A DNA stretch of 64,000 bases from Candidatus Uhrbacteria bacterium (lineage in GTDB: Bacteria; Patescibacteriota; Patescibacteriia; 2-12-FULL-60-25): assembly GCA_018499965.2 (NCBI GenBank), contig JAHBAS020000006.1:1-64000 (forward strand), in the 5' to 3' direction. Position 1 is the first letter of the stretch; each line of letters begins with the position of its first letter. Below are positions 1-64,000 of this stretch, one piece after another. Below the pieces are notes generated by a model, which did not search any database, had not been told where the DNA came from, and saw nothing but the letters and a program-made list of their open reading frames with translations. The position numbers were made by a program, and so were the translations under genes.

Positions 1-55
1 AGGTCCAAAAGGATCTTGCGGTTTCGGTTGTCGTAAAGTCTCTCGCCCTTGAAAA

Positions 56-102
56 GGCCATTCGTGATGCATAACGGTTTCTCCTTGTGATCACGAATGG
101 CC
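56..102. other. 13-bp inverted repeat upstream of a terminator
   Basis: GGCCATTCGTGAT (56-68) is exactly repeated in inverse form at 90-102 around a 21-base loop. The 3' arm shares its last bases with the terminator hairpin that follows, so the two structures are mutually exclusive, as in an attenuator. What is transcribed here begins outside the window, so the role is unknown. Confidence 0.5.
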
Positions 103-124
103 TCTTCAACCGAAGAGGTTTTTT
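101..124 (+). terminator. Rho-independent terminator
   Basis: CCTCTTC-aacc-GAAGAGG is followed at once by a run of six T. It ends whatever transcript enters from the left edge of the window. Confidence 0.8.
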
Positions 125-201
125 CTTTCTTAACGGACCTTCTTAAACGTAAGATCAAGTAACAACGGACGATATTCGTCCTCAACATCGTGGGAGTGTG
201 C

Positions 202-396
202 ATGGCAACCATGAATCATGAATGTCAGCGTGGCGAGAATACGAACGAGGCTTGTTGTGGCTCATGCGAAACCGATCATCAAGGGTTTTCGCATGAGGTG
301 TGCAGCGATCTTCATCTGCAGGACTCGGCGATCTATGTTCCGGGAGAGGGAAGCGGCGCATTTATTCCACATCCGGATTCGCTCGTAGGAGGATAG
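202..396 (+). CDS. small Cys/His-containing protein of unknown function (64 aa)
   Basis: I do not recognise this 64-residue protein. The N-terminal half has a CCGSC cluster plus further Cys and His residues, which could bind a metal; the C-terminal half is acidic and Gly/Pro-containing. There is no signal peptide or membrane segment. The ORF track starts at a GTG at 190, but the ATG at 202 has GGGAG five bases upstream and is preferred. It lies 3 bases before the next small gene, so the two are probably co-transcribed. The inverted repeat GGACGA-tat-TCGTCC at 167-181 sits just upstream and could be an operator or mRNA hairpin. Confidence 0.55.
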   Translation: MATMNHECQRGENTNEACCGSCETDHQGFSHEVCSDLHLQDSAIYVPGEGSGAFIPHPDSLVGG

Positions 397-399
397 GAA

Positions 400-597
400 A
401 TGGCCTCACGTGTAACAGAGGGAGATCTTTGGAGGAATATTGTCGCGTCTGGAATTGATTGGGAGGATGTGAAAGGCCGTGAAGCAGCGCTGGATGTATC
501 GAATGCAAGACTTATCGCTATGGTGAATAGTGGTTTGACGCCAGAGGCTGTTTGTCAGTACCTCGATCGATCTTCTTCTTCGGTCGTTCCGTCTTGA
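400..597 (+). CDS. small protein of unknown function (65 aa)
   Basis: A 65-residue soluble protein that I do not recognise. It has a predicted helical character (GDLWRNIVASGIDWEDVKGR, then LIAMVNSGLTPEAVCQYL), the second helix resembling a short helical-hairpin or HTH-like element, but this is weak. It starts 3 bases after the preceding small gene and has a near-perfect SD (GTAGGAGG, about 8 bases from the ATG), so translation should be efficient. The Ser-rich tail ends before a terminator-like hairpin at 630-672, which closes a two-gene unit. Confidence 0.6.
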   Translation: MASRVTEGDLWRNIVASGIDWEDVKGREAALDVSNARLIAMVNSGLTPEAVCQYLDRSSSSVVPS

Positions 598-629
598 TTG
601 TGTGAGTTCGTTCGTCGCTCGGCGAACGT

Positions 630-672
630 GAGGTGCTTTGGGAACTCCTGAGGCACCTCTTCTATTTTCAAG
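630..672 (+). terminator. terminator of the two-gene unit
   Basis: GAGGTGC ... GCACCTC is followed by TTCTATTTT. The same downstream string CCTCTTCTATTTT follows the palindromic terminator at 43344-43371. Confidence 0.65.
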
Positions 673-961
673 CATCTCGTCCACATCTCTTGCCTGTTGA
701 CGAGTTTTTTCAATCAAGACAAACTTGAAGAGTCCGGTGGAATTCATTCCAGTCTGAATGAGGTTTCGAGCTAACTTCTACTATGGAGGCCATGACGTGC
801 GAAACCGTGGTTTTGCACCGATAACCTCGCGGCGTTCAATTCATCCCTCTTGTTCAAGCGGATTTCTGCCTGATCGGAAGGACGGACGCATGTGCCCAAC
901 TATCACATAGTCGAAAACCTCATCGACGTTCCCTGGTCAAACAGGGAGCCGGACATCTGAG
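673..961. other. gene-free stretch, possibly a terminated non-coding RNA
   Basis: No convincing ORF lies between the terminator at 630-672 and that at 962-987; the 113-aa reverse ORF of the track (406-747) is a shadow. TTGACG at 697-702 could be a -35 box, but no good -10 follows at the right distance. CCCTG-gtcaaa-CAGGG (931-946) is a clear small hairpin just before the second terminator. A short non-coding RNA is possible but not shown. Confidence 0.25.
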
Positions 962-987
962 AACCTCCAGTTTATCTGGGGGTTTTT
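962..987 (+). terminator. terminator-like hairpin
   Basis: AACCTCCAG-tttat-CTGGGGGTT (one or two G-T pairs) followed by T5. No gene lies directly upstream, so this implies a rightward non-coding transcript or read-through. Confidence 0.6.
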
Positions 988-1002
988 AGATAGAAGGGCA
1001 CA

Positions 1003-1032
1003 AAAAACTCCCCAGTGAATCGGGGAGTTTTT
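1003..1032. terminator. terminator of the HU gene (bidirectional)
   Basis: AAAAACTCCCC-agtgaatc-GGGGAGTTTTT has A and T runs on both sides. It lies 18 bases beyond the HU stop codon on the minus strand and should work in both directions. Confidence 0.85.
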
Positions 1033-1049
1033 CAAAACCGTTTTGCTGT

Positions 1050-1331
1050 TTAGAGCACGGCGTCCTTTGCTGCCTTTGCAACGCGGAACTTGACCACGGT
1101 CTTTGCTGGGATCTTGATGGTTTCACCCGTGGCTGGATTGCGGCCCATGCGCTCCTTGCGGTGTACTTTGACGAGCTTGCCGATGCCTGGGAATACGAAT
1201 TCACCGCTCTTCTTCACCTGTACGTACGCCATGTCTGCAAGCGTATCCATCACGCTCACAACCTGCTTCTTGGCGAGCCCGGTCTTTTCGGCGAGCATCT
1301 GCATGATCTGAGATTTTGTAAGTTTTGCCAT
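1050..1331 (-). CDS. HU/IHF-family DNA-binding protein
   Basis: A 93-residue histone-like protein that bends and packs DNA as a dimer. It opens with helical MAKLTKSQIMQMLAEKTGL, continues with the beta saddle (FVFPGIGKLVKVHRKERMGRN) and has the family signature GRNPATGETIKIPAKTVVKFR at the DNA-binding arm. Length matches bacterial HU (about 90 aa). The track ORF starts 38 codons upstream; the ATG at 1331 gives the canonical N-terminus. There is no SD before it. A possible -10 (TAATAC, minus strand 1377-1372) lies about 40 bases upstream with a weak TTGCTC -35. The gene is monocistronic and ends at the hairpin at 1003-1032. Confidence 0.93.
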   Translation of the reverse strand: MAKLTKSQIMQMLAEKTGLAKKQVVSVMDTLADMAYVQVKKSGEFVFPGIGKLVKVHRKERMGRNPATGETIKIPAKTVVKFRVAKAAKDAVL

Positions 1332-1512
1332 ATAATATGAGGAAAACTGAATGATAATGAATGAATGACTAGTATTATGGGCCGTTTTTGAATATAGAGC
1401 AAGGAAAGATGGGGAAAACGCAGGGCTTTTTGAAAAAGATGTCAAGTTTTGTCAAAAGAAGAACGCCCACATCTTAACGGAAGGCGTGAGGCGCACTTCT
1501 TAAGATGGGGCG

Positions 1513-2337
1513 TTATACGGCGACGCGATAGGCGTCACATAATGTTCGATACGCGTCCTGCGAAGGGAGCTTGAGGTCTTTGACGACATCGATGTGCCAC
1601 TCATCGATAGCGAAACGAAGCATGGCGACGATACCGGGAGATCCTTGATCGAGTTGTAGCATGGCTACGAGCTCTCTGGCGAAGTGGATGTGCGCTGTCC
1701 GCTCGCCTTTGCCGAGATTGTTCGGATTCGGACAGATGTTCTGAGCCTCGTCTGGATAGGCTTCCGAAACGGATCGAATGAAGTAGCCACATCCGAGATT
1801 CGGCATCGCGACCCATGTCGACGTGAGTCGCTTGGCTTCTCGAACGTATGTACGCTTTCGAAGGTCGTGATATTCCGATTCGGTCAGTGAAATGCTGATA
1901 TCTTCGTATCGGAGATGCAGGTGCTGCAAGACATAGTCGATGATGATCACGCTATCAATGGTCCCTGAGCCGTTCCGAAGGCGTTTGAGTTGTTCTCGGG
2001 CTCTTGCAAGAGGAACGTGGTTCTCGATGAGTTGCAGCGCCCGTTCTGCGATAATGTCCCGTTCTCCGCTATCCGATACAGGGTGCTTCGAATGTTTTCC
2101 TCGCAAAACTTGTCGGTATCCGCTGGTAAGGTCCAGGTGTTGCGGCGGAATGCTGTATCGTTTTGTGATCGGCTCCGAGTTCGGATTCGATGGCGGTTCT
2201 GATCGAAGCGCTGTAAAAGTGGTGAGATTCCCATCATCGGGATCTTCTTGCGTCGCGTGCGTTGGTGGTGGTCGTCTTTGTGGTCGGACTCCTGTTAACG
2301 CTAACGTTGGCATGGCAGGCGGTGGCTTGCTTTTCAT
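1513..2337 (-). CDS. soluble protein of unknown function (274 aa)
   Basis: I do not recognise this protein. The first 80 residues are Pro/Thr-rich and probably disordered; the rest is helical and contains SGERDIIAERALQLIENH, an Arg/Glu-rich helix pair, and a C-terminal part rich in His, Trp and Leu. No signal peptide or membrane segment is visible. The track start is 30 codons further upstream; the ATG at 2337 is chosen because ACGGAGGA lies 7 bases before it. The gene stands alone and is divergent from the LOG gene. It may be a lineage-specific CPR protein. Confidence 0.6.
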   Translation of the reverse strand: MKSKPPPAMPTLALTGVRPQRRPPPTHATQEDPDDGNLTTFTALRSEPPSNPNSEPITKRYSIPPQHLDLTSGYRQVLRGKHSKHPVSDSGERDIIAERALQLIENHVPLARAREQLKRLRNGSGTIDSVIIIDYVLQHLHLRYEDISISLTESEYHDLRKRTYVREAKRLTSTWVAMPNLGCGYFIRSVSEAYPDEAQNICPNPNNLGKGERTAHIHFARELVAMLQLDQGSPGIVAMLRFAIDEWHIDVVKDLKLPSQDAYRTLCDAYRVAV

Positions 2338-2478
2338 TGCTAGTCCTCCGTTTTTTTGCAGGCGTTTTTCTGTTATTGTGAATTCCCCCAGATGGTAAAC
2401 GGTGCCACGCGCGTTTTTATGCGTCAATGAATGGGATGCTCTCCACTGCGCTTCGTCTTCGTGCTAGCATAGAATAAT

Positions 2479-3393
2479 ATGGTGAAGTCATCAAAAAAAT
2501 CTCCAAAAAAGATCAGAACACAAAAAACGCCAGCACAGTTGGCGAAGCGAACGATTAGCGATGAAGGCGCACGGCGTGTGGCTTCGTGGAATGGCGCACA
2601 GAAAATGAAAGGGGATCGTCGGTACCATAAGTGGCTCCAGAATAAGCACACGGAACTTCCGTTAAACGATCGTTTGCAGGCTTTCACGGATGATCCGAAC
2701 TGGCGTATTTTTCGTATCATGGCGGAGTTTATCGACGGTTTTGAGTTTTTAGACAGCCTTCGCGCCGAGGTGACGATTTTTGGAAGCGCACGCGCGCAAA
2801 CCGATGATGAATATTACCAGCTTGCGAAAAATCTCGGATTCGCTCTTGGAAAAGAAGGATATACGATGGTCACGGGCGGAGGTCCGGGCATTATGGAAGC
2901 GGCCAACTGGGGAGCATATGAAGCGGGCGGGGAGAGCATCGGTCTCGACATCGAACTTCCGACCGAACAGCGACGAAACCAATTCGTGACACGCGCCGTT
3001 GGTTTTCATCACTTCTTCACGCGTAAAGTGATGCTTTCCGCTTCGGCACAGGCTTACGTGTTCTTCCCTGGCGGATTCGGTACGCTCGATGAAATGTCTG
3101 AAATGGTCACACTTATCCAAACGGGAAAAATTCCACGGAACGTTCCGGTGATTTTGTTCGGGAAGGATTTTTGGACGCCGTTTCTCGAATGGGCGCGTCA
3201 AGAAATGTTCCAGAAGGATCGGTATATTTCCGAAAAAGATCTCGACATTCTCCAGCTCGTCGATACGGTGGATCAGGCCATGAAGATCATTCGAAAAACC
3301 GCCGAACGTCCGTATGGATCGTTTGCCGCAAAGGGGAATCAGGCCCCGCTTCAAGAGCCTCGCAAGCGTCTTCATCGCGGAGCGCGTCGGTAA
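2479..3393 (+). CDS. LOG-family protein (TIGR00730 / 'lysine decarboxylase-like' fold)
   Basis: A 304-residue Rossmann-fold protein of the LOG family, whose characterised members are cytokinin-riboside or nucleotide 5'-monophosphate phosphoribohydrolases. Signatures are GGGPGIMEAAN at about residues 133-143 and the nucleotide-binding/catalytic PGGFGTLDE at about 197-205. About 90 extra N-terminal residues, Lys/Arg-rich at first, precede the core, so it is longer than the roughly 190-residue minimal LOG. The old 'lysine decarboxylase' label for this family is not supported. TAGCAT 8 bases before the ATG suggests a near-leaderless mRNA. The substrate is unknown. Confidence 0.85.
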   Translation: MVKSSKKSPKKIRTQKTPAQLAKRTISDEGARRVASWNGAQKMKGDRRYHKWLQNKHTELPLNDRLQAFTDDPNWRIFRIMAEFIDGFEFLDSLRAEVTIFGSARAQTDDEYYQLAKNLGFALGKEGYTMVTGGGPGIMEAANWGAYEAGGESIGLDIELPTEQRRNQFVTRAVGFHHFFTRKVMLSASAQAYVFFPGGFGTLDEMSEMVTLIQTGKIPRNVPVILFGKDFWTPFLEWARQEMFQKDRYISEKDLDILQLVDTVDQAMKIIRKTAERPYGSFAAKGNQAPLQEPRKRLHRGARR

Positions 3394-3464
3394 ACGAGTT
3401 CGTAGGTTGAAATGCAACGTAACGAAGACGTTTTGAAATTGATACTTTTAGTAGACCTATCATT

Positions 3465-4610
3465 ATGAAAAACAAGACATCCGCCCAATCTATCGCATTG
3501 CATAAGAAATTGCGTGGGAAGATCGCGATCCAATCGAAGACGAGCGTCAAAACGATGCGCGATCTTTCGCTTGTGTATACGCCAGGCGTTGGTGCGGTTT
3601 CTTCTGCGATCGCTGCGAACCCTAAGCTTGCGGATCAGCTCACATGGCGTCGGAATGCGGTTGCAATCGTGTCTGACGGATCTGCCGTGCTTGGTCTCGG
3701 AAATATCGGTCCAGCAGCTGCGCTTCCGGTGATGGAAGGGAAGAGTGTGATCTTCAAGCAATTTACGGGGATCGATGCCGTACCGATCGTCCTTGCCACG
3801 CAGGATACCGAAGCGATCATCGCAACTGTCAAAGCGATCGCGCCGACGTTTGGCGCGATCCAGTTGGAGGATATCTCCGCTCCTCGCTGCTTTGAGATTG
3901 AAGACCGTTTGTCCGCGGAATTGGACATGCCGGTGATGCATGATGATCAGCACGGAACCGCGATCGTCGTTTTGGCGGGATTGATGAATGCTATCAAAGT
4001 CGTTGGAAAGAAAATGTCCTCGCTTCATATCGTCCTCTCTGGTGCGGGTGCGGCAGGAACCGCGATCGCAAAATTACTCATCGCCGCAGGCGCGGATGAT
4101 ATTACGGTTTGCGACAGTAAGGGGATTCTCGGCATGGATCGCAAGGATTTGAATCCAGAGAAGGTTGCGCTTCGCGCCATCACGAATCCCCGAGGTCTTT
4201 CTGGCCATCTCAAGGATGCGTTGAAAGATGCGGACGTTTTCGTTGGCATTTCTGCGCCAGGCATTCTCACGAAAGAGCTCGTGAAAACGATGGCGAAAAA
4301 ACCGATCGTTTTTGCGCTTGCAAATCCGACGCCGGAAATTCTTCCGGAAGAAGCGAAGAAAGCAGGTGTGGCCGTGATCGCAACCGGTCGCAGTGATTTT
4401 CCGAATCAGGTGAATAATGCGTTGTGTTATCCAGGTCTCTTCCGTGGGATGTTGGATAAAGGCGTGAAGAAAGTTGATACCGCTGCCAAGATTCGGGCCG
4501 CAAAAGCCATTGCCGGTTTCATCAAAAAACCAACCGCAGATCGCATCATCCCAACGATCTTCGATAAGGGATTGCATCAGGCTGTAGCGAAGAGCGTGAA
4601 GAAGGGGTGA
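3465..4610 (+). CDS. NAD(P)-dependent malic enzyme
   Basis: Oxidative decarboxylation of malate to pyruvate and CO2 with NAD(P). The 381-residue chain is of the short bacterial type without a phosphotransacetylase domain. Visible signatures are LVYTPGVG with the catalytic Tyr at about residue 38, the catalytic Lys in EGKSVIFK at about 93, the metal-binding acids in LEDIS (about 135-136) and HDDQHGTA (about 160-161), and the dinucleotide loop SGAGAAG (about 192-198). Later, ALANPTPEI and RSDFPNQVNN are typical. It stands alone and ends in a strong terminator. In a reduced genome it is a route to pyruvate and reducing power. Confidence 0.93.
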   Translation: MKNKTSAQSIALHKKLRGKIAIQSKTSVKTMRDLSLVYTPGVGAVSSAIAANPKLADQLTWRRNAVAIVSDGSAVLGLGNIGPAAALPVMEGKSVIFKQFTGIDAVPIVLATQDTEAIIATVKAIAPTFGAIQLEDISAPRCFEIEDRLSAELDMPVMHDDQHGTAIVVLAGLMNAIKVVGKKMSSLHIVLSGAGAAGTAIAKLLIAAGADDITVCDSKGILGMDRKDLNPEKVALRAITNPRGLSGHLKDALKDADVFVGISAPGILTKELVKTMAKKPIVFALANPTPEILPEEAKKAGVAVIATGRSDFPNQVNNALCYPGLFRGMLDKGVKKVDTAAKIRAAKAIAGFIKKPTADRIIPTIFDKGLHQAVAKSVKKG

Positions 4611-4623
4611 GGCGGTGGACTGA

Positions 4624-4662
4624 AATAATACAACGATCGTTCTATCGTTGTATTATTTTTAG
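4624..4662 (+). terminator. terminator of the malic enzyme gene
   Basis: AATAATACAACGAT-cgttct-ATCGTTGTATTATT, a 14-bp stem, followed by a T run. Confidence 0.9.
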
Positions 4663-4686
4663 CAACCTGTTGTTATACTTATTCGC

Positions 4687-5529
4687 ATGAAAGCGAGGTC
4701 GGCTATTTTTTCATCTCGATCAGCAAGAGGCTTTACGCTGATCGAGCTTCTTGTGGTCATTGCAATCATCGGATTGCTTGCGACGTTTGCCGTGGTTCAA
4801 CTTTCAGGTTCGCGAGATAAGGCTCGTCTTGCAAAGGGCGCGGGATTTAGTGGGCAGGCGCTTCGGGCGCTTGGAGATGAAGTGGTTGCCCGTTGGGATT
4901 TTGATGAATGCACCGGAACGACGGTGACGGATTCGAGCGGGATGGGGAATAACGGATCACTTACAGCTGGTGTAGCATTTTCAACAAACACACCGAACAA
5001 CCAAGGTTGTTCATTGAGTTTTAATGGTTCAGGAAGCGTAACGTTCGCCGCGCCTCCTACGGCAGCGACGACGAATGTGACGATAACGGCCTGGGTCTAT
5101 CTCTCATCCGTTTCTTTGCGGGGAGCGTTTGTTCATAACGGAAGTCTTGTTGGCGGAGGTGATGGATTCGCTCTTGGCGTCGGTGGAACGAATTTTGATA
5201 CGTACGGAAATCATCTAATCCTTTTGGGTGATGCTGTCGCGTGGCGCGATAGCGGGGCGAATATTGGTATTGGTTGGCATCACGTTGCGATTACGAAGGA
5301 TGCTTCAACGTGGCAATTCTACCTTGATGGTTCTATCGTCGGAGCGAAGGCTTCCCTTACGCCTCTCGTTCCAACGGGCGGCGCTGCGCTGGGTATGGAT
5401 ACGGCGACGTACCCCCGGAACTTCACAGGAAATTTGGATGACGTCCGTATCTACAATCGAACGCTACTCTCTAAAGATATTCATCAGATGTACGTTCAGG
5501 GTCTGTCGCAGCACGTGGCAACAAGATAG
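4687..5529 (+). CDS. type IV pilin-like protein with LamG/concanavalin-like C-terminal domain
   Basis: A 280-residue prepilin-like protein. The N-terminus has the prepilin peptidase motif G15|FTLIE with the conserved Glu at mature position 5, followed by a hydrophobic helix (LLVVIAIIGLLATFAVVQL). Residues from about 70 on (ARWDFDECTGTTVTDSSG through WHHVAITKDASTWQFYLDG to LDDVRIYNRTLL) match the LamG/concanavalin-like jelly-roll pattern, so the exposed domain probably binds carbohydrate or protein. No other pilus genes are adjacent. TATACT ends 7 bases before the ATG, suggesting a leaderless mRNA. It is likely a minor pseudopilin or an anchored adhesin. Confidence 0.85.
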   Translation: MKARSAIFSSRSARGFTLIELLVVIAIIGLLATFAVVQLSGSRDKARLAKGAGFSGQALRALGDEVVARWDFDECTGTTVTDSSGMGNNGSLTAGVAFSTNTPNNQGCSLSFNGSGSVTFAAPPTAATTNVTITAWVYLSSVSLRGAFVHNGSLVGGGDGFALGVGGTNFDTYGNHLILLGDAVAWRDSGANIGIGWHHVAITKDASTWQFYLDGSIVGAKASLTPLVPTGGAALGMDTATYPRNFTGNLDDVRIYNRTLLSKDIHQMYVQGLSQHVATR

Positions 5530-5590
5530 GTGAATCGATGCGTGCTGTCCTTTTGTCTTCAAAGATCCTTTTGATCAATTCAGCCAACGA

Positions 5591-5627
5591 AAAAACGCGC
5601 AGCCGGAGTGTGGGCTTGCGCGTTTTT
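5591..5627. terminator. bidirectional terminator
   Basis: AAAAACGCGCA ... TGCGCGTTTTT lies between two convergent transcription units (the pilin gene from the left, the membrane-protein operon from the right). Confidence 0.85.
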
Positions 5628-5657
5628 CGATAAGATGAAAAGGAAGAAGTGAGTAGT

Positions 5658-5774
5658 CTACCCGTTCGCTCGCCGACGAAGGTATATCGTCCATGCGACA
5701 ACGGCGACGATGACGATGATGGCGATTGTGGCGATGATGCCGCGGGTCGGATCAATATGCAGGGTGATCGTCAT
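5658..5774 (-). CDS. 38-residue single-pass membrane peptide (absent from the ORF track)
   Basis: A short ORF read directly from the sequence: about 10 polar residues (MTITLHIDPTRG), a strongly hydrophobic stretch of about 20 residues made of Ile/Val/Ala, and a basic end (YLRRRANG). The ATG overlaps the TGA of the preceding gene as ATGA, the classic arrangement for translational coupling, which is the main reason to believe it is real. It is the last gene of a leftward operon of three membrane-associated proteins. It could be a small subunit or regulator of its upstream neighbour; no family is recognised. Confidence 0.6.
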   Translation of the reverse strand: MTITLHIDPTRGIIATIAIIVIVAVVAWTIYLRRRANG

Positions 5775-6421
5775 AATACGTCTTTCGATGTTTCACTGAG
5801 TGTGTTCGCTGTAGCCTGTTCCCGGAGGAGCTGTTTCTGCATCTCATACGCAGAGCGTTGAAATTCACGAAGCATAGATTCTCCGTGTTCTGCGACGAGC
5901 TTTTGAATCAACTCAAGCATTTCTTGCGTCGTTCGTTTGGGGGCGTGACTTTCCGTCCTTTCCTCAAGCCAGACCAGATACTCCGCAAGACGTTCGGCTT
6001 GCAATGCAAAGATGGACGTGTGACGAAGCTCCTCAAATGGCAGTACGGCAGCGCGTTCCTCTAATGCTTTTCGATGTCGCTTCTCTCTGCGCTTATACAT
6101 CCAGTAGAGGATGTGTCCGATAATCGGCAATCTCCTCCATTGAATGGAGATCATCCAATCAACGATGATTCCCAAGGGCTTTGGCCAGACGACAGTGATG
6201 GTCAGGATCGCGAAGAGCAAGGCCGTTATCGTTGCTGCGAGCGGAGATGGTCCTCGTGTACGAGCCAAGATAGTGGTATCGATGCACATACAGACATAGG
6301 CAATCGCCAGGATAATGCGCTTGGCAAGATCATGCCTTCTCTCGGGAAGAAATCTCGTATTGATAAAGAGTCCTATCAGGATTATAGCTACAGCAAGGAT
6401 GATTGGTAATCGATATGGCAT
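5771..6421 (-). CDS. multi-pass membrane protein with cytoplasmic helical tail (216 aa)
   Basis: Unrecognised. The N-terminal half has about three or four hydrophobic segments (from PYRLPIILAVAIILIGLF, from AKRIILAIAYVCMCI, and AATITALLFAILTITVVW), then a basic patch (WMYKRREKRHRKALEERAA) and a long charged helical tail ending in MQKQLLREQATANTLS. The track ORF begins 32 codons earlier; the ATG at 6421 is chosen for AAAGGA seven bases upstream. It is the middle gene of the leftward operon and overlaps the 38-residue peptide gene by four bases. Basic residues after the last membrane segment suggest that the tail is cytoplasmic. Confidence 0.65.
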   Translation of the reverse strand: MPYRLPIILAVAIILIGLFINTRFLPERRHDLAKRIILAIAYVCMCIDTTILARTRGPSPLAATITALLFAILTITVVWPKPLGIIVDWMISIQWRRLPIIGHILYWMYKRREKRHRKALEERAAVLPFEELRHTSIFALQAERLAEYLVWLEERTESHAPKRTTQEMLELIQKLVAEHGESMLREFQRSAYEMQKQLLREQATANTLSETSKDVL

Positions 6422-6473
6422 TGTTCGGTCCTTTTTTGTAATCCGATACTCTGCGCTAGCGCTTGCGCATTCT

Positions 6474-6764
6474 TTATCCCTTTCTCCTTTTGACAAAGTC
6501 TCTTTCTTCCGCCGCATGCGCTTGCATGCGTCGCCGGAGAAGGTCTGCGCGATACATGGATTCTTGGTTTGAATCCATGTTCATGATCGCGCCAAGATCC
6601 AGATCTAGCGAACGGTGCTGTTCGTCCTTTCGAAGCCAGCATCGATACCACCAGAAGAGGAGATGTTGGTTCCAAATCCACCTCCAGATTTTTCTCCACC
6701 AAGCTCGTGTGACGTTTTCGGCTTGAGGTTCATTGGTAGAAGATGCGAACAATAGAAAACCCAT
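6474..6764 (-). CDS. Trp-rich small membrane-associated protein (96 aa)
   Basis: Unrecognised. After MGFLLFASSTNEP comes a 24-residue stretch containing about eight Trp (RAWWRKIWRWIWNQ, then LLFWWYRCW), mixed with Arg/Lys, which looks like an amphipathic or interfacial membrane helix. The rest is acidic/basic and predicted helical, ending in VKRRKG. The track ORF starts 43 codons upstream; the ATG at 6764 has CACGGAGGA with 7-base spacing. It is the first gene of the leftward operon and probably depends on the TTGACG promoter that lies at the edge of the repeat at 6837-6985. The Trp density is exceptional. Confidence 0.6.
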   Translation of the reverse strand: MGFLLFASSTNEPQAENVTRAWWRKIWRWIWNQHLLFWWYRCWLRKDEQHRSLDLDLGAIMNMDSNQESMYRADLLRRRMQAHAAEERDFVKRRKG

Positions 6765-6813
6765 GAGGGAATCCTCCGTGTTGAATGTTGAAGGTCCGTG
6801 AATACCTGTGATC

Positions 6814-6842
6814 ATGAAATCAGAAAACAAGCGGAGCGTCAA
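6814..6842 (-). promoter_or_regulatory. candidate promoter of the leftward membrane operon
   Basis: On the minus strand TTGACG (6842-6837), a 17-base spacer and TTTCAT (6819-6814). The -35 box is the outermost part of the repeat module; the second large copy carries the same TTTTGACGCTC at 13069-13079. Confidence 0.45.
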
Positions 6843-6985
6843 AAGTGGGGAGAGGGTAGTGGGGAGAGGGAGTGAATGAGTTCCTCTCCCCACTACCCAC
6901 TACCCTCTACCCCAAACAAAAACTCCCCCGTTTCCGAGAGAGCTTTTTGCTGAGAGGGCGAGTCCGCCTAGGCGGAGTCCCTACT
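6837..6985 (-). repeat. terminator-hairpin-promoter repeat, copy 1 (reverse)
   Basis: From the rpmB side: GTAGGGACTCCGCC..., a terminator (CTCTCTCG-gaaa-CGGGGGAG + T5), a long G/C-strand-biased hairpin built of GGGGAGAGGGTAGTG and its complement, and TTTTGACGCTC. Copy 2 at 12929-13085 has the same outer parts in the opposite orientation, while the central hairpin has the same orientation on the plus strand in both. A shorter copy without the hairpin lies at 12519-12590. It terminates rpmB and supplies a -35 box for the next operon. Confidence 0.75.
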
Positions 6986-7193
6986 TCTTTACGACGGCCT
7001 TCTTCGTTGTCGTTGGAACGAGACCCTTTTTCTTCAACGTCTTAAGGGTTCGTGCGGCGATACGAAACTTCTTGCCATCGATGCGGATGGTTTGAAGGTT
7101 GATTCCTTGACGGCGAAGGGATCGCACGTTGGAGTGGCTGCGGGAGCGGGAAGCTTTTGGACCGCGGCCGGTGATGGCGCAAACTCGGGACAT
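6981..7193 (-). CDS. rpmB: large ribosomal subunit protein bL28
   Basis: A 70-residue protein with the L28 pattern: the N-terminal SRVCAITGRGPKASRSRSHS followed by the basic RSLRRQGINLQTIRIDGKKFRIAARTLKTLKKKG. It lacks the zinc-binding Cys pairs of some L28 proteins, having one Cys only. The track ORF is extended; the ATG at 7193 gives the conserved N-terminus. It is transcribed alone, away from the M50 protease gene, and ends at the repeat-encoded terminator just beyond (and partly abutting) its stop. The upstream 130 bases contain the palindrome AGGCCAAGGCCT (7229-7240). Confidence 0.92.
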   Translation of the reverse strand: MSRVCAITGRGPKASRSRSHSNVRSLRRQGINLQTIRIDGKKFRIAARTLKTLKKKGLVPTTTKKAVVKK

Positions 7194-7326
7194 ATAATAG
7201 GTTGGGGGATGATGTAGGCGATCAGTGCAGGCCAAGGCCTACAGGGATATACAGACCGAGCCTGTCTTCCGCGTTGTCGCTCTAGTGCGGGGATGGTACG
7301 CTCCTTTAGCAATTTTTGCAAGAGGT

Positions 7327-7971
7327 ATGTTACTCCAGCTTCTCTTTTCCGATCCCATGCTCTTCGCGGCTGTCCTGCTTGCGATCATTGTCGCACTTAC
7401 GGTCCATGAATATTCCCATGCCGTAACCGCCTATGTATTAGGTGATCCTACGGCAGAACGTATGGGGCGTCTATCCTTGAATCCGCTTACGCATCTTGAT
7501 CCGGTCGGATTCATCATGATGCTGATCGTGGGTTTTGGGTATGCGAAGCCGGTTCCATACAATCCGCATAATTTACGCAATCTTCGTCGAGATCCGGTTT
7601 TAGTAGGACTGGCCGGACCATTCTCTAACCTTCTTTTGGCTACGATCGGCGCATACGCGGCCCTTTTCTTTGAACGAACGCTTGGAAATTCCAATCTCTT
7701 GGTACAGTTTTTGGTTTTTTTGGCTTATATTAACGTAAATCTTGCGGTTTTTAACCTTCTTCCCATTCCTCCCTTGGATGGATCGAGCGTGTTGCTTGCT
7801 TGGCTTCATGGTCCAAAATGGGCGCATGCCAGGGCGGTCCTCGTGCAGCAGGGCCCGATGATTCTCATTGCTGCGATCATCATTGATTCCGTGAGCGGCC
7901 TTGGATTTTTCTCCCGAATCTTTACCTTTTTCGGAAACGCCTTCTTTGCGTTGATCGGCATCTCCCTATGA
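7327..7971 (+). CDS. site-2 protease family (M50) intramembrane zinc metalloprotease
   Basis: A 214-residue membrane protease. The first hydrophobic segment carries the zinc/catalytic motif H27-EYS-H31 (HExxH), and the conserved NLLPIPPLDG near residue 150 supplies the third zinc ligand. Further hydrophobic segments give about six membrane passes. This small form lacks PDZ domains, as in the YwhC/Rip-like minimal group. The track start (7225) would overlap the rpmB promoter region and add a non-hydrophobic leader, so the ATG at 7327 is used. The substrate is unknown; such proteases cleave membrane-bound regulators or signal-peptide remnants. The next gene overlaps its stop by ATGA. Confidence 0.88.
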   Translation: MLLQLLFSDPMLFAAVLLAIIVALTVHEYSHAVTAYVLGDPTAERMGRLSLNPLTHLDPVGFIMMLIVGFGYAKPVPYNPHNLRNLRRDPVLVGLAGPFSNLLLATIGAYAALFFERTLGNSNLLVQFLVFLAYINVNLAVFNLLPIPPLDGSSVLLAWLHGPKWAHARAVLVQQGPMILIAAIIIDSVSGLGFFSRIFTFFGNAFFALIGISL

Positions 7972-9329
7972 TCGTCTCTTCCTCTTCGCGGTCAGATATC
8001 TTCGCAAAGCCATGGCAGGGATTTCGTTCGTGGTTCGTGAGCTCTCTCGCGTGTATCGCTATTTTTGAATTTCTCGCGCTTTTTGCCTGGAAAGTCGAAA
8101 GTGAGCGGGTGATTGATCTTACGATTGGAATGATCGGTATTCCGGCTGGGGCTTTTGCTATTATCGTGTGTATTGCCATGCTTTGGGCGGGTTTCGGCTC
8201 TGTTTCGCTCGGAAACGCCCTTGCATTCGTTACGCGTTTTTTGCCGATTGCTTGGGCAATTCCACTTTTTGACATCATTCGGACGTACGGAAACGGCGTG
8301 GTCCTCGGTCCGCCAAAGCTCAACGGGCTTTCCTATGTCTATGCGAGCCTGACCGGCGGAGTGTTGCCGATAACCTCTGGTATTCCTATTGGGATGCGTT
8401 TGGGGATGTTTTTGGGCGCTTGCGGGGTCGGCATCGTCGCCTGGCAGGTTTCACGTCGATGGTGGAAGGGGATTGTTTCCGGCTTGATCGTGAGTGCGGT
8501 TTTTATCTCGCTGATCAGCTCATTCTCATTTTTGGCGATTTCTCGATCGCCGTTCTCCGTAGAAAGCTGGACGGCGAAGTCCGTTGAAATCACGCGTCGC
8601 GCGACCATGGTATTGAGCCAGGGGTATTGGTGGAACAGTGCGTATGATCGTTTTCCAAGCGCGGTTGATGGGCAAACGGATGTCGCAATCAGGTTGGCAG
8701 CGGCCGGTTCCGCCGTTTTTATCCTCGGATTCGTGCTTTTACTGGCTTTTTTTCTGTTTCAAAAGGCGCGATGGCGAATGTTTAAGCGCTTCTTCATTAC
8801 CCTGCCTGCGGCGGAGATGTTGGTTGCGTTGGGTTTGGGTGCAGGATGCGCCTGGTCGGTCCTATCTCGGCAAACCAAAGGATGGACGTTTTTTATCGCC
8901 TCTGCCGTCGCGGTTCTTATTGTGCTTGCGCTTCGTGTCTCGTCTGCGCTAAGGTCTGATCTTGCTACTTCGATAGAACAAGGTGAGGATTCGCGAAGAG
9001 GGGATCTCGGAGTAGAGTCTGCCCGATCTATAGCGTCTGGAGCTGAATGGTATGCGGTGGCTGGGGCATGGGTACTCGGTTGGCCGATCGTTATCTCCGT
9101 TATCGTTGCGCTTGCGGCTTCTGCGCTCAGTCGAGACCGGAATTGGATCGCATGGCCTGTATTTAAGCCTGTTTCCAATGCTATTGGGCTTTCGGCTCTT
9201 GCAGCAATCGGCTTTTTTTTCCTTTCGCAAAAGGCGGTTATGAGCACGGGTCTTCTCGCGGCGATTCTCGCGGCATTCCTCTTTTCCTGCGCGATGTCTT
9301 GGGTCTGGCAGAAGATCGCCGTGAAGTGA
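7968..9329 (+). CDS. polytopic membrane protein of unknown function (453 aa)
   Basis: I do not recognise this family. The protein has roughly ten or more hydrophobic segments distributed over its full length, with a soluble loop around residues 190-225 (SPFSVESWTAKSVEITRRATM) and a polar loop near 325-350. It starts within the stop codon of the M50 protease gene (ATGA), so it is translationally coupled to it; a link such as substrate, partner or shared envelope role is plausible but unproved. No transporter signature, ATP-binding site or catalytic motif is obvious. It ends just upstream of the str-operon promoter. Confidence 0.7.
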   Translation: MIVSSSSRSDIFAKPWQGFRSWFVSSLACIAIFEFLALFAWKVESERVIDLTIGMIGIPAGAFAIIVCIAMLWAGFGSVSLGNALAFVTRFLPIAWAIPLFDIIRTYGNGVVLGPPKLNGLSYVYASLTGGVLPITSGIPIGMRLGMFLGACGVGIVAWQVSRRWWKGIVSGLIVSAVFISLISSFSFLAISRSPFSVESWTAKSVEITRRATMVLSQGYWWNSAYDRFPSAVDGQTDVAIRLAAAGSAVFILGFVLLLAFFLFQKARWRMFKRFFITLPAAEMLVALGLGAGCAWSVLSRQTKGWTFFIASAVAVLIVLALRVSSALRSDLATSIEQGEDSRRGDLGVESARSIASGAEWYAVAGAWVLGWPIVISVIVALAASALSRDRNWIAWPVFKPVSNAIGLSALAAIGFFFLSQKAVMSTGLLAAILAAFLFSCAMSWVWQKIAVK

Positions 9330-9342
9330 GTTGTTTGTGCTC

Positions 9343-9372
9343 TTGACGATTTACCTTGTTCGCTGGTATAGT
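9343..9372 (+). promoter_or_regulatory. str operon promoter
   Basis: TTGACG (9343-9348), 18-base spacer, TATAGT (9367-9372). It predicts transcription from about 9379, giving rpsL a leader of about 40 bases. Confidence 0.8.
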
Positions 9373-9418
9373 TCCGCCGCTAATTTCGGCCATCAAGGCC
9401 TCTCCATTTAAGGAATTC

Positions 9419-9847
9419 ATGCCTACTGTCAACCAGTTACTGCGGAAGAGCCGCACACAGACCCGGGTCAAATCAAAGAGCCCGGCTCTTCAGTATACCC
9501 TCGACACCATTCATCGTCATCGAACGGACCTCCGTCGCGGATCTTCGTTTAAGCGTGGCGTATGTACAAAGGTGAAGACCGTCACCCCAAAGAAGCCGAA
9601 CTCGGCTCTCCGAAAGGTTGCTCGTGTCCGCCTTTCCAACGGTGAAGAAGTCACGGCATACATTCCAGGAGAGGGTCATAACCTTCAGGAGCACTCCATC
9701 GTCCTCATTCGAGGCGGTCGCGTGAAAGACCTTCCTGGTGTCCGTTATCACATCGTTCGAGGTGTCTTTGATACCCAGGGCGTTGATAGTCGCCGCCGCG
9801 GTCGTTCCCTTTACGGAACGAAGCGTCCTAAGGTGAAGGCATCGTAA
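9419..9847 (+). CDS. rpsL: small ribosomal subunit protein uS12
   Basis: A 142-residue S12, a decoding-centre protein. The start [12 protein letters not shown] is canonical, and the conserved loops [17 protein letters not shown] and [12 protein letters not shown], which face the A site and where streptomycin resistance maps, are intact with Lys at the usual positions. The track ORF runs 21 codons further upstream; the ATG at 9419 has AAGGA a few bases before it. It is the first gene of the str operon and is followed by rpsG after 14 bases. The chain is slightly longer than E. coli S12 (124 aa), mainly by an insertion at residues 18-30 typical of many bacteria. Confidence 0.97.
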
Positions 9848-9861
9848 TGCATTGAAATGGT

Positions 9862-10329
9862 ATGCGAGGAAAACAAGCCCCAAAACGATATATTAACCCA
9901 GACCCAAAGCACGCTCGAGTAGACGTCGCGAAGTTTGTGAACTACGTCATGGAGAGCGGAAAGAAGGCGACGGCACAGCGTGTTGTGTACGGAGCATTCG
10001 ATATCATTGCTGAAAAGACCAAGAAGGATCCAATGGAAGTCTTTGATGCAGCCATGAAGAACGTGAGCCCACTCTTGGAAGTCAAATCCAAGCGCGTTGG
10101 TGGCGCCAACTACCAGATCCCAATGCAGGTTCGTGCAGAACGCCGCGTGCAGCTCGCGTATCGCTGGATGCTTGCCGCTGCTCGCGCGACCAAGGGAAAG
10201 CCAATGGCGCAGCGCCTTGCTCAGGAGATCATTTCAGCAGCCGAAGGTGTTGGAGAGGCTGTCAAGAAGAAGCAGGATGTACAGCGCATGGCAGAAGCCA
10301 ACCGCGCCTTCGCGCACTTTGCGCGCTAA
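9862..10329 (+). CDS. rpsG: small ribosomal subunit protein uS7
   Basis: A 155-residue S7, the primary binder of the 16S rRNA 3' domain, which shapes the exit site. The typical start (MRGKQAPKRYINPDPKH), the helix KFVNYVMESGKKATAQRVVYGA, and RRVGGANYQIP-like KRVGGANYQIPMQVRAERR are all present; the C-terminal AEANRAFAHFAR is conserved. It is second in the str operon. After its stop a terminator-like hairpin precedes a fresh -10 box for fusA, so fusA may be transcribed both by read-through and independently. Confidence 0.97.
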   Translation: MRGKQAPKRYINPDPKHARVDVAKFVNYVMESGKKATAQRVVYGAFDIIAEKTKKDPMEVFDAAMKNVSPLLEVKSKRVGGANYQIPMQVRAERRVQLAYRWMLAAARATKGKPMAQRLAQEIISAAEGVGEAVKKKQDVQRMAEANRAFAHFAR

Positions 10330-10380
10330 GGAGCGTATGGACGACGGCGCTGCTGGTTGCATTGTTTCTGAATCCATGAA

Positions 10381-10407
10381 GATGGCGTAGGAATACGCCG
10401 TCTTTTT
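10381..10407 (+). terminator. terminator or attenuator between rpsG and fusA
   Basis: GATGGCGTA-ggaa-TACGCCGTC followed by T5. It sits inside the str operon, so it may set the rpsLG to fusA ratio. Confidence 0.7.
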
Positions 10408-10415
10408 CGTCACTC

Positions 10416-10421
10416 TATAAT
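10416..10421 (+). promoter_or_regulatory. -10 box of fusA (near-leaderless)
   Basis: A perfect TATAAT ends 10 bases before the fusA ATG, predicting a leader of about 3-4 bases. No good -35 box is seen; the terminator stem occupies that place. Confidence 0.6.
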
Positions 10422-10431
10422 CTAAAATACT

Positions 10432-12513
10432 ATGCCACGAGAATACTCCCTCGAACTTACCCGAAACTTCGGGATCATCGCTCACATCGACGCCGGAAAA
10501 ACGACGTGTTCTGAGCGCGTATTGTTCTACACCGGAAAGAAGCACAAGATCGGTGAAGTGCATGAAGGTGAAGCGACCATGGACTGGATGGAGCAGGAAC
10601 AGGAGCGCGGCATCACGATCACCTCTGCGGCAACGACCTGTTTTTGGAAAGGTCATCGCATGAACCTCATCGATACTCCGGGACACGTGGACTTCACGAT
10701 TGAAGTCGAACGTTCGCTTCGCGTGCTCGATGGCGCCGTGACCGTGTTCGATGGCGTGGCTGGTGTGGAACCACAATCGGAAACCGTGTGGCGTCAGGCG
10801 GACAAGTACAATGTGCCTCGCATGTGTTTCGTGAACAAGCTCGATCGCACGGGTGCGGATTTCGAAAAGGACGTGCAGTCGATCCGTACGCGTCTTACGA
10901 AGCGCGCTTATCCGATCCAGCTCCCAGTCGGATCCGAAGCGAACTTCAAGGGCATCATCGACCTCATCACGATGCGCACCTACATGTATCAGGATGAACT
11001 CGGTCAGGTGATCACGGATGAAGAAATCCCAGCAGATTTGCGCGAGCATGCAGACGCAAAGCGCGCAGAGTTCCTCGAAGCGCTTTCGGAAACGGATGAA
11101 GTGCTCATGAACAAGTATCTCGCTGGTGAAACGTTGACGGTCGATGAAATCAAGAAGTCGCTCCGAAAAGCTGTTATCTCGAACCAGTTGATTCCGGTCT
11201 TGTTGGGATCTGCATTGAAGAACAAGGGCGTTCAGATGTTGCTCGACGCGATCGTGGATTACCTCCCAAGTCCGCTCGATGTTCCTCCGGTTCCTGGCCA
11301 CGCCATTGATGATGAAACCGTGCTCATGGAACGTCATGCGTCCGACGAAGAGCCGTTTACAGCACTCGCGTTCAAAGTGATGACCGATCCGTACGTCGGA
11401 AAGCTCATCTTCTTCCGCGTATACGCCGGAAAGATTTCCGCAGGTTCATACGTGTTGAACGCGACGACGGGTGAGCGTGAACGCTTGAGCCGTATCGTGC
11501 GAATGCACGCCAACTCGCGTGAAGAAGTGCAGGAAGTGTTCGCGGGTGAAATCGCGGCTGCGGTCGGATTGAAAGGAACGTTCACTGGCCACACGCTCTG
11601 CGATGAAAAGAACGGCATCGTGCTCGAAAGCATCAAGGCGCCAGAGCCGGTGATCTCCATTGCCATCGAACCGAAGACCAAGGCTGACCAGGATAAGATG
11701 GGTATCGCGCTCCAGAAGCTCGCCGAAGAAGATCCATCCTTCCGTGTTCATACGGATGAAGAAACGCTCCAGACGATCATCGAAGGTATGGGTGAACTTC
11801 ACCTTGATATCATCGTGGACCGCATGAAGCGCGAGTTCCAGGTGGAAGCGAATGTCGGTAAGCCACAGGTCGCCTACCGTGAAACGATTACGGGTGAAGC
11901 GGAAGCCGAAGGGAAATTCGTCCGTCAGTCCGGCGGTCGCGGTCAGTACGGTCACTGCCACCTCCGCGTGAAGCCACGCGAGAGCGGTGCCGGATACGAA
12001 TTCATCGACGAAGTGAAGGGCGGCGCGATTCCTCGCGAATACATCCCAGCCGTGAACAAGGGTGTTCAGGAAGCTATGACACGCGGTGTGCTCGCCGGAT
12101 ATCCGTTGCAGGATGTTTCCGTAACGCTCGATGATGGTTCGTTCCACGAAGTCGACTCTTCCGAAGCCGCTTTCAAGATCGCGGGTTCCATGGCATTCCA
12201 GGAAGCCACGCGTCGCGCAGGTCTCGTGCTCCTCGAACCAACGATGAAACTCGAAGTCGTCACGCCGGAAGAATTCATGGGAGACGTGATCGGCGACTTG
12301 AACTCCCGTCGCGGTCAGGTGCAGGAAATGACAGAGCGCATGGGTATGAAGATCATCGTCGCCCTCGTTCCGCTCGCGGAAATGTTCGGCTACGTCACGT
12401 CGCTCCGATCCCTTTCCCAGGGCCGTGCATCTTCCACCATGGAATTTGATCACTACGCCCCAACTCCACGCAACGTCGCAGACGCGATCATCGAAGGTCG
12501 CAATAAGAAATAG
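10432..12513 (+). CDS. fusA: elongation factor G
   Basis: A 693-residue translocation GTPase of full length. The P-loop AHIDAGKTT (residues 17-25), the DTPGHVDF switch II motif, and [10 protein letters not shown] for guanine recognition are intact. The later domains show VAYRETI and the domain IV/V region ([32 protein letters not shown]). It is the canonical EF-G paralogue, since it sits in the str operon. Unusually, tuf does not follow directly: 2.7 kb of small unknown genes intervenes. The -10 box at 10416 suggests initiation on a nearly leaderless mRNA, with no SD. Confidence 0.98.
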
Positions 12514-12518
12514 ATTAG

Positions 12519-12590
12519 GTCCGTAGGGGCGAGGTCCCCTCGCCCTCTCAGCAAGAAAAAGCTCTCTCGGAAACGGGGGAGTTTTTCATT
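12519..12590 (+). repeat. terminator repeat, short copy (fusA terminator)
   Basis: GTCCGTAGGGGCGAGG...CTCGCCCTCTCAGCAAGAAAAAGCTCTCTCGGAAACGG... matches the terminator half of the repeats at 12929 and 6837 almost base for base. The stem CTCTCTCG-gaaa-CGGGGGAG with T5 should end the fusA transcript. It lacks the long hairpin and the TTGACGCTC end. Confidence 0.8.
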
Positions 12591-12722
12591 GTCTAAACCA
12601 TGATTCTCAGGATTCATTCTGCCATGGTTGTTTTGAAAGAATAGTATAAGCCATTGCTCAGACATTGTTTTTTTTCTGCTCCAAATATATGCTTCTTAAA
12701 TATTCTCCTAATAATAAAAAAT

Positions 12723-12926
12723 ATGTCTTTTGAAAGTTCACCACAGAATGTAGAGGAGGCGGAGCGAAAGGCTTTTGAAATAGCAGGTAAGCTCGATGAA
12801 ATTTTTCTAGATACCAAATTTAGTGTGTTAGAGCATGCCATTCGCATGATGGGAGCAAATACAAGAGAAACCTTAAAATTGGCGCTTCTGAAGGCTGAAA
12901 GAGTAGCGATTGAAGCAGAGAAATAA
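12723..12926 (+). CDS. small helical protein of unknown function (67 aa)
   Basis: A 67-residue acidic, fully helical-looking protein (NVEEAERKAFEIAGKLDEIFLDTKFSVLEHAIRMMG) with no motif that I recognise. The track ORF adds 23 upstream codons with no signal; the ATG at 12723 is preceded by A/T-rich sequence without an SD. Its bases are clearly more A/T-rich than the flanking ribosomal genes, including the 130 bases upstream. It is the first gene of the island between fusA and tuf and is boxed in by terminator repeats on both sides, so it forms its own transcription unit. Its reading frame is uninterrupted, but reality as a gene is moderate. Confidence 0.5.
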   Translation: MSFESSPQNVEEAERKAFEIAGKLDEIFLDTKFSVLEHAIRMMGANTRETLKLALLKAERVAIEAEK

Positions 12927-12928
12927 TG

Positions 12929-13085
12929 CGTAGGGGCGTCCGTCTAGGCGGACTCGCCCTCGCAGCAAGAAAAAAACTCTCTCGGAAACGAGGGAGTTTT
13001 TGTTTGGGGGAGTGGGGAGAGGGTAGTGAGTGAGTTCCTCTCCCCACTACCCACTACCCTCTACCCATTTTTGACGCTCATCCCG
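12929..13085 (+). repeat. terminator-hairpin-promoter repeat, copy 2 (forward)
   Basis: In order: GCGTAGGGGCGTCC..GGCGGACTCGCCCTC, terminator ACTCTCTCG-gaaa-CGAGGGAGTTTTTGTTTGGGG, a long hairpin of GGGGAGAGGGTAGTG type (13006-13066), and TTTTTGACGCTC. It ends the small gene at 12723-12926 and supplies the -35 of the next gene. The core hairpin is inverted relative to the flanks when compared with copy 1. Confidence 0.75.
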
Positions 13086-13099
13086 ACGTTTGCTTAAAT
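13071..13099 (+). promoter_or_regulatory. candidate promoter of the 132-aa gene
   Basis: TTGACG (13071-13076), 17-base spacer, TTAAAT (13094-13099). The -35 box is the last part of the repeat, as for copy 1. Confidence 0.5.
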
Positions 13100-13145
13100 G
13101 CGTTCACGCAGACGTTCCTTCTTCGTAAAGAAAGGGTTTCGCATC

Positions 13146-13544
13146 ATGGATGTTTTGGCAACAGGTACGATCACGATCACGCGTCGTCCGAAAGGCGAAG
13201 CGCCTCAATGGGTTCGGCAGGCATGGGTAGGTCTCACACTTCCGTGTCATCCCTATGTAGGTTTTCCAGATGCAGGTCTTGACCGAGGCGTTGTCTCCGG
13301 TGCTCCTGTCGAACGCAATGATTACGGATTCAGCGTTCCACAAGCCGAAGCTATTTACGCCCTCGGAGCAGCGCGTCGATCAGAGGCGGCAAGATGGTGG
13401 AAGTCTCAGGGATTTCCACAACCAGGCCAATGCTTCGGGTTTTCGGAGGAATGCGTAGATCCAAAGTCTGTCAAAGGCGTTCAGCGTCAAGTGATCAGGC
13501 CTTATGAATCGCTTGATCATTGTGGAACCGCAGATAGGGATTGA
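13146..13544 (+). CDS. protein of unknown function (132 aa)
   Basis: Unrecognised. A soluble protein beginning MDVLATGTITITRRPKGEAP, with beta-strand character in the first third and several Trp/Pro/Gly-rich segments (WVRQAWVGLTLPCHP, ARRWWKSQGFPQPG-like). Two Cys lie in QCFGFSEEC. The track start is 16 codons upstream; the ATG at 13146 follows AAAGGG with a spacing of about 9 and gives a clean N-terminus. It is in the fusA-tuf island and is driven by a promoter at the end of a repeat. The fold is not clear and no catalytic motif is visible. Confidence 0.55.
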   Translation: MDVLATGTITITRRPKGEAPQWVRQAWVGLTLPCHPYVGFPDAGLDRGVVSGAPVERNDYGFSVPQAEAIYALGAARRSEAARWWKSQGFPQPGQCFGFSEECVDPKSVKGVQRQVIRPYESLDHCGTADRD

Positions 13545-13589
13545 GGATGAGAGGAGTTGCTTCCACCTACCGAGCCAGGTCGGCTCAAC

Positions 13590-13618
13590 TTGACGGAGGT
13601 CAAAAATTCAGCTATTCT
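13590..13618 (+). promoter_or_regulatory. promoter of the 85-aa gene
   Basis: TTGACG (13590-13595), 17-base spacer, TATTCT (13613-13618); predicted start about 13625, leaving a leader of about 38 bases with an AAGGAG SD. Confidence 0.65.
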
Positions 13619-13662
13619 TGATCTCATCAGTCTTGCGGATGGTCCTAGAAAGGAGCACCTTG

Positions 13663-13920
13663 ATGTTTCAACAGAATACGGCATTCACGTCGTTCAGCTC
13701 GCGAGGAGATCAGGTTGAGGTTTTTGCTCAGGATTTCTCTAGTGGTCTCGATACTCCAACCGAACTCCTTGCGCATGCGCTTGCTACCAACGATTGGTGG
13801 ACGGCTCGATCTCTCATTTCCCGCATTCAAGCGGATGAAGATCTACGGGATCAATTCGATCCCGTACTACTGCAAGCGGCTGAGCAGGCATTGCAACACG
13901 GAGCGGCATCGCTCCAATAA
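13663..13920 (+). CDS. small acidic helical protein of unknown function (85 aa)
   Basis: Unrecognised 85-residue protein, acidic, with helices in TELLAHALATNDWWTARSLISRIQ and PVLLQAAEQALQHGA that look like a TPR-like or helical-repeat pair. No signal peptide or membrane segment. The ATG at 13663 follows AAAGGAGC at ideal spacing; the track start (13618) lies inside the promoter and is rejected. It has its own TTGACG-17-TATTCT promoter and a terminator, so it is monocistronic within the fusA-tuf island. Confidence 0.6.
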   Translation: MFQQNTAFTSFSSRGDQVEVFAQDFSSGLDTPTELLAHALATNDWWTARSLISRIQADEDLRDQFDPVLLQAAEQALQHGAASLQ

Positions 13921-13951
13921 ACCCCTGTTTTTCAGGGGATTCTCCAGAGAA

Positions 13952-13993
13952 GGGTCTCGCGTGCCTACGACGCGGGACCCATTTTCTTTTTTT
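13952..13993 (+). terminator. terminator after the 85-aa gene
   Basis: GGGTCTCGCGT-gcct-ACGACGCGGGACCC (one bulge/mismatch) followed by ATTTTCTTTTTTT. A smaller hairpin CCCCTG-ttttt-CAGGGG (13922-13938) directly follows the stop codon. Confidence 0.8.
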
Positions 13994-14139
13994 AGGGGAG
14001 TTAGGATGAGGTTCGGGGCTTCGCTCGACGCGATCGTGCAACGCTCTTGAGTGTGGAAAAAACGGCAGTCTGCCTATGGTATTGCTCATTCGAGCGGTAT
14101 ATACTAAAGTCATTCTTCACACACGTAAATTCATCCCCT

Positions 14140-14394
14140 ATGGCCATAAAATATACAGAATCTACAGGAGAAGACAGCAAGCCGAATGCGATTTTGGCCA
14201 TAGATAATGGCGACCTACAGGCTCTAAAAGAGGTGATGGAAACATACAACTTCATTGATCAGCAAGCATTATTGCGCTACGCATTGGTATCTCTTTTGTC
14301 TTCGGAAGACAATACGTTGTATATTCGCGAAGATGGAAATATCGTCGCCATGAAAATTGCAGACTTGCTTGTAAAGAAAGCGGATAAGACCTAA
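14140..14394 (+). CDS. small protein of unknown function, possibly ribbon-helix-helix-like (84 aa)
   Basis: An 84-residue protein with no assigned family. The central part (AILAIDNGDLQALKEVMETYNFIDQQALLRYALVSLL) has a strand-helix-helix pattern resembling ribbon-helix-helix DNA-binding proteins, followed by a beta hairpin (TLYIREDGNIVAMKIADLLVKK); this likeness is weak. The ATG at 14140 gives a start without SD; TATACT about 35 bases upstream is a likely -10. It is 7 bases from a tail-anchored protein gene and probably acts with it. Confidence 0.55.
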   Translation: MAIKYTESTGEDSKPNAILAIDNGDLQALKEVMETYNFIDQQALLRYALVSLLSSEDNTLYIREDGNIVAMKIADLLVKKADKT

Positions 14395-14401
14395 ATCATC
14401 T

Positions 14402-14647
14402 ATGCCGTTAAAAAAGAAGTCGGCACTCCCGTCAGAGCTTGAAGGCGTAGCCTTTGCTCAAGACGTAACTGCTCTACAGGATCACGTAGATAAATGCTAT
14501 TCTTCAGAACGGTATAAGGAATTTCAAGAATCTGTTGAGCATATACTTGATCGTTATTTGAAGGGAAAGGTCGGTTGGGTCGCAGCTGTCTGGATTGTAA
14601 CTGTTGTCGGCGGGATGTTGCTACAAAAATTTGTAAAAATTTTTTAA
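14402..14647 (+). CDS. tail-anchored small membrane protein (81 aa)
   Basis: A soluble helical region (LEGVAFAQDVTALQDHVDKCY...FQESVEHILDRYLKG) of about 60 residues is followed by a single C-terminal membrane segment (VGWVAAVWIVTVVGGMLLQKF) and a short basic end. No signal peptide, so it is likely tail-anchored with the N-terminus in the cytoplasm. It starts 7 bases after the preceding 84-aa gene. The pair (possible DNA-binding protein plus membrane protein) resembles the layout of small regulatory or toxin-antitoxin pairs, but no toxin motif is recognised. Confidence 0.55.
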   Translation: MPLKKKSALPSELEGVAFAQDVTALQDHVDKCYSSERYKEFQESVEHILDRYLKGKVGWVAAVWIVTVVGGMLLQKFVKIF

Positions 14648-14763
14648 TCTAATCCCACTACTTCTGCTGATCGCATTTTACTCTCGATTGTGTCTTGAAG
14701 GGATGTGTGCGCTTCTATCCCCATCTTGTCAGTTAAAACCGAGCATGGTCTGATGTCTTTATT

Positions 14764-15108
14764 ATGAGTCTGACCTCTATCCTGGATACTGCCCGAAAAT
14801 TGGGCATTCCCGTCGTTATTACCAATGATCGAGGAGATGCTCCTCAGGTCGTCATGCCCTTTGAAGATTTTGCCTCGATGGTTGGTGTGAACCTTCAAAA
14901 GGAACGTAAACCTCGTTTAACTTCTATCCCGAAGACGAAAGACGAGGTTGTTCAGGCACTCGAAGATCTCAAGGAAGAGGGTCGTATCCCGGATGAAGAG
15001 ATGTTCGGCGTATCTTCTGAAGAGATCGTGAACCTTCCTCCGGAAGCGGATCGATTGCTCGAAGACCACTTCTATTTTGAGCCACTTGATGACAAAGAAA
15101 GCCCATAA
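14764..15108 (+). CDS. protein of unknown function (114 aa)
   Basis: A 114-residue acidic protein. The N-terminus (LTSILDTARKLGIPVVITNDRG, then VVMPFEDFASMVG) has the look of a Phd/YefM-type antitoxin opening, but the rest is a charged, Glu-rich helical tail without a known motif. The start is the ATG at 14764; TTGTCA-17-TCTGAT places a possible promoter 8-36 bases upstream. Its stop lies within the loop region of a terminator (AAAGAAAGCCC...GGGGCTTTCTTT), so the terminator stem includes the last codons. It is the last island gene before tuf. Confidence 0.55.
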   Translation: MSLTSILDTARKLGIPVVITNDRGDAPQVVMPFEDFASMVGVNLQKERKPRLTSIPKTKDEVVQALEDLKEEGRIPDEEMFGVSSEEIVNLPPEADRLLEDHFYFEPLDDKESP

Positions 15109-15123
15109 AACGGGGCTTTCTTT
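15094..15123 (+). terminator. terminator overlapping a stop codon
   Basis: AAAGAAAGCCC-ataaaac-GGGGCTTTCTTT; the TAA of the 114-aa gene is in the loop. It separates the island from the tuf promoter. Confidence 0.8.
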
Positions 15124-15183
15124 GTAAGACAACTTATCTTTCCGTTTTTATTTTTCCGCTCTATTGAGGGCAGAATACGACCC

Positions 15184-15212
15184 TTGCGTTTCAGAATGAG
15201 TAGTGATATACT
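15184..15212 (+). promoter_or_regulatory. tuf promoter
   Basis: TTGCGT (15184-15189), 17-base spacer, TATACT (15207-15212). Predicted start about 15219. The S10-spc genes downstream may all depend on it. Confidence 0.75.
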
Positions 15213-15254
15213 CCTCCTACTTAATTGAAGCTCATATAATTCCCACGTATTCCT

Positions 15255-16445
15255 ATGGCGGAGAAATTTGAACGCAAAAAGCCGCACGTTAACGTCGGCA
15301 CTATTGGCCACGTTGACCACGGCAAGACTACTCTCACGGCTGCGATTGTGACCGTGCTTTCCCAGAAGGGTTTGGCACAGGCTCGCGGCGTGGACGCTTT
15401 TGATAAAGCGCCTGAATCCAAGGCTCGCGGTATTACGATCGCGACGGCTCACTGTGAATACGAGTCGGAGAATCGCCACTACGCGCACGTGGACTGTCCA
15501 GGACACGCGGACTACATCAAGAACATGATCACGGGTGCCGCCCAGATGGACGGTGCTATTCTCGTGGTTTCTGCAACAGATGGTCCAATGCCACAGACAG
15601 CTGAGCACATCCTTCTCGCTCGCCAGGTCGGCGTGCCAGAAATCGTTGTCTTCTTGAACAAAGTCGACATGGTTGATGATGCTGAATTGATCGACCTCGT
15701 GGAAGAAGAAATTCGCGAACTCCTCAACAAGCAGGAATTCGACGGTGCAAACGCCACCATCATCCGTGGTTCTGCATTGAAGGCGCTTCAGAATCCAAAC
15801 GACGAAGCCGCAACAAAGCCAATCTGGGATCTCATGGCCGCTCTTGATACGCGCATCCCAGAGCCAGTTCGTGATACGGATAAGCCATTCCTCATGCCAA
15901 TCGAAGACGTGTTCTCGATCGAAGGTCGTGGAACAGTGGCAACGGGCCGTATCGAACGTGGTATCGTGAAAATCAACGAAGAAGTTTCGATCGTTGGTCT
16001 CCGCGAGGAACCAATGAAGACGGTTGTGACCGGTATCGAAATGTTCAACAAGTCCCTTGACGAAGGTCGCGCTGGTGATAACGCCGGTTTGCTCCTCCGT
16101 GGTGTGAAGAAGGAAGACTTGGAGCGCGGTATGGTGCTCGCAAAGACGGGTTCCATCACCCCACACACAGAATTCGAAGCTCACGTATACGCCCTCACGA
16201 AGGAAGAAGGTGGACGCCACAAGCCATTCTTCAAGGGATACAAGCCACAGTTCTACATCCGAACAACGGATGTGACGGGTGAAGTGACGCTCGCAGCAGG
16301 AACGGAAATGGTCATGCCTGGCGACACCGCTGACATCACCGTCAAGCTCATCACTCCAGTTGCTATGGAAGAAAAGATGCGCTTTGCCATCCGCGAAGGT
16401 GGTAAGACCGTTGGTGCTGGTACCGTGACCAAAATCATCAAGTAA
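15255..16445 (+). CDS. tuf: elongation factor Tu
   Basis: A 396-residue EF-Tu, which delivers aminoacyl-tRNA to the A site. The P-loop GHVDHGKT (residues 18-25), DCPGHADY switch II, and NKVD for guanine binding are intact; domains 2 and 3 ([30 protein letters not shown]) are typical. It has a good TTGCGT-17-TATACT promoter of its own and about 36 bases of leader without an SD. Normally tuf follows fusA at once; here a small-gene island lies between. A long GC-rich hairpin follows before rpsJ. Confidence 0.98.
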
Positions 16446-16459
16446 TCATTGAGCCGTCT

Positions 16460-16510
16460 CGGGGCGGCTACCTTTCCACCGATACATTCGGTTGAAGAGT
16501 AGCCGCCCCG
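16460..16510 (+). promoter_or_regulatory. long hairpin between tuf and rpsJ
   Basis: CGGGGCGGCTAC (16460-16471) pairs perfectly with GTAGCCGCCCCG (16499-16510) around a 27-base loop. No T run follows, so it is not an intrinsic terminator; mRNA processing, stabilising the tuf 3' end, or autogenous control are possible. Confidence 0.6.
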
Positions 16511-16526
16511 GGCGGACGAAAATTCC

Positions 16527-16862
16527 ATGGCTGAAGCTAAGAAGGCGAAAAAAGAAGAAGCCCATCGCGTTCGCATCAAGATCCGCGCGTATGATCACAA
16601 GATCATCGATCAATCTACGCGTACGATCATTGATACGGCTGAACGCTCTGGTGCTCACGTGATCGGACCAGTGCCGCTCCCAACGGAAAAGAAGAAGTGG
16701 ACCGTGAACCGTTCCACCTTCGTTCACAAGGGTGCGCGCGAACAGTTCGAAATGCGTATTCACAAGCGGATCGTTGATATCCTCGATCCAAATGCGAAGA
16801 CCATCGAAGCCCTTACCAGTTTGAATCTTCCGGCAGGCGTCGACGTTGAAATCAAAATGTAG
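16527..16862 (+). CDS. rpsJ: small ribosomal subunit protein uS10
   Basis: A 111-residue S10 (NusE), a 30S head protein that also joins NusB in antitermination. The core [30 protein letters not shown] and the loop region [22 protein letters not shown] are conserved. A 13-residue Lys/Glu/Ala-rich N-terminal extension precedes the core. It begins the S10 gene order after tuf, and is followed by a 392-base structured leader before rplC, which is unusual because those genes are normally close. Confidence 0.96.
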
Positions 16863-17075
16863 CAAAAACGTTCCTCCGTGGAACGATTCCCAAGGAGTAA
16901 GTTGCTTCTCTCGTATCGTTGATATGGATGAGAGAGATAACCATCGCAAGCGAATGTGATGCTAGGGCAGAACCTCCCTGTTGCGAAACGTTGTACGGAG
17001 TACAGACAAAAAGAAAAGACGATCATGAGGTGCGGTGCAATCCGCGTTTCATGATCACGCCTTGTTCGCTCCGAG

Positions 17076-17126
17076 GCCAGAGGATCGCGTCCCGAAAGAT
17101 ATCGGGGCGCAGTCCTCTGGCTTTTT
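17076..17126 (+). terminator. attenuator terminator upstream of rplC
   Basis: GCCAGAGGA-tcGCGtCCCGA-aagata-TCGGGgCGCag-TCCTCTGGC followed by TTTTT: a long, nearly perfect stem with a U tract in the middle of the ribosomal operon. If it worked fully, the genes downstream would be silent, so it must be conditional or weak. Confidence 0.8.
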
Positions 17127-17231
17127 CCGTGCCAAATGGTTCGGATGGGAGTTCAGGGTCGAAGGAATATTGCTTCTTTGCGAGCAAAACATCCTTCATC
17201 AAAGAGGGAATTCACTCACATCAAAAGAGAC

Positions 17232-17247
17232 GTCCTCGAGAGAGGAC
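17232..17247 (+). promoter_or_regulatory. hairpin masking the rplC ribosome-binding site
   Basis: GTCCTC-gaga-GAGGAC. Its 3' arm (AGAGGA, 17241-17246) is the SD of rplC, 8 bases before the ATG at 17255; the 5' arm GTCCTC acts as an anti-SD. Confidence 0.65.
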
Positions 17248-17254
17248 CAATCCT

Positions 17255-17854
17255 ATGAAATTCATTCTTGGTCGAAAAATTGAGATGTCGCAGGTCTACC
17301 GTCCAGATGGGACGGTTGTTCCCGTGACGCTCGTCGAAGCCGGACCTTGCGTGGTTACGCAGGTGAAGACCGACGATCGTGATGGGTACTCAGCCGTTCA
17401 GCTTGGCTTCTCGCCACGCCGAACGATTTCCAAGCCTCAACAGGGGCATCTGAAAGATCTCCCAGCATTTTCGGTGTTACGCGAATTTCGCGTGAACGAA
17501 ACTCCATCCGTTAAGCGTGGAGATGCCGTTGATGCAACCGTATTTACGCCTGGTGACGCCATCCACGTAAGTGGAACGTCGAAGGGTCGTGGTTTCCAGG
17601 GCGTTGTTAAGCGCCACGGATTCCATGGACAGAAGCAAACGCACGGTCATAAAGACCAGGCGCGTGCACCAGGAAGTATCGGTGCCGGTGGTATTCAGCG
17701 CGTTTTTAAAGGGATGCGCATGGCTGGTCACATGGGTTCCGAGCGCATTACCGTTCAGAATCTCGAAGTGGTCGAAGTTCGTGATGGTGTCATTGCAATC
17801 AAGGGAGCGATTCCTGGCGCGCGAAACAGCGTGGTCGAAATCGTATCCGCGTAA
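17255..17854 (+). CDS. rplC: large ribosomal subunit protein uL3
   Basis: A 199-residue L3. The canonical opening MKFILGRKIEMSQVYRPDG and the peptidyl-transferase-facing loop (GTSKGRGFQGVVKRHGFHGQ, then TGSIGAGGIQRVFKGMRMAGHMG-like) mark it. The track ORF extends 112 codons upstream through the structured leader; that extension is not L3-like and is rejected. Its SD (AGAGGA) lies within a small hairpin. It starts the continuous run of closely packed genes up to rplO. Confidence 0.97.
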   Translation: MKFILGRKIEMSQVYRPDGTVVPVTLVEAGPCVVTQVKTDDRDGYSAVQLGFSPRRTISKPQQGHLKDLPAFSVLREFRVNETPSVKRGDAVDATVFTPGDAIHVSGTSKGRGFQGVVKRHGFHGQKQTHGHKDQARAPGSIGAGGIQRVFKGMRMAGHMGSERITVQNLEVVEVRDGVIAIKGAIPGARNSVVEIVSA

Positions 17855-17859
17855 AACAT

Positions 17860-18489
17860 ATGCCTAAGGTATCTGTATACAACGTGCAGGGTAAAGTGGC
17901 TGGCGACATGGAATTGAACGCCGCGCATTTTGGCGTGGCCGTAAAGCCAAGTCTCATCCACGAAGCCGTTATCGCACAGGAAGCAAATGCTCGCCATCCG
18001 ATCGCACACACGAAGACGCGCGGTGAAGTTCGTGGAGGTGGTAAGAAACCATGGAAGCAGAAGGGAACTGGACGTGCCCGTCACGGGTCTATTCGTTCTC
18101 CGATCTGGGTCGGTGGTGGTATCACATTCGGTCCACGAAATGTCCGAAACTTCGGCGTGAAGATCAACCGCAAGGCCAAGAAGAAAGCATTGTTCATGGC
18201 ATTGTCGGACAAACTCGCTCACAGCAAATTGTTCGTCACGGAATCATTCAGCAATAACCCGATGAAGACCAAGGCTTTTGCCTCGTTCATCGCAAGTCTT
18301 CCAGAGAAGCGAACGACGTTGTACGTCATTCCGTCTTCCCGTCCGGAATTGGTTCGTGCTGCACGAAACTTGGATCAGGTGTTCGTGGTGACGGCAAATA
18401 GTTTGAACGTTGTTGATGTGATTCGTTACGATGCCATCGTGTTCGAAAAGGACGCGATCGGTGCCTTCGAAACACTCCACGCGGCATAA
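17860..18489 (+). CDS. rplD: large ribosomal subunit protein uL4
   Basis: A 209-residue L4, which lines the exit tunnel. The extended loop TRGEVRGGGKKPWKQKGTGRARHGSIRSP is intact, the C-terminal domain (KTKAFASFIASLPEKRTTLYVIPS and the ending region) is usual. In E. coli L4 controls its own operon through the S10 leader; whether it binds the leader found here before rplC is a testable guess. It starts 5 bases after the rplC stop with no SD. Confidence 0.96.
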   Translation: MPKVSVYNVQGKVAGDMELNAAHFGVAVKPSLIHEAVIAQEANARHPIAHTKTRGEVRGGGKKPWKQKGTGRARHGSIRSPIWVGGGITFGPRNVRNFGVKINRKAKKKALFMALSDKLAHSKLFVTESFSNNPMKTKAFASFIASLPEKRTTLYVIPSSRPELVRAARNLDQVFVVTANSLNVVDVIRYDAIVFEKDAIGAFETLHAA

Positions 18490-18494
18490 TCTCT

Positions 18495-18893
18495 ATGGCA
18501 ATACTCGAACGATTAACCAAGAAGAAGGCGCCAGCCAAGAAGACGACCAAGGTTGTGAAGGAAGAGTCGTCGACAGAAGCGAAGGCGTCTGTTGCAAGTG
18601 CTCGTGCTGCGGATTTTGCAGGCGTGCTCTTGAAGCCGCATGTCAGCGAAAAGGCTGCCATGAAGGCCGATAAGGGAGTGTACATCTTTGATGTCCCTGT
18701 CAGTGTCAATAAAGTTGAAGTGCGCAAAGCGGTTGAAGCGATCTACGGCGTGAAGGTTCTTGCGGTTCGCACGCAGCGTGGAATCGGAAAAGTTGTCCGC
18801 CGCGGTCGAACGGCTGGTCGACGCAATGCCTGGAAGAAGGCGTTGGTTGAATTGAAGCCGGGTCAAACATTGTCCCTCATTGAGGGCGTCTAA
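18495..18893 (+). CDS. rplW: large ribosomal subunit protein uL23 with basic N-terminal extension
   Basis: A 132-residue L23, the docking site for SRP and trigger factor at the tunnel exit. The core (LLKPHVSEKAAMKADKGVYIFDVPVSVNKVEVRKAVEAIYGVKV and RTQRGIGKVVRRGRTAGRRNAWKKALVEL) is conserved. About 40 residues of Lys/Ala/Glu-rich sequence precede the core, making it longer than the roughly 100-residue E. coli protein. It is spaced 5 bases from rplD and 5 from rplB. Confidence 0.95.
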   Translation: MAILERLTKKKAPAKKTTKVVKEESSTEAKASVASARAADFAGVLLKPHVSEKAAMKADKGVYIFDVPVSVNKVEVRKAVEAIYGVKVLAVRTQRGIGKVVRRGRTAGRRNAWKKALVELKPGQTLSLIEGV

Positions 18894-18898
18894 GGAAT

Positions 18899-19747
18899 AT
18901 GCCGATTAAGATTTATCGTCCTACAACAAACGCGCGACGGAATTCATCCGTTCAGGATTTTTCTGATATCACGCGCACGACGCCAGAGAAGTCTCTCATC
19001 GTCGCAAAGCATCAGAAGGCCGGACGAAACAGCTATGGCCGCATCACGGTTCGTCATCGTGGCGCAGGAAATAAGCGTTATATCCGCCAGGTGGACTTCC
19101 GTCGTGAGAAGTACGACATTCCGGCAAAGATCGATTCCATCGAATACGATCCAAACCGAGGCGCTCGTCTCGCTCTCCTCGTCTACGCGGATGGAGAGAA
19201 GCGATACATCATCGCCCCACAGGGAGTAAAGGTTGGCGATGTGGTGCTTTCCACCAAAACGCAGAAGATCGAAGTGGTTCCGGGTAACCGCGTTCCGCTC
19301 GAACATTTGCCTGTTGGTATTTTCGTCCATTCCGTAGAGCTTCAGCCTGGAAAGGGTGGACAGATCGGACATGGCGCTGGTGCTAGTATTCAGATCATGG
19401 CCATTGAAGGACAGTACGCCACGTTGAAGCTCCCATCCGGTGAGGTTCGTATGGTGCCGAAGTCCTGCTCTGCAACGGTTGGTGCCGTGTCGAACCCAGA
19501 TTGGCGCTTGATTCGTTGGGGAAAAGCTGGTCGAACTCGCCACCGCAATATCCGTCCTACGGTTCGCGGTAAGGTGATGAACCCGGTTGATCACCCGCAT
19601 GGCGGAGGTGAAGGTCGAAACCCGATCGGTTTGAAACGACCGAAGACCCCATGGGGTCGCCCTGCTCTTGGTGTGAAGACGCGAAAGCGCAAGCATCAAA
19701 CGAACACGTTGATTATTCAGCGTCGCAAGAACAAGAATAAGCGCTAA
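18899..19747 (+). CDS. rplB: large ribosomal subunit protein uL2
   Basis: A 282-residue L2 of normal length, needed for subunit association and peptidyl transfer. The opening [41 protein letters not shown] and the highly conserved C-terminal [13 protein letters not shown] (with the functional His) are present. AAGGA precedes the ATG closely. It lies in the standard S10 order between rplW and rpsS. Confidence 0.98.
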
Positions 19748-19752
19748 ATGAT

Positions 19753-20055
19753 ATGTCTCGTAGTCTTAAAAAAGGTCCATACGTGGACGCGAAACTCATG
19801 AAGAAGGTGTCCAAGCTCGCACCTGGCGATAAAACGCCAATCAAGACTTGGGCCCGCGCCTCTACCATTACTCCGGAAATGGTTGGATTCGTGTTCGGTA
19901 TCCATAACGGAAAGCAGCACATCCCTGTCGTGGTGACAGAAAACATGGTTGGTCATAAGCTTGGTGAATTTTCGCCAACGCGTAAGTTCACTCGCCACGG
20001 TGGAAAGATGATGAAGGAGCTTGAGCAGAAGACCACCCAGTCACCAACGACCTAA
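19753..20055 (+). CDS. rpsS: small ribosomal subunit protein uS19
   Basis: A 100-residue S19, which binds the 30S head with S13. The N-terminus [18 protein letters not shown] and the central [23 protein letters not shown] are typical. The C-terminus has a short Lys/Gln/Thr-rich tail. It starts 5 bases after rplB without an SD; translation is probably by re-initiation. Confidence 0.97.
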
Positions 20056-20057
20056 GT

Positions 20058-20519
20058 ATGCAAGTATACGCACGACTTCGTCAGTTACGCATGGCGCCCC
20101 GCAAGGTGCGGCTCGTTGCTGACCTCATCCGCGGATGTACCGTGGAAGGGGCAGTGAATCAGCTCGCGTTTTGCGACAAGGCAGCTGCAGAGCCTCTCAC
20201 AAAACTTGTGAAGAGCGCTGCCGCAAATGCGGAACATAATTTTCAGGCGGATCTCTCCACGCTTCGCGTGGCGAAGATCACCGTTGATGGTGGTCCAACG
20301 CTGGGTCGATGGCGCGCTCGCGCCTATGGCCGCGCAGCGCCGATCCGAAAGCGTTCTTCGCACATCACTTTGGTGTTGAGCGATGAATCGGTGGTTGATG
20401 TCCATGCCCCACGCGCTCGTCGCGGTGCGGTCAAGGCATCGAAGCCAGCTTCGGCTCCAGCCGTAGCCAAGAGTCCAAAGAAGAAAGCCTCTGGCGTAAA
20501 GAAGGCGAAAGCCAACTAG
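20058..20519 (+). CDS. rplV: large ribosomal subunit protein uL22
   Basis: A 153-residue L22, whose beta hairpin narrows the exit tunnel. The core has MAPRKVRLVADLIRGCTVEGAVNQL and the hairpin DGGPTLGRWRARAYGRAAPIRKRSSHITLVL. A C-terminal extension of about 40 residues is rich in Ala/Lys/Ser/Pro. The gene starts 2 bases after rpsS, close enough for re-initiation. Confidence 0.96.
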   Translation: MQVYARLRQLRMAPRKVRLVADLIRGCTVEGAVNQLAFCDKAAAEPLTKLVKSAAANAEHNFQADLSTLRVAKITVDGGPTLGRWRARAYGRAAPIRKRSSHITLVLSDESVVDVHAPRARRGAVKASKPASAPAVAKSPKKKASGVKKAKAN

Positions 20520-20523
20520 TCCT

Positions 20524-21318
20524 ATGGGTCACAAAGTCAATCCAAAGTTATTCCGTATCGGCGTCACGAACACGTGGCCGAGCCGTTGGTTCGCTCGAGG
20601 TGATGCGTATCGCAACCACCTTCGTCAGGATCTCGGGATTCGCACCTTCATCATGAAGGAGTTGAAGGACGGAGCAGTGAGCCGCGTCGCCATCGATCGC
20701 TCGCAGGGCACGATCGCCATCACGATCCATACCGGGAAACCGGGATTCGTGATCGGTCGAAGCGCCGCAGGGATCGAAGAGCTTCGCAAGAAGGTGGTAA
20801 AGGAATTCTTCCGCGGCCGAAAGGTGAATGTTCGCCTCGACGTCGTCGAAATTCCAAAGTCAAACCTTGATGCGACGATCGTGGCGCAGCAGGTGGTGTC
20901 CGATATCGAACGCCGCATGCCATTCCGCCGCATCTTGAAGCAGACGATCGAGCGCGTGAAGAAATCCGGTGGTCTCGGCGTGAAGGTTGCAGTGTCCGGT
21001 CGTTTGAACGGTGCGGAAATCGCCCGTCGCGAATGGCTCGGTTGGGGAAAGATTCCTCTCACGAGCTTGCGAGCCGATATCGACTACGCGTCTGGTACGG
21101 CACGAACGCAGGCAGGTGCGATCGGTATCAAGGTCTGGATTTACCGCGGAGACGTTTTTGAACAAGATCGCTTGTCGATGTATCAGCCAACGACCCCTTC
21201 TCGCGGACAGCGCGGGGATCGTCGTGAAGGCGGAGGACATCGTATGGGTGGTCGGAGCATGCGTCGCGACGAGCAGCCATCCGAATCAACGGAGGCGCCA
21301 GCGCGAGACGCATCCTAA
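20524..21318 (+). CDS. rpsC: small ribosomal subunit protein uS3
   Basis: A 264-residue S3, at the mRNA entry channel. It shows MGHKVNPKLFRIGVTNTWPSRWFA, the KH domain (TIHTGKPGFVIGRSAAGIEELRKKV) and the C-terminal domain (AIGIKVWIYRGDVF). An Arg/Gly/Ser-rich tail of about 50 residues extends beyond the usual end. Start 4 bases after rplV with no SD. Confidence 0.97.
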   Translation: MGHKVNPKLFRIGVTNTWPSRWFARGDAYRNHLRQDLGIRTFIMKELKDGAVSRVAIDRSQGTIAITIHTGKPGFVIGRSAAGIEELRKKVVKEFFRGRKVNVRLDVVEIPKSNLDATIVAQQVVSDIERRMPFRRILKQTIERVKKSGGLGVKVAVSGRLNGAEIARREWLGWGKIPLTSLRADIDYASGTARTQAGAIGIKVWIYRGDVFEQDRLSMYQPTTPSRGQRGDRREGGGHRMGGRSMRRDEQPSESTEAPARDAS

Positions 21319-21331
21319 ATGGGAATGAAGT

Positions 21332-21748
21332 ATGTTGATTCCAAAAAAGGTTAAACACCGCAAATGGCATAAGGGCCGCGCCCGCTTCCGTCGTACGGCA
21401 ACTGACAAGATTGCCCTCGCTTTCGGATCGTGCGGCTTGAAAGCAATGTCCCCGGCATGGGTGACATCCCGCCAGATCGAAGCTTGCCGCCGCGTCTTAA
21501 CGCGTTACCTCCGCCGTGGAGGAAAGATCTGGATTCGTATTTTCCCAGACCGACCAATCACCCGAAAGGGAAGCGAAGTGCCGATGGGTTCCGGAAAAGG
21601 AGCCGTTGAACACTACGTGGTCGAAGTGAAGCCAGGCATGGTCCTCTTTGAAATCGATGGCGTCCCGGATGATAAGGCGCGCCAGGCGATGAAGGATGCC
21701 TCTTATAAACTCCCTTGCATCTGCTCGGTGATCTCAAAGAACGCCTAA
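21332..21748 (+). CDS. rplP: large ribosomal subunit protein uL16
   Basis: A 138-residue L16, which positions A-site tRNA. The typical MLIPKKVKHRKWHKGRARF, the RQIEACRRVLTRYLRRGGKIWIRIFPDRPITRKG block and MGSGKGAVEHYVVEVKPG are all present. It lies 13 bases after rpsC; GGGAATGAAG before the start may serve as a weak SD. Confidence 0.97.
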   Translation: MLIPKKVKHRKWHKGRARFRRTATDKIALAFGSCGLKAMSPAWVTSRQIEACRRVLTRYLRRGGKIWIRIFPDRPITRKGSEVPMGSGKGAVEHYVVEVKPGMVLFEIDGVPDDKARQAMKDASYKLPCICSVISKNA

Positions 21749-21752
21749 TCCT

Positions 21753-21956
21753 ATGGAACCGAAAGAACTTCGCACCCAAGGCATTCAGCAGCTTCGCGAT
21801 CTCGCTCGTGCAGCCGCGTCAAAGGTTCGTGAACTCCGTTTCACGGTCGCGACGCGTCAGCAGGGGCATGTGCGCCAGCTTCGCTATGCCAAGCGCGATC
21901 TCGCTCGTATGAACACCGTCCTCCGCGAAAAAGCGAATGAGGAAACGGCATCCTAA
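21753..21956 (+). CDS. rpmC: large ribosomal subunit protein uL29
   Basis: A 67-residue two-helix L29, at the tunnel exit. It fits the pattern with KELRTQGIQQLRDLARAAASKVRELRFTVATRQ...VRQLRYAKRDLARMNTVL, and lies 4 bases after rplP in the expected order. L29 sequences are weakly conserved, so position supports the call strongly. Confidence 0.93.
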   Translation: MEPKELRTQGIQQLRDLARAAASKVRELRFTVATRQQGHVRQLRYAKRDLARMNTVLREKANEETAS

Positions 21957-21961
21957 CTGAT

Positions 21962-22216
21962 ATGAAGAACGCTCAACACCGCCGGTTGCGTGGAACGGTC
22001 GTCTCGACCGGAATGCAGAAGACGATCGTCGTCCGCATTGACCGTCAGGTCTCGCATCCGAAATATAAGAAAATGTACACTGTCTCGAAGCGATACAAGG
22101 TCGACGAGCCGAACGGAACCGTTCGGTTGGGGAACCTTGTTGAAATCGAGGAGTGCCGCCCACTTTCTAAAACAAAGTGCTGGCGCTATGTCCGCACTGT
22201 TGCGGAAACTGTCTAA
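21962..22216 (+). CDS. rpsQ: small ribosomal subunit protein uS17
   Basis: An 84-residue S17 with the OB-fold pattern [33 protein letters not shown]...[36 protein letters not shown]. It is an early 16S rRNA binder. Located 5 bases after rpmC in the usual order, without an SD. Confidence 0.96.
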
Positions 22217-22221
22217 ACGCT

Positions 22222-22593
22222 ATGGTTCAGCATCGATCAATGCTCGTGTCAGCGGATAACAGTGGCGCAAAGAAGTTGCAGGTCATTCGCGTCCTTGGCG
22301 GTTACCAGAAGCGATACGCCCGTTTGGGTGATATCGTGACCTGTGCCGTCAAAGAAGCGACGCCACGTGCGACCGTAAAGAAGTCGGATGTCGTTCACGC
22401 GGTTCTCGTGCGAACGGCTAAGGAAACCCGCCGAAAGGACGGAACGTATATTCGCTTCGATGAGAATGCGGCTGTGGTCATCGACCGTAAGACCCGCGAA
22501 CCGAAAGGAACGCGTATCTTTGGACCGGTGGCTCGCGAATTGCGCGCCAAAGGGTTTGCAAAAATCGTTTCCCTCGCTCCAGAGGTTCTATAA
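22222..22593 (+). CDS. rplN: large ribosomal subunit protein uL14
   Basis: A 123-residue L14, which bridges to 16S rRNA. The start [19 protein letters not shown], the [29 protein letters not shown] strand region and [24 protein letters not shown] at the end are conserved. The track ORF begins 15 codons earlier inside rpsQ; the ATG at 22222, 5 bases after the rpsQ stop, is the true start. Confidence 0.97.
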
Positions 22594-22595
22594 TT

Positions 22596-22904
22596 ATGAA
22601 GAAACTCCGAGTACACACTGGCGACACCGTAAAGGTCATCGCCGGCAAAGATAAGGGAAAGACCGGAAAAGTCGTTCAGGCTTTTCCAACCATGAATCGC
22701 GTCGTCGTCGAAGGCGTGAATATGTCCAAGCGTCACCTTCGTACGCGCAAGCAGGGAGAAAAGGGTCAGATCGTGGAATTCTCCATGCCGATCCATGCGT
22801 CGAACGTTCAGGTGATGGGGGATGATGGAAAGACCTACCGCCATCGACAGGCGAAGCGCGAGGCAGCTCCTGCGCCAGCCAAGAAGGCGTCCAAGAAAAG
22901 CTAA
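22596..22904 (+). CDS. rplX: large ribosomal subunit protein uL24
   Basis: A 102-residue L24, an assembly initiator. The KOW motif GDTVKVIAGKDKGKTGKVVQAF near residues 9-30 and the VEGVNMSKRHLR segment are characteristic. The C-terminus ends in a Lys/Ala/Pro-rich tail. It starts 2 bases after the rplN stop. Confidence 0.96.
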   Translation: MKKLRVHTGDTVKVIAGKDKGKTGKVVQAFPTMNRVVVEGVNMSKRHLRTRKQGEKGQIVEFSMPIHASNVQVMGDDGKTYRHRQAKREAAPAPAKKASKKS

Positions 22905-22913
22905 TTTATCCGT

Positions 22914-23453
22914 ATGACGATGCAAGAACGCTACACAAAAGAGATTGCCCCGGCATTGCGGAAAGCCATGGGCGACGTTAACGTCCACATGATTCCAAAG
23001 CCGGTATCTGTGACGATTGGCGTGGGAATTTCCCCAACGAAGCATAAGGACGGAAAGCTCATGGAAACGGCCACGGAAGTGCTTACGCGCATCTCTGGAC
23101 AAAAGCCTGTGCAGACCAAGTCCCGCAAGTCGATCTCGAACTTCAAAACACGAGCCGGTCAGGTGATCGGATTGAAAGTCACGCTTCGCGGTAAGCGAAT
23201 GTGGGACTTCATCGACAAGATGGTGAATCTCACCTTCCCACGTGTTCGTGACTTCCGAGGCATTTCGCCGAAGGTGATCGATCGCACGGGAAACTTGTCG
23301 GTCGGGTTTACGGAACACATTGCTTTCCCAGAAATCCATTCGGATGAAATCGAACGGGTCCATGGGTTACAGGTGTCGATCTCGACAACGGCGAAAGACG
23401 CCGCATCCGGTCTCGCGCTTTTTGAGGCGCTCGGATTCCCATTTCAGAAATAA
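22914..23453 (+). CDS. rplE: large ribosomal subunit protein uL5
   Basis: A 179-residue L5 of normal length, binding 5S rRNA in the central protuberance. Typical parts are YTKEIAPALRKAMG, KPVQTKSRKSISNFKTRAGQVIGLKVTLRG and the terminal ISTTAKDAASGLALFEALGFPF. A second ATG two codons later (22920) could be the real start. It lies 9 bases after rplX. Confidence 0.97.
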   Translation: MTMQERYTKEIAPALRKAMGDVNVHMIPKPVSVTIGVGISPTKHKDGKLMETATEVLTRISGQKPVQTKSRKSISNFKTRAGQVIGLKVTLRGKRMWDFIDKMVNLTFPRVRDFRGISPKVIDRTGNLSVGFTEHIAFPEIHSDEIERVHGLQVSISTTAKDAASGLALFEALGFPFQK

Positions 23454-23459
23454 TGATCT

Positions 23460-23645
23460 ATGGCAACGGAAAATCAGCGAGCAAAGTCTCGCAGAAAGCC
23501 TAAGTTCTCCACCCGCTCGGTTCACCGATGCTGGCGCTGTGGTCGTAATCGCGGATACATGCGCGACTTCGATCTTTGCCGCATTTGCTTCCGCGAACTC
23601 GCGAACCGTGGTGAATTGCCAGGCGTAACGAAATCAAGCTGGTAG
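23460..23645 (+). CDS. rpsN: small ribosomal subunit protein uS14, zinc-binding type
   Basis: A 61-residue short S14 (type Z) with the zinc-binding pair CWRC...CRIC around residues 24-43 ([26 protein letters not shown]). The ending [14 protein letters not shown] is the conserved S14 C-terminus. Lies 6 bases after rplE. Confidence 0.97.
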
Positions 23646-23646
23646 T

Positions 23647-24039
23647 ATGTTTAATGATCCTATTGCTGACTTCCTCACGCGCATTCGAAATGCGCAGATG
23701 GCGGGACAGGAAACGGTAACAGCTCCATCATCGAAGATGAAGGTGCGTATTGCGAAAGTTCTCGAGGCCGAGGGCTACGTTGAAGCGGTTCGCGAAGACG
23801 TAGACGGTTCCAAGAAGACGCTCGTGGTTGCGCTTTCCTACGATGGAAAAGAGCCGAAGATCCGTTCGATCAAGCGAATCTCCAAGCCGGGGTTGCGCGT
23901 GTATCGAAAAGCGGATGAACTCCCTCGTGTGATGTCTGACGTTGGTATTGCCATCGTGTCGACCTCCGTGGGCATTATGACAAACAAGGATGCTCGTCGT
24001 CGCAAGTTGGGCGGTGAAATCCTTTGCGAAGTAACCTAA
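23647..24039 (+). CDS. rpsH: small ribosomal subunit protein uS8
   Basis: A 130-residue S8, a central 16S binder and, in E. coli, the repressor of the spc operon. [18 protein letters not shown] and the C-terminal [27 protein letters not shown] are conserved. It starts a single base after the rpsN stop (TAGTATG), so it must be translated by re-initiation. No S8-binding-like site was searched for upstream of rplE. Confidence 0.97.
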
Positions 24040-24043
24040 ATCT

Positions 24044-24592
24044 ATGTCTCGTATTGGTCGAAAACCTATTGTGATCCCGAACGGCGTTGACGTGACAGTG
24101 TCCGGCAACACGGTATCGGTAAAGGGTCCGAAGGGCTCATTGAGCCTCGAGACGCATCCACATGTTACGGTTACCGTGACTCCGGAGCGCACCGTCGAAG
24201 TGATGGTTGCGGACACGGAGGATACGGGTGATCGCTCGTTGTGGGGGTTGTTCCGCAATCTCGTGGCGAATGCCGTTGAAGGCGTTCAAAAGCCATTCGA
24301 AAAGAAGCTCGAATTCATCGGCGTCGGATACCGCGTGTCCGTTCAGGGTACGACGGTGCAGATGGAAGTCGGGTATTCCCATCCGGTAAATTTCCCATTG
24401 CCAGAAGGTGTGAGTGCATCGGCGGAAAAGAACACGTTGACCCTCACTGGTATTGATAAACAGCTCGTGGGTGAAATGGCGGCTCAAATCCGTCGCATCC
24501 GTCCACCGGAGCCGTATAAGGGGAAAGGAATTAAGTACACTGATGAAGTGATCCGCCGAAAGGCCGGAAAGGCCGCCAAGGCCGGAGCCTAA
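24044..24592 (+). CDS. rplF: large ribosomal subunit protein uL6
   Basis: A 182-residue L6 near the sarcin-ricin loop. Both repeats are present, with the opening MSRIGRKPIVIPNGVDV, and the C-terminal signature RRIRPPEPYKGKGIKYTDEVIRRKAGK. Lies 4 bases after rpsH. Confidence 0.97.
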   Translation: MSRIGRKPIVIPNGVDVTVSGNTVSVKGPKGSLSLETHPHVTVTVTPERTVEVMVADTEDTGDRSLWGLFRNLVANAVEGVQKPFEKKLEFIGVGYRVSVQGTTVQMEVGYSHPVNFPLPEGVSASAEKNTLTLTGIDKQLVGEMAAQIRRIRPPEPYKGKGIKYTDEVIRRKAGKAAKAGA

Positions 24593-24601
24593 TGCAAACG
24601 T

Positions 24602-24967
24602 ATGATGACGAACGCTCAACGTGATTTGCAGAGCACACGCGCCCGACGCGTCGTGCGGGTTCGTGCTCGGATCAATGGGACGTCAGAACGACCTCGCCTC
24701 GCCGTTTCTCGAACGCTTCGCCATACCACGGCGCAGTTGATCGATGACGTGGCTGGACGAACTGTCGCTTCTGCTTCGGACCGTGATGTGAAGGGTGCGG
24801 ACAAGATGAAGCCTCTCGAAATCGCTCGTGAAGTCGGCAAGATTGTGGCGGCTCGCGGGATTGAAGCGAAGGTTTCCAAGGTGGTATTCGATCGCCGCGG
24901 AAAGCGGTACCATGGTCGCGTGAAGGCACTCGCAGAGGGTGCCCGCGAAGGTGGTTTAGCGTTTTAA
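24602..24967 (+). CDS. rplR: large ribosomal subunit protein uL18
   Basis: A 121-residue L18, a 5S rRNA binder. The pattern [39 protein letters not shown] and the ending [29 protein letters not shown] are typical. Two adjacent ATG codons (24602 and 24605) are both possible starts. Lies 9 bases after rplF. Confidence 0.96.
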
Positions 24968-24973
24968 GACTAT

Positions 24974-25642
24974 ATGGCCGAATCAACAAACCAAAAAACT
25001 CAGACGGCAGGTAATGCCGGTGGTCGTCCAGGGGATGCTCGAACGTTCCGTCTTCGCTCTTCGCGAGGCGGGAATGCTCCGGGTGGCCGCAGCGGCGGTG
25101 GCGATCGTGGACGCGCAGGCGGCCGCGGTGGTCGTCGTGACCAGCGAGGCTCGGATATTCCGGAGCAGTCTGATTACGAAGAGAAGAGCTTGGAAATCGC
25201 GCGCGTCACCCGTGTGACTGCGGGTGGAAAGCGTATGCGTTTCCGTGCACTCGGCATTGTCGGCAACCGCAAGGGACGCGTCGGTTACGGTATTGCAAAG
25301 GGCTTGGACGTTGCTGCGGCAACATCGAAGGCCTTTACGCAAGGACGAAAGAGCTTGATCACGGTTCCGTTCGTGCACGATACGATCCCACATGAGGTCC
25401 GTGCAAAATACGGTTCAGCGATGGTGCTCTTGAAACCGGCTCCACGCGGAACGGGTGTGAAGGCAGGTGGCGCTGTTCGTCAGGTCCTTCAGATTGCAGG
25501 TGTTCCGAACGTGACGGCAAAGATGTTAGGCGCCTCGAATAAAGTGAATAACGTGCGTGCAACGATCGCAGCGCTTAGCTCGTTCCGTGTCACGCAGAAA
25601 GCTCCGGAAACCGATCGTACCAACGATCGTGCCGAGGCCTAA
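24974..25642 (+). CDS. rpsE: small ribosomal subunit protein uS5 with Gly/Arg-rich extension
   Basis: A 222-residue S5. The dsRNA-binding-like and C-terminal core (EIARVTRVTAGGKRMRFRALGIVGNRKGRVGYGIAKG...APRGTGVKAGGAVRQVLQIAGV) is conserved. About 65 extra N-terminal residues are Gly/Arg/Asn-rich and probably disordered, which E. coli S5 (167 aa) lacks. The stop overlaps the next start by one base (TAATG), and there is no rpmD (L30) between rpsE and rplO. Confidence 0.96.
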   Translation: MAESTNQKTQTAGNAGGRPGDARTFRLRSSRGGNAPGGRSGGGDRGRAGGRGGRRDQRGSDIPEQSDYEEKSLEIARVTRVTAGGKRMRFRALGIVGNRKGRVGYGIAKGLDVAAATSKAFTQGRKSLITVPFVHDTIPHEVRAKYGSAMVLLKPAPRGTGVKAGGAVRQVLQIAGVPNVTAKMLGASNKVNNVRATIAALSSFRVTQKAPETDRTNDRAEA

Positions 25643-26178
25643 TGAATGAATGTATGACGGAAATTCGTCTCCATACCATCAAGCCAGCGAAGGGATCCCG
25701 AACGGTCGCAAAGCGTCTCGGACGAGGTCCTGGTAGCGGAAAAGGCAAGACAGCCGGTCGCGGAACCAAGGGTCAGCGCGCACGTTCTGGCGGAAAAGCG
25801 CGGAACACGATCAAGGGTTTGAAGCGCATCGTCCTTCGCGTGCCAAAGAATCGCGGTTTTACGAGCAGCATTATTCACCCAACAGCCGTGACGGTTGAGC
25901 AGATCGACCGATGGTCTATCGCAGGTGCGCGCGTTGACGTGAAATCGCTCAAAGCTGCGAATCGCATTCCGGCTGACGCCGTTGGTGCAAAGATCGTCAA
26001 TACGGGTGCCATGACGAAACCAGTGGTCATCGTTGATCTTCTTGCAACGCCTGGCGCTCGAGCGGTGATTGAAAAGGCCGGCGGTTCTTTTGAACCGGTC
26101 GCTCCTGTCTCCAACAAGGGGAAGAAGAACAAGAGCAAGTACAAGCAGAAGCAGGAGTACAAGAAGAAGCATGCCTAA
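25642..26178 (+). CDS. rplO: large ribosomal subunit protein uL15
   Basis: A 178-residue L15. The Gly-rich opening LGRGPGSGKGKTAGRGTKGQRARSGG and the C-terminal region AGARVDVKSLKAANRIPADAVGAKIVNTG are diagnostic. A Lys-rich tail of about 18 residues follows. The ATG at 25642 overlaps the rpsE stop; the ATG at 25654 is an alternative that would give MTEIRLHTIKPAKGS, closer to usual L15 N-termini. Confidence 0.95.
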   Translation: MNECMTEIRLHTIKPAKGSRTVAKRLGRGPGSGKGKTAGRGTKGQRARSGGKARNTIKGLKRIVLRVPKNRGFTSSIIHPTAVTVEQIDRWSIAGARVDVKSLKAANRIPADAVGAKIVNTGAMTKPVVIVDLLATPGARAVIEKAGGSFEPVAPVSNKGKKNKSKYKQKQEYKKKHA

Positions 26179-26218
26179 GTCCGCATTACCGCGTGTAGCG
26201 CGCGGCCTCTAACAATGT

Positions 26219-27487
26219 ATGTGGCAAAAACTTGTCCAAGCGTGGAAGATTAAAGAAGTTCGGAACAATCTGATCTTCGTCATCGCGATGATGGCGCTCT
26301 TCCGATTCCTTGCAAGCATCCCGCTTCCGGGTATTAACGTGGCGGCATTGCAGCGCTATTTGGAAACGAACCAGATCCTCGGAATGTTCAATATGTTCAG
26401 CGGCGGCACCTTGGAGAATTTCTCCGTGGTCGCCATGGGCGTTGCGCCATTCATCACGGCTTCGATCGTCTTCCAGCTTCTTGGCATGATCTTTCCGAAG
26501 ATCGAAGAGATGCAGAAAGATAGCGAGCAAGGACGTCAGAAAATCAATCAGTGGTCTCGAATGTTGACGGTGCCTTTGTCTGTCATTCAGGCGTTCGGAT
26601 TGATCGCGATCTTGAAAGCGTCCTCGGTGCAGATCGTGAACAACATGAACGCGTTCCAACTCGTAACATTGATTACGACGGTGACGGGAGGAACGGTTTT
26701 CCTCATGTGGATCGGTGAGTTGATTACGGAAAAGAAGGTTGGAAACGGAACGTCCTTGCTCATTTTTGCAGGTATCGTATCCGGACTTCCTTCGATGATT
26801 CAGCGGGCACTCATCTCGTATGACTCTTCTCAACTCGTGACATGGGTCGGGTATGCGGTCGCGGCAATCGTCACGATCGTGGGCGTGGTCTTCATTACGG
26901 AGGCTCAGCGAAACATTCCAGTGCAGTATGCCAGACAGGTTCGTGGCATGGGCGGTGGTGTTGCTTCAAATCTCCCACTTCGCATGTTGATGGCAGGTGT
27001 GATCCCGATCATTTTCGCGGTCTCCATGCTAATCTTCCCAACCGTCATTGCGCAGTTCTTCATCCAAGCGAAGAGCGCATGGGTTGCTGATGGTGCTCGA
27101 TGGGTCTTGATGGTCTTGCAGAATCAGACGGTGTACGCTGCGTTGTATTTTGCGCTCGTCGTGATCTTTACCTACTTCTACACGTCCATCGTGTTCAAGC
27201 CGGATCAGATTGCGGAGAATTTGCAGAAGCAGGGCGGCTTTATCCCGGGTATCCGCCCAGGGACGCCAACGTCTGAGTACCTCCAGCACGTCATTAACCG
27301 CATCACCCTTCCGGGTTCCTTGTTCTTGGGCGCGATCGCCGTTCTCCCGGTTCTCATCCAGAACTATACGGGAACACAGGCGTTCGCGATCGGTGGAACA
27401 TCCCTGCTTATCGTGGTTTCGGTTGTGATCGAGTCCATGAAGCAGATCGAATCGCATGTCACCATGCGTGAGTACGACGCCTACTAA
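26219..27487 (+). CDS. secY: protein translocase channel SecY
   Basis: A 422-residue SecY with about ten membrane segments, the protein-conducting pore. The N-terminal helix (FVIAMMALFRFLASIPLPGIN), the plug region (MFNMFSGGTLENFSVVAMGVAPFITASI) and C-terminal loop (GFIPGIRPGTPTSEYLQHVINRITLPGS) are typical. It ends the ribosomal block, 40 bases after rplO, and is followed by a very strong terminator; adk and map, which commonly come next, are separated from it by a reductase gene and a protease gene. Confidence 0.97.
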   Translation: MWQKLVQAWKIKEVRNNLIFVIAMMALFRFLASIPLPGINVAALQRYLETNQILGMFNMFSGGTLENFSVVAMGVAPFITASIVFQLLGMIFPKIEEMQKDSEQGRQKINQWSRMLTVPLSVIQAFGLIAILKASSVQIVNNMNAFQLVTLITTVTGGTVFLMWIGELITEKKVGNGTSLLIFAGIVSGLPSMIQRALISYDSSQLVTWVGYAVAAIVTIVGVVFITEAQRNIPVQYARQVRGMGGGVASNLPLRMLMAGVIPIIFAVSMLIFPTVIAQFFIQAKSAWVADGARWVLMVLQNQTVYAALYFALVVIFTYFYTSIVFKPDQIAENLQKQGGFIPGIRPGTPTSEYLQHVINRITLPGSLFLGAIAVLPVLIQNYTGTQAFAIGGTSLLIVVSVVIESMKQIESHVTMREYDAY

Positions 27488-27520
27488 GAAAGGCATTATT
27501 TTTTCAACAGCCATAGATCA

Positions 27521-27551
27521 AACCTCCGGCCTTCGGGCCGGAGGTTTTTGA
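27521..27551 (+). terminator. terminator of the ribosomal/secY operon
   Basis: AACCTCCGGCC-ttcg-GGCCGGAGGTT with T5: an 11-bp stem closed by a stable TTCG tetraloop. Confidence 0.95.
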
Positions 27552-27568
27552 TTTTAGACGTCAACTGC

Positions 27569-27574
27569 TACAAT
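27569..27574 (+). promoter_or_regulatory. -10 box of the reductase gene (leaderless)
   Basis: TACAAT ends 8 bases before the ATG at 27583, predicting a start at or next to the A of ATG. The -35 is weak (TTTGAT-like). Confidence 0.55.
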
Positions 27575-27582
27575 CCTGCTAT

Positions 27583-28929
27583 ATGACACCGAAGCAATGG
27601 CAGGCGGTATGGAGATGGTTGATTCCGATGCTCGTATTAGCAAACGCGATCGTGATCTTCTTTTTTTGGTGGAAGATATCGGGGTATCTGATCTATCGGC
27701 CCATGAAGGGTTCGTGGTTGATCGCAGGTGGACATATTACGGGACTTGCCGCGCAATATCTCTTGCTCATGCAGGTGGTGCTCGTGGGGCGCATTCGGGC
27801 ATTTGAAGAAGCGTACGGATTCCCGGCGCTCAATCGTTTGCATCAAACGGTTGGGAAGTGGCTTTTGGCGTGTATTGCTTTGCATCCATTCCTGTTGGCT
27901 GCTGGCTACGCGGCGCGAACGTCTTTGGGGATATGGGGGCAGCTCGTGGATTTCGTCCAGCACTGGGAAGATGTGTCTCTGGCGCTGATCGGTTTAAGCG
28001 TGATTTTGATCGCTGGATTGCTCTCATTCCGATTCGTCAAGAAGTATCTCCGATTTGAAACGTGGTACGGAACGCACTTGCTCATGTACGTAGGAATCAT
28101 CCTCGTTTTTGGACATCAATTGGAAGGCGGAAGCATGTCGAATCCTTCGTTTTTACAGTTCTGGCTTTGGCTAAATGGCGTTGGATTTGGATTGGTCCTA
28201 GCCTATCGTTTTTTACGACCTTTCGCCTTATGGTTTCGCCATCGTTTTACGATCACGGATATCCGTCAGGAAACGGCGAATATCATCTCGCTTACACTTT
28301 CAGGTCGTCTCATGGACCGTTTTCGTCTTGAACCCGGGCAGTATGCGAATTTCCATTTCTTCGGGCTTGCGCCTCGTTGGGCTGCACATCCGTTTTCCTT
28401 TTCTGCGGCACCGAACGGAAAAACGTTACGCGTGTCCGTAAAGCAGCTTGGGGATTTTACGAACGCCTTGCCGAAGATCAAGGTTGGCACCGGGGTAATG
28501 ATCGACGGTCCTCTCGGTCGATTTACCTTGTCGGCGGCACAAACGGATCGATATCTCTTGATCGCTGGAGGAATCGGCATCACGCCGATTCGCGCCATGC
28601 TCGATACGATTGCGGAGCAGGGGAAAGAAGCGGTGTTGCTCTACGCCGCCCGGACGCCTGCGGATTTGGCGTTCCGATCGGAAATCGACGCGATCGTGAA
28701 GGCGCATCCGAATATTCGTGTGATATATCTCGTTGAATCCCAAGAAGGGGACATGATGTGCCACGTGGGTCGCGTCGATGAAGTGTGTTTGCGGACGTAT
28801 CTCGACGATGTGCATGCTTGGGATGTATACGTATGCGGACCTCCGATCATGATGGAAAACGTGACGGCTGTTCTTCGTAAGATGGGGATGCCGAAACGCC
28901 ACATTCATTCAGAGCGATTTTCATGGTAG
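27583..28929 (+). CDS. ferric reductase/NADPH-oxidase-like haem- and FAD-binding membrane reductase
   Basis: A 448-residue flavocytochrome-like electron transfer protein. Six hydrophobic segments hold paired His residues spaced as in the FRE/NOX family (H87-x13-H101 and H165-x12-H178) for two haems. From about residue 215 the FAD-binding reductase domain follows (LEPGQYANFHFF, HPFSFSAAP), then the NAD(P) domain (LLIAGGIGITPIRAM and VCGPPIMMENV near the C-terminus). It would move electrons from NAD(P)H across the membrane to an external acceptor such as Fe(III) or oxygen. The gene overlaps the next by 7 bases. No other respiratory gene is visible in the window. Confidence 0.9.
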   Translation: MTPKQWQAVWRWLIPMLVLANAIVIFFFWWKISGYLIYRPMKGSWLIAGGHITGLAAQYLLLMQVVLVGRIRAFEEAYGFPALNRLHQTVGKWLLACIALHPFLLAAGYAARTSLGIWGQLVDFVQHWEDVSLALIGLSVILIAGLLSFRFVKKYLRFETWYGTHLLMYVGIILVFGHQLEGGSMSNPSFLQFWLWLNGVGFGLVLAYRFLRPFALWFRHRFTITDIRQETANIISLTLSGRLMDRFRLEPGQYANFHFFGLAPRWAAHPFSFSAAPNGKTLRVSVKQLGDFTNALPKIKVGTGVMIDGPLGRFTLSAAQTDRYLLIAGGIGITPIRAMLDTIAEQGKEAVLLYAARTPADLAFRSEIDAIVKAHPNIRVIYLVESQEGDMMCHVGRVDEVCLRTYLDDVHAWDVYVCGPPIMMENVTAVLRKMGMPKRHIHSERFSW

Positions 28930-29807
28930 AGGAATCACGTGACAGTGCCACGGCGAATCCGACGGAAGTTCCGTGGGCGTTTTTGCCGAAGCATGCGAGT
29001 GCGCTTCGCATGGTCATGCTCGTGGCGGCAACGGGTCTCGTCGGGTGCTTGGTGACGATCGCCGTCCGAGTGGCGGCATCGTCCCAGATCGTCTTTCCAA
29101 GCCAGGCTCCGCAAGGGTTGATTGCCTGGCAGTGGCTGATCGGGGCGGCGTTTCTCCTCGCGGTGTTCGGGGCGATCATTCGGGCGGCAAGCGGTCGAAT
29201 GTTCGTGGATGTGTTATTGACCGTCCTGCTTTTCTTCGGTGTTTGGGTATGGTGTTGGGGAGTGATGCCATGGGAGATCGGCCTTCTCGTGGCTTCAGTG
29301 TTAACGCTGATTCAGGCCCGGATGCGGCGCGTGATCGTGCATGACCTTTTTTTATGCCTTGGATGCGCCGGGGTGGCGATCGAATTCGGATTTCTGTTTC
29401 CACTCAAGACACTTGTCCTCATCTTGGTGGGATTGAGCGTATATGATATGGTCGCGGCACGACCACATGGCGCAGCGCAAGTTCTGGCTGGAGCATTGAT
29501 GCATCGCGGCGCCGTTCCCGGTCTTGTCATCCCGGATGCCGTTCCCTCCCTCGGAAAGGATATTCGGGATGTGATTCGGTCTCCGTTCGCAAGTTTTCTT
29601 GGCGCCGGAGACCTTATCCTTCCGATGACACTCGTGGCGCAAGCCGCGGTTCGCGGATGGGGAGCGGCCATCATCGTCATCGTGGGAGCGATGGCTGGCG
29701 CGTACCTTCTTGGTCAACGAAAGAGCCTCAAGCCCTTTCCGGCGCTCCTTCCGCTTCTTGGTGGTTCCGGCTTCGCCTTCGCGTGCGTATACGCGTTTCT
29801 CCGTTAA
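28923..29807 (+). CDS. presenilin/signal-peptide-peptidase-like GxGD aspartyl protease
   Basis: A 294-residue membrane protein with about eight hydrophobic segments and all three signatures of the A22 family in order: YD (LSVYDMVAA, Asp175), GxGD (FLGAGDLILP, Asp230) and PAL (KPFPALLPLL, near 273-275). It resembles the archaeal/bacterial presenilin-like group (SPP_2). Such enzymes cut transmembrane helices within the bilayer. It starts inside the end of the reductase gene (7-base overlap), so the two are co-expressed; adk follows 6 bases later. The substrate is not known. Confidence 0.82.
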   Translation: MVEESRDSATANPTEVPWAFLPKHASALRMVMLVAATGLVGCLVTIAVRVAASSQIVFPSQAPQGLIAWQWLIGAAFLLAVFGAIIRAASGRMFVDVLLTVLLFFGVWVWCWGVMPWEIGLLVASVLTLIQARMRRVIVHDLFLCLGCAGVAIEFGFLFPLKTLVLILVGLSVYDMVAARPHGAAQVLAGALMHRGAVPGLVIPDAVPSLGKDIRDVIRSPFASFLGAGDLILPMTLVAQAAVRGWGAAIIVIVGAMAGAYLLGQRKSLKPFPALLPLLGGSGFAFACVYAFLR

Positions 29808-29813
29808 AGACGT

Positions 29814-30473
29814 ATGCAACGAAAAAAACTCCGTGCAGTTATTTTTGGTCCTCAGGGTTGCGGCAAAGGTACGCAAGGGGTTTTGTTGAGCGATAAATTT
29901 GATGTTCCGATCGTTGGATCTGGGGAATTGTTTCGTGCGGAAATCGCCAAAGGTTCTCCGCTTGGTCGCATCGCCGAAGAATATACGCGAAGCGGATGTT
30001 TGGCTCCGGATGAATTGGTCAATGGCATCATGAGCAGCCAATTGAAGTCCATGGATCTTTCGCGTGGATTCATTTTGGACGGGTATCCTCGCACTGTTGA
30101 TCAGGCGGGTTTTTTACAGCGCATTCTTCCGATCAATGTCGCAATCTTAATCAAGATTCCAGACGAGGTCGCTGTTCAGCGTTTGCTTTCGCGCATCCAA
30201 TGTCCAAAGTGTAAAACGGTTTACAATACGAGCGAAGCCCGTCCGGCGATTTCCGGCGTATGTGCGGTATGCGGAGGTGCGCTCAAGCGTCGTGACGATG
30301 ATACGGAAGACGCGATTCGAACGCGTTTGGTAAATTACCATTTCATGACTGAGCCACTCGCGCAGTACTATCGCCAAAAGGGGACGCTTCTCATGATCAA
30401 AGGTGATCAGTCTATTGAATACGTGCATAAGGTGATGATGGGGAAGTTGGCGAAACTGGGATTTGGGGTATAG
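29814..30473 (+). CDS. adk: adenylate kinase with zinc-type LID
   Basis: A 219-residue adenylate kinase (AMP + ATP to 2 ADP). The P-loop GPQGCGKGTQ, the AMP-binding GSGELFRAEI and DGYPRTVDQAGFL, and a LID domain with four Cys (CPKC and CAVC) that would bind zinc, as in Gram-positive enzymes, are visible. It follows the protease gene after 6 bases and precedes map, in keeping with the widespread secY-adk-map order. Confidence 0.95.
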   Translation: MQRKKLRAVIFGPQGCGKGTQGVLLSDKFDVPIVGSGELFRAEIAKGSPLGRIAEEYTRSGCLAPDELVNGIMSSQLKSMDLSRGFILDGYPRTVDQAGFLQRILPINVAILIKIPDEVAVQRLLSRIQCPKCKTVYNTSEARPAISGVCAVCGGALKRRDDDTEDAIRTRLVNYHFMTEPLAQYYRQKGTLLMIKGDQSIEYVHKVMMGKLAKLGFGV

Positions 30474-30518
30474 GTTCATCCCTTTACTTCCTTGGCGTTT
30501 CGATTTACCCTCCTTGCT

Positions 30519-31310
30519 ATGGCTCTCATCAAAACACCCAAGGAAATAGCGATTCTAAAGAAAGGCGGGGCTCTCCTTTCATCCGTGCTCCGCGAAGTGC
30601 GCGCGGCTTGCGTGGCCGGCGTAACCACGAAGTCTTTAGATGATCTCGCTCAGAAGCTCATCAAGAAGCATGGCGGAACTCCCTCGTTTTTGAATTATCG
30701 CATCAGCCCGTCTGATCCGGGATATCCGGCTGCTCTTTGCGTATCGGTGAATGACGAAGTGGTCCATGGCATTCCGTCCAAAGATCGTATTATCCAGGAT
30801 GGTGATATCGTGGGATTGGATATCGGTATGTGGCTTGAGGGATTATGTACCGACATGGCGAGTACCGTCATGGTCGGGAACGTGCCGAAGAAAACGCAGG
30901 AACTCGTTCGTGCGACTCGCGAAGGATTGGTGCGTGGCATTTCTACGATTCGCGCCGGAGGAACCGTTGGAGATATCGGCGATGCGATCGAGGCCTTCAT
31001 CAAGCCGAAGGGTTTTGGCATCGTGCGTGATCTCGTTGGGCACGGCGTGGGACACTCGGTTCATGAAGATCCGAACGTTCCGAATTACAGCGAACGAAGC
31101 GCGCACCGTATTCCGCTCGTCACGGGGATGGTCTTGGCGATCGAGCCGATGATTAACCTCAAAGGTTGGCGCATCTATCAGCGCGATGACGGTTGGACAA
31201 TCGCCACGGAAGACGGCAGTCCGAGCGCTCACTTCGAAGTTACAATCGTGGTAACGGATGATGGGTATGAACTCATTACGCCGTTCCCAGACGAGGAAGT
31301 CGCGGCATAG
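30519..31310 (+). CDS. map: methionine aminopeptidase, type I
   Basis: A 263-residue enzyme that removes the N-terminal Met from new proteins. The five metal ligands and the catalytic His lie in the usual motifs: VVHGIPS (His), GLDIGM and DMASTVMVG (Asp), GHGVGHSVHEDPNVPN (His), AIEPMI and FEVTIVVTDD (Glu). The track ORF begins 9 codons earlier; the ATG at 30519 gives the normal start. It is 45 bases after adk. Confidence 0.96.
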   Translation: MALIKTPKEIAILKKGGALLSSVLREVRAACVAGVTTKSLDDLAQKLIKKHGGTPSFLNYRISPSDPGYPAALCVSVNDEVVHGIPSKDRIIQDGDIVGLDIGMWLEGLCTDMASTVMVGNVPKKTQELVRATREGLVRGISTIRAGGTVGDIGDAIEAFIKPKGFGIVRDLVGHGVGHSVHEDPNVPNYSERSAHRIPLVTGMVLAIEPMINLKGWRIYQRDDGWTIATEDGSPSAHFEVTIVVTDDGYELITPFPDEEVAA

Positions 31311-31326
31311 AGCGTTGCTCTACTTT

Positions 31327-31731
31327 ATGCGTATTCTCGGAATCGACTACGGTTCATCTCGCGTAGGTATCGCGCTCGGCGATACGGATGCGCCTCTTGC
31401 GAGCGCGTGGATGGTATTGCAAAACAAGGGAGAGGATTCGTTGATTTCGGAAATTCAAGATGTGGTGAAGCGCGAGATGGCGGAAAAAGTCGTGGTCGGC
31501 ATTCCTCGTCCATTCGCGAATCAATCCGCAGCGAATGATCAGGTTCGCGACATTTTCGCGTTCGTTGAGAAACTTCGCGCCACCGGTCTGGACGTCGACA
31601 CGTTCGATGAATCGCTTACGAGCCGCATCGCTTCCCAGCAAGCGCATGAAAGCGGTCGAAAGGGGAGTCAGGATGACCTCGCGGCTGCGTCGATGCTTCA
31701 GGGTTGGCTGGATCGGAATGTGAGAGAGTAG
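31327..31731 (+). CDS. ruvX: Holliday junction resolvase-like / pre-16S rRNA nuclease YqgF
   Basis: A 134-residue RNase H-fold protein of the YqgF/RuvX family. Key acids lie in GIDYGSSRVGIALGD, FDESLTSRIAS and the final DDLAAASMLQGWL, and VVGIPRPFANQSA is characteristic. In E. coli it matures the 5' end of 16S rRNA. The ATG at 31327 is 16 bases after map; the track ORF overlaps map and is rejected. Confidence 0.93.
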   Translation: MRILGIDYGSSRVGIALGDTDAPLASAWMVLQNKGEDSLISEIQDVVKREMAEKVVVGIPRPFANQSAANDQVRDIFAFVEKLRATGLDVDTFDESLTSRIASQQAHESGRKGSQDDLAAASMLQGWLDRNVRE

Positions 31732-31806
31732 GGTGTAGAGCGTAGAGGGGGGTGAATATTGTTTGATAAAAGCTTTTGAGAAGTCGGTCTTATTTCGTGC
31801 CCCTGT

Positions 31807-32583
31807 ATGTATCTCCGCGACCATGTCGTTATCCTCCGATCCGATCCGTTCCGTGAACATGATCGACGTATTGTGATGTTTGGGGAGTCGCATGGGTTGC
31901 TTGAAGCCGTTGCACGCGGCGTAGACCGCAAAGAATCGAAACAAGCAGGGCATCTTTTGCCGATGATGGAGGCGGAAGTAATGATCGCCAAGGGTGCGGC
32001 ATTTGATAAGTTGGCTGTAGCGCGCGCGACACGATCCTATCGAACGCTCCGGACGCGCTTGGGGTCGCTCGCGATCGCTGGATCGTTTTTAGATCTCTTC
32101 GAGCGTTTGCAACGCCCGGGAATCGTCGACGCGGGTTCGTATGCTTTACTCACGGACTTGTTAGATATCGCCGATCGTCTTCCAGAAGAACCGTCTATCG
32201 AACGAGCGAAGCTTCTCTTTGCGACTGCAGCCATGAAACTTCTTGATCGAACGGGATTTGCGCCGCAACTCACGCGTTGCGGATTGTGCTATGACGGTTT
32301 TCGTGAAGAAGATGTTCGCCAGCTTCCACAAGACGGGACGATCGTGCACGAAGACTGCTATCGATCCGTTCGCACCGCGCAGCCGAATGCGATGCTGATT
32401 CCGCATACCGTGCGCACGGTCGCGCGGTTTTTACGTGACGAGTCGTTAGAAAAAGCATTATTGATTACGGGCACGTCCCAAAGCTTCGCCGCCGTTTCTT
32501 CAATGGTTTATCGATTCATCCGTCAAACGCCGCTCACGCATGAGCCGCATGGGATGAGTACGATTGCAGTGATGTTGGGGTAG
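31807..32583 (+). CDS. recO: DNA repair protein RecO
   Basis: A 258-residue RecO, which helps load RecA on SSB-coated DNA. The N-terminal OB-fold (DHVVILRSDPFREHDRRIVMFGESHGLLEAVARGV) and the helical domain with a Cys pair (LTRCGLCYDG...HEDCYR) are recognisable. It lies 75 bases after ruvX, in a stretch with the G/T-rich string GTAGGGTGTAGAGCGTAGAGGGGGG, similar to the GTAG-rich part of the repeats. Confidence 0.88.
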   Translation: MYLRDHVVILRSDPFREHDRRIVMFGESHGLLEAVARGVDRKESKQAGHLLPMMEAEVMIAKGAAFDKLAVARATRSYRTLRTRLGSLAIAGSFLDLFERLQRPGIVDAGSYALLTDLLDIADRLPEEPSIERAKLLFATAAMKLLDRTGFAPQLTRCGLCYDGFREEDVRQLPQDGTIVHEDCYRSVRTAQPNAMLIPHTVRTVARFLRDESLEKALLITGTSQSFAAVSSMVYRFIRQTPLTHEPHGMSTIAVMLG

Positions 32584-32659
32584 ACTTCGTCTATTGATGA
32601 ATTGCGAATTGTTTTTTTATGCCTGCGGCTATAGGTGGTTTTAGATATATCAAGGACAC

Positions 32660-32688
32660 TTGACAAAGTGGCCTTTTTCTGCTATCCT
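32660..32688 (+). promoter_or_regulatory. promoter of the 481-aa lipoprotein
   Basis: A consensus TTGACA (32660-32665), 17-base spacer and TATCCT (32683-32688), with about 105 bases of leader to the ATG at 32801. Confidence 0.8.
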
Positions 32689-32800
32689 TCACCGTTATTT
32701 GCTCGAAATAGGTTCGGGCCAAGTAACGCGCACGTTTACCCCGTTCGATCGCGAACGGCGTGTTAGGTTCACAATTTCAGAAAAAGAGAGGAAATTCATC

Positions 32801-34246
32801 ATGAACAAGCTATTCGTTTCGGCTACGTTGACGGCTGTTTTGGCTTTCGTTGCTGCTTGCGGCGGTCGTATGGAGCCTGGCATTCAGGATTCCCAGGCTG
32901 CTGCAGGATATACGTCCGATGACGTCGAAGATGGAATTGGTGGAGAGGTTTCCGCTGGAGGCTCGTCTGCAACCGCAGCACGATCAACCGGAGGAGCGTC
33001 TGTAGTAGCGTCTTCGGCAGGCGGATCTCCCGAAATCATCACGGATGACTTTGGGGGTAATGCATCGACTGGCGACACCTCCTCATCTACGTCGTTCGCG
33101 ACGGGTGGAAGTTCTGCGACGAACGTTGCAGGATCTTCGTCTGTTGCAGCAACCGGAGGATCGTCTGCTATGGCGACTGGCGGTTCTGCTGGAGCGACGA
33201 CGCAGGCATGTGAGCACGAGCTCTCCGTTCAGTCCGCTCAGCACAATCAAGAAACGGTCCTTCCTGGAGAACGGGACGTATCGACATTAACTGTGCGCGT
33301 GACGGCATTGTGCCAAGACGTTCACATTCGCAAGATGTCTTTTCAGTTTTCAGCCCTCACGAAAGACGTTGCTGGCAAAGGTCCGTTTCGTAGCGGAGGT
33401 GTAGAAAACTTTACGAATATCCGGCTCATGAATCCAGGGAATGTGACATATGCCGGACCAACAGCGCTCGTCTCAACGACGAAGGAAGAGGTTAACCTCG
33501 CGACCTTCGTTGATGCGATCACTGTTCCTGCATATACGACGCATACGTTCACCGTGAAGGTGGATGTCTCGCCGGATTTCTCGTCGCCTCTGAAAGATAG
33601 TCAGTATTCCGTCGCGTTTTACGCCTTGGAGACGGAGGGTTCGCCTGTTCGTCTGTTGCAAGGGATGACAGAAAGCTTCCCGCGGAATACATTCGGTTTC
33701 CCGCGGCTCGATTCTATCGGGATGCCAACGCCATTCTTCACGGTCGCATTGGTCGGGAAAGAAGCTCCTGTTCACATCAGTTTGGCGCCAACAACGCCCC
33801 CTGGTCGGACGATGAGTATCGATGAAGCTGAGGGCACGATGATCGCGAATGACGAAAGGCTTCGCGTCGTCGTGACTGCGAAGGATAGGGATACGAATTT
33901 CAAGGGCTTGATCATCCGTCGTTCGGGAACGTCTACGGCTCCTATCACATCCGCGCTCGTGGGTGATAATGTCGGTAGTGAGACATTCGTCGAAACTGTC
34001 GATAATGCCACCGGAACAATCGTAGCGGTTCCAAACGGCGGCGTTCGGGTTATTCCGGCAAACACGTCGCTCACATTGTACGTGCACACGACCTTCGATG
34101 TTCGAGAAGAAGATAATGGAAAGACGGTCTCGTTTGGTGTCGAGAGTCTTTCGGATGTGTTCTCGCCTGTTACGGGAGATTCCGGTTTCCCGATTCGTGG
34201 CAATACGTTCACGTTCACAAACATCCAGTCATTCCCTCTCAACTAG
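32801..34246 (+). CDS. secreted lipoprotein with Ser/Thr/Gly-rich linker (481 aa)
   Basis: A lipoprotein: signal sequence NKLFVSATLTAVLAFVAACGG with lipobox VAAC, so Cys23 is the likely lipid site. Residues about 50-140 are low-complexity Gly/Ser/Ala/Thr (repeats such as ATGGSS), a spacer that would hold the rest away from the membrane. The C-terminal 330 residues are beta-rich (e.g. ITVPAYTTHTFTVKVDVSPDF), probably Ig-like or adhesin-like; I cannot name a family. The track start is 47 codons upstream, before the SD (AGAGAGGAAA), so the ATG at 32801 is used. A strong promoter implies high expression. Confidence 0.75.
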   Translation: MNKLFVSATLTAVLAFVAACGGRMEPGIQDSQAAAGYTSDDVEDGIGGEVSAGGSSATAARSTGGASVVASSAGGSPEIITDDFGGNASTGDTSSSTSFATGGSSATNVAGSSSVAATGGSSAMATGGSAGATTQACEHELSVQSAQHNQETVLPGERDVSTLTVRVTALCQDVHIRKMSFQFSALTKDVAGKGPFRSGGVENFTNIRLMNPGNVTYAGPTALVSTTKEEVNLATFVDAITVPAYTTHTFTVKVDVSPDFSSPLKDSQYSVAFYALETEGSPVRLLQGMTESFPRNTFGFPRLDSIGMPTPFFTVALVGKEAPVHISLAPTTPPGRTMSIDEAEGTMIANDERLRVVVTAKDRDTNFKGLIIRRSGTSTAPITSALVGDNVGSETFVETVDNATGTIVAVPNGGVRVIPANTSLTLYVHTTFDVREEDNGKTVSFGVESLSDVFSPVTGDSGFPIRGNTFTFTNIQSFPLN

Positions 34247-34295
34247 TTCGTTCTTTCTTTGCAAGTAGGTGTATTACACCGAACGCTTTTGCTCG

Positions 34296-34328
34296 CACCC
34301 CATCAAGGTCTACTTGGTGGGGTGTTTG
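34296..34328 (+). terminator. terminator of the lipoprotein gene
   Basis: CACCCCATCAAG-gtcta-CTTGGTGGGGTG followed by TTTG. Confidence 0.75.
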
Positions 34329-34342
34329 CATATCCAGCCCTC

Positions 34343-34371
34343 TTTTCCGTTCGCTTCAAACCACGTACACT
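34343..34371 (+). promoter_or_regulatory. candidate promoter of the 196-aa gene (near-leaderless)
   Basis: TTTTCC, 17-base spacer, TACACT (34366-34371), 9 bases before the ATG at 34381. Confidence 0.45.
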
Positions 34372-34380
34372 GTGTGAGCT

Positions 34381-34971
34381 ATGTCTGTCCCAGAAGCAAT
34401 CATCAAACATAAAATCGTCGTTGGCTCGGCAATCACCGTCATTCTCATCCTTCTTGGCGGTTTTTTGTACATGCAGCAGGAGGGTGAAGAGCAGGAAAAT
34501 CTTGCAGAAGAAAAAACGCCATCTATTGAAGTTCGGATTATCAAAGAAGGTGAGGAATGCGGTGGAGCAGATACGGCGTGCGGACCAGGTCTTACATGTG
34601 CGTCTCCGGAAACGGGGAAGCGAACCTGCGTCTCGATCGCTCCGGACGGACATCCGTTCATTGCCGCCATCCTTCCGGAGGGTATGACCTTGGAATCCGG
34701 AGCCTATCGGGCGGATGCCGGAAAGCCGATTCAGGTAACGGTTCGGGCTGTGAATGTAACCGGAGGGGCATTATATCTTAAGCCAATGGGCTCAAATGAC
34801 CAGGAGATGAGTCCAAATGAAAAAGTAGCAGATCTCACCCCTCGGGCGGTTGCGAACGAGTATGAGGGCATGTTTGCGCTTGGCGATAAAATGCAAGGTG
34901 GACTTTACGCCGTTATGCAGGCAAAAGATGGACAAGAAGTCCGATTATCGGTTAATGTAGCAGCAAGATAG
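34381..34971 (+). CDS. membrane-anchored extracytoplasmic protein with Cys-rich segment (196 aa)
   Basis: A membrane helix (about residues 12-31, IVVGSAITVILILLGGFLYM) with no obvious cleavage site, followed by an acidic stretch and a Cys-knot-like segment ECGGADTACGPGLTC...RTC with four or five Cys that may form disulfides. The C-terminal 100 residues have beta-strand character (GKPIQVTVRAVNVTGGALYL). Type II orientation with the domain outside is likely. The family is unknown. It sits between a lipoprotein and aspS and has a -10 just before the ATG. Confidence 0.65.
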   Translation: MSVPEAIIKHKIVVGSAITVILILLGGFLYMQQEGEEQENLAEEKTPSIEVRIIKEGEECGGADTACGPGLTCASPETGKRTCVSIAPDGHPFIAAILPEGMTLESGAYRADAGKPIQVTVRAVNVTGGALYLKPMGSNDQEMSPNEKVADLTPRAVANEYEGMFALGDKMQGGLYAVMQAKDGQEVRLSVNVAAR

Positions 34972-35033
34972 GACCGTGGGCCCGGGAGCCTGTCCCGACG
35001 GATCCGTAGGTCTAAATCCAAATTGAATTATCT

Positions 35034-36431
35034 ATGAAACGAACAATGATTGGCGAGACATCCTCGCTTGCAGGACAGACGGTGCTCTTGAAGGGCTGGG
35101 TGAATGCTCGTCGTGATATGGGCAAGGTTTGTTTTATCGACTTGCGTGATCGCACGGGGATTCTTCAGGTCGTGCTCGTGCCATCCGTGCTTGGGGAGGA
35201 AGGGAAAGAATTGATGAAAGGCTTGCGTTCGGAATACGTACTTGCGATCGAAGGTGAAATCAAAGACCGTGATGCCAAGTCGATCAACGAAAATATCCCA
35301 ACCGGAAAGATCGAAATGCTCGCCACGAAGATCACGATTTTGAATGCCGCAAAAACGCCTCCGTTTGAATTGGATAAAGACACGCGCGGCATCAACGAAG
35401 AAGTCCGCTTGAAATATCGCTACCTCGACCTTCGCACGGAACGCATGCAGAAGAATATCCGTTTGCGTGATCGTGTGATGCAACATTCTCGTCAGTTCTT
35501 GGCGAAAGAGGGGTTCACGGAAATCGAAACACCGATGCTCACGAAGGGAACGCCAGAAGGTTCCCGCGAATTCATCGTGCCAAGTCGTTTGCATCCGGAA
35601 AATTTCTACGTGCTCCCACAATCTCCGCAACAGTTCAAACAGCTTCTCATGGTGGCAGGCGTTGAGCGCTACTTCCAATTCGCTCGTTGTTTGCGCGATG
35701 AAGACCAGCGCGGAGACCGTCAGCCGGAGTTCACGCAGTGCGACTTGGAAATGTCTTTCGTGGAACGTGAAGACGTGATGGATCTCGTGGAACGCTTGAT
35801 GACGGATATGGTGAAAACCGTGACGCCGGAAAAGGTGATCGCACAAACGCCATTCCCGGTGATGACGTATAAGGAGGCTATGGAAAAGTACGGATCCGAC
35901 AAGCCGGATCTTCGCAAAGACAAGAATGATCCGAATGAAATGGCGTTTTGCTGGGTGGTTGACTTCCCGATGTTCGAAACGCTCGATGACGGATCCGTGC
36001 AGGCCATGCATCACCCGTTCTGTTCGGTGAATCCAGAGGACCGCGAAAAGTTGATGAGCGGAAACGACATGATGTCGATTCGCGCGAATGCGTACGATCT
36101 CGTATGCAATGGCTATGAAATTTGGGGCGGTTCCATTCGTATCCACGAACGCGATGTGCAGAATCGCATCTTCGAATTGCTCGGACTCTCGCCGGAAGAA
36201 ATTCAAACCAAGTTCGGTCATATGCTCGAAGCCTTTGAATTCGGCGCGCCTCCGCATGGCGGCATCGCATCCGGCTTCGATCGCGTCATGATGATCTTGT
36301 GCAATGAACCGAATATCCGCGAAGTCATCGCCTTCCCAAAGACCGGCGACGCCCGCGACCTCTTGATGAATGCTCCAAGTCCGCTCCCAAAGAAATCTTT
36401 GGATGAAGCGAATATCCAGGTGAAGAAGTAA
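35034..36431 (+). CDS. aspS: aspartyl-tRNA synthetase lacking the bacterial GAD insertion
   Basis: A 465-residue class II synthetase. The N-terminal OB domain (VLLKGWVNARRDMGKVCFIDLRDRTG) and the bacterial-type catalytic core (RYLDLR, QSPQQFKQLLMVAG, FRDEDQRGDRQPEFTQCD-like, SIRIHERDVQ, GGIASGFDRV) are intact. Bacterial AspRS is usually about 590 residues, with a GAD domain inserted between GSDKPDLR and the following WVVDFPMFE segment; here only about 12 residues join these motifs, so the insertion is missing. Whether it charges tRNA-Asp only or also tRNA-Asn cannot be told from the sequence. Confidence 0.93.
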   Translation: MKRTMIGETSSLAGQTVLLKGWVNARRDMGKVCFIDLRDRTGILQVVLVPSVLGEEGKELMKGLRSEYVLAIEGEIKDRDAKSINENIPTGKIEMLATKITILNAAKTPPFELDKDTRGINEEVRLKYRYLDLRTERMQKNIRLRDRVMQHSRQFLAKEGFTEIETPMLTKGTPEGSREFIVPSRLHPENFYVLPQSPQQFKQLLMVAGVERYFQFARCLRDEDQRGDRQPEFTQCDLEMSFVEREDVMDLVERLMTDMVKTVTPEKVIAQTPFPVMTYKEAMEKYGSDKPDLRKDKNDPNEMAFCWVVDFPMFETLDDGSVQAMHHPFCSVNPEDREKLMSGNDMMSIRANAYDLVCNGYEIWGGSIRIHERDVQNRIFELLGLSPEEIQTKFGHMLEAFEFGAPPHGGIASGFDRVMMILCNEPNIREVIAFPKTGDARDLLMNAPSPLPKKSLDEANIQVKK

Positions 36432-36452
36432 GAGAGAAGAATAAGAGAAAAG

Positions 36453-36480
36453 AGCGGGTGAAGAGCCTGCTCTTTTTTTG
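36453..36480 (+). terminator. terminator of aspS
   Basis: AAGAGC-gggtgaagagcct-GCTCTT with a run of seven T. Confidence 0.8.
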
Positions 36481-36561
36481 ATGCGCTCCCTGGATGACGA
36501 AAAGAGATGCCAAGTAGGCTATATCTGGAAAAATCTTCGCAAATCCGCTAACCTTCCTCCT

Positions 36562-37305
36562 ATGCCGGTGACGTTCCGCGTTGAGCGCTTTGAGGGGCCT
36601 TTGGACCTCCTTTTGCAACTCGTGGAGCGGGAAGAGCTTGATATTAGCGAGGTTTCTTTGACCACCGTGGCAGAGCAGTACGTGGAGCATGTGCGTACGA
36701 ATAAAGGGCATATTCCGCCGGAAGAGTTGGCGGATTTTTTAGTGGTTGCGGCAAAGCTCGTGTACCTCAAGTCCCGCTTGCTCATGCCAACGCTTGAGGA
36801 TGAAGAGTTGGACGAAGGGCCGGACTTGGCTACGCAGTTGCGTCTCTATCAGAGATTCATGGGTGCGGCGACTAAGTTGCAGGAGCGTTGGGAGGCGGGG
36901 CATGTGTGCTACGGTCGCGATCCAAAGCCAGTCCGTTCATTGCAACCAACGTTTGCACCTCCACCGGATCTTACGCATGAACTTCTCTCGTCCATCATGT
37001 TGCATGTGATTGCGCGTCTCAAGCCGGTCGTGCGCATGCCGCAAGCAGCGATTCGTCGTATCGTTCGCATTCAGGATAAGATCGGTGAGTTGGCCGCGCG
37101 ATTGCGAAACATGGCAAAGTTCACATTCTCGAATTTTGTGTCGCAAGCAAAAGATAAGCAAGAACGGCTCGTCTCATTCCTCGCCCTCCTCGAACTCGTC
37201 AAACAGCGCGTGGTCACGGTCGATCAGCAGGGGATTTTCGAGGATATCGATATTGCCGCAAACGACTTGGATCGGCTGGCGGATTTAAAGATTGAATTTG
37301 TATGA
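36562..37305 (+). CDS. scpA: segregation and condensation protein A
   Basis: A 247-residue kleisin subunit of the SMC-ScpAB condensin. The N-terminal FEGPLDLLLQLVEREELDISEVSL pattern and the C-terminal winged-helix region (SFLALLELVKQRVVTVDQQGIFEDIDI) are typical. The track ORF starts 28 codons earlier; the ATG at 36562 gives the conserved N-terminus, with TAACCT 9 bases before it as a possible -10. scpB follows after 117 bases that hold a repetitive hairpin. No smc gene is in the window. Confidence 0.93.
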   Translation: MPVTFRVERFEGPLDLLLQLVEREELDISEVSLTTVAEQYVEHVRTNKGHIPPEELADFLVVAAKLVYLKSRLLMPTLEDEELDEGPDLATQLRLYQRFMGAATKLQERWEAGHVCYGRDPKPVRSLQPTFAPPPDLTHELLSSIMLHVIARLKPVVRMPQAAIRRIVRIQDKIGELAARLRNMAKFTFSNFVSQAKDKQERLVSFLALLELVKQRVVTVDQQGIFEDIDIAANDLDRLADLKIEFV

Positions 37306-37340
37306 GGTAGATGATTGTTTGCGAGTTGACGAGTTGTCGT

Positions 37341-37389
37341 GTTAACGGGTTTATGAAAAACCCGTTAACCCGCAAACCCGTTAACCCGC
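37341..37389. repeat. hairpin and tandem repeat between scpA and scpB
   Basis: GTTAACGGGTTT-atgaa-AAACCCGTTAAC (37341-37369) is a 12-bp stem; the 15-mer AACCCGTTAACCCGC occurs twice in a row (37359-37373, 37375-37389). The stem contains no U tract, so it is probably not a terminator; scpA and scpB may be co-transcribed through it. Confidence 0.6.
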
Positions 37390-37422
37390 CAACGCCTTCC
37401 TCGATCCGTTGACGTGTTGTCT

Positions 37423-38031
37423 ATGTCTCTCTCCCATCAACTCGAAGCTATCCTATTCGCCGGTGCGCGATCGTTCAGTCTGAAACGGCTGGCGGATGTA
37501 ACGTCGTCCGCGAGTGCGGATGTTGAGGCGGCACTTGCGGAATTGTCGGAACGATTGGAGCAAACATCGCTCATGGTGCAGCGCGCGGGGAATGACGTGC
37601 AGCTCGTGACGAAGCCGGAATATGCAACGACCGTGCAGCAAGTCGTCAAAGATGAACTCCATGGAGAGCTGACGCGCCCGGCGCTCGAAGCGTTGACTAT
37701 CCTTGCGTATCGCGGTCCGCTTACGCGTCCGGAATTGGAGCAGATTCGTGGCGTGCACTCGTCCATGATTTTGCGCAATCTCATGCTTCGCGGATTGGTG
37801 GAAGAAAAAGAAGATACGCGTCTCGGTCAACCAACCTATGCGGTGACGCTCGATTTCTTGCGACATATCGGCGTGGCATCCGTGGAAGAACTTCCATCAT
37901 ATGAAGATTTGCGTGGACATCAGCACGTGGTTGATATCCTGAATGACTTGCAAGAGAAGTCAGGAGAAAAGGGGGAGGGGGCGTCGGAAGGTTCGAATAA
38001 CGAAGAGGGTAAAGATACGATTGTGGTATGA
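37423..38031 (+). CDS. scpB: segregation and condensation protein B
   Basis: A 202-residue ScpB with two winged-helix domains: LEAILFAGARSFSLKRLADVT near the N-terminus and LEALTILAYRGPLTRPELEQIRGVHSSMILRNLMLRGLVEEKED. The C-terminal 25 residues are acidic and low-complexity. The ATG at 37423 is chosen over the track start three codons earlier. Its TGA overlaps the ATG of the next gene (ATGA), linking chromosome condensation to a cell-wall peptidase in one transcript. Confidence 0.93.
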   Translation: MSLSHQLEAILFAGARSFSLKRLADVTSSASADVEAALAELSERLEQTSLMVQRAGNDVQLVTKPEYATTVQQVVKDELHGELTRPALEALTILAYRGPLTRPELEQIRGVHSSMILRNLMLRGLVEEKEDTRLGQPTYAVTLDFLRHIGVASVEELPSYEDLRGHQHVVDILNDLQEKSGEKGEGASEGSNNEEGKDTIVV

Positions 38032-38942
38032 CATTGAATGGTTTCGTGGCGCTCGCTGCAGCGCTTGTGGTTCAGGCGAATCCTTCGCCCGCAGCGCTTC
38101 CGCAGCAGCTTGATATTCAGCCGGTGTATCGTATTGCCGTAAGTACGCCGATGCGTCCGGAACGCGTACGTCCGGATTCCTACGGCGTTAAAACCACGGC
38201 TGGTTCTGCGATCGTGGCGGACGTTTCCAGTGGCGCTGTTCTATATTCCAAGAAGGCTACCGTCGCACGGCCGATCGCATCGATTTCAAAAGTCATGACT
38301 GCGATGGTGCTTATTGATGCAGGATTGAAGCCGGATGAATTACTTACGGTTCGCGCGACGCATATCGAAGCGATTGGAAGTCATGCGTTTAACGACGGAG
38401 ATACGGTAAAGCGCGGAGAAGCGTTGCGCGCGATGCTCGTAGAGTCTTCGAATGAGATCGCGAACGCATTCGCTGACGCATACGAAGGCGGTCGACAAGC
38501 ATTCGTAGACGCGATGAATGAAAAAGCGCGCACGCTCGGATTGGAACAAACGCATTTTGAGGATCCGAGCGGTATCAGTCCACGAAATGCGGGGAGCGCA
38601 CTTGATGTGGCGCGTATGCTCCGAAGCGCGTTGGCGTATTCCGAGATTCGTGACGCCACGCAGTCCCCGGCCTATTTCTTGAAAACAACGGCTGGACGAT
38701 CCATCAAAATCGAACCGACGAATCAACTTTTAGATTCGTATTTGAATAAAGACACCTACCGTATCACGCTCGGAAAAACGGGATCATTGCCAGAGGCGGG
38801 ATTCTGTTTGGCGATGGTGACGCGTAAAGCAGAGGGTCAGCAAGTGATTTCCGTTGTACTCGGAAGCGATTCACATCCCTCGCGCTTTCAAGACGTAAAA
38901 GCGCTTACCGCCTGGACGTTTGAAGCATTCGCCTGGAAGTAG
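38028..38942 (+). CDS. D-alanyl-D-alanine carboxypeptidase-like peptidase (S11)
   Basis: A 304-residue secreted serine peptidase of the penicillin-binding fold. All three active-site motifs are present: SxxK (S85-I-S-K88), SxN (ESSNEIANA, near 138-142) and KTG (GKTGSLPEAG, near 247). The N-terminal LNGFVALAAALVVQA is a signal peptide. It trims peptidoglycan stem peptides. There is no C-terminal PBP5-type anchor domain. It overlaps scpB by four bases. Confidence 0.9.
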   Translation: MTLNGFVALAAALVVQANPSPAALPQQLDIQPVYRIAVSTPMRPERVRPDSYGVKTTAGSAIVADVSSGAVLYSKKATVARPIASISKVMTAMVLIDAGLKPDELLTVRATHIEAIGSHAFNDGDTVKRGEALRAMLVESSNEIANAFADAYEGGRQAFVDAMNEKARTLGLEQTHFEDPSGISPRNAGSALDVARMLRSALAYSEIRDATQSPAYFLKTTAGRSIKIEPTNQLLDSYLNKDTYRITLGKTGSLPEAGFCLAMVTRKAEGQQVISVVLGSDSHPSRFQDVKALTAWTFEAFAWK

Positions 38943-38947
38943 TTCGT

Positions 38948-40069
38948 ATGATCGTGGGTTTTGATCTTCGCTCCATTCCATCCGGACACCCTGGTGCAGG
39001 CGTGGCGCATGCGGCGATCCATATGGCGCGGGCTATGGAGAAAAGCATTCCGTCATCGTGTCAGATTCGGGCATACGCCTTAGAAGGCGCGACTGTGCCG
39101 ATCGCCTCGGAGTGCATTCGATTGTCTTCTGGTCGCCGATCAAAGCTCGTTGCGGCTTTGCGCGAGCATCCGTGCGATATTCTCTTTTGCTTTTCCGGTG
39201 CTGTTCCGTTGTTTTTGCCCGTTCCTGCGATTCCATGGGTCCATGATCTGGATATCTTTGAACATCCGGAATGGTTTCCGCAGTCCAGGTGGAAACGTCT
39301 GTTGACGACGAATATTTTTCTTCGTGGCCTACGGAAAGCGCCGATAGTTTGTGCTTCCACGGAATACGCAAAGCAGCAGGTTTTCGATATCGCAAAGATA
39401 TCGCCGGATCGTGTTATCGTGACCGGTGAGGGCGGGGATGAATTCGGATCAGCGATGGATTGGGAAGATTTGGTGGATGCACGTCGATCTGCGCGCGCCG
39501 AACTCGCATCGAGTTTGAAGATGACACGCCCGTTCGTGCTCCTTTTCGGGACGTTCGAACCGCGAAAGAACGCGCCGTTCATCCTTTCGTGTTGGGCGGA
39601 TATTATTCGACAACTGCCAGGCATTGATCTCGTGATCGCCGGTCGGGACGGATGGAAGATGGAGTCGCTTTCAAAAGCGCTCGCGTGGACGCAGACGACA
39701 TGTAAGGAGATGGATACGCGCATCATCCGTCTTCCGGATGTCTCGGATGTGTTGCGCATGGATTTGCTTCGAGGTGCGATGCTGCTTGTGACGCCGTCTT
39801 TTTCCGAAGGATTCGGTCTGGCTCCGTTGGAAGCGATTCAAAACGGCACGCCGGCATTTGTTTCGGATCGTGGGGCATTGCCGGAGGTCTTCGGTCCGGG
39901 GGAGTGGGTATTGCCGTTAAAGCGCGAGGTGTGGATCCAGGCGATCGTCCGCGGAATGTCCGATGCGCTTTTTCGAGGGAATATTTTCGAAGCGCAACGC
40001 GAGTTGTGCGAACGATGGTCTTGGGCAAAATCAGCAGAGGCGGCGTGGAGGGCGATCGGTTCACGGTAG
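38948..40069 (+). CDS. GT4-family glycosyltransferase
   Basis: A 373-residue GT-B fold glycosyltransferase. An N-terminal acceptor half (GAGVAHAAIHMARAM) and a C-terminal nucleotide-sugar half with LLFGTFEPRKNAPFIL and the E-x7-E motif (SEGFGLAPLEA) mark family GT4. There are no membrane segments, so it is cytoplasmic or peripheral. It lies 5 bases after the D,D-peptidase gene, which suggests a role in envelope polysaccharide. Sugar donor and acceptor cannot be told. Confidence 0.88.
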   Translation: MIVGFDLRSIPSGHPGAGVAHAAIHMARAMEKSIPSSCQIRAYALEGATVPIASECIRLSSGRRSKLVAALREHPCDILFCFSGAVPLFLPVPAIPWVHDLDIFEHPEWFPQSRWKRLLTTNIFLRGLRKAPIVCASTEYAKQQVFDIAKISPDRVIVTGEGGDEFGSAMDWEDLVDARRSARAELASSLKMTRPFVLLFGTFEPRKNAPFILSCWADIIRQLPGIDLVIAGRDGWKMESLSKALAWTQTTCKEMDTRIIRLPDVSDVLRMDLLRGAMLLVTPSFSEGFGLAPLEAIQNGTPAFVSDRGALPEVFGPGEWVLPLKREVWIQAIVRGMSDALFRGNIFEAQRELCERWSWAKSAEAAWRAIGSR

Positions 40070-40123
40070 GTGTTGTAACCTTCTCATTTACCAATCATCT
40101 CAAGAGTGTCATCATAAAAATCT

Positions 40124-40519
40124 ATGAAAGGATTTATTGCAAATATTGAGCAGCTCTCGCTTGAGAATACGGATTTTCGACACGTGCTCTATACGGCGAA
40201 GAATAGTCAGCTCGTGTTGATGTGTCTTCAGCCGAATGAAGACATTGGTGAAGAGGTTCACCATCTGGATCAGTTTTTGCGCATTGAGGCTGGAACCGGC
40301 AAAGCGATCCTTGACGGCGTAGAGCATGAAATCGCCGATGGGTCTGCGATCGTCGTTCCTGCCGGGGCGCGCCATAACATCATCAATACGTCTCCCGACG
40401 CGCCATTAAAGCTCTATACCGTGTATTCGCCGCCAGAGCATAAAGATGGAATTATTCGCTCAACAAAGGCAGAAGCTGAGGCAACGGAAGAACATTTTGA
40501 CGGAGTAACCACAGAATAG
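40124..40519 (+). CDS. cupin-domain protein (mannose-6-phosphate isomerase-like)
   Basis: A 131-residue single-domain cupin. Motif 1 (EDIGEEVHHLDQFLRIEAGTGKA) and motif 2 (GSAIVVPAGARHNIIN) supply the His and Glu/Asp residues for a metal. The C-terminal YTVYSPPEHKDGII is common in the small sugar-phosphate-related cupins. It follows the glycosyltransferase by 54 bases and may act in the same pathway, but this is inference. Confidence 0.82.
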   Translation: MKGFIANIEQLSLENTDFRHVLYTAKNSQLVLMCLQPNEDIGEEVHHLDQFLRIEAGTGKAILDGVEHEIADGSAIVVPAGARHNIINTSPDAPLKLYTVYSPPEHKDGIIRSTKAEAEATEEHFDGVTTE

Positions 40520-40521
40520 GG

Positions 40522-40550
40522 TAGACGCTCCTATTGGATTCAAGTATCAT
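40522..40550 (+). promoter_or_regulatory. candidate promoter of the 336-aa gene (near-leaderless)
   Basis: TAGACG, 17-base spacer, TATCAT (40545-40550), 9 bases before the ATG. Confidence 0.5.
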
Positions 40551-40559
40551 GGGCCACAT

Positions 40560-41570
40560 ATGAAGAAACATTTCATGCTTGTTTGCGCACTCGGCGGATC
40601 GATCGTGTTCCCGGGTTTGGCGCTTGCAGCCACGCCACAGCAAATGCTGGACGCCGCTGTCCTTAAATCAAATGCCGTCGCTCCGTTCAATATGACGGGA
40701 GAGATGGTGATTCGAACGTCTGAAAAGGCCTTGCGCGAAAAGACACCGGGCCAACAGGTGGAAGTGAAGTTGAATCTCGCACAGCGTCGTAATGGCATGA
40801 GTTCCGAAGGGAATCTCGCCATCAAGTCTTTTTCAGCAAAGATGAATGGCGTTGAAGTTCCAACGACGAACGATCCAGCGACCATTGAGTGGAAAGTGAC
40901 GGATGGCAAAGCCTACCTTCGCGTTTCCCAGGCTTCGGATGCCGTTCTCGGTGCATTAAAGCTTTATGGAATTGACGTGAGCGGCACCGTAGGAACATGG
41001 GTGGAAGTCGATCTTCTTTCTCTGTTCTCCATGGTTGGGCCTTCGGATGTGGCAATGGCGAATGAAGCAGCCAATGTCGCCGCGAGCGAAGCTTCGAAGT
41101 TCGGCGATATCAAGACATTGCAAGTTACGCGCGTTGAACGTCGATGGAAGGAGGATGGCGTAGACATGATCCGCGTTCGCGTTCGTTTGAACCCGGCTGT
41201 GATCAATAAGGCGATGTCCATGGATTTGAAAGCGATCGATGCGAAGGCCAAGGATGCAAAGGCACAGCGCGCAGCCGTGAACGCGAAGTATGCGGAAATG
41301 CGCAAGTTCGCCGCGAACTTCCAAATTGCGATCAATATCAAAGTGCAGGAACAGTCCATTGATCGCATCGAAATGGGATACAAGCGCGTTGATCCGGTAA
41401 AGGAATGTTCCAAGAACAGTCTTGGAAAAGAGGTTTGTAAGACCACGGGATCCCGCACGTCCGAAATGAATGCCGGATTCTTCCTCCGTGGCGCTTCGAA
41501 TGCGCCAGTCCAGGCCCCAAAGAACGCCGTTTCTTCGGATGTCCTTCTTGAGGGTATTTTGGGTCGGTAA
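40560..41570 (+). CDS. secreted protein of unknown function (336 aa)
   Basis: An exported protein with signal peptide (KKHFMLVCALGGSIVFPGLALAA). The mature part is beta-strand rich at first (VEVKLNLAQRRNGMSSEGNLAIKSF), recalling LolA/LppX-like half-barrel lipid carriers, then a long Ala/Lys helix (MDLKAIDAKAKDAKAQRAAVNAKYAEMRK) and a segment with two Cys (KECSKNSLGKEVC). No lipobox. The family is not certain. It has its own promoter and terminator, so it is monocistronic. Confidence 0.65.
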   Translation: MKKHFMLVCALGGSIVFPGLALAATPQQMLDAAVLKSNAVAPFNMTGEMVIRTSEKALREKTPGQQVEVKLNLAQRRNGMSSEGNLAIKSFSAKMNGVEVPTTNDPATIEWKVTDGKAYLRVSQASDAVLGALKLYGIDVSGTVGTWVEVDLLSLFSMVGPSDVAMANEAANVAASEASKFGDIKTLQVTRVERRWKEDGVDMIRVRVRLNPAVINKAMSMDLKAIDAKAKDAKAQRAAVNAKYAEMRKFAANFQIAINIKVQEQSIDRIEMGYKRVDPVKECSKNSLGKEVCKTTGSRTSEMNAGFFLRGASNAPVQAPKNAVSSDVLLEGILGR

Positions 41571-41593
41571 TTCAAAAAACGTTGAAATAGAAG

Positions 41594-41620
41594 GCATCCA
41601 AGCTCGCTTGGGTGCTTTTT
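41594..41620 (+). terminator. terminator of the 336-aa gene
   Basis: GCATCCAAG-ctcg-CTTGGGTGC followed by T5. Confidence 0.85.
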
Positions 41621-41638
41621 ATGTTTTGTCTATCCGTC

Positions 41639-41667
41639 TTGACAAAAAGTAAAAAGTACGGTGTAAT
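41639..41667 (+). promoter_or_regulatory. promoter of the 466-aa lipoprotein
   Basis: Consensus TTGACA (41639-41644), 17-base spacer, TGTAAT (41662-41667). Confidence 0.8.
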
Positions 41668-41733
41668 CGACATGAACGTTCCATGTTGGGGCGTTTTCGA
41701 CAAGTAAACAGCAGTGAAATTGGAGCATGTCCA

Positions 41734-43134
41734 ATGGCAAAAAAAGGATACGTAGGGATATGGATCAGCCTTATCGTCGCAGTTTTTGCGATGGTTGGGT
41801 GTCAGTTCGGCGAGGACGTCTATGACGACCCTCAAGAAGAGGCCGGAAAAGCAACGGTGCAGCAGGACCTTGGCGTCACATGTGGCGTCTTACGGGACTG
41901 TCAGCCGTATGACGTGTGTATCAAAAACGGGAGCGCGCAGTGTATCAGCAATCGCTGCAAGTCGGTTCAAACGGCTGCAGGGATTGTAGATTTGCAATGC
42001 GTGATCGACGTTTACACCGGCTTAAGCGGCGCTCCTCCGAGCACGTCGTCAACGAGTGGGACGACTTCGACTCCAACGACTTCTACGACATCTACGGCAA
42101 TATGCGGTCGCGTCGATCCTCCTGTGCAGGAAGTTGCGAAGTATAACGGTTTCGATAAGCATGCGAATTGCGACCGGGCCACGGAAGCATGGGCTGGAAG
42201 GATGTTGGCTGAAGTGAAAGAGGCAAGGGCTTGGGTCGATGTGGTTGCAGATACGCCGGGATCAACGATCGAGGTTTTAGAACTGACGTTGTACGGCGTG
42301 TTATCGAACGGTCAGTCGGTTGTTGTTCGCAGAACGACAAAAGGCCAGCCTGCGATTACATGGATCGCTGAATTTTCTCGCGATGAGTGGTTCGTGCCCA
42401 CGACACCTCTCTCGACAACGCCTCCCCTTAAGCCGTTATCGAGCGACGTGTACAGCGTTCCGTTGAATCCTCGTTTGATTCATTTCGGAAATGGAGCGGC
42501 GCCTATTGGTCAATACGTTGATTTTTACGTTGTCGGCGTCTTCAGGACGACTGGCACCGCTAAGGTCAAGGTTGGAGCTGATGCGTACTATCCGTCATAT
42601 GCAAATGGAACGGATCATTACGGATGGGAAATCGGGAATAGTCACTGGTACTCCTGCACAAGCGGGACGATCACGGTTGTTTCCTATAACCCGACGCTTG
42701 CCGATCCTTGCTCGAATCAAATTGGCGTTGTAAGTACGACGTCAACGACAACCACGACTACGACAACGTCGAATGGATGCCCATCGACGGGAATCAAAGT
42801 CACTCCGGGTTCGTCGCTTATCTCTTCGTGCGCATCCGATCTTCGGTTGGTCACGTGGGATAATGCGGGTAACACGATTCGATCGCCGTCGGATGATGCG
42901 CCACTTGTGACCACGCCAAATTTCTTAGGGTTCCTCGCTGTCACATCGACATGCGGCGGAGCGTATCGAACGAGTTGGCCGTCGGTTGGATCAAGCGCGG
43001 TAAGCGCAGGATTCTCGCAAGTGTGTTCGCAGGGTCAGGATGTGACGAGCACCTCTGTCATTTGCAATGACGGAAACGGCTCGAAACTATCCATTGCGAT
43101 TAATCCGAAAGAATCAACTGGTCGCTGTCTATAA
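41734..43134 (+). CDS. secreted lipoprotein with Ser/Thr linkers (466 aa)
   Basis: Signal sequence with lipobox (IWISLIVAVFAMVGC, Cys about 23), so it is lipid-anchored. A Cys-rich module (TCGVLRDCQPYDVCIKNGSAQC) follows, then Ser/Thr linkers (TSSTSGTTSTPTTSTT and later TSTTTTTTTTSNG) separating two beta-rich domains with several Cys. Together with the 481-aa lipoprotein it shows a modular surface-protein design. The track start is 17 codons upstream; the ATG at 41734 follows TTGGAG at fair spacing. Function unknown. Confidence 0.72.
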   Translation: MAKKGYVGIWISLIVAVFAMVGCQFGEDVYDDPQEEAGKATVQQDLGVTCGVLRDCQPYDVCIKNGSAQCISNRCKSVQTAAGIVDLQCVIDVYTGLSGAPPSTSSTSGTTSTPTTSTTSTAICGRVDPPVQEVAKYNGFDKHANCDRATEAWAGRMLAEVKEARAWVDVVADTPGSTIEVLELTLYGVLSNGQSVVVRRTTKGQPAITWIAEFSRDEWFVPTTPLSTTPPLKPLSSDVYSVPLNPRLIHFGNGAAPIGQYVDFYVVGVFRTTGTAKVKVGADAYYPSYANGTDHYGWEIGNSHWYSCTSGTITVVSYNPTLADPCSNQIGVVSTTSTTTTTTTTSNGCPSTGIKVTPGSSLISSCASDLRLVTWDNAGNTIRSPSDDAPLVTTPNFLGFLAVTSTCGGAYRTSWPSVGSSAVSAGFSQVCSQGQDVTSTSVICNDGNGSKLSIAINPKESTGRCL

Positions 43135-43343
43135 TGATTCGTACGGATGTGCGTGAACAACGAGTCTGCGGTATAGGCGCCCGTTCGAATGTTCGTCGCT
43201 TTTATGAGAAGCGATGACGCGAAGTTGTGGTTGTGCCAAGCCTGGCATCTCGTCTTCCGTTTCACTGCATACGATTATTTTTTCTCGGGTTTTTGAAATG
43301 TCCTGAAATGAGGATGTTGGCCCATTGTTCGTTTGTCTCTCGG
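43135..43343. other. gene-free stretch before a palindromic terminator
   Basis: No convincing gene on either strand; the 76-aa reverse ORF (43035-43265) lies mostly over the lipoprotein gene. It leads to the perfect 28-base palindrome at 43344. Confidence 0.4.
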
Positions 43344-43381
43344 GGACCGTAAACCACGTGGTTTACGGTCCTCTTCTATTT
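43344..43381 (+). terminator. terminator built on a 28-base perfect palindrome
   Basis: GGACCGTAAACCAC/GTGGTTTACGGTCC is uninterrupted, then TCTTCTATTTT. It is probably the terminator of the lipoprotein transcript. Confidence 0.7.
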
Positions 43382-43395
43382 TAGGAATAGGTATC

Positions 43396-43421
43396 AAAAA
43401 AACCGCCTTTCGGCGATTTTT
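43396..43421. terminator. terminator after tRNA-fMet (also A/T-flanked in the other direction)
   Basis: On the minus strand AATCGCCgaaaGGCGGTTTTTTT, starting about 5 bases after the tRNA CCA end. Confidence 0.8.
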
Positions 43422-43425
43422 CTTT

Positions 43426-43502
43426 TGGTTGCGGGAACCGGATTTGAACCGGTGACCTCCAGGTTATGGGCCTGGCGAGCTGCCTGGCTGCTCTATCCCG
43501 CG
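43426..43502 (-). tRNA. initiator tRNA-fMet (CAU) with C33
   Basis: A 77-base tRNA with encoded CCA. The acceptor stem has the initiator-specific C1.A72 mismatch followed by six pairs (GCGGGA/TCCCGC), and the T arm ACCGG-TTCAAAT-CCGGT is standard. The anticodon arm reads CCAGG-CCCATAA-CCTGG: anticodon CAU, but position 33 is C in place of the near-universal U, and the first of the three G-C pairs expected in bacterial initiators is A29-U41. Its promoter ends 5 bases before C1, so transcription may begin at the mature 5' end. Confidence 0.93.
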
Positions 43503-43507
43503 AGAGG

Positions 43508-43536
43508 ATACTACTGAATTTCGGCATATTTGTCAA
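43508..43536 (-). promoter_or_regulatory. promoter of tRNA-fMet
   Basis: Minus strand: TTGACA (43536-43531), 17-base spacer, TAGTAT (43513-43508). Only CCTCT lies between the -10 and nucleotide 1 of the tRNA. Confidence 0.8.
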
Positions 43537-43572
43537 ATGGGGATGCCTCGATTCCTTTAATATTTCGCATCT

Positions 43573-45900
43573 ATGCTACCATTATTTTATATGTTTATGC
43601 CTTTTCGTGTGCCGAGGGTTCTTCGGAGGGTGTTCGGAACGATCATCGGAATCGCTGTTCTTGCGATGAGTAGCTTCGTCCTGTATCCGGAGTCGCTTTT
43701 TGCAGCTTCATCGTCTTGTTCGCTGACAACGGGTGGAGCTTATCGAACGGCATCCGTCACAACGGTGTACGTGATCACGTCCGATTGCCAGAAACGTCCT
43801 ATTTTCAATCCGGACGTTTATTTCTCTTACTACCAAGATTGGAGTCCGGTGAAGTTCATCGAACAATCCGCGCTTGATCGCGTTCCGGATCATGCGCTTC
43901 GATTCATGCCTTGGGGTCCGCGTCGAACGTTCCAGAACGGATCGTTGATCAAAACCACGGATGATCCGCATGTCTATCTCGTGGAAGATGGGAAGATCTA
44001 TCCGTTCGGCGGCGAAGATGCGTTTAAGGCATTTGGTTTTACGTTTGACCAGGTGGAAGACGTGGCCGAAGACGTGATGAAGAAGTTCCAGAAACAGTCG
44101 CAAGACATCCAGGGATTGGATCAGGTTCCGGCATCACTCGTTTTCAAGTATTCGAATGCCCCGGCGGTCTACGTATTGGTAAGTGAGTCGGGCGTATTGA
44201 AAAAACAGCATGTCACTTCCATGGAATCCTTGCGAAGCCTCGGACGCGCCGATCGCATCGCGGTTCTGCCTATATCAAAGACATTCCCGGATGGCGGCAC
44301 GGCATCGCCGCCCGCGAATCAGGGATCCGCAGATGACGCAGCGGAACTTGCGAGCGCGGATATTACGATCACGGTTGATCCTGCAAAGACCAAGGCGATT
44401 TCGCCGTATATCTACGGAATCAACTTCAACCATGATGTTACGGATGCTCCATCAGGACTTACGTTGAATCGATACGGAGGAAATCGATGGACGGCATACA
44501 ACTGGGAGAATAATGCGTCCAATGCAGGAAGCGATTGGAATTATTCAAGCGATAGCTATCTCGGCGGGGGAGAGACGCCTGCAGAAGCGGTACGCTCCGG
44601 CATCGCGGGCGATCAGTCGCGTCATCAAGCGAGCTTGGTCACGTTCCAGCTTCAAGGATACGTGTCTGCGGACAAAGACGGTTCGGTTGATGCGAACAAG
44701 GGTGATCTCGCAGATCGGTTCAAGAAAGTCGTTTTCAAGAAAGGCTCTGCGTTTTCATTAACGCCGAGCACGTCTGACGCGAACGTGTACATGGATGAAT
44801 TCGCCTGGGCGTTGAACCAAAAACAGTCCGGCATTTTCACGACGAATGCCTCATATCCAACGTTCGTGAGTTTGGATAATGAGCCGGAATTGTGGAATAG
44901 CACGCATTCCGAAATCCAGGGGACGGGCATGGCCACTTCAGGCGATTACATCGCAAAAACGATCGGCCTTACTAAGGCATTAAAAGATCAATTCCCGGAA
45001 ATGGTGATTTTCGGTCCAGTACATTACGGCTTCCTCGGCATGTATAATTTCCAGGATGATAAGACGGAATCGTACTCAAACGATTATTGGTTCACGGACA
45101 AATATCTTTCTGAATTAAAAAAGGCATCCGATGCCTACGGCAAACGTTTGCTTGATGTCTATGACTTCCATTGGTATTCCGAGGCGCAAAGCAGCGACGG
45201 ATCTCGCGTATCCGGATTAACCGGTTCCAGCCTCACGGCGGATCAGGTACAAGCGATCGTGCAGAGTCCGCGTAGCCTTTGGGATCCGACGTACACGGAA
45301 AAATCGTGGATTACGCAGTGGATGACGAATGGACCGATCAATATCCTTGGAAAGTTGCAGGATAAAATCAACAAGATTTGGCCTGGTACGAAGATCGCGA
45401 TCACGGAGTACGAACACGGGGGAGATAATCACGTTGCCGGAGCTATTGCGCAAGCGGATGTGCTCGGAATTTTTGGAAGCCAGGGAGTCTTTGCCGGCAC
45501 CTGGTGGCCACCGTACGGGACGTATCCGTACACCGTCGGAGCCTTCCGTGCCTATCGAGGATTCGATGGCGGAAGCGCAAATTTCGGTGACGTATCCCTC
45601 CAGGCGTCATCCAGCGATATCGAAGATGTTTCCGCATACGCAAGTACGGATAGCCAGAAATCCGGACGAACGGTTTTCGTGGTCATCAACCGATCAACAG
45701 CAACGAAGAAGGTTGCGCTAAGCGGTCAGTCGCTTTCCGGTACGGCTTCCATCTATCGCATCACGGCATCGTCTGGCGCATCTCAAATCAAGGCTGGAAA
45801 GCCGGTTTCTCCGGTATTTGTGAGCAACATGTCCGTAAGCGGTAAAGTCATGGTTGTAGAGGTACCAGCCTTGAGCGTAACCACGATTGAGGTCAAATAG
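43573..45900 (+). CDS. secreted GH44-type glycoside hydrolase with N-terminal repeat domain
   Basis: A 775-residue exported enzyme. After a signal sequence (VFGTIIGIAVLAMSSFVLYPESLFA) come about 230 residues with three loosely repeated units (VYVITSDCQKRPIF, VYLVEDGKIYPFGGEDAFKAFG, VYVLVSESGVLKKQHV), a type common in CPR surface proteins. From about residue 270 the catalytic domain matches GH44 (YGINFNHDV, LNRYGGNRWTAYNWENN), with probable acid/base Glu437 in SLDNEPELW and nucleophile Glu612 in ITEYEHGG. The last 100 residues are beta-rich. GH44 enzymes cut cellulose or xyloglucan chains. The exact ATG is uncertain (43573, 43591 or 43597). Confidence 0.85.
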   Translation: MLPLFYMFMPFRVPRVLRRVFGTIIGIAVLAMSSFVLYPESLFAASSSCSLTTGGAYRTASVTTVYVITSDCQKRPIFNPDVYFSYYQDWSPVKFIEQSALDRVPDHALRFMPWGPRRTFQNGSLIKTTDDPHVYLVEDGKIYPFGGEDAFKAFGFTFDQVEDVAEDVMKKFQKQSQDIQGLDQVPASLVFKYSNAPAVYVLVSESGVLKKQHVTSMESLRSLGRADRIAVLPISKTFPDGGTASPPANQGSADDAAELASADITITVDPAKTKAISPYIYGINFNHDVTDAPSGLTLNRYGGNRWTAYNWENNASNAGSDWNYSSDSYLGGGETPAEAVRSGIAGDQSRHQASLVTFQLQGYVSADKDGSVDANKGDLADRFKKVVFKKGSAFSLTPSTSDANVYMDEFAWALNQKQSGIFTTNASYPTFVSLDNEPELWNSTHSEIQGTGMATSGDYIAKTIGLTKALKDQFPEMVIFGPVHYGFLGMYNFQDDKTESYSNDYWFTDKYLSELKKASDAYGKRLLDVYDFHWYSEAQSSDGSRVSGLTGSSLTADQVQAIVQSPRSLWDPTYTEKSWITQWMTNGPINILGKLQDKINKIWPGTKIAITEYEHGGDNHVAGAIAQADVLGIFGSQGVFAGTWWPPYGTYPYTVGAFRAYRGFDGGSANFGDVSLQASSSDIEDVSAYASTDSQKSGRTVFVVINRSTATKKVALSGQSLSGTASIYRITASSGASQIKAGKPVSPVFVSNMSVSGKVMVVEVPALSVTTIEVK

Positions 45901-45918
45901 GGGATTGTTGTTTCGTTC

Positions 45919-45966
45919 GAACGCTTCAGCGGTCGAAAAGCCGCTGAAGCGTTCTTTAGGCCTTTT
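45919..45966 (+). terminator. terminator of the GH44 gene
   Basis: GAACGCTTCAGCGG-tcgaaaag-CCGCTGAAGCGTTC, a 14-bp perfect stem, then TTTAGGCCTTTTT. Confidence 0.9.
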
Positions 45967-45986
45967 TCACAGGCTGTTCTCGGCTC

Positions 45987-46015
45987 TTGTCAATTTACCA
46001 GAAATCCGCTATATT
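45987..46015 (+). promoter_or_regulatory. promoter of tRNA-Met
   Basis: TTGTCA (45987-45992), 17-base spacer, TATATT (46010-46015), about 20-30 bases before the tRNA. Confidence 0.75.
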
Positions 46016-46043
46016 TTCCCCACAAAAGAAGCATTGGTACCAT

Positions 46044-46120
46044 GCCGGGGTAGCTCAGTTGGTTAGAGCGTGGGACTCATAAGCCCGAGGTCGGCGGTTC
46101 AAATCCGCCCCCCGGTACCA
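46044..46120 (+). tRNA. tRNA with CAU anticodon, probably elongator tRNA-Met
   Basis: A 77-base tRNA with encoded CCA. Acceptor GCCGGGG/CCCCGGT (G1-U72 wobble), D arm GCTC-AGTTGGTTA-GAGC, anticodon loop CTCATAA with normal U33, T arm GGCGG-TTCAAAT-CCGCC. The anticodon stem TGGGA/GCCCG has a U-G pair and an A31.G39 mismatch at its inner end. The CAU anticodon also fits tRNA-Ile2 (lysidine-modified); I prefer Met on general form but cannot exclude Ile. Confidence 0.88.
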
Positions 46121-46122
46121 AT

Positions 46123-46154
46123 AAAAACGATCCGCCTAGGCGGATCGTTTTTAT
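46123..46154. terminator. bidirectional terminator between tRNA-Met and the dikinase operon
   Basis: AAAAACGATCCGCC-ta-GGCGGATCGTTTTT serves the tRNA from the left and the leftward dikinase gene from the right. Confidence 0.9.
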
Positions 46155-46177
46155 ATGCCGAGATGTAAAATCCTCTC

Positions 46178-48166
46178 TTAGAGGACCGAAATTTTCCCGC
46201 TATCCCCATCAATCCGAATCTGATCTCCGATGGAGATGTGTTCTTTGAGGATGTCGACATTCGTTACAACGGGGATGTGTTGTTCGCGAGCAAGGATAGC
46301 GAGATGCGAAAGGATGCCTCCTTGGGATGAGACGATGCCAACGATATAGTCGAAGTACTGCACGAGATCCGGCGTGAGCATTTCCGTATACAAGATACAT
46401 CGCGGGTCTTTTTTCTTATCAAGTTGTTCTCGTGAAACGAGAACTCCTTCCGTAGTCCCGGATGAAATTCCCTGAGGTTTTTCTCGTCGAACGGATTCCG
46501 GCAGATTCGAAAGTCGAGGTGGAAACGACCAATGGGAGTATTGGGCATGTTGCTTGCGTCGTTCTGTGACTTCTGTTTTCGAAACGTGTCCATTTTCAAG
46601 TTCCTCAATGGTGGAAAAATACGAAGATGTTCCGATCGCGCGACGAAGCGCATTGATATATCCGACCGTAAGCCAGCGGCCTCGTTCCCGGAGATGGTCG
46701 CATGCCACGGCTTTTTCTAGGAATGGCCTGAGGAATGTTTTTCTCCATTCGGGAAGCGCGTTCCACCAAGAAATCATTTCGGGATCATCAGCGTACGTCG
46801 GCGTCCGTGTCATGAAAGCGTCTGTATTCGCGATCTCCAATCCATTTCCGATCCATCCTTTCGGCGGCGCATCCGCCTTAGGAGAAAAGAATGTTTCTCG
46901 AAGCGATGTGCTTAGGATTTGAATGGCTGTTTTTCCATAGGGTTTGAGAATCGCATCCAGTCGACGAACGGATATTTCGGCTAAAAGGTTTATTTCAAAA
47001 ATAAGCTCATAGCAATGAGAAAATGCCGGCCATATCTCGGAAAGATCGGATGAATCCGGAATCTGCTTGAGTTCGTTTTTTACAGATGTCACGAATGCGT
47101 CAACGTCTCGAATAGCGATCTTCCCTAAGGCGGCTGTGTTTTGCCAGCTACGCCAAAAACCTTTCATCGTGGATCGGGTCGGCGTTGCGGAGGTTGGTTT
47201 GCGGAAGTAGCTGTAGGATGGCAAAAGCGTGTGTAACTCTTGTTCACGGTCGACGTATAATTGATTGCCGATGATGCGAAGGAAATCTCGCGCTTCAAAC
47301 GTTACGCCGTATTTTTGATATACGCGTTGGATGGGCCCGTTGTCGGCATAGAGGCGTTTAAGGATAGACAAGGTAAAAGGCGTTGGACGCGGCGCTATTT
47401 CGCTGATCGTTGTCTGTTCATAGAGAAAGGGGTTTCCCGACGGAAGTGCTTGATCAAGATAGAGGAGTCCCTGGTACTGTTCTTTTGAAATGGTCGTAAT
47501 CGGTCGCGCCTGCAACAGGTACCATTGTCCGTTTTGCAAACACCATTCAATGTCTTGAGGATGTTCGCATGCGCGTTCTATTTTTTGAAAGACGGGAAGA
47601 ATGTCTTTCAGAGGCAATTGATGACGGGGGAGTGGTTCATTCCAATACCATTCAATTGATTCAGGTTTTATCTTTCCAGATACGAGATCTTCTCCGATAC
47701 CTTGATGGTATTCGACAAGCATTTGACGCTTGTTTCCCGGATGGCGCGTAAAGGCCACGCCGGAAAAATCTGCTCTGATGTATTCTTGAACAATGATTGA
47801 GCATTTTGCGAGATCTCCTTTGAGATATGCACGTGCATGTTCGATGACTTCTGAAATACGCATGCCGATATCATGTGGTTTAACATCGACGTGCGTCAAA
47901 AATTGTCCTGCAAACGAGTGCTCGGCATCGTCCTCGATCAGTGCTGCGGATCGAACAGCGAATGTATCGGCACGAAGCCGTTCCAGGATGTGCTTAACGA
48001 GTTTGTCCAACTTTTTAGCATCTAGCGTACTCACGACGGAAGTGGGAATGACAACAAAAGGCGGGACAGTGCATCCTAATGCTTTCAGGCGTGCAAGATT
48101 GATGGCTTTTTTACCGACGGTATCGGCATGCGCCTCTAGCTGATCCGAATCGAGAACCATGTCCAT
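46178..48166 (-). CDS. PEP-synthase/rifampicin-phosphotransferase-like dikinase without PEP-binding barrel
   Basis: A 662-residue protein. The N-terminal 230 residues form the ATP-grasp domain of pyruvate phosphate dikinase type (GKKAINLARLKALGCTVP, FAVRSAALIEDDAEHSFAGQF, ARPI at its end). A middle region of about 330 residues is not recognisable. The C-terminal 90 residues form the phospho-histidine swivel domain with GGILSHLAILAREQHIPVV, the His being the phosphoryl carrier. The C-terminal TIM barrel that binds PEP or pyruvate is missing. This ATP-grasp/unknown/His order is that of rifampicin phosphotransferase and related enzymes. The start is 4 bases after the rhodanese gene's stop (TGAtcctATG), so they form an operon. 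The acceptor is unknown. Confidence 0.82.
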   Translation of the reverse strand: MDMVLDSDQLEAHADTVGKKAINLARLKALGCTVPPFVVIPTSVVSTLDAKKLDKLVKHILERLRADTFAVRSAALIEDDAEHSFAGQFLTHVDVKPHDIGMRISEVIEHARAYLKGDLAKCSIIVQEYIRADFSGVAFTRHPGNKRQMLVEYHQGIGEDLVSGKIKPESIEWYWNEPLPRHQLPLKDILPVFQKIERACEHPQDIEWCLQNGQWYLLQARPITTISKEQYQGLLYLDQALPSGNPFLYEQTTISEIAPRPTPFTLSILKRLYADNGPIQRVYQKYGVTFEARDFLRIIGNQLYVDREQELHTLLPSYSYFRKPTSATPTRSTMKGFWRSWQNTAALGKIAIRDVDAFVTSVKNELKQIPDSSDLSEIWPAFSHCYELIFEINLLAEISVRRLDAILKPYGKTAIQILSTSLRETFFSPKADAPPKGWIGNGLEIANTDAFMTRTPTYADDPEMISWWNALPEWRKTFLRPFLEKAVACDHLRERGRWLTVGYINALRRAIGTSSYFSTIEELENGHVSKTEVTERRKQHAQYSHWSFPPRLSNLPESVRREKPQGISSGTTEGVLVSREQLDKKKDPRCILYTEMLTPDLVQYFDYIVGIVSSQGGILSHLAILAREQHIPVVTNVDILKEHISIGDQIRIDGDSGKISVL

Positions 48167-48170
48167 AGGA

Positions 48171-49664
48171 TCATTGGGATTTTAATTTCCACGGCTCGGC
48201 AAATCGTCCAAGGAATGCGTGTCCGCGTCGTTCTAATTCTACGCCAGTCAATTTTGCATCAAAACAATTCACGTATTCGTCGCAGACCGTGATGACTTGT
48301 GAGTTTGGTGGAACTTGTGCAAATGCCTTCTCGATGCCGATCGAAGGCGTGTACATGAGAGGGATGTTGATGCTTCCGGGGATGTGCCAAGCGTTAAAAG
48401 ATGCAGGTGGTCGCGAATCGACCATGATCGTTCCTTTGTTTACGGAGTCCTGGAATGCATTTGGGGTAAATACTCGTTTGTACCGATCATCGGTGTAGAC
48501 TTTCAAGAATGCGATTTCTCCACTCCACGTGCCTTGATCCGCGACCCAGCCATTCGCGCCTTTTTCCAAATACCGAGCAGCAATTTTTTTCGTCCGAAGG
48601 AATTCCGCGACCTCTTTGCCACGGATGCCGGACCAACAGAATACATAGACCGGGCGATCGGTCGGGAGCTCGATCCATCGACCGGCTTTGAGGTCTGCGA
48701 ATCGAATATGCGTTGCATCAGGGAAATGTCCGTTTTCAAATTCAACGTCCTCTCGCGCATCCAAGATGAGGAACGGTGATGTTTGATTGAGCGCGGTTTG
48801 AAAATCCGCATTGGATATCGCTTCTGGAAGCTTTGTTTGTGCAGTGAAATAGTCCGTTGTCGACGCTTGAAGGAGTATTGGCGTCGTTGATGACGTTGCG
48901 ACGCTTGAAGACTCGCTGAGAACGCGCACGAGGGAGCTTTCTACCCGTGTCGGTTGACCGTCTTCTGCACGTTTAATTACCATGAGCACGCCGTAGCGTG
49001 TCGTTTTTCCGTCCTCGGTCAGCGTGAGTTCCAAGGATGACGTTTTATCGTCAATGCGCTGCAATCGGTCGATAGAAATGTCCGTCGTGGACGCATACCA
49101 TTCCTTGAACGTCTCAAGCGAAACGGATTTTTTGGACATTTCATACGCATCAGAAAATTGATGCGCTGCAATGCTGGCATAGTAGCGTTGAATGAATTTC
49201 GATACCGCATCTTCCGGTTGCGCGACGGCCTTCTGAGCGGGTTTTTGGTCGCCGAGCGTAAGCTGATCGAGCTCGTCCGTTGGAACGCTCGTTCGCGTTG
49301 ACGTTGGTTCTTGGTCGATATTGATCTGATCGGGGTCTGTCGTAGCCATTGAACTTTGTGCTAGCCAAAGTTTCATTTCTTGCTGTTGTACGTATCGTCC
49401 ATACAGCCATGCTCCGCCGCCTGATAAGGTAATCGCTCCAAGTCCTGCGATGATCCAAAAGACGAGCTTTCGCTTTCCGGCGAATCGTTGCTGGAAGAAT
49501 CGGTAAACCACGCTTCCGGCGGCTGAAAAGAGAATGACGGAAATGGAGAAAAATTGGGCGATTTGGGATGTAACGTTGAAAATGAAGTCCGGAGGCGGAA
49601 CGGCTTTGGCTGGATGGGCCGAAAGGACGAATAGGGCTGCTGCAACGAAATAGAGGTATGTCAT
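48171..49664 (-). CDS. membrane protein with two rhodanese domains (497 aa)
   Basis: Signal sequence (MTYLYFVAAALFVLSAHPAKA), a membrane segment (IAQFFSISVILFSAAGSVVY) and another (LVFWIIAGLGAITLSGGGAWLYG), a linker, a NTF2-like stretch (PEDAVSKFIQRYYASIAAHQFSDAYEMSK), then two rhodanese domains. The first has an active-site loop CWSGIRG; the second CDEYVNC is less usual. Rhodaneses carry sulfur as a persulfide on Cys. The domains would face outside. The track start is a TTG at 49682; the ATG at 49664 is preferred. It is first in an operon with the dikinase-like gene. Confidence 0.82.
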   Translation of the reverse strand: MTYLYFVAAALFVLSAHPAKAVPPPDFIFNVTSQIAQFFSISVILFSAAGSVVYRFFQQRFAGKRKLVFWIIAGLGAITLSGGGAWLYGRYVQQQEMKLWLAQSSMATTDPDQINIDQEPTSTRTSVPTDELDQLTLGDQKPAQKAVAQPEDAVSKFIQRYYASIAAHQFSDAYEMSKKSVSLETFKEWYASTTDISIDRLQRIDDKTSSLELTLTEDGKTTRYGVLMVIKRAEDGQPTRVESSLVRVLSESSSVATSSTTPILLQASTTDYFTAQTKLPEAISNADFQTALNQTSPFLILDAREDVEFENGHFPDATHIRFADLKAGRWIELPTDRPVYVFCWSGIRGKEVAEFLRTKKIAARYLEKGANGWVADQGTWSGEIAFLKVYTDDRYKRVFTPNAFQDSVNKGTIMVDSRPPASFNAWHIPGSINIPLMYTPSIGIEKAFAQVPPNSQVITVCDEYVNCFDAKLTGVELERRGHAFLGRFAEPWKLKSQ

Positions 49665-49830
49665 GCGGGAAAAGCGTATCAAAGTATGTCGGGTTGTGAA
49701 ATAGGGAATTAATTAGCGATTTACGAAATCCATGGGCAGTTAAAGTAACGATGAATAATCGAGCTTATTCAAAAATACTGAAAACGAAAGATAAAGTTTT
49801 GATAAAGTTTTAGATATCGAGGCTTGTTAG
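49665..49830. other. A/T-rich intergenic region
   Basis: Contains AAAGATAAAGTTTTGATAAAGTTTTAGATATC, with the near-repeat GATAAAGTTTT twice (about 49790-49813). Divergent promoters for the rhodanese gene and the frameshifted gene should lie here; no convincing one stands out. Confidence 0.35.
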
Positions 49831-50236
49831 ATGCGGTTATCGCATGTACTGTTGATTAATGATATTCCGATGAATCCTCTGGTTGCACATACTCGTCTCT
49901 CATCAAAAAAGATAGCGGTTATACTGGCCGTTTCTTTCTTCGTTTTTCTTCTTTTTATTTTTCATGAAAGAGTCTCAACGCTTGTCATTGGGATAGTCTG
50001 TGATATTTTTTTTAAAACCTCCCGAGCGAACATTTTGTCTAGATGCGTCTGATAGTTATAGGTGTATAACAGATCGAGCTATTCAAAATAAAGATGCCGA
50101 TATTTGTTACTATCTCGATGCTGGGAATAGTGATCGTTGTATTGACGAAGTCGTATTGACCGGAAAGGACGGATCTATTTGTAAGAATATTCGAAATTTT
50201 TGGACAAAAAAATATTGTTTAGAGAAATACAAATAG
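49831..50236 (+). pseudogene. frameshifted single-pass membrane protein with extracellular Cys pairs
   Basis: Two overlapping ORFs (49831-50052 and 50000-50236) make one sensible protein if one base is removed from the run of eight T at 50006-50013. The first frame gives a cytoplasmic N-terminus and a membrane helix (IAVILAVSFFVFLLFIFH); the second gives an outer domain with regularly spaced Cys (FCLDASDSYRCI, ICYYLDAGNSDRCID, ICKNI, YCLEKYK), a repeat type seen in CPR proteins. Either a true frameshift, a phase-variable tract, slippage, or a sequencing error. The start may be the ATG at 49831 or 49870. Base composition is A/T-rich compared with neighbours. Confidence 0.6.
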
Positions 50237-50274
50237 TTAAAAAAGCTGATTTTTCTATTTGAGGAAGATGCTAT

Positions 50275-51342
50275 TTAATTTTTTTTGACGGAAGTGACGA
50301 AGCGGGCGAAATCCTGATACCTCATCCTCTCGAACATTTTATAGATTTCAAGAGGATTTTCAGATGGGAGATCTGCGTAGGTTTCAAAACGAAAACCCTG
50401 GAGCCATAAGAGTGAGTCGGTCGCATCGATGCCGTCGAGGGCTCGACGGAAGCGTTGCAAGAAATCTTGTTTTGTTTGATTGAACTCTAGGACCGAAATA
50501 GGATGTAGAAAGAATTTTTTTGCGGATGCTTGCTGTACACCAGAAACAAAAAAGATGGTCTGATGTTTGAACTGCGCGAAGGTGTAATCGGCATTTGAGG
50601 GGAGGGATTGCGAACGTTGGTCTAAGAGCTGTCCGAAGAAAAGGAGATAGGGATGTTTCTTCGTGCATGAAACGACAAGCGCGTGCGCATTTTTCTTTGT
50701 GACAAATTCCGTTTTGATCATATTCCACTCCGTGCATTTCGTATGCTTTTTGGTGGTCTTAAATAGGTTGTGACAGAAGACAACGTGTTTCTTTGTTACG
50801 GACTCACCGACCAAAAGGATATCGATAGGCGTTTCTTGGAGGAGATGATTCCAATAACGTTTGATTTTCTGTACGTCTGAAAATTGAAGTTTTTTTAGAC
50901 GCGGAAGATTTCCAAGGATTTCTCGTTGGGGGATGGAAAGGAAAGTGTCGACGCTTTTACGCTGCCGGTGCTCCGTGGATCTCATGTATGCACGTGTTTC
51001 CTGAAGAAGATCTTGTTTTTCATCTTCAAAGATATTCGAACGGCATTTCCAACGAAAGATCATTTCATAAAGCGTTTTTATCGCCTCATGAACGTCTGAC
51101 ATATCCACGAGACAGAAGATGCTCACTTCTTCGCGAGAGGTTCTTGCTTCCAGCGAATGGAAAAATCGATCATGTTTTTCTCGGAGTTGGTATCGCGTGT
51201 CCTTTTCCGTTCCGCTAAACATGAGGTGTTCAGCGAAGTGCGTAAAGCCCTCGGTCTCCCCATTTTCAAAAAGACTTCCATTGTTCATGGTGATCACGAT
51301 GCCGACGGTTTTCTTCCATCCATTTGGAAAAACACGAATCAT
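50275..51342 (-). CDS. M16-family (insulinase-like) zinc metalloprotease, short form
   Basis: A 355-residue protein with the inverted zinc motif HxxEH (THFAEHLMFSGT, His35 to His39), the downstream region LEARTSREEVSIFCLVDM typical of M16B enzymes, and a Glu about 75 residues later (ETRAYMRS) as third ligand. M16 enzymes usually work as paired halves of about 400 residues each; only one half is encoded here and no partner lies nearby. There is no signal peptide. Composition is A/T-rich and codon use differs from the ribosomal genes. TAAACT 8 bases upstream of the ATG suggests a near-leaderless mRNA. Confidence 0.8.
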   Translation of the reverse strand: MIRVFPNGWKKTVGIVITMNNGSLFENGETEGFTHFAEHLMFSGTEKDTRYQLREKHDRFFHSLEARTSREEVSIFCLVDMSDVHEAIKTLYEMIFRWKCRSNIFEDEKQDLLQETRAYMRSTEHRQRKSVDTFLSIPQREILGNLPRLKKLQFSDVQKIKRYWNHLLQETPIDILLVGESVTKKHVVFCHNLFKTTKKHTKCTEWNMIKTEFVTKKNAHALVVSCTKKHPYLLFFGQLLDQRSQSLPSNADYTFAQFKHQTIFFVSGVQQASAKKFFLHPISVLEFNQTKQDFLQRFRRALDGIDATDSLLWLQGFRFETYADLPSENPLEIYKMFERMRYQDFARFVTSVKKN

Positions 51343-51366
51343 ATATGTCTAGTTTATAAGAGTAGG

Positions 51367-51396
51367 TGGGATCCGTCTATGAACGAATCCCACCCG
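51367..51396 (-). terminator. hairpin after the 56-aa gene
   Basis: GGTGGGAT-ccgtctatgaacga-ATCCCACC; on the minus strand TACTCTTATAAAC follows, a poor U tract, so the call is moderate. Confidence 0.45.
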
Positions 51397-51422
51397 AGAT
51401 TTCTGGCGAATGAGAGGTTCGC

Positions 51423-51593
51423 TCAGAAGATGCCGAGGAACCTTGTTCGTTTCGGCGGCTTGTTGCCCTTGGCTTTTTGCGAGTGATGCCCACCATCTCG
51501 ATGTTGAGCATTTTTACCGGGTCCATCCTTCGTCTTCTGACGACTTCCGTTGCCACCGCGGTACTTGTTTCCGTTGCTGTATCCATGAGCCAT
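51423..51593 (-). CDS. 56-residue basic Gly/Asn/His-rich protein (absent from the ORF track)
   Basis: Read directly from the sequence: MAHGYSNGNKYRGGNGSRQK, then KDGPGKNAQHRDGGHHSQKA and a basic end KGNKPPKRTRFLGIF. It is strongly basic, low in hydrophobic residues, and probably disordered, as in nucleic-acid-binding or stress proteins. The ATG follows AGGAG at about 8 bases, and the leader contains a perfect 9-bp inverted repeat. TTGACA (minus strand near 51680) gives a -35 with TATACA-like sequence 15 bases on. The track shows only shadow ORFs here (51377-51586 and 51410-51637). Confidence 0.6.
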   Translation of the reverse strand: MAHGYSNGNKYRGGNGSRQKTKDGPGKNAQHRDGGHHSQKAKGNKPPKRTRFLGIF

Positions 51594-51617
51594 GGCTATT
51601 TCTCCTGACGGTACAAA

Positions 51618-51638
51618 TTCACTTAACTTTTAAGTGAA
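51618..51638 (-). promoter_or_regulatory. inverted repeat in the leader of the 56-aa gene
   Basis: TTCACTTAA-ctt-TTAAGTGAA, 9-bp arms, between the probable promoter and the SD; a repressor site or mRNA hairpin. Confidence 0.55.
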
Positions 51639-51729
51639 TGATAGGTGGTATGTATAGTATATTTGCTAACTTGTCAAGTCTTGTACCTATTTATGCCATT
51701 TTTTACCTAAATGATAAGATACTCTTAAC

Positions 51730-52572
51730 ATGACCCCCAAAAAGAAAGCCCTCTTCTCCATCCTCATAGGATTTTTTGCCCTTATCCTCGTCTTTTTCCT
51801 CTGGCAAGCGCTAAAGCCTGTGCCGACGGAAGGGGATTGGCAGACGCCGTTGGCGGTGCTTTCGACCGCGGAGTTTGAGGGGGATTCGGTGACCGTGAAG
51901 AACGTGCGCAATTTTCGATATCGTGGAAGTGAACAGGAAAAGGATTTGGAACCGGCATACTACGACAAGACGTATGATCTCAATCAGGTGGTTAGAGTAT
52001 GGTACGTGACGGAGCCGTTTAAAAATTTGAGCATCGCCGCGCATACGTTTTTATCGTTCGAATTTTCGAACGGGGATTTTTTGAGCATTTCCATTGAAGC
52101 GCGCAAGCGAAAAGGTCAGGATTATAATCTGTTCTTGGGAATGCTCCGTACGTATCCGCTCATGTACATCGCTGCGGATGAGCGGGATTCGGTTTTTGTG
52201 CGTGCGAATATCCGAAAGTCGGATGTATACGTGTATCCGGTGAAGATCGGAAGTACGGAAAACGCGAAAATGTTGTTAACGGACATGCTGAATAAGATGA
52301 ACGATCTCGTGGTTCACCCGGCTTGGTATAACACGCTTTGGGCTAACTGCACGTCGAGCATTGCCCGGCACGTGAATCAATTGTGGCCGCATCGCCTCAA
52401 AGGTTTGCAGTGGCAATTGTGGCTTACGGGATATGCGGATGAGCTCGTGTTCAAGAGCGGGTTGATCGATGCAGATCTCTCGCTTGAGGGCGCACGAAAA
52501 GCATTCGGTGTTACGGAGAAATCACAACGGATCGGGAATGTTGAAAATTACTCGAGGTTGATTCGAGAGTAA
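51730..52572 (+). CDS. DUF4105-like membrane-anchored protein (280 aa)
   Basis: An N-terminal membrane helix (LFSILIGFFALILVFFLWQAL) anchors a domain outside the membrane. The pattern FLSFEFSNGDFLSISIEARKR, YPLMYIAADERDSVFVRANIRKSDVYVYPVK and WYNTLWANCTSSIARHVNQ matches the DUF4105/Lnb N-terminal family, whose Cys/His/Glu residues suggest a papain-like (NlpC-related) peptidase or amidase, though the activity is not known. Its start is divergent to the 56-aa gene. Confidence 0.8.
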   Translation: MTPKKKALFSILIGFFALILVFFLWQALKPVPTEGDWQTPLAVLSTAEFEGDSVTVKNVRNFRYRGSEQEKDLEPAYYDKTYDLNQVVRVWYVTEPFKNLSIAAHTFLSFEFSNGDFLSISIEARKRKGQDYNLFLGMLRTYPLMYIAADERDSVFVRANIRKSDVYVYPVKIGSTENAKMLLTDMLNKMNDLVVHPAWYNTLWANCTSSIARHVNQLWPHRLKGLQWQLWLTGYADELVFKSGLIDADLSLEGARKAFGVTEKSQRIGNVENYSRLIRE

Positions 52573-52649
52573 ATGAAAACGTCGCCGGGTGAGGTGCGGC
52601 GACGTCGTCAAGGAGGTGTATCGGGGGAGAGGGTTCTTTCTGCTGCTCG
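52573..52649. other. hairpin between convergent genes
   Basis: ACGTCGCC-gggtgaggtgc-GGCGACGT lies just after the DUF4105-like gene; no U tract follows (GTCAAGG). Confidence 0.5.
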
Positions 52650-53312
52650 TTAGACAACGAGAGCGGTTTTGAGGTTGAGGTCAGTGAAATTCGGTGTAGC
52701 GTTTTGAGGATATTCCGAATCCAATTCTCGCGAGAGGCTCATGGCGGTATAGCTTCTCGAGACGATTTCTCGACCGGCGTTACTGAGTGGCTCGTTATGG
52801 GTGGTGTATCCGTTCGCGCAGAGTTCCCGCCCTGCATCCGCTAACCGCTCTTTGACGTCGGCGAGGAGTTCTTGTATCGCAACGGTCCAAGAAGTCGTTC
52901 GACGAACGGTGCCGCCGTGTTCGCGTGAGCTTTTTGTGAGAACAACGGTCGTTCCGTTCTGCAGGAATACGAACATTGTGCCTCCGCTGTGCTCTGATCT
53001 CATTTGAAGCTCTTCGCCCACGTGGATGACCAGCATGGAAGTATGTTTCCATGGTAGCGGTGTGTATTGCACGATACAGTCCGGATCCTCGGTGAACGAG
53101 TAGAGAATGCCTTTCAGCTTTTCATGCTCGATGCCGATATTGATACCGTCCTGAATTTGAACGGTACGAATGCCGTTTTGGCATTGTGACTGACCAGCGA
53201 TGCTGTTCGAGATCTGGCGCATGAGAGAGATGAGCGCTTGGGGCGCGTTGCTCTGTGTTGCGTGTGGAATAGCGAATCGCTGACCCTGATTGTGTATGGT
53301 ACGAACGGGCAT
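52650..53312 (-). CDS. soluble protein of unknown function (220 aa)
   Basis: Unrecognised. A soluble protein with mixed alpha/beta character; notable parts are VQIQDGINIGIEHEKLKGILY, a beta-rich middle (SMLVIHVGEELQMRSEHSGGTMFVFLQNGTTVVLTK) and a C-terminal half with two similar NxxLSNAGREI / LADAGRELCANG stretches, perhaps a short internal repeat. The start at 53312 has an exceptionally strong SD (AAAGGAGG, spacing about 6). It lies downstream of typA with that gene's terminator between. Confidence 0.6.
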   Translation of the reverse strand: MPVRTIHNQGQRFAIPHATQSNAPQALISLMRQISNSIAGQSQCQNGIRTVQIQDGINIGIEHEKLKGILYSFTEDPDCIVQYTPLPWKHTSMLVIHVGEELQMRSEHSGGTMFVFLQNGTTVVLTKSSREHGGTVRRTTSWTVAIQELLADVKERLADAGRELCANGYTTHNEPLSNAGREIVSRSYTAMSLSRELDSEYPQNATPNFTDLNLKTALVV

Positions 53313-53338
53313 AAAGCCCTCCTTTCCCGAAAATAAAG

Positions 53339-53372
53339 ATCGTCCTTCACGGTATTGTGAAGGACGATACTA
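53339..53372 (-). terminator. terminator of typA
   Basis: On the minus strand CGTCCTTCAC-aatac-CGTGAAGGACG-like stem, then ATCTTTATTTT. It also lies upstream of the 220-aa gene's start. Confidence 0.75.
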
Positions 53373-53403
53373 TGCCGATTTTTCCAAAAACTGTCAATGG
53401 ATC

Positions 53404-55200
53404 CTAGGCGTTCGCGCGTCGGCGTTCGAATTCCTTAAGGAAACGCTTGCGCATGCGGATGTTGATCGGTGTCACTTCCACAAGTTCGTCATCACCGATG
53501 TATTCAATGGCGGTTTCAAGCGTGATCTGACGAGCTGGGTGAAGAGGGTCTGCCGCGCCATCGCCCTTGGAGCGCATGTTCGAAAGTTTCTTTTCTTTAC
53601 ACACGTTCACGACCATATCTTCAGCCTTCGCGTTCTCGCCAACGACCATACCTTCGTATACTTCAACCGCAGGGCCGATGAAGAGGTCTCCACGTTCCTG
53701 GGCGTTCACGAGTCCGTAGGTGAGCGAGGTTCCGGATTCATGCGCGATGAGGGATCCGTGTGGGAGCGCGGTGAGTTCTCCGGCGAATGGCTTATATCCG
53801 AGCAAGAGGGTATTCATGATGCCCAAGCCTTTCGTATCCGTAATGAAACGGCTTCGGTATCCGATCAAGCCACGTGTTGGCGCCTCGAATTCCAAGAAGG
53901 CGATGCCATTCTCGTTCTTCATGTCCTTGAGTTCGCCTTTGCGTTTTGCGAGCTGTTCAATCACGGCTCCAGCGGAGTTCTCCGGGACTTCGATCGAGAC
54001 CTGTTCATACGGTTCAAGCGTTTCTCCGTTTTCTTCTTTCAAAATCACGCGTGGACGGGAGACTTGCAATTCAAATCCTTCGCGACGCATCTTTTCGATC
54101 AAGATTGAAAGGTGGAGTTCGCCGCGTCCGGAAACTTCAAAGCTTCCATCGGACGTTCCGGTTTCCACGCGAAGCGCTACGTCGTTCTGCAATTCACGCT
54201 GAAGACGATCGGAGATGTTGCGGCTGGTTGTGAACTGACCTTCTTTGCCCGCGAACGGGGAAGTATTCACGCCGAAGGTCATCTTCACGGTCGGTTCTTC
54301 GATCTTCATGACCGGCAAGGCGTCCGGTTGGTTGATGTCCGCAAGCGTTTCACCGATGTTGATATCTGGAATACCAGAGATCGCCACGATTTCACCGGCT
54401 TGGGCGGCCTGTACTTCATCGCGACCCATGCCCATGAAGGTCATGATGTGGTTGATCTTCGCTGGCTTCATCACGCCATCGCGATTGATCCACGCGACTG
54501 GTCCTGGTTTAGCAACGCCGCGAACGACACGACCAATGGCGAGCTTTCCTTTGTACGAATCGTACTGCACGTTAGCAACCGAAATCTGCAATGGGCCATT
54601 GTCGTCCACCTTTGGTGCGGCGATGTTTTCAATCACGCTCTTAAAGAGCGGTTTGATATCCGTCATGGTTTCAAGATTCGCCTCGAGTCCAGCTTTGCCT
54701 TGTTTAGCGGAAGCGTAGATCACCGGGAAATCCGTTTGTTCATCCGTGGCATGCAAGTGCACGAAGAGATCGAACGTTTGATCGAGGACCCAATCCGGTC
54801 GTGCATCCGGCTTGTCGATTTTGTTGATGACCACGATGATGCGGTGTCCGGCTTCAATGGCTTTCTTCAAGACGAATTTCGTCTGCGGCATCGGACCTTC
54901 CTTGGCATCCACGAGCAAGAGCGCGCCGTCAACGAGGTTCATGATACGTTCCACTTCACCGCCGAAGTCCGCGTGTCCCGGCGTATCAACGATGTTGATC
55001 TTTACGCCATCGTACATCACGGCCGCGTTCTTGGAGAAAATCGTAATACCGCGCTCGCGTTCGAGCTCGTTCGAATCCATGATCGTGTCGCCTTCAAGTC
55101 CGCGTTCCCGGAATGTTTCAGACTGCTTTAACAAGGAGTCCACGAGCGTTGTTTTGCCGTGGTCGACGTGGGCGATGATCGCGATGTTACGTAAATCCAT
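53404..55200 (-). CDS. typA: ribosome-associated GTPase TypA/BipA
   Basis: A 598-residue translational GTPase. The P-loop [10 protein letters not shown], the DTPGHADF switch II and NKIDKPDA motifs match EF-G-like enzymes; the C-terminal part (GRGELHLSILIEKMRREGFELQVSRP, EEPTVKMTFGVNTSPFAG) is specific to TypA. It acts in 50S assembly and in stress and cold growth. It is monocistronic with a good promoter (minus strand TTGACA-17-TACACT at 55309-55281). Confidence 0.96.
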   Translation of the reverse strand: MDLRNIAIIAHVDHGKTTLVDSLLKQSETFRERGLEGDTIMDSNELERERGITIFSKNAAVMYDGVKINIVDTPGHADFGGEVERIMNLVDGALLLVDAKEGPMPQTKFVLKKAIEAGHRIIVVINKIDKPDARPDWVLDQTFDLFVHLHATDEQTDFPVIYASAKQGKAGLEANLETMTDIKPLFKSVIENIAAPKVDDNGPLQISVANVQYDSYKGKLAIGRVVRGVAKPGPVAWINRDGVMKPAKINHIMTFMGMGRDEVQAAQAGEIVAISGIPDINIGETLADINQPDALPVMKIEEPTVKMTFGVNTSPFAGKEGQFTTSRNISDRLQRELQNDVALRVETGTSDGSFEVSGRGELHLSILIEKMRREGFELQVSRPRVILKEENGETLEPYEQVSIEVPENSAGAVIEQLAKRKGELKDMKNENGIAFLEFEAPTRGLIGYRSRFITDTKGLGIMNTLLLGYKPFAGELTALPHGSLIAHESGTSLTYGLVNAQERGDLFIGPAVEVYEGMVVGENAKAEDMVVNVCKEKKLSNMRSKGDGAADPLHPARQITLETAIEYIGDDELVEVTPINIRMRKRFLKEFERRRANA

Positions 55201-55280
55201 AGGAGTTGAGGTTGGAGGTCAGGATTGGAGATCGGATATCACCAATCTTTTCGGTGGTCTGACCTTCAGTTTGTTGCGGG

Positions 55281-55309
55281 AGTGTAAGCGAAATCGGAGT
55301 TTTTGTCAA
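55281..55309 (-). promoter_or_regulatory. promoter of typA
   Basis: Minus strand TTGACA (55309-55304), 17-base spacer, TACACT (55286-55281). The predicted leader is about 75 bases. Confidence 0.75.
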
Positions 55310-55344
55310 AGGGATTGGACGCCTAGGCTGCTATGTAACGAGGA

Positions 55345-55377
55345 AGCCCTACAGAACGCGTGTTCTGTAGGGCTTTT
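55345..55377. terminator. terminator (bidirectional)
   Basis: AAGCCCTACAGAAC-gcgt-GTTCTGTAGGGCTT then TTGC. It lies at the 3' side of the zinc-ribbon gene on the minus strand. Confidence 0.8.
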
Positions 55378-55402
55378 GCGGGGAGAATGGCCATAAAATG
55401 GC

Positions 55403-55615
55403 CTAGGGATGGTTTTCCGTTCGGCAATCCGGACAGTGAAAGTCTTGATCAAGGTGCTTGAGGCGCGTCGCTCGTTGACATGCGATGCATCGTTGCGCTT
55501 TTCCGCTAATCAAGAGAAATAATTCATCTTCCACATCGTTTGGTTCAAGCCACGGGCTCTTGGGTTTCGGATCCGGCAAATCATTGCTTGTTGGCGTTCT
55601 CGAACAGAATCCCAT
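55403..55615 (-). CDS. small zinc-ribbon protein (70 aa)
   Basis: A 70-residue protein with two Cys pairs, CIAC (about residues 43-46) and CPDC (about 60-63), which should bind one zinc; the rest is acidic at the N-terminus (SPWLEPNDVEDELFLLISG). DksA/TraR-like and RNA polymerase-binding proteins use similar modules, but no specific family is recognised. SD AAAGGAG at 7 bases from the ATG. Confidence 0.6.
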   Translation of the reverse strand: MGFCSRTPTSNDLPDPKPKSPWLEPNDVEDELFLLISGKAQRCIACQRATRLKHLDQDFHCPDCRTENHP

Positions 55616-55761
55616 GAGGATGCTCCTTTCATGAATGCGGTGCGAACGGTTGAATCTTTACGCCTTCAGGAAGAAAAGGCAAGAGTCAAGAAGAGCCCGG
55701 AACGCGTAGGAGTGCGTCCGGGCTCGACTGAAAAGAAGCGTATCGAAAAAAGAAGAAGGAT

Positions 55762-56919
55762 TTACGATCGGAGATTCATGGTATCGGCGGCAAAAACGAC
55801 TCTGCCGTTATCGATGACGACGGCTTTGCGTCCACCGTCCTCTTCGACCCGTCCGGCTTTCCAGGCTCGTATACAGTGTTTCTCGGCGTAGTTGATAATT
55901 TCTTCCGTGAAATCCGGATCCACGTATAACGCGAATCCGGCGCCCATGTTGTACGTACCCCACATTTCCTGTTCTTCGACCGGACCCATTCGTTGGATAA
56001 AGTCGAAAACCGGTTGTGGTTCCGGAAGCATGTCGATGTGATACACGAACGGCCGCTTGGCGCGCATGAGTTTGCGCCACCCGTGTCCCGTGATGTTCAC
56101 GGCGTAGTTGATGATGATCCCAACGTCTTGCAAGGCTTTGATGATCGGGGAGTAGAGTATCGTCGGAGCGACGAGCGCTTCGCCGAATTCTTTTCCGTCG
56201 CTGAGCAGTGTGTTGTATCCGTCTGGAAGTTTTGGAATGATGTCCTTCCAGATCATCGTGATACCGTTGGCATGCAACCCAGAGCTTTCGAAAAGCACGA
56301 TGTCATCTCCGTCCTAGATACGACTTTCGCGAATCACGTCTTCCGGAGATCGGATTACGCCTGAGGCGGAACCACTCAAGAGCACTTCCCCTGGTGTAAT
56401 GATGCGTTTGAGCGTCGGTGTTTCTCCGCCGCCCCATACGCACTCGGTTATGTCGCATGCATGGCTCCATCCTTTGAGGATTTCCATCCATTTCTGTTCG
56501 TTCTCGAACCAGTCGCTTGACCCTACGGCCAAGTGCATGGCGCATACGAGCGGAAGCGCGCCGGTGGTCAAGAGATCGTTGACGCACATGGCGAAGTTAT
56601 CGATGGAGATGTTGAAGTGCGGCCTGACCGTGTCGGAAGATGGATGATAGTCGTCCGCGATCACGGATTTCGTTCCCAACCCTTCGTTCACGTCCGCGAG
56701 GTAGGCGAATTTTGCCGGATCCACGACGCGCATCACGTACGCGCTTTCGCCGCGGCTCCACGGCTCTTCTTGAAATCCGTACTGCAAGCAGTACGAAGCT
56801 GTTAGTCCGGCGAGTCGTTGTGCAGCGATCTTGAAAGGATCCATCACGTCGTAGTTCACGCCGGATCCTTGGTAGGTGATGAATGTTCCAGGGACAGATT
56901 CCGTTGTCGATTCTTGCAT
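55762..56919 (-). pseudogene. purM-like AIR-synthase gene interrupted by an in-frame amber codon
   Basis: A 385-codon reading frame with one in-frame TAG at 56316-56314 (codon 202). The N-terminal 201 residues (SGVNYDVMDPFKIAAQRLA through NFAMCVNDLLTTGA to ITPGEVLLSGSASGVI) and the C-terminal part (DGDDIVLFESSGLHANG, NITGHGWRKLMRA) together match an AIR synthase (PurM) or related protein across both ATP-binding domains. The TAG falls just before the conserved D-x-IVLFESSGLHANG strand, so neither half alone would be active. A GTG at 56298 could restart. The SD AGGAGG before the ATG at 56919 is strong. Other genes here end in TAG, so it is a real stop in this code. Confidence 0.75.
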
Positions 56920-57046
56920 GATGTTCCTCCTGTGTTCTTCTTTTGTGATCCATCGAATCGGCGAATCCGATTCGGCGACTCGACGGAGTTCCGTGAAGTC
57001 GCGTGTACTATACAGAGAACAGGAAAAAAATCAAGCCTGAAACAAC

Positions 57047-57077
57047 AAAACCTCCGGGTGTATCCCGGAGGTTTCTG
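57047..57077 (-). terminator. terminator of tRNA-Leu
   Basis: On the minus strand AAACCTCCGGG-ataca-CCCGGAGGTTTTG: 10-bp stem, just after the tRNA. Confidence 0.85.
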
Positions 57078-57080
57078 TGA

Positions 57081-57167
57081 TGGTGGGCAAGGAGAGAATC
57101 GAACTCTCATGAGGTTGCCCCCGCAGGATTTTGAGTCCTGTGCGTCTACCAATTCCGCCACTCGCCC
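57081..57167 (-). tRNA. tRNA-Leu (CAA)
   Basis: An 87-base class II tRNA with encoded CCA. Acceptor GGGCGAG/CTTGCCC, anticodon arm CAGGA-CTCAAAA-TCCTG (anticodon CAA), a long variable arm (CGGGGGCAACCTCATG region) and T arm GAGAG-TTCGATT-CTCTC. It reads UUG codons. Normal U33 and A73. Confidence 0.95.
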
Positions 57168-57344
57168 GTGTGAGTCGCTAATAGCCTGTAGCTAGTAGCT
57201 GGTATGAGGAACAACGTCTAAATGACGACCAAAACAATACACGGTTTTAATAGCCTCGTCAATCAACGAAAAACGCGGAAAAAAGTGACCTACGGACTCA
57301 CGGACCTACGATCCTGCGGACCTGTAGCTGTGGGCAATCAGGCC

Positions 57345-57374
57345 TTGAACAAAGGCCTCCGACAGGCGTATGAT
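57345..57374 (+). promoter_or_regulatory. parA promoter with overlapping inverted repeat
   Basis: TTGAAC (57345-57350), 18-base spacer, TATGAT (57369-57374); the ATG at 57384 is 9 bases on. The inverted repeat AGGCCTT-gaac-AAAGGCCT covers the -35 and could be an operator. Confidence 0.6.
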
Positions 57375-57383
57375 ACTCGGGTT

Positions 57384-58166
57384 ATGGGACGAATTATCTC
57401 TGTGGTCAACCAGAAGGGTGGCGTGGGCAAAACGACCACGGCGATCAACCTAGGTGCCTATCTCGCAGAGGCGGGAAAGTTCGTCCTTATCGTGGATTTG
57501 GATCCGCAGGCCAATGCCACTTCCGGCATCGGCGTTGATTTTCAAACCATCGAACGCGGCGTGTACGAGGCGGTGCTTGGGGATGTGAGCATGAAAGAAA
57601 TCGTGCAGCCGACGGCGCACGATACGCTCCGTATCGCTCCGGCTACTCCGGCGCTCGCGGGCTTGAACGTGGAACTCGTGCCGATGGAGCGTCGCGAACA
57701 TCGATTGCGAGATTCGTTGCTGGAAATCCGTCATGACTACGATTATATTTTGATTGACTGTCCACCAACGCTCGGATTGATCACGTTGAATGGTATTGTT
57801 GCCGCAGACGAAGTGTTGATTCCGGTCCAGGCGGAATATTTTGCGCTTGAAGGTTTGGGTCAATTGCTCGAAACCGTGAATCTCGTGAAAGACCGCATCC
57901 GTCCAGAGGTAAATATTCTTGGTGCGGTCCTTACGATGTACGACGGCCGCACGAAACTTTCGGAAGACGTGCTTCAAGAACTCTACAAGTATTTCCCGAA
58001 TAACATTTTCCGATCCGTGGTCCCTCGGAGCGTGCGTTTGGCGGAGGCTCCGTCATTCGGCCGATCCATCGCGGCATTCGATCGATTCTCAAAGGGCGCC
58101 AAAGCGTACGAGCGTTTAGCTCGCGAAATTATCGAAACAGAAATCAATCACATCAAAGCGGTATGA
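57384..58166 (+). CDS. parA: chromosome-partitioning ATPase ParA/Soj
   Basis: A 260-residue ParA. The deviant Walker A (KGGVGKTTTAINLG) is near the N-terminus, with the DLDPQANAT and LIDCPPTLG motifs. It moves ParB-bound DNA before division. The chain has no N-terminal HTH, as in chromosomal type. The track ORF runs 54 codons further upstream through the promoter and is rejected. Its TGA overlaps the parB ATG (ATGA). Confidence 0.96.
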   Translation: MGRIISVVNQKGGVGKTTTAINLGAYLAEAGKFVLIVDLDPQANATSGIGVDFQTIERGVYEAVLGDVSMKEIVQPTAHDTLRIAPATPALAGLNVELVPMERREHRLRDSLLEIRHDYDYILIDCPPTLGLITLNGIVAADEVLIPVQAEYFALEGLGQLLETVNLVKDRIRPEVNILGAVLTMYDGRTKLSEDVLQELYKYFPNNIFRSVVPRSVRLAEAPSFGRSIAAFDRFSKGAKAYERLAREIIETEINHIKAV

Positions 58167-59077
58167 TCATGATGAAACGTCCATCGGGTTTGGGTCGCGG
58201 ATTAGGCGCGCTCATTCCGCCGTCACAAGGCGGAACTTTTTCTTCCACGCGTCCGGCGGACCTTGAAGTCCCGCTTTCCGCTCCGCAAGAAGACGCTCCG
58301 GTTGCGCTCGGCGTGTATCGTGAGGTCCCGATCGCGGACGTCGAAGCGAATCCGCATCAGCCCCGAAAACATTTCGATCATGCGGCGCTCGAAGATCTCG
58401 TGTCTTCCATTCGTGATCGTGGCATCATCGAGCCACTGGTCGTGACAGAACGTGGGGATGGGAAATATGAACTCATCGCCGGTGAACGGCGATTGCGCGC
58501 CGCGAATATCGCCGGGCTCCGCGTAGTCCCGTGCGTGGTGCGCGAACAAACGGATGATCGGGAAAAATTGGAACTGGCGATCATCGAAAACGTGCAGCGC
58601 CATGATTTGAATCCAATCGAAGAAGCGTTAGCCTATCAACGCCTGATCGACGAATTCGGACTCACGCAAGATGAAGTGGGCGTACGCGTAGGCAAGAGCC
58701 GTCCGCAGGTGGGGAACATCGTTCGATTGTTGCAACTGCCAAACGAGATCCAGCAGGCGCTCATGGAACGGAAAATTTCCGCGTCGAATGCACGTACGCT
58801 TTTATCGTTGCCGACGGATGCGGAGCGCATGGAATTATTCCGCGCCATGCTTTCGCAGAACTTCACGGTTCGTCAAACCGAGGAGCGCGTTGGTCATACG
58901 CGCGCGCCTCGTACGCCGGTTGACCCGAATCTCGCAGAGCAGGAACGACATCTTCGCGAACAGATCGGGCATCGTGTTTCGATCAAGCGATCGCCTTCCG
59001 GCGAGGGAGAGATCCGTATCGCGTTCCAGTCCGAGGAAGATTTGATGGACGTGTGTCGACGGTTAGGAGGGGAATAG
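58163..59077 (+). CDS. parB: chromosome-partitioning protein ParB
   Basis: A 304-residue ParB/Spo0J. The CTP-binding N-terminal domain has NPHQPRKHFD and GERRLRAANIAGLRVVPCVV; the HTH that binds parS is in the LTQDEVGVRVGKSRPQVGNIVRLLQLP region; the short C-terminal domain dimerises. Three in-frame Met codons (MIMMKRP) are possible starts. No parS-like TGTTTCACGTGAAACA site was found in the window by eye. Confidence 0.95.
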   Translation: MIMMKRPSGLGRGLGALIPPSQGGTFSSTRPADLEVPLSAPQEDAPVALGVYREVPIADVEANPHQPRKHFDHAALEDLVSSIRDRGIIEPLVVTERGDGKYELIAGERRLRAANIAGLRVVPCVVREQTDDREKLELAIIENVQRHDLNPIEEALAYQRLIDEFGLTQDEVGVRVGKSRPQVGNIVRLLQLPNEIQQALMERKISASNARTLLSLPTDAERMELFRAMLSQNFTVRQTEERVGHTRAPRTPVDPNLAEQERHLREQIGHRVSIKRSPSGEGEIRIAFQSEEDLMDVCRRLGGE

Positions 59078-59096
59078 TGCCAGAACCCATCCCTAG

Positions 59097-59132
59097 CCCT
59101 TCCCTTGTCAGGGAAGGGGATAAGATTTTTTT
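59097..59132 (+). terminator. terminator of parAB
   Basis: CCCTTCCCT-tgtc-AGGGAAGGG then GATAAGATTTTTTT. A second hairpin CTCCCCT-gata-AGGGGAG follows at 59145-59163. Confidence 0.8.
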
Positions 59133-59184
59133 AAAAAGAAAAAGTCTCCCCTGATAAGGGGAGATTTAGAGGGGTTTGTATCTC

Positions 59185-59213
59185 TTGCCAATCCGGCTCG
59201 ATAGCCTTACGCT
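59185..59213 (+). promoter_or_regulatory. promoter of rel (leaderless)
   Basis: TTGCCA (59185-59190), 17-base spacer, TACGCT (59208-59213), then only six bases before the ATG at 59220. Confidence 0.65.
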
Positions 59214-59219
59214 TATTTC

Positions 59220-60731
59220 ATGTCACGGCCTCAACCAACGATCGAAGACATCATTCAAGAGGCGCTACAAAATGATCCGAATGCGGACGTTGAAACGCTT
59301 CGGGCGGCTTTTGCGTTTGCGGATGAAGCGCACGCGGGTCAGAAGCGAGCGAGCGGCGAGCCGTACATCAACCACTGTTTGTTTACGGCCATGTATTTGG
59401 CGGAAATGCGATTGCCAGTCAACATGATCGTGGCTGGATTGCTGCACGACGTTCCGGAGGATACGGCGAAGACGAGCGAAGAGATCGAGGCGAAGTTCGG
59501 TAAAGATGTGGCGACCATGATCGCGGGCATCACCAAACTCGGTCGCATTAAGTATCGTGGCATTGAACGGTACGTGGAAAACCTTCGAAAGATGTTTTTA
59601 GCCATGGCCGAAGATATCCGTGTCATCATCATCAAGTTCGCAGATCGATTGCACAATCTCGAGACGCTCGAATCCCTCCCTCCGAAAAAAGCCTATCGCG
59701 TAGCGCTTGAATCGCTCGAAATTTATGCGCCGATCGCCAACCGTCTTGGAATGGGTGAAATGAAAGGGCGATTGGAAGACGCTTCGTTCAAGTACGTGTA
59801 TCCCAAGGAATACGAATGGACGCTTTCGCTCGCGCAATCCACGCGTGAAGGTAAGCGGGAATACCTTACGGATGTGATTGAAAAAACGGATCAGGCATTG
59901 GCCGAAGCTGGGGTGAAGCATATCGAGGTCCATGGCCGCTCCAAGCATCTCTATTCGTTATATCGCAAGCTGCTTCGTCAGGATCGAGACATCGCGCGCA
60001 TCTACGACCTTATCGCCGTACGCGTGATCGCCCCGACGGTTGCGGATTGTTACGCAGCGCTTGGAGTGATTCATGGCGTATGGACCCCGCTAAAAGGACG
60101 TATTAAGGACTATATCGCCACGCCAAAGCCGAACGGATATTCGTCGCTGCATACCACGGTGTTCTGCGAAGAAGGGGAGATCGTTGAGTTCCAAATTCGT
60201 ACGCAAGAGCTCCATAATCGAGCGGAGTACGGTATTGCCGCACACTGGCAGTACGATGAGCATAAAGGGAAAGAAGATCATGTTACGCGAAAAGCGCCGG
60301 TACACATGGACTGGATTTCGCAGCTTTCGGATTTGCATCATGAGGCATCGGACACGGGTCAGTACATCAAGATGTTGGAAGAAATGAAGATCGATCTTTT
60401 TAAAGACCGCATTTTCGTATTCACCCCAAAGGGCGATGTCATCGAATTACCGGAAGATTCAACGCCGGTTGATTTTGCCTATCAGATCCATTCGGATATC
60501 GGAAACAAGTGTACGGCCGCCAAGGTGAATAATAAAATGGAACAATTGAACGTGATGTTAAAGAGTGGAGACGTTGTAGAAATCGTCACGGATAAATCTC
60601 GTAAAGGACCGAATCCGGATTGGTTGAATTTCGTCAAAACGCGATACGCGCGGTCTAAAATCCGTCAGCATGCGCAAGCGTCGATTAAAGGCTGGATCAA
60701 GGGATTGATTCCGGGCAGTGGAAGAGGGTAG
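59220..60731 (+). CDS. rel: RelA/SpoT-type (p)ppGpp synthetase/hydrolase, short C-terminus
   Basis: A 503-residue bifunctional-type Rel protein that makes and breaks (p)ppGpp in the stringent response. The N-terminal HD hydrolase domain (LLHDVPEDT, FADRLHNLET) and synthetase domain (RIKDYIATPKPNGYSSLHTTVF, EFQIRTQELHNRAEYGIAAHW) are intact, followed by a TGS domain (FVFTPKGDVIELPEDSTPVDFAYQIH). The chain ends about 60 residues after the TGS; the helical, zinc-finger and ACT parts of long Rel proteins (about 720-750 aa) are absent. It follows parAB with its own promoter. Confidence 0.94.
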   Translation: MSRPQPTIEDIIQEALQNDPNADVETLRAAFAFADEAHAGQKRASGEPYINHCLFTAMYLAEMRLPVNMIVAGLLHDVPEDTAKTSEEIEAKFGKDVATMIAGITKLGRIKYRGIERYVENLRKMFLAMAEDIRVIIIKFADRLHNLETLESLPPKKAYRVALESLEIYAPIANRLGMGEMKGRLEDASFKYVYPKEYEWTLSLAQSTREGKREYLTDVIEKTDQALAEAGVKHIEVHGRSKHLYSLYRKLLRQDRDIARIYDLIAVRVIAPTVADCYAALGVIHGVWTPLKGRIKDYIATPKPNGYSSLHTTVFCEEGEIVEFQIRTQELHNRAEYGIAAHWQYDEHKGKEDHVTRKAPVHMDWISQLSDLHHEASDTGQYIKMLEEMKIDLFKDRIFVFTPKGDVIELPEDSTPVDFAYQIHSDIGNKCTAAKVNNKMEQLNVMLKSGDVVEIVTDKSRKGPNPDWLNFVKTRYARSKIRQHAQASIKGWIKGLIPGSGRG

Positions 60732-60777
60732 GGGCGGAGTTTTCCCGCCCGAAGTGCAAAAAGGATCTTGTTTTTGA

Positions 60778-60806
60778 TTGACAAATTGCCTTGACTGTGA
60801 TACAAT
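60778..60806 (+). promoter_or_regulatory. promoter of the coiled-coil gene
   Basis: Consensus TTGACA (60778-60783), 17-base spacer, TACAAT (60801-60806); the first in-frame ATG (60818) is 11 bases on. Confidence 0.8.
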
Positions 60807-60817
60807 ATACCTATTCT

Positions 60818-62245
60818 ATGAACCCAGAGGGCACGTCATCTATGGATCCGGTTTCGGATCCGATCGTTGATCCGTGGATCAATCAACCTGATTTTGATGA
60901 TGGTGAAAACGACGTTGTCCTTGGTGCACGTCGTAAGGAGAATAATGACGAGCAAGGCGAAGGCCGTGAAGGAAACCGTCGTCGCAAGAAAGGCAAGAAA
61001 GGCAAGGGTGGAGGTGGAGGAAACGGCGGACAGAACCAAAATCAGGGTGGTGGAAAGAAGAATAAAAGTAAGAGTGGAGGAGGCGGAGGCGGTGATAAAG
61101 GAGCGAAAGAGTATGAGCGCTTTGCGCCGGTGGAGTTGTCTCAGACCGAGCTTGAAGCTGCGATCGCATCGGTCGTAGAAGATCCTTCATTGCGCGAGCC
61201 GGAAAAAGAAGAAATCGAAGAAGTTCCATCTGAGGTCGAAATTCAGAAGACGGCTTTTTTGCAAAAATGCGATGGAGTGCTTGCACATCGAGAGGCCTGG
61301 AAAGCCGAAGCTACAATTCTACGACAGAAGGATTCGCCCTCCATTGATGAGCAGCTTCGCAAAGAGAGACTTATGAAGCGTCTTACGCTCGTAATGTATT
61401 ATGAGCGTTTTCAAAATGCCGTAAAAGAAATTGATGAATTAAAAGAGAAGCTGAAAGCGTTACAGGAAGAACAACGTCAGGACGCAATTCGTTTAAAGGC
61501 CATTTTGAAACATACGGAAGCGACTCAGGAAGAGCGAAAGAAAAGGGAAGATGCGGTCAAAGCAGCGCAGAAGGCGTTTGATATCGCAAAAGCTGCTTCA
61601 GAAGAGGCGCCAACGGAATTGAATAAAAGCGTAGATCAGTTAAATGCACAGGAAGCATTGGATGCGGCAAAGGCCGATCAGGCTGCTTTGCAAGAGCTTC
61701 CAGAAAATTGGGAGCAGATACAGGCGGGTCTCGTGAGACGAATGAGGAATCGTACGGAAAGTATTGATGAAGGAAATGATACATTCGTAGATCTTACGGA
61801 AAAGCTTGAAAAAATGATGGGGGATCTCGCTATTGTTGAACATGAAGCTGGGAATTTGGCTGATCCTCAGGCTCCAGAGGGGGAGTCTGCGATTGGGGAA
61901 CAGACGGCGGCTGATCGTGTCGCGGATCAAACGCTTCGTGTGGCGCGTGCGATGCGTCGAGGCACGGTCAAGGCGGCGAAAGTCGGAGGAAGGGTCGGAT
62001 ATATCGGTGGCATGGGAACGCTTGCCGTCGGCGCAGGTTTGCTTTCGATCCCGGGAAGATTTGTCGCAACCCAGATGGAACGCTTGTACCATTTCGCCAT
62101 GAATCCGTCCGTCTTCGGGAAAGGCGTGGATCGCATCAAGAAGTTCTATCAAGACGAGGGTCTATGGGATGGAACGAACGATGCCGTGAAATGGTTGCTC
62201 TTAGGTGATCCACAGAAGGAAGAAAAGAAGAAAGAGAAGAAATAG
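60818..62245 (+). CDS. coiled-coil protein with Lys/Gly-rich and membrane-like segments (475 aa)
   Basis: Unrecognised. The N-terminal 35 residues are acidic; about 50-95 are Lys/Gly/Asn low-complexity (RRRKKGKKGKGGGGGNGG). A long coiled coil follows (KEIDELKEKLKALQEEQRQDAIRLKAIL to AQKAFDIAKAASEEAP). Near the C-terminus a hydrophobic glycine-rich stretch (YIGGMGTLAVGAGLLSIPG) may enter the membrane. Start: ATG 60818 sits about 5 bases after the predicted transcription start; ATG 60842 follows AGAGGG and is possible. It may link membrane and nucleic acid, but that is only a guess. Confidence 0.65.
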   Translation: MNPEGTSSMDPVSDPIVDPWINQPDFDDGENDVVLGARRKENNDEQGEGREGNRRRKKGKKGKGGGGGNGGQNQNQGGGKKNKSKSGGGGGGDKGAKEYERFAPVELSQTELEAAIASVVEDPSLREPEKEEIEEVPSEVEIQKTAFLQKCDGVLAHREAWKAEATILRQKDSPSIDEQLRKERLMKRLTLVMYYERFQNAVKEIDELKEKLKALQEEQRQDAIRLKAILKHTEATQEERKKREDAVKAAQKAFDIAKAASEEAPTELNKSVDQLNAQEALDAAKADQAALQELPENWEQIQAGLVRRMRNRTESIDEGNDTFVDLTEKLEKMMGDLAIVEHEAGNLADPQAPEGESAIGEQTAADRVADQTLRVARAMRRGTVKAAKVGGRVGYIGGMGTLAVGAGLLSIPGRFVATQMERLYHFAMNPSVFGKGVDRIKKFYQDEGLWDGTNDAVKWLLLGDPQKEEKKKEKK

Positions 62246-62275
62246 TCAGGTCCGTAGGGGCGTCCCTACGTAAAT

Positions 62276-62306
62276 AAAACACCCCGATGTCCATCAGGGT
62301 GTTTTT
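62276..62306. terminator. bidirectional terminator between the coiled-coil gene and topA
   Basis: AACACCC-cgatgtccatca-GGGTGTTTTT, with A and T runs on both sides. The preceding GGTCCGTAGGGGCGTCCCTACG resembles the GTAGGGGCG head of the terminator repeats. Confidence 0.8.
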
Positions 62307-62320
62307 GATTCAGGTCTCGT

Positions 62321-64000
62321 CTATTCCTCTTCTTCTCGAACTCGGGTGTACTCGCAGGTTTCATTCGAGCATGAGATCTTCGTCTTTTTGGCGATAAGCG
62401 GCCATCCGCAGGTTGGGCACGGTTCGTCGCTCGGTTTGTCCCAGAAGGCCTGATCACAGGCTGGGTACTGGTTGCAGGCGTAAAATGTTTTGCCTTTCTT
62501 CGTTCGCTTTTCGATGATTTCGCCCTTCTTGCATTTTGGACAAATAACGCCGGTTTTCTTCTCGATGGATTTGATGTTCTTGCATTCCGGATAGCGCGAA
62601 CAGGAAAGGAATGGGCCAAAACGTCCGATTTTCTTTACCATCGGTGCATCACACTTGTCGCATTTCTCGTCCGTCGGTTCCGGAGCGGCGAGTTCCGGAG
62701 CGCCTTTGACCGGTCGCGTGCGTTTGCATTCCGGGTAGCCGCTGCAAGCCAAGAATTTTCCAAAGCGTCCATGTTTGAGAATCATGGGTTTCCCACATTT
62801 GTCGCAGACTTCGCCTTCGGCTTCGGTCTGTGCTTCTGCGTCGAGTTCTTTGCCCTGCGCTTCGAGGTTCAAGTGGAACGGGCCGTAGAAGGCTTGGAGG
62901 AGGGGTTGCCACTCCATTTCTCCTTCCGCGATTTTATCGAGTGACGCTTCAAGCCGTGCGGTAAATTCTGGATCAACGATATTCGGGAAGCGTTTGACCA
63001 AGAGGTCGTTCACTTGTCCGGCGACCTCGGTCGGCGCGAGTCGTTTGCGCTCATCGCGTTCTACGTATCCGCGGTCAATGAGTGTAGAAATGGTACTCGC
63101 ATACGTGGAAGGTCGACCAATGCCATCTTCTTCGAGTTTTTTCACGAGCGATGCATCGGAGAATCGTGCTGGCGGTTCCGTGAAGTGCTGCTTGCCTTCA
63201 ACGCTGTCTGCGGTAATAGCATCGCCTTCGTGGAGTTCCGGGAGGAGTTTGTCTTTATCCTGGTCCGGGTAGATCTTGAGGTATCCGTCAAAGACCACGT
63301 GTTGGCCCGTGGCGCGGAACGTGGCTTCGCCGCCCGTGATATCCACGGAGGTGGACATCATGCGAGCCGCTTGCATTTGCGTGGCAACCGCACGCTGCCA
63401 GATGAGTCGATAGAGCTTTAAGAGACCAGCTTCGAGGTATGGGGCCACGAGATCTGGCGTTCGGGAAACGTCCGTTGGGCGAATGGCTTCGTGCGCTTCT
63501 TGCGCGCCTTTGCTCGAAGTCTTGTGCCGGCGTGGCGCATCAAGGACGTATTCTTTGCCGTAGGTTTGTTCGATGTGCGCCTTCGCTTCCGTTAAGAATT
63601 TTTCCGAAAGGTTTTGCGAGTCTGTTCGCATGTACGTGATCAAACCGATCTGGCCTTCATTGCCGAGTTCAATACCTTCGTAGAGTTTTTGCGCAAGCGT
63701 CATCGTTTGCTTGGAGGTAAATCCAAGGCGCGTGTTCGCCGCCTGCTGCAATGTGGATGTGGTGAACGGCGCCGGGGGATTGGAGGCTTTTTCTTTGGCG
63801 CTCACGTGCGTAATGCTCCAAGACGCATTTTTGAGCTGTTCAAGAATTTCATCTGCGCGCGTCTTCGTTCCGATTTCCAGCTTGTCGATCGTCTTTCCGT
63901 TTAAGGCGTGAAGTTTGGCTTCGAATGGATCAGAGGATCCGGATCGGAACAGGCCTTCGATGCTCCAATATTCTTGCGGCACGAAGGCGAGGATCTCGCG
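62321..64000 (-). CDS. topA: DNA topoisomerase I (partial; 5' end lies beyond the window)
   Basis: The C-terminal part (about 559 codons) of a type IA topoisomerase, which relaxes negative supercoils. The reading frame runs past the right edge: REILAFVPQEYWSIE precedes the first Met of the track ORF. The active-site Tyr is in GLITYMRTDS. The body continues through GIGRPSTYASTI, then four zinc ribbons at the C-terminus (CDKCGKPM..CSGYPEC, CDKCDAPM..CSRYPEC, CPKCKKGE..CNQYPAC, CPTCGWPL..CSNETC). It ends at a bidirectional terminator. Confidence 0.97.
   Translation of the reverse strand, partial: REILAFVPQEYWSIEGLFRSGSSDPFEAKLHALNGKTIDKLEIGTKTRADEILEQLKNASWSITHVSAKEKASNPPAPFTTSTLQQAANTRLGFTSKQTMTLAQKLYEGIELGNEGQIGLITYMRTDSQNLSEKFLTEAKAHIEQTYGKEYVLDAPRRHKTSSKGAQEAHEAIRPTDVSRTPDLVAPYLEAGLLKLYRLIWQRAVATQMQAARMMSTSVDITGGEATFRATGQHVVFDGYLKIYPDQDKDKLLPELHEGDAITADSVEGKQHFTEPPARFSDASLVKKLEEDGIGRPSTYASTISTLIDRGYVERDERKRLAPTEVAGQVNDLLVKRFPNIVDPEFTARLEASLDKIAEGEMEWQPLLQAFYGPFHLNLEAQGKELDAEAQTEAEGEVCDKCGKPMILKHGRFGKFLACSGYPECKRTRPVKGAPELAAPEPTDEKCDKCDAPMVKKIGRFGPFLSCSRYPECKNIKSIEKKTGVICPKCKKGEIIEKRTKKGKTFYACNQYPACDQAFWDKPSDEPCPTCGWPLIAKKTKISCSNETCEYTRVREEEE

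Follow-up and report, generated by a model that had tools for sequence, protein, structure and literature searches.

The locus raises a simple question: why are the genes for ribosomal proteins S10 (rpsJ) and L3 (rplC) separated by a long non-coding gap in Candidatus Uhrbacteria bacterium, and does this gap carry a regulatory RNA? In the following, the window denotes the whole stretch of DNA that was analysed (64,000 nt, contig JAHBAS020000006.1). Patescibacteria are mostly uncultured and, to our knowledge, very little is known of the regulation of their translation machinery. From comparison of related sequences we consider it probable that the gap encodes a ribosomal-protein leader which attenuates transcription of the rplC operon. 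This reading is preferred because the gap holds a fixed internal loop, lies before a ribosomal-protein operon and has a terminator intervening between loop and operon.

The gap, its flanking genes and the terminator

The gap and its borders comprise the following features.

16527-16862, plus strand: rpsJ (S10), the upstream gene; an open reading frame with S10 matches in relatives
17076-17121, plus strand: intrinsic terminator hairpin, recognized from sequence and fold; a terminator hairpin is present in 39/39 tabulated family leaders
17122-17126, plus strand: T-run of the terminator, TTTTT, recognized from sequence
17255-17854, plus strand: rplC (L3), the first downstream gene, assigned by its translation; at most 74% identity to rplC of relatives

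The initial annotation had described a hairpin-rich gap of 392 nt with a long intrinsic terminator and five terminal T residues, and each of these points was confirmed. With rpsJ ending at 16862 and rplC starting at 17255, exactly 392 nt remain between the genes. The fold of the gap has an energy of -161 kcal/mol compared with -115.5 +/- 6.0 kcal/mol for dinucleotide shuffles (z = -7.6), and none of 100 such shuffles folded as well. The stretch of hairpin B (see below) and the terminator reaches z = -6.0 against shuffles on its own. The terminator hairpin is built from long, GC-rich arms, GCCAGAGGATCGCGTCCCGA-loop-TCGGGGCGCAGTCCTCTGGC, directly followed by TTTTT at the positions given above.

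It had also been assumed that rpsJ and rplC are normally close to each other. This holds for most loci outside the lineage, where many gaps in other phyla measure 0-70 nt and some in Chloroflexi about 100-345 nt, but not within it. Here a long gap is the rule: family members have 152-623 nt between the two genes, and a class sample of 82 further genomes has 135-756 nt throughout (median 255 nt).

A search of positions 15000-19000 of the window detected no sigma-70-like promoter. Six other loci (L200, L201, L205, L017, L019 and L232) contain sequences resembling a sigma-70 promoter, TTGACA and TAnAAT separated by about 17 nt, within the gap and upstream of the leader; the window has none of these. 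In L101, L107, L118 and L119 the terminator loops have received long repeat-rich insertions while both arms were retained. Another hairpin is located between tuf and rpsJ (16461-16509). It is perfect over 11 bp, GC-rich (GGGGCGGCTAC/GTAGCCGCCCC) and not followed by a T-run, and is possibly a processing site or an insulator.

The conserved core and its distribution

Upstream of the terminator the gap contains a structured core, whose elements are listed here for the window.

16874-16885, plus strand: 5' strand of P0 (CTCCGTGGAACG), the helix flanking the core; pairs with 16989-17000
16891-16897, plus strand: 5' strand of P1 (CAAGGAG), near-invariant; pairs with 16974-16980
16898-16902, plus strand: strand 1 of the internal loop (UAAGU); AAGU is invariant in alignment A1
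16903-16907, plus strand: 5' strand of P1b; pairs with 16965-16969 and covaries
16908-16936, plus strand: hairpin P2, variable in length and sequence; 5/5 modelled pairs changed on both sides
16942-16961, plus strand: hairpin P3 with the loop AGCGAA (16949-16954); 4/4 modelled pairs changed on both sides
16965-16969, plus strand: 3' strand of P1b (GGGCA)
16970-16973, plus strand: strand 2 of the internal loop (GAAC); UAAC in nearly all relatives
16974-16980, plus strand: 3' strand of P1 (CTCCCTG)
16989-17000, plus strand: 3' strand of P0 (CGTTGTACGGAG), assigned by the P0 permutation test

Every family genome in which rplC was matched, 40 in total, entered the comparison. The near-invariant core sequence CCAAGGAG[T/A]AAGTTG ... 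CATAACCTCCCTG is present in the gaps of 39 of them. The remaining genome (L120, G018) has N letters over the end of rpsJ, but the core is still detected by the covariance model. Throughout the family the plan is the same: P1 is followed by an internal loop of 5x4 nt, WAAGU/UAAC, then by P1b and finally by either one hairpin or the P2/P3 junction. Unconstrained energy minimisation yields an identical fold for 39/39 distinct family leaders. P1 usually contains one A.C mismatch, which is replaced by A-U, U-A or G-C in some relatives.

A conserved pairing among relatives is what a ribosomal-protein leader, as originally suggested for this gap, would be expected to show, and the rpsJ-rplC gaps collected from related genomes reveal covariation of P0, P1b, P2 and P3. 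In the 24-sequence alignment A1, 89.6% of the cells are paired compared with 74.9% for column shuffles and at most 49% if the strands are slid against each other; double changes occur in 13 of the 19 pairs. In compact cores one position of P1b varies between G-C, C-G and U-A. For P0, which encloses P1, the pairing score over 39 leaders is 16.8 for the strands of the same leader and 13.4 +/- 0.45 for permuted strands (0/5000), although this and the other permutation figures overstate significance because the genomes are related and not independent. Together with the covarying pairing, the presence of a terminator in the leaders examined, the site behind rpsJ and the lack of an Rfam match strengthen the original suggestion. 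The conserved core, consisting of P0, P1, the WAAGU/UAAC loop and P1b, is the likely site of protein binding.

Beyond the family, two covariance models were applied to the class. The family model R1 matched 36/36 family genomes of the class sample, once each and at the rpsJ-rplC gap. The other 345 genomes of the class yielded just three matches, all at chance level (E 0.04-0.09). Model R2 was built from 17 class loci and zero family sequences. It nevertheless recognizes the core in family loci (14 at E<0.1), and out of 381 genomes of the class 66 have exactly one match each. All 31 class matches for which the locus was fetched are situated between rpsJ and rplC. The placement of the leader after rpsJ and before rplC, unlike in E. 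coli, is borne out by the family loci and by these matches alike. Twelve of the R2-matched loci that had no part in model building are 100% paired and show seven doubly changed pairs. The pairing result for A3 is biased, since a script had selected its members for pairing; the R2 matches in family and class and the loci outside the model are less biased, although A4 is itself fitted to the model. The single R2 match elsewhere in the phylum, in G569 (L241), is coding-like with neither rpsJ nor rplC nearby and was discarded as false.

A related core, G-[A]AAG[A/C]-U ... A-[A/U]AAC-C, was recognized in about a third of the 82 class gaps, and class-wide strand 1 of the internal loop reads W-AAG-H. 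A simple scan, run without a shuffled control, detected a terminator-like hairpin in 51 of the 82 gaps.

The position of the core also bears on the level of control. Many ribosomal-protein leaders act on translation, and this one might do the same with rplC, its terminator-like hairpin being of secondary importance. In addition to this precedent, no obvious Shine-Dalgarno sequence precedes rplC in the window. The end of the core, however, is about 270 nt away from the rplC start, a conserved pairing to this start was not seen, and throughout the family the hairpin with its T-run is interposed between core and gene. We regard control of rplC translation rather than transcription as very unlikely. 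Immediately 5' of the rplC start (17245-17254) the sequence GACCAATCC is found, which recurs at the corresponding position in many loci of the family.

Hairpin B and the loop-loop contact

Between core and terminator a further hairpin is located.

17059-17077, plus strand: hairpin B (GCCUUGUUCGCUCCGAGGC) with the loop UUCGCU (17065-17070), flush with the terminator and sharing 2 nt with it

The B loop can pair with the P3 loop, which lies about 115 nt upstream; the two complementary sequences read AGCGAA/UUCGCU (P3/B) in the window. This contact, the most informative feature of the gap, is absent from the initial annotation. Several distinct double changes are visible in these loops among the related genomes, for instance AACGAA/UUCGUU in L084, CGCGAU/AUCGCG in L085, GUGCGA/UCGCAC in L095 and GGAUCGAUC/GAUCGAUCC in L107. 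A free search of the whole region was too noisy and was replaced by a test in a fixed register, set by hand for a few leaders. Here 110 of the 112 central P3-B pairs are formed (four per leader, 28 distinct leaders). The three flanking positions are paired in 52 of 84 cases compared with 32.3 +/- 3.7 if loops are permuted among genomes (0/10000, again among related genomes). L113, where the motif is lost on both sides, was not counted.

In a clade whose reduced core has no P3, the UCGC hairpin B is mostly missing as well (L082, L094, L097, L108 and L111). L105 is an exception with B present and P3 absent. Consequently, the kissing contact is not essential in all leaders. Where it occurs, it likely couples the core to the terminator.

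How this coupling might operate is constrained by the geometry of the terminator. B and terminator overlap by about 2 nt here. In L110 and L117 B abuts the terminator with no overlap, and therefore a simple competition between the two hairpins is not the general mechanism. Inspection of folds and arms by eye revealed no conserved antiterminator and no conserved longer alternative pairing.

A constitutive partial terminator combined with an element for RNA processing or stability should also be taken into account. It would keep the tuf-rpsJ transcript at a fixed ratio to the downstream transcript and would sense nothing. The terminator in 39/39 family leaders, the missing antiterminator and the gap of the window without sigma-70-like promoter all agree with this explanation. 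A fixed terminator, however, has no need of an invariant asymmetric internal loop, of a covarying junction or of a covarying loop-loop contact bridging about 115 nt, and we consider it unlikely on these grounds.

For the regulated leader that we favour, the following sequence of events is the most likely. The leader would set the share of transcription from rpsJ that proceeds into rplC and the subsequent genes. If a ribosomal protein of the operon is present in excess over rRNA, it would bind to the core. The P3-B contact would then form or be stabilised and cause more termination before rplC, i.e. feedback repression. We infer protein binding, feedback repression and a contact that favours rather than prevents termination; the opposite sign is conceivable. 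The covarying contact between core and B offers a testable idea of the way in which a protein-sensing RNA may set termination without a classical antiterminator. A leader shared by numerous families of the class, and with no counterpart in Rfam, would demonstrate that this group controls its largest ribosomal-protein operon by feedback, at a point within the operon that would differ from E. coli.

Possible ligands and relation to known leaders

As a rule of the field, the preferred candidate is an operon protein whose role as ligand is already known (PMC7247131). Because of this rule and the precedents from the E. coli S10 leader and from Archaeoglobi described below, L4 is our first choice as ligand, although we would stop short of calling it probable. 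L3, the product of the first gene rplC, is a somewhat weaker candidate, and another protein of the operon is rather unlikely. Should L3 prove to be the ligand, it would be a new protein among the known autogenous regulators; uL3 is not listed as a bacterial autogenous regulator in the reviews that we found. Extending the proposal to the class, a patescibacterial leader may sense uL3 and use a long-range kissing loop, in place of a classical antiterminator, to signal to the terminator, with the internal loop strand-swapped in other lineages. We put this forward as a speculation that we would not expect to hold in full.

A specific affinity for L3 would result if the core mimicked helices 100/101 of 23S rRNA. 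The islands GUAAG, RGCGAY and GCYAA are indeed found in the same order at the 3' end of the organism's own 23S rRNA, and P3 loops contain AGCGAU as in helix 101. The GCGA island, however, is accounted for by the pairing with hairpin B and is missing from the class-wide core. We rejected the mimicry of helices 100/101, which is highly improbable with AGCGAU explained by the B pairing and with covariance models that have no rRNA match: neither R1 nor R2 matched the own 23S locus, and R2 did not match the E. coli rRNA genes. A scan for the WAAGH/WAAC loop found no core-like site in E. coli 16S and 23S rRNA or in the own 23S rRNA; for 16S only the E. coli sequence was scanned, since the genome's own 16S gene was not found in the assembly. 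The best match in 23S rRNA (1008/1132) was dismissed, its score being no better than that of one of 20 shuffles. The strands of this match belong to other helices.

The gap was also compared with known RNA families and published leaders. Rfam 15 at gathering score gives no match to the gap of the window and none to the gaps of 20 related loci. At permissive thresholds only chance matches to microRNAs appear in the gap of the window. No description of the present leader was found in the open-access papers searched, and it appears to be undescribed so far.

The leader of the E. coli S10 operon exerts L4-controlled attenuation and translation repression, and conservation of its site is restricted to some of the gammaproteobacteria (PMC10931766). 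It resembles the present leader in controlling the same gene block (rplC, rplD, rplW, rplB ...) and in having an intrinsic terminator within a long structured leader (PMC10931766). In a comparison by description only, the E. coli leader precedes rpsJ, whereas the present one follows it. For the L4 leader of Archaeoglobi the ligand was chosen on the basis of precedent (Eckert and Weinberg 2020, PMC7247131); this leader is likewise predicted and located directly before rplC-rplD-rplW-rplB. As far as the descriptions can be compared, it differs in being archaeal and in being rated borderline by its authors (PMC7247131). The rpsJ motif (RLC-47-1) of Peptostreptococcaceae is a candidate leader for the corresponding part of the operon; judged by description only, it is distinguished by its position before rpsJ and by its phylum (PMC11109978). 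In the B. subtilis rplJL leader a ribosomal protein complex, L10(L12)4, sets termination upstream of its own genes, while genes and ligand are different, judged by description (PMC4538822). The general kind of leader is well known, and the position after rpsJ and the long-range loop-loop coupling appear to be new. These two properties make it more than just another leader.

Further motifs were noticed in the gaps of other class members. In L186, L193, L199 and L172 an AAC/AAGU internal loop is present with its strands swapped, resembling a circular permutation, and the same arrangement was seen by eye in L175, L176, L188, L207 and L228. In a second register the strand-swapped loop was detected by a strict scan in 4/82 gaps compared with 0.45% of shuffles; with the first base unpaired, a strict scan of the class gaps gave nothing above shuffles. 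A second motif, roughly GGTAGATnGGTTCTGGRGATGA ... ATCCYCAGATAACRATTTGCC, occupies the same slot between rpsJ and rplC in L158, L163, L181, L194, L195, L203, L211, L215, L216, L221, L223, L227 and L231, and is probably another leader for the same operon. A third motif, AATGATCC ... GGATATC-nACTGRAG, is found in this slot in L159, L167, L179, L230 and L234.
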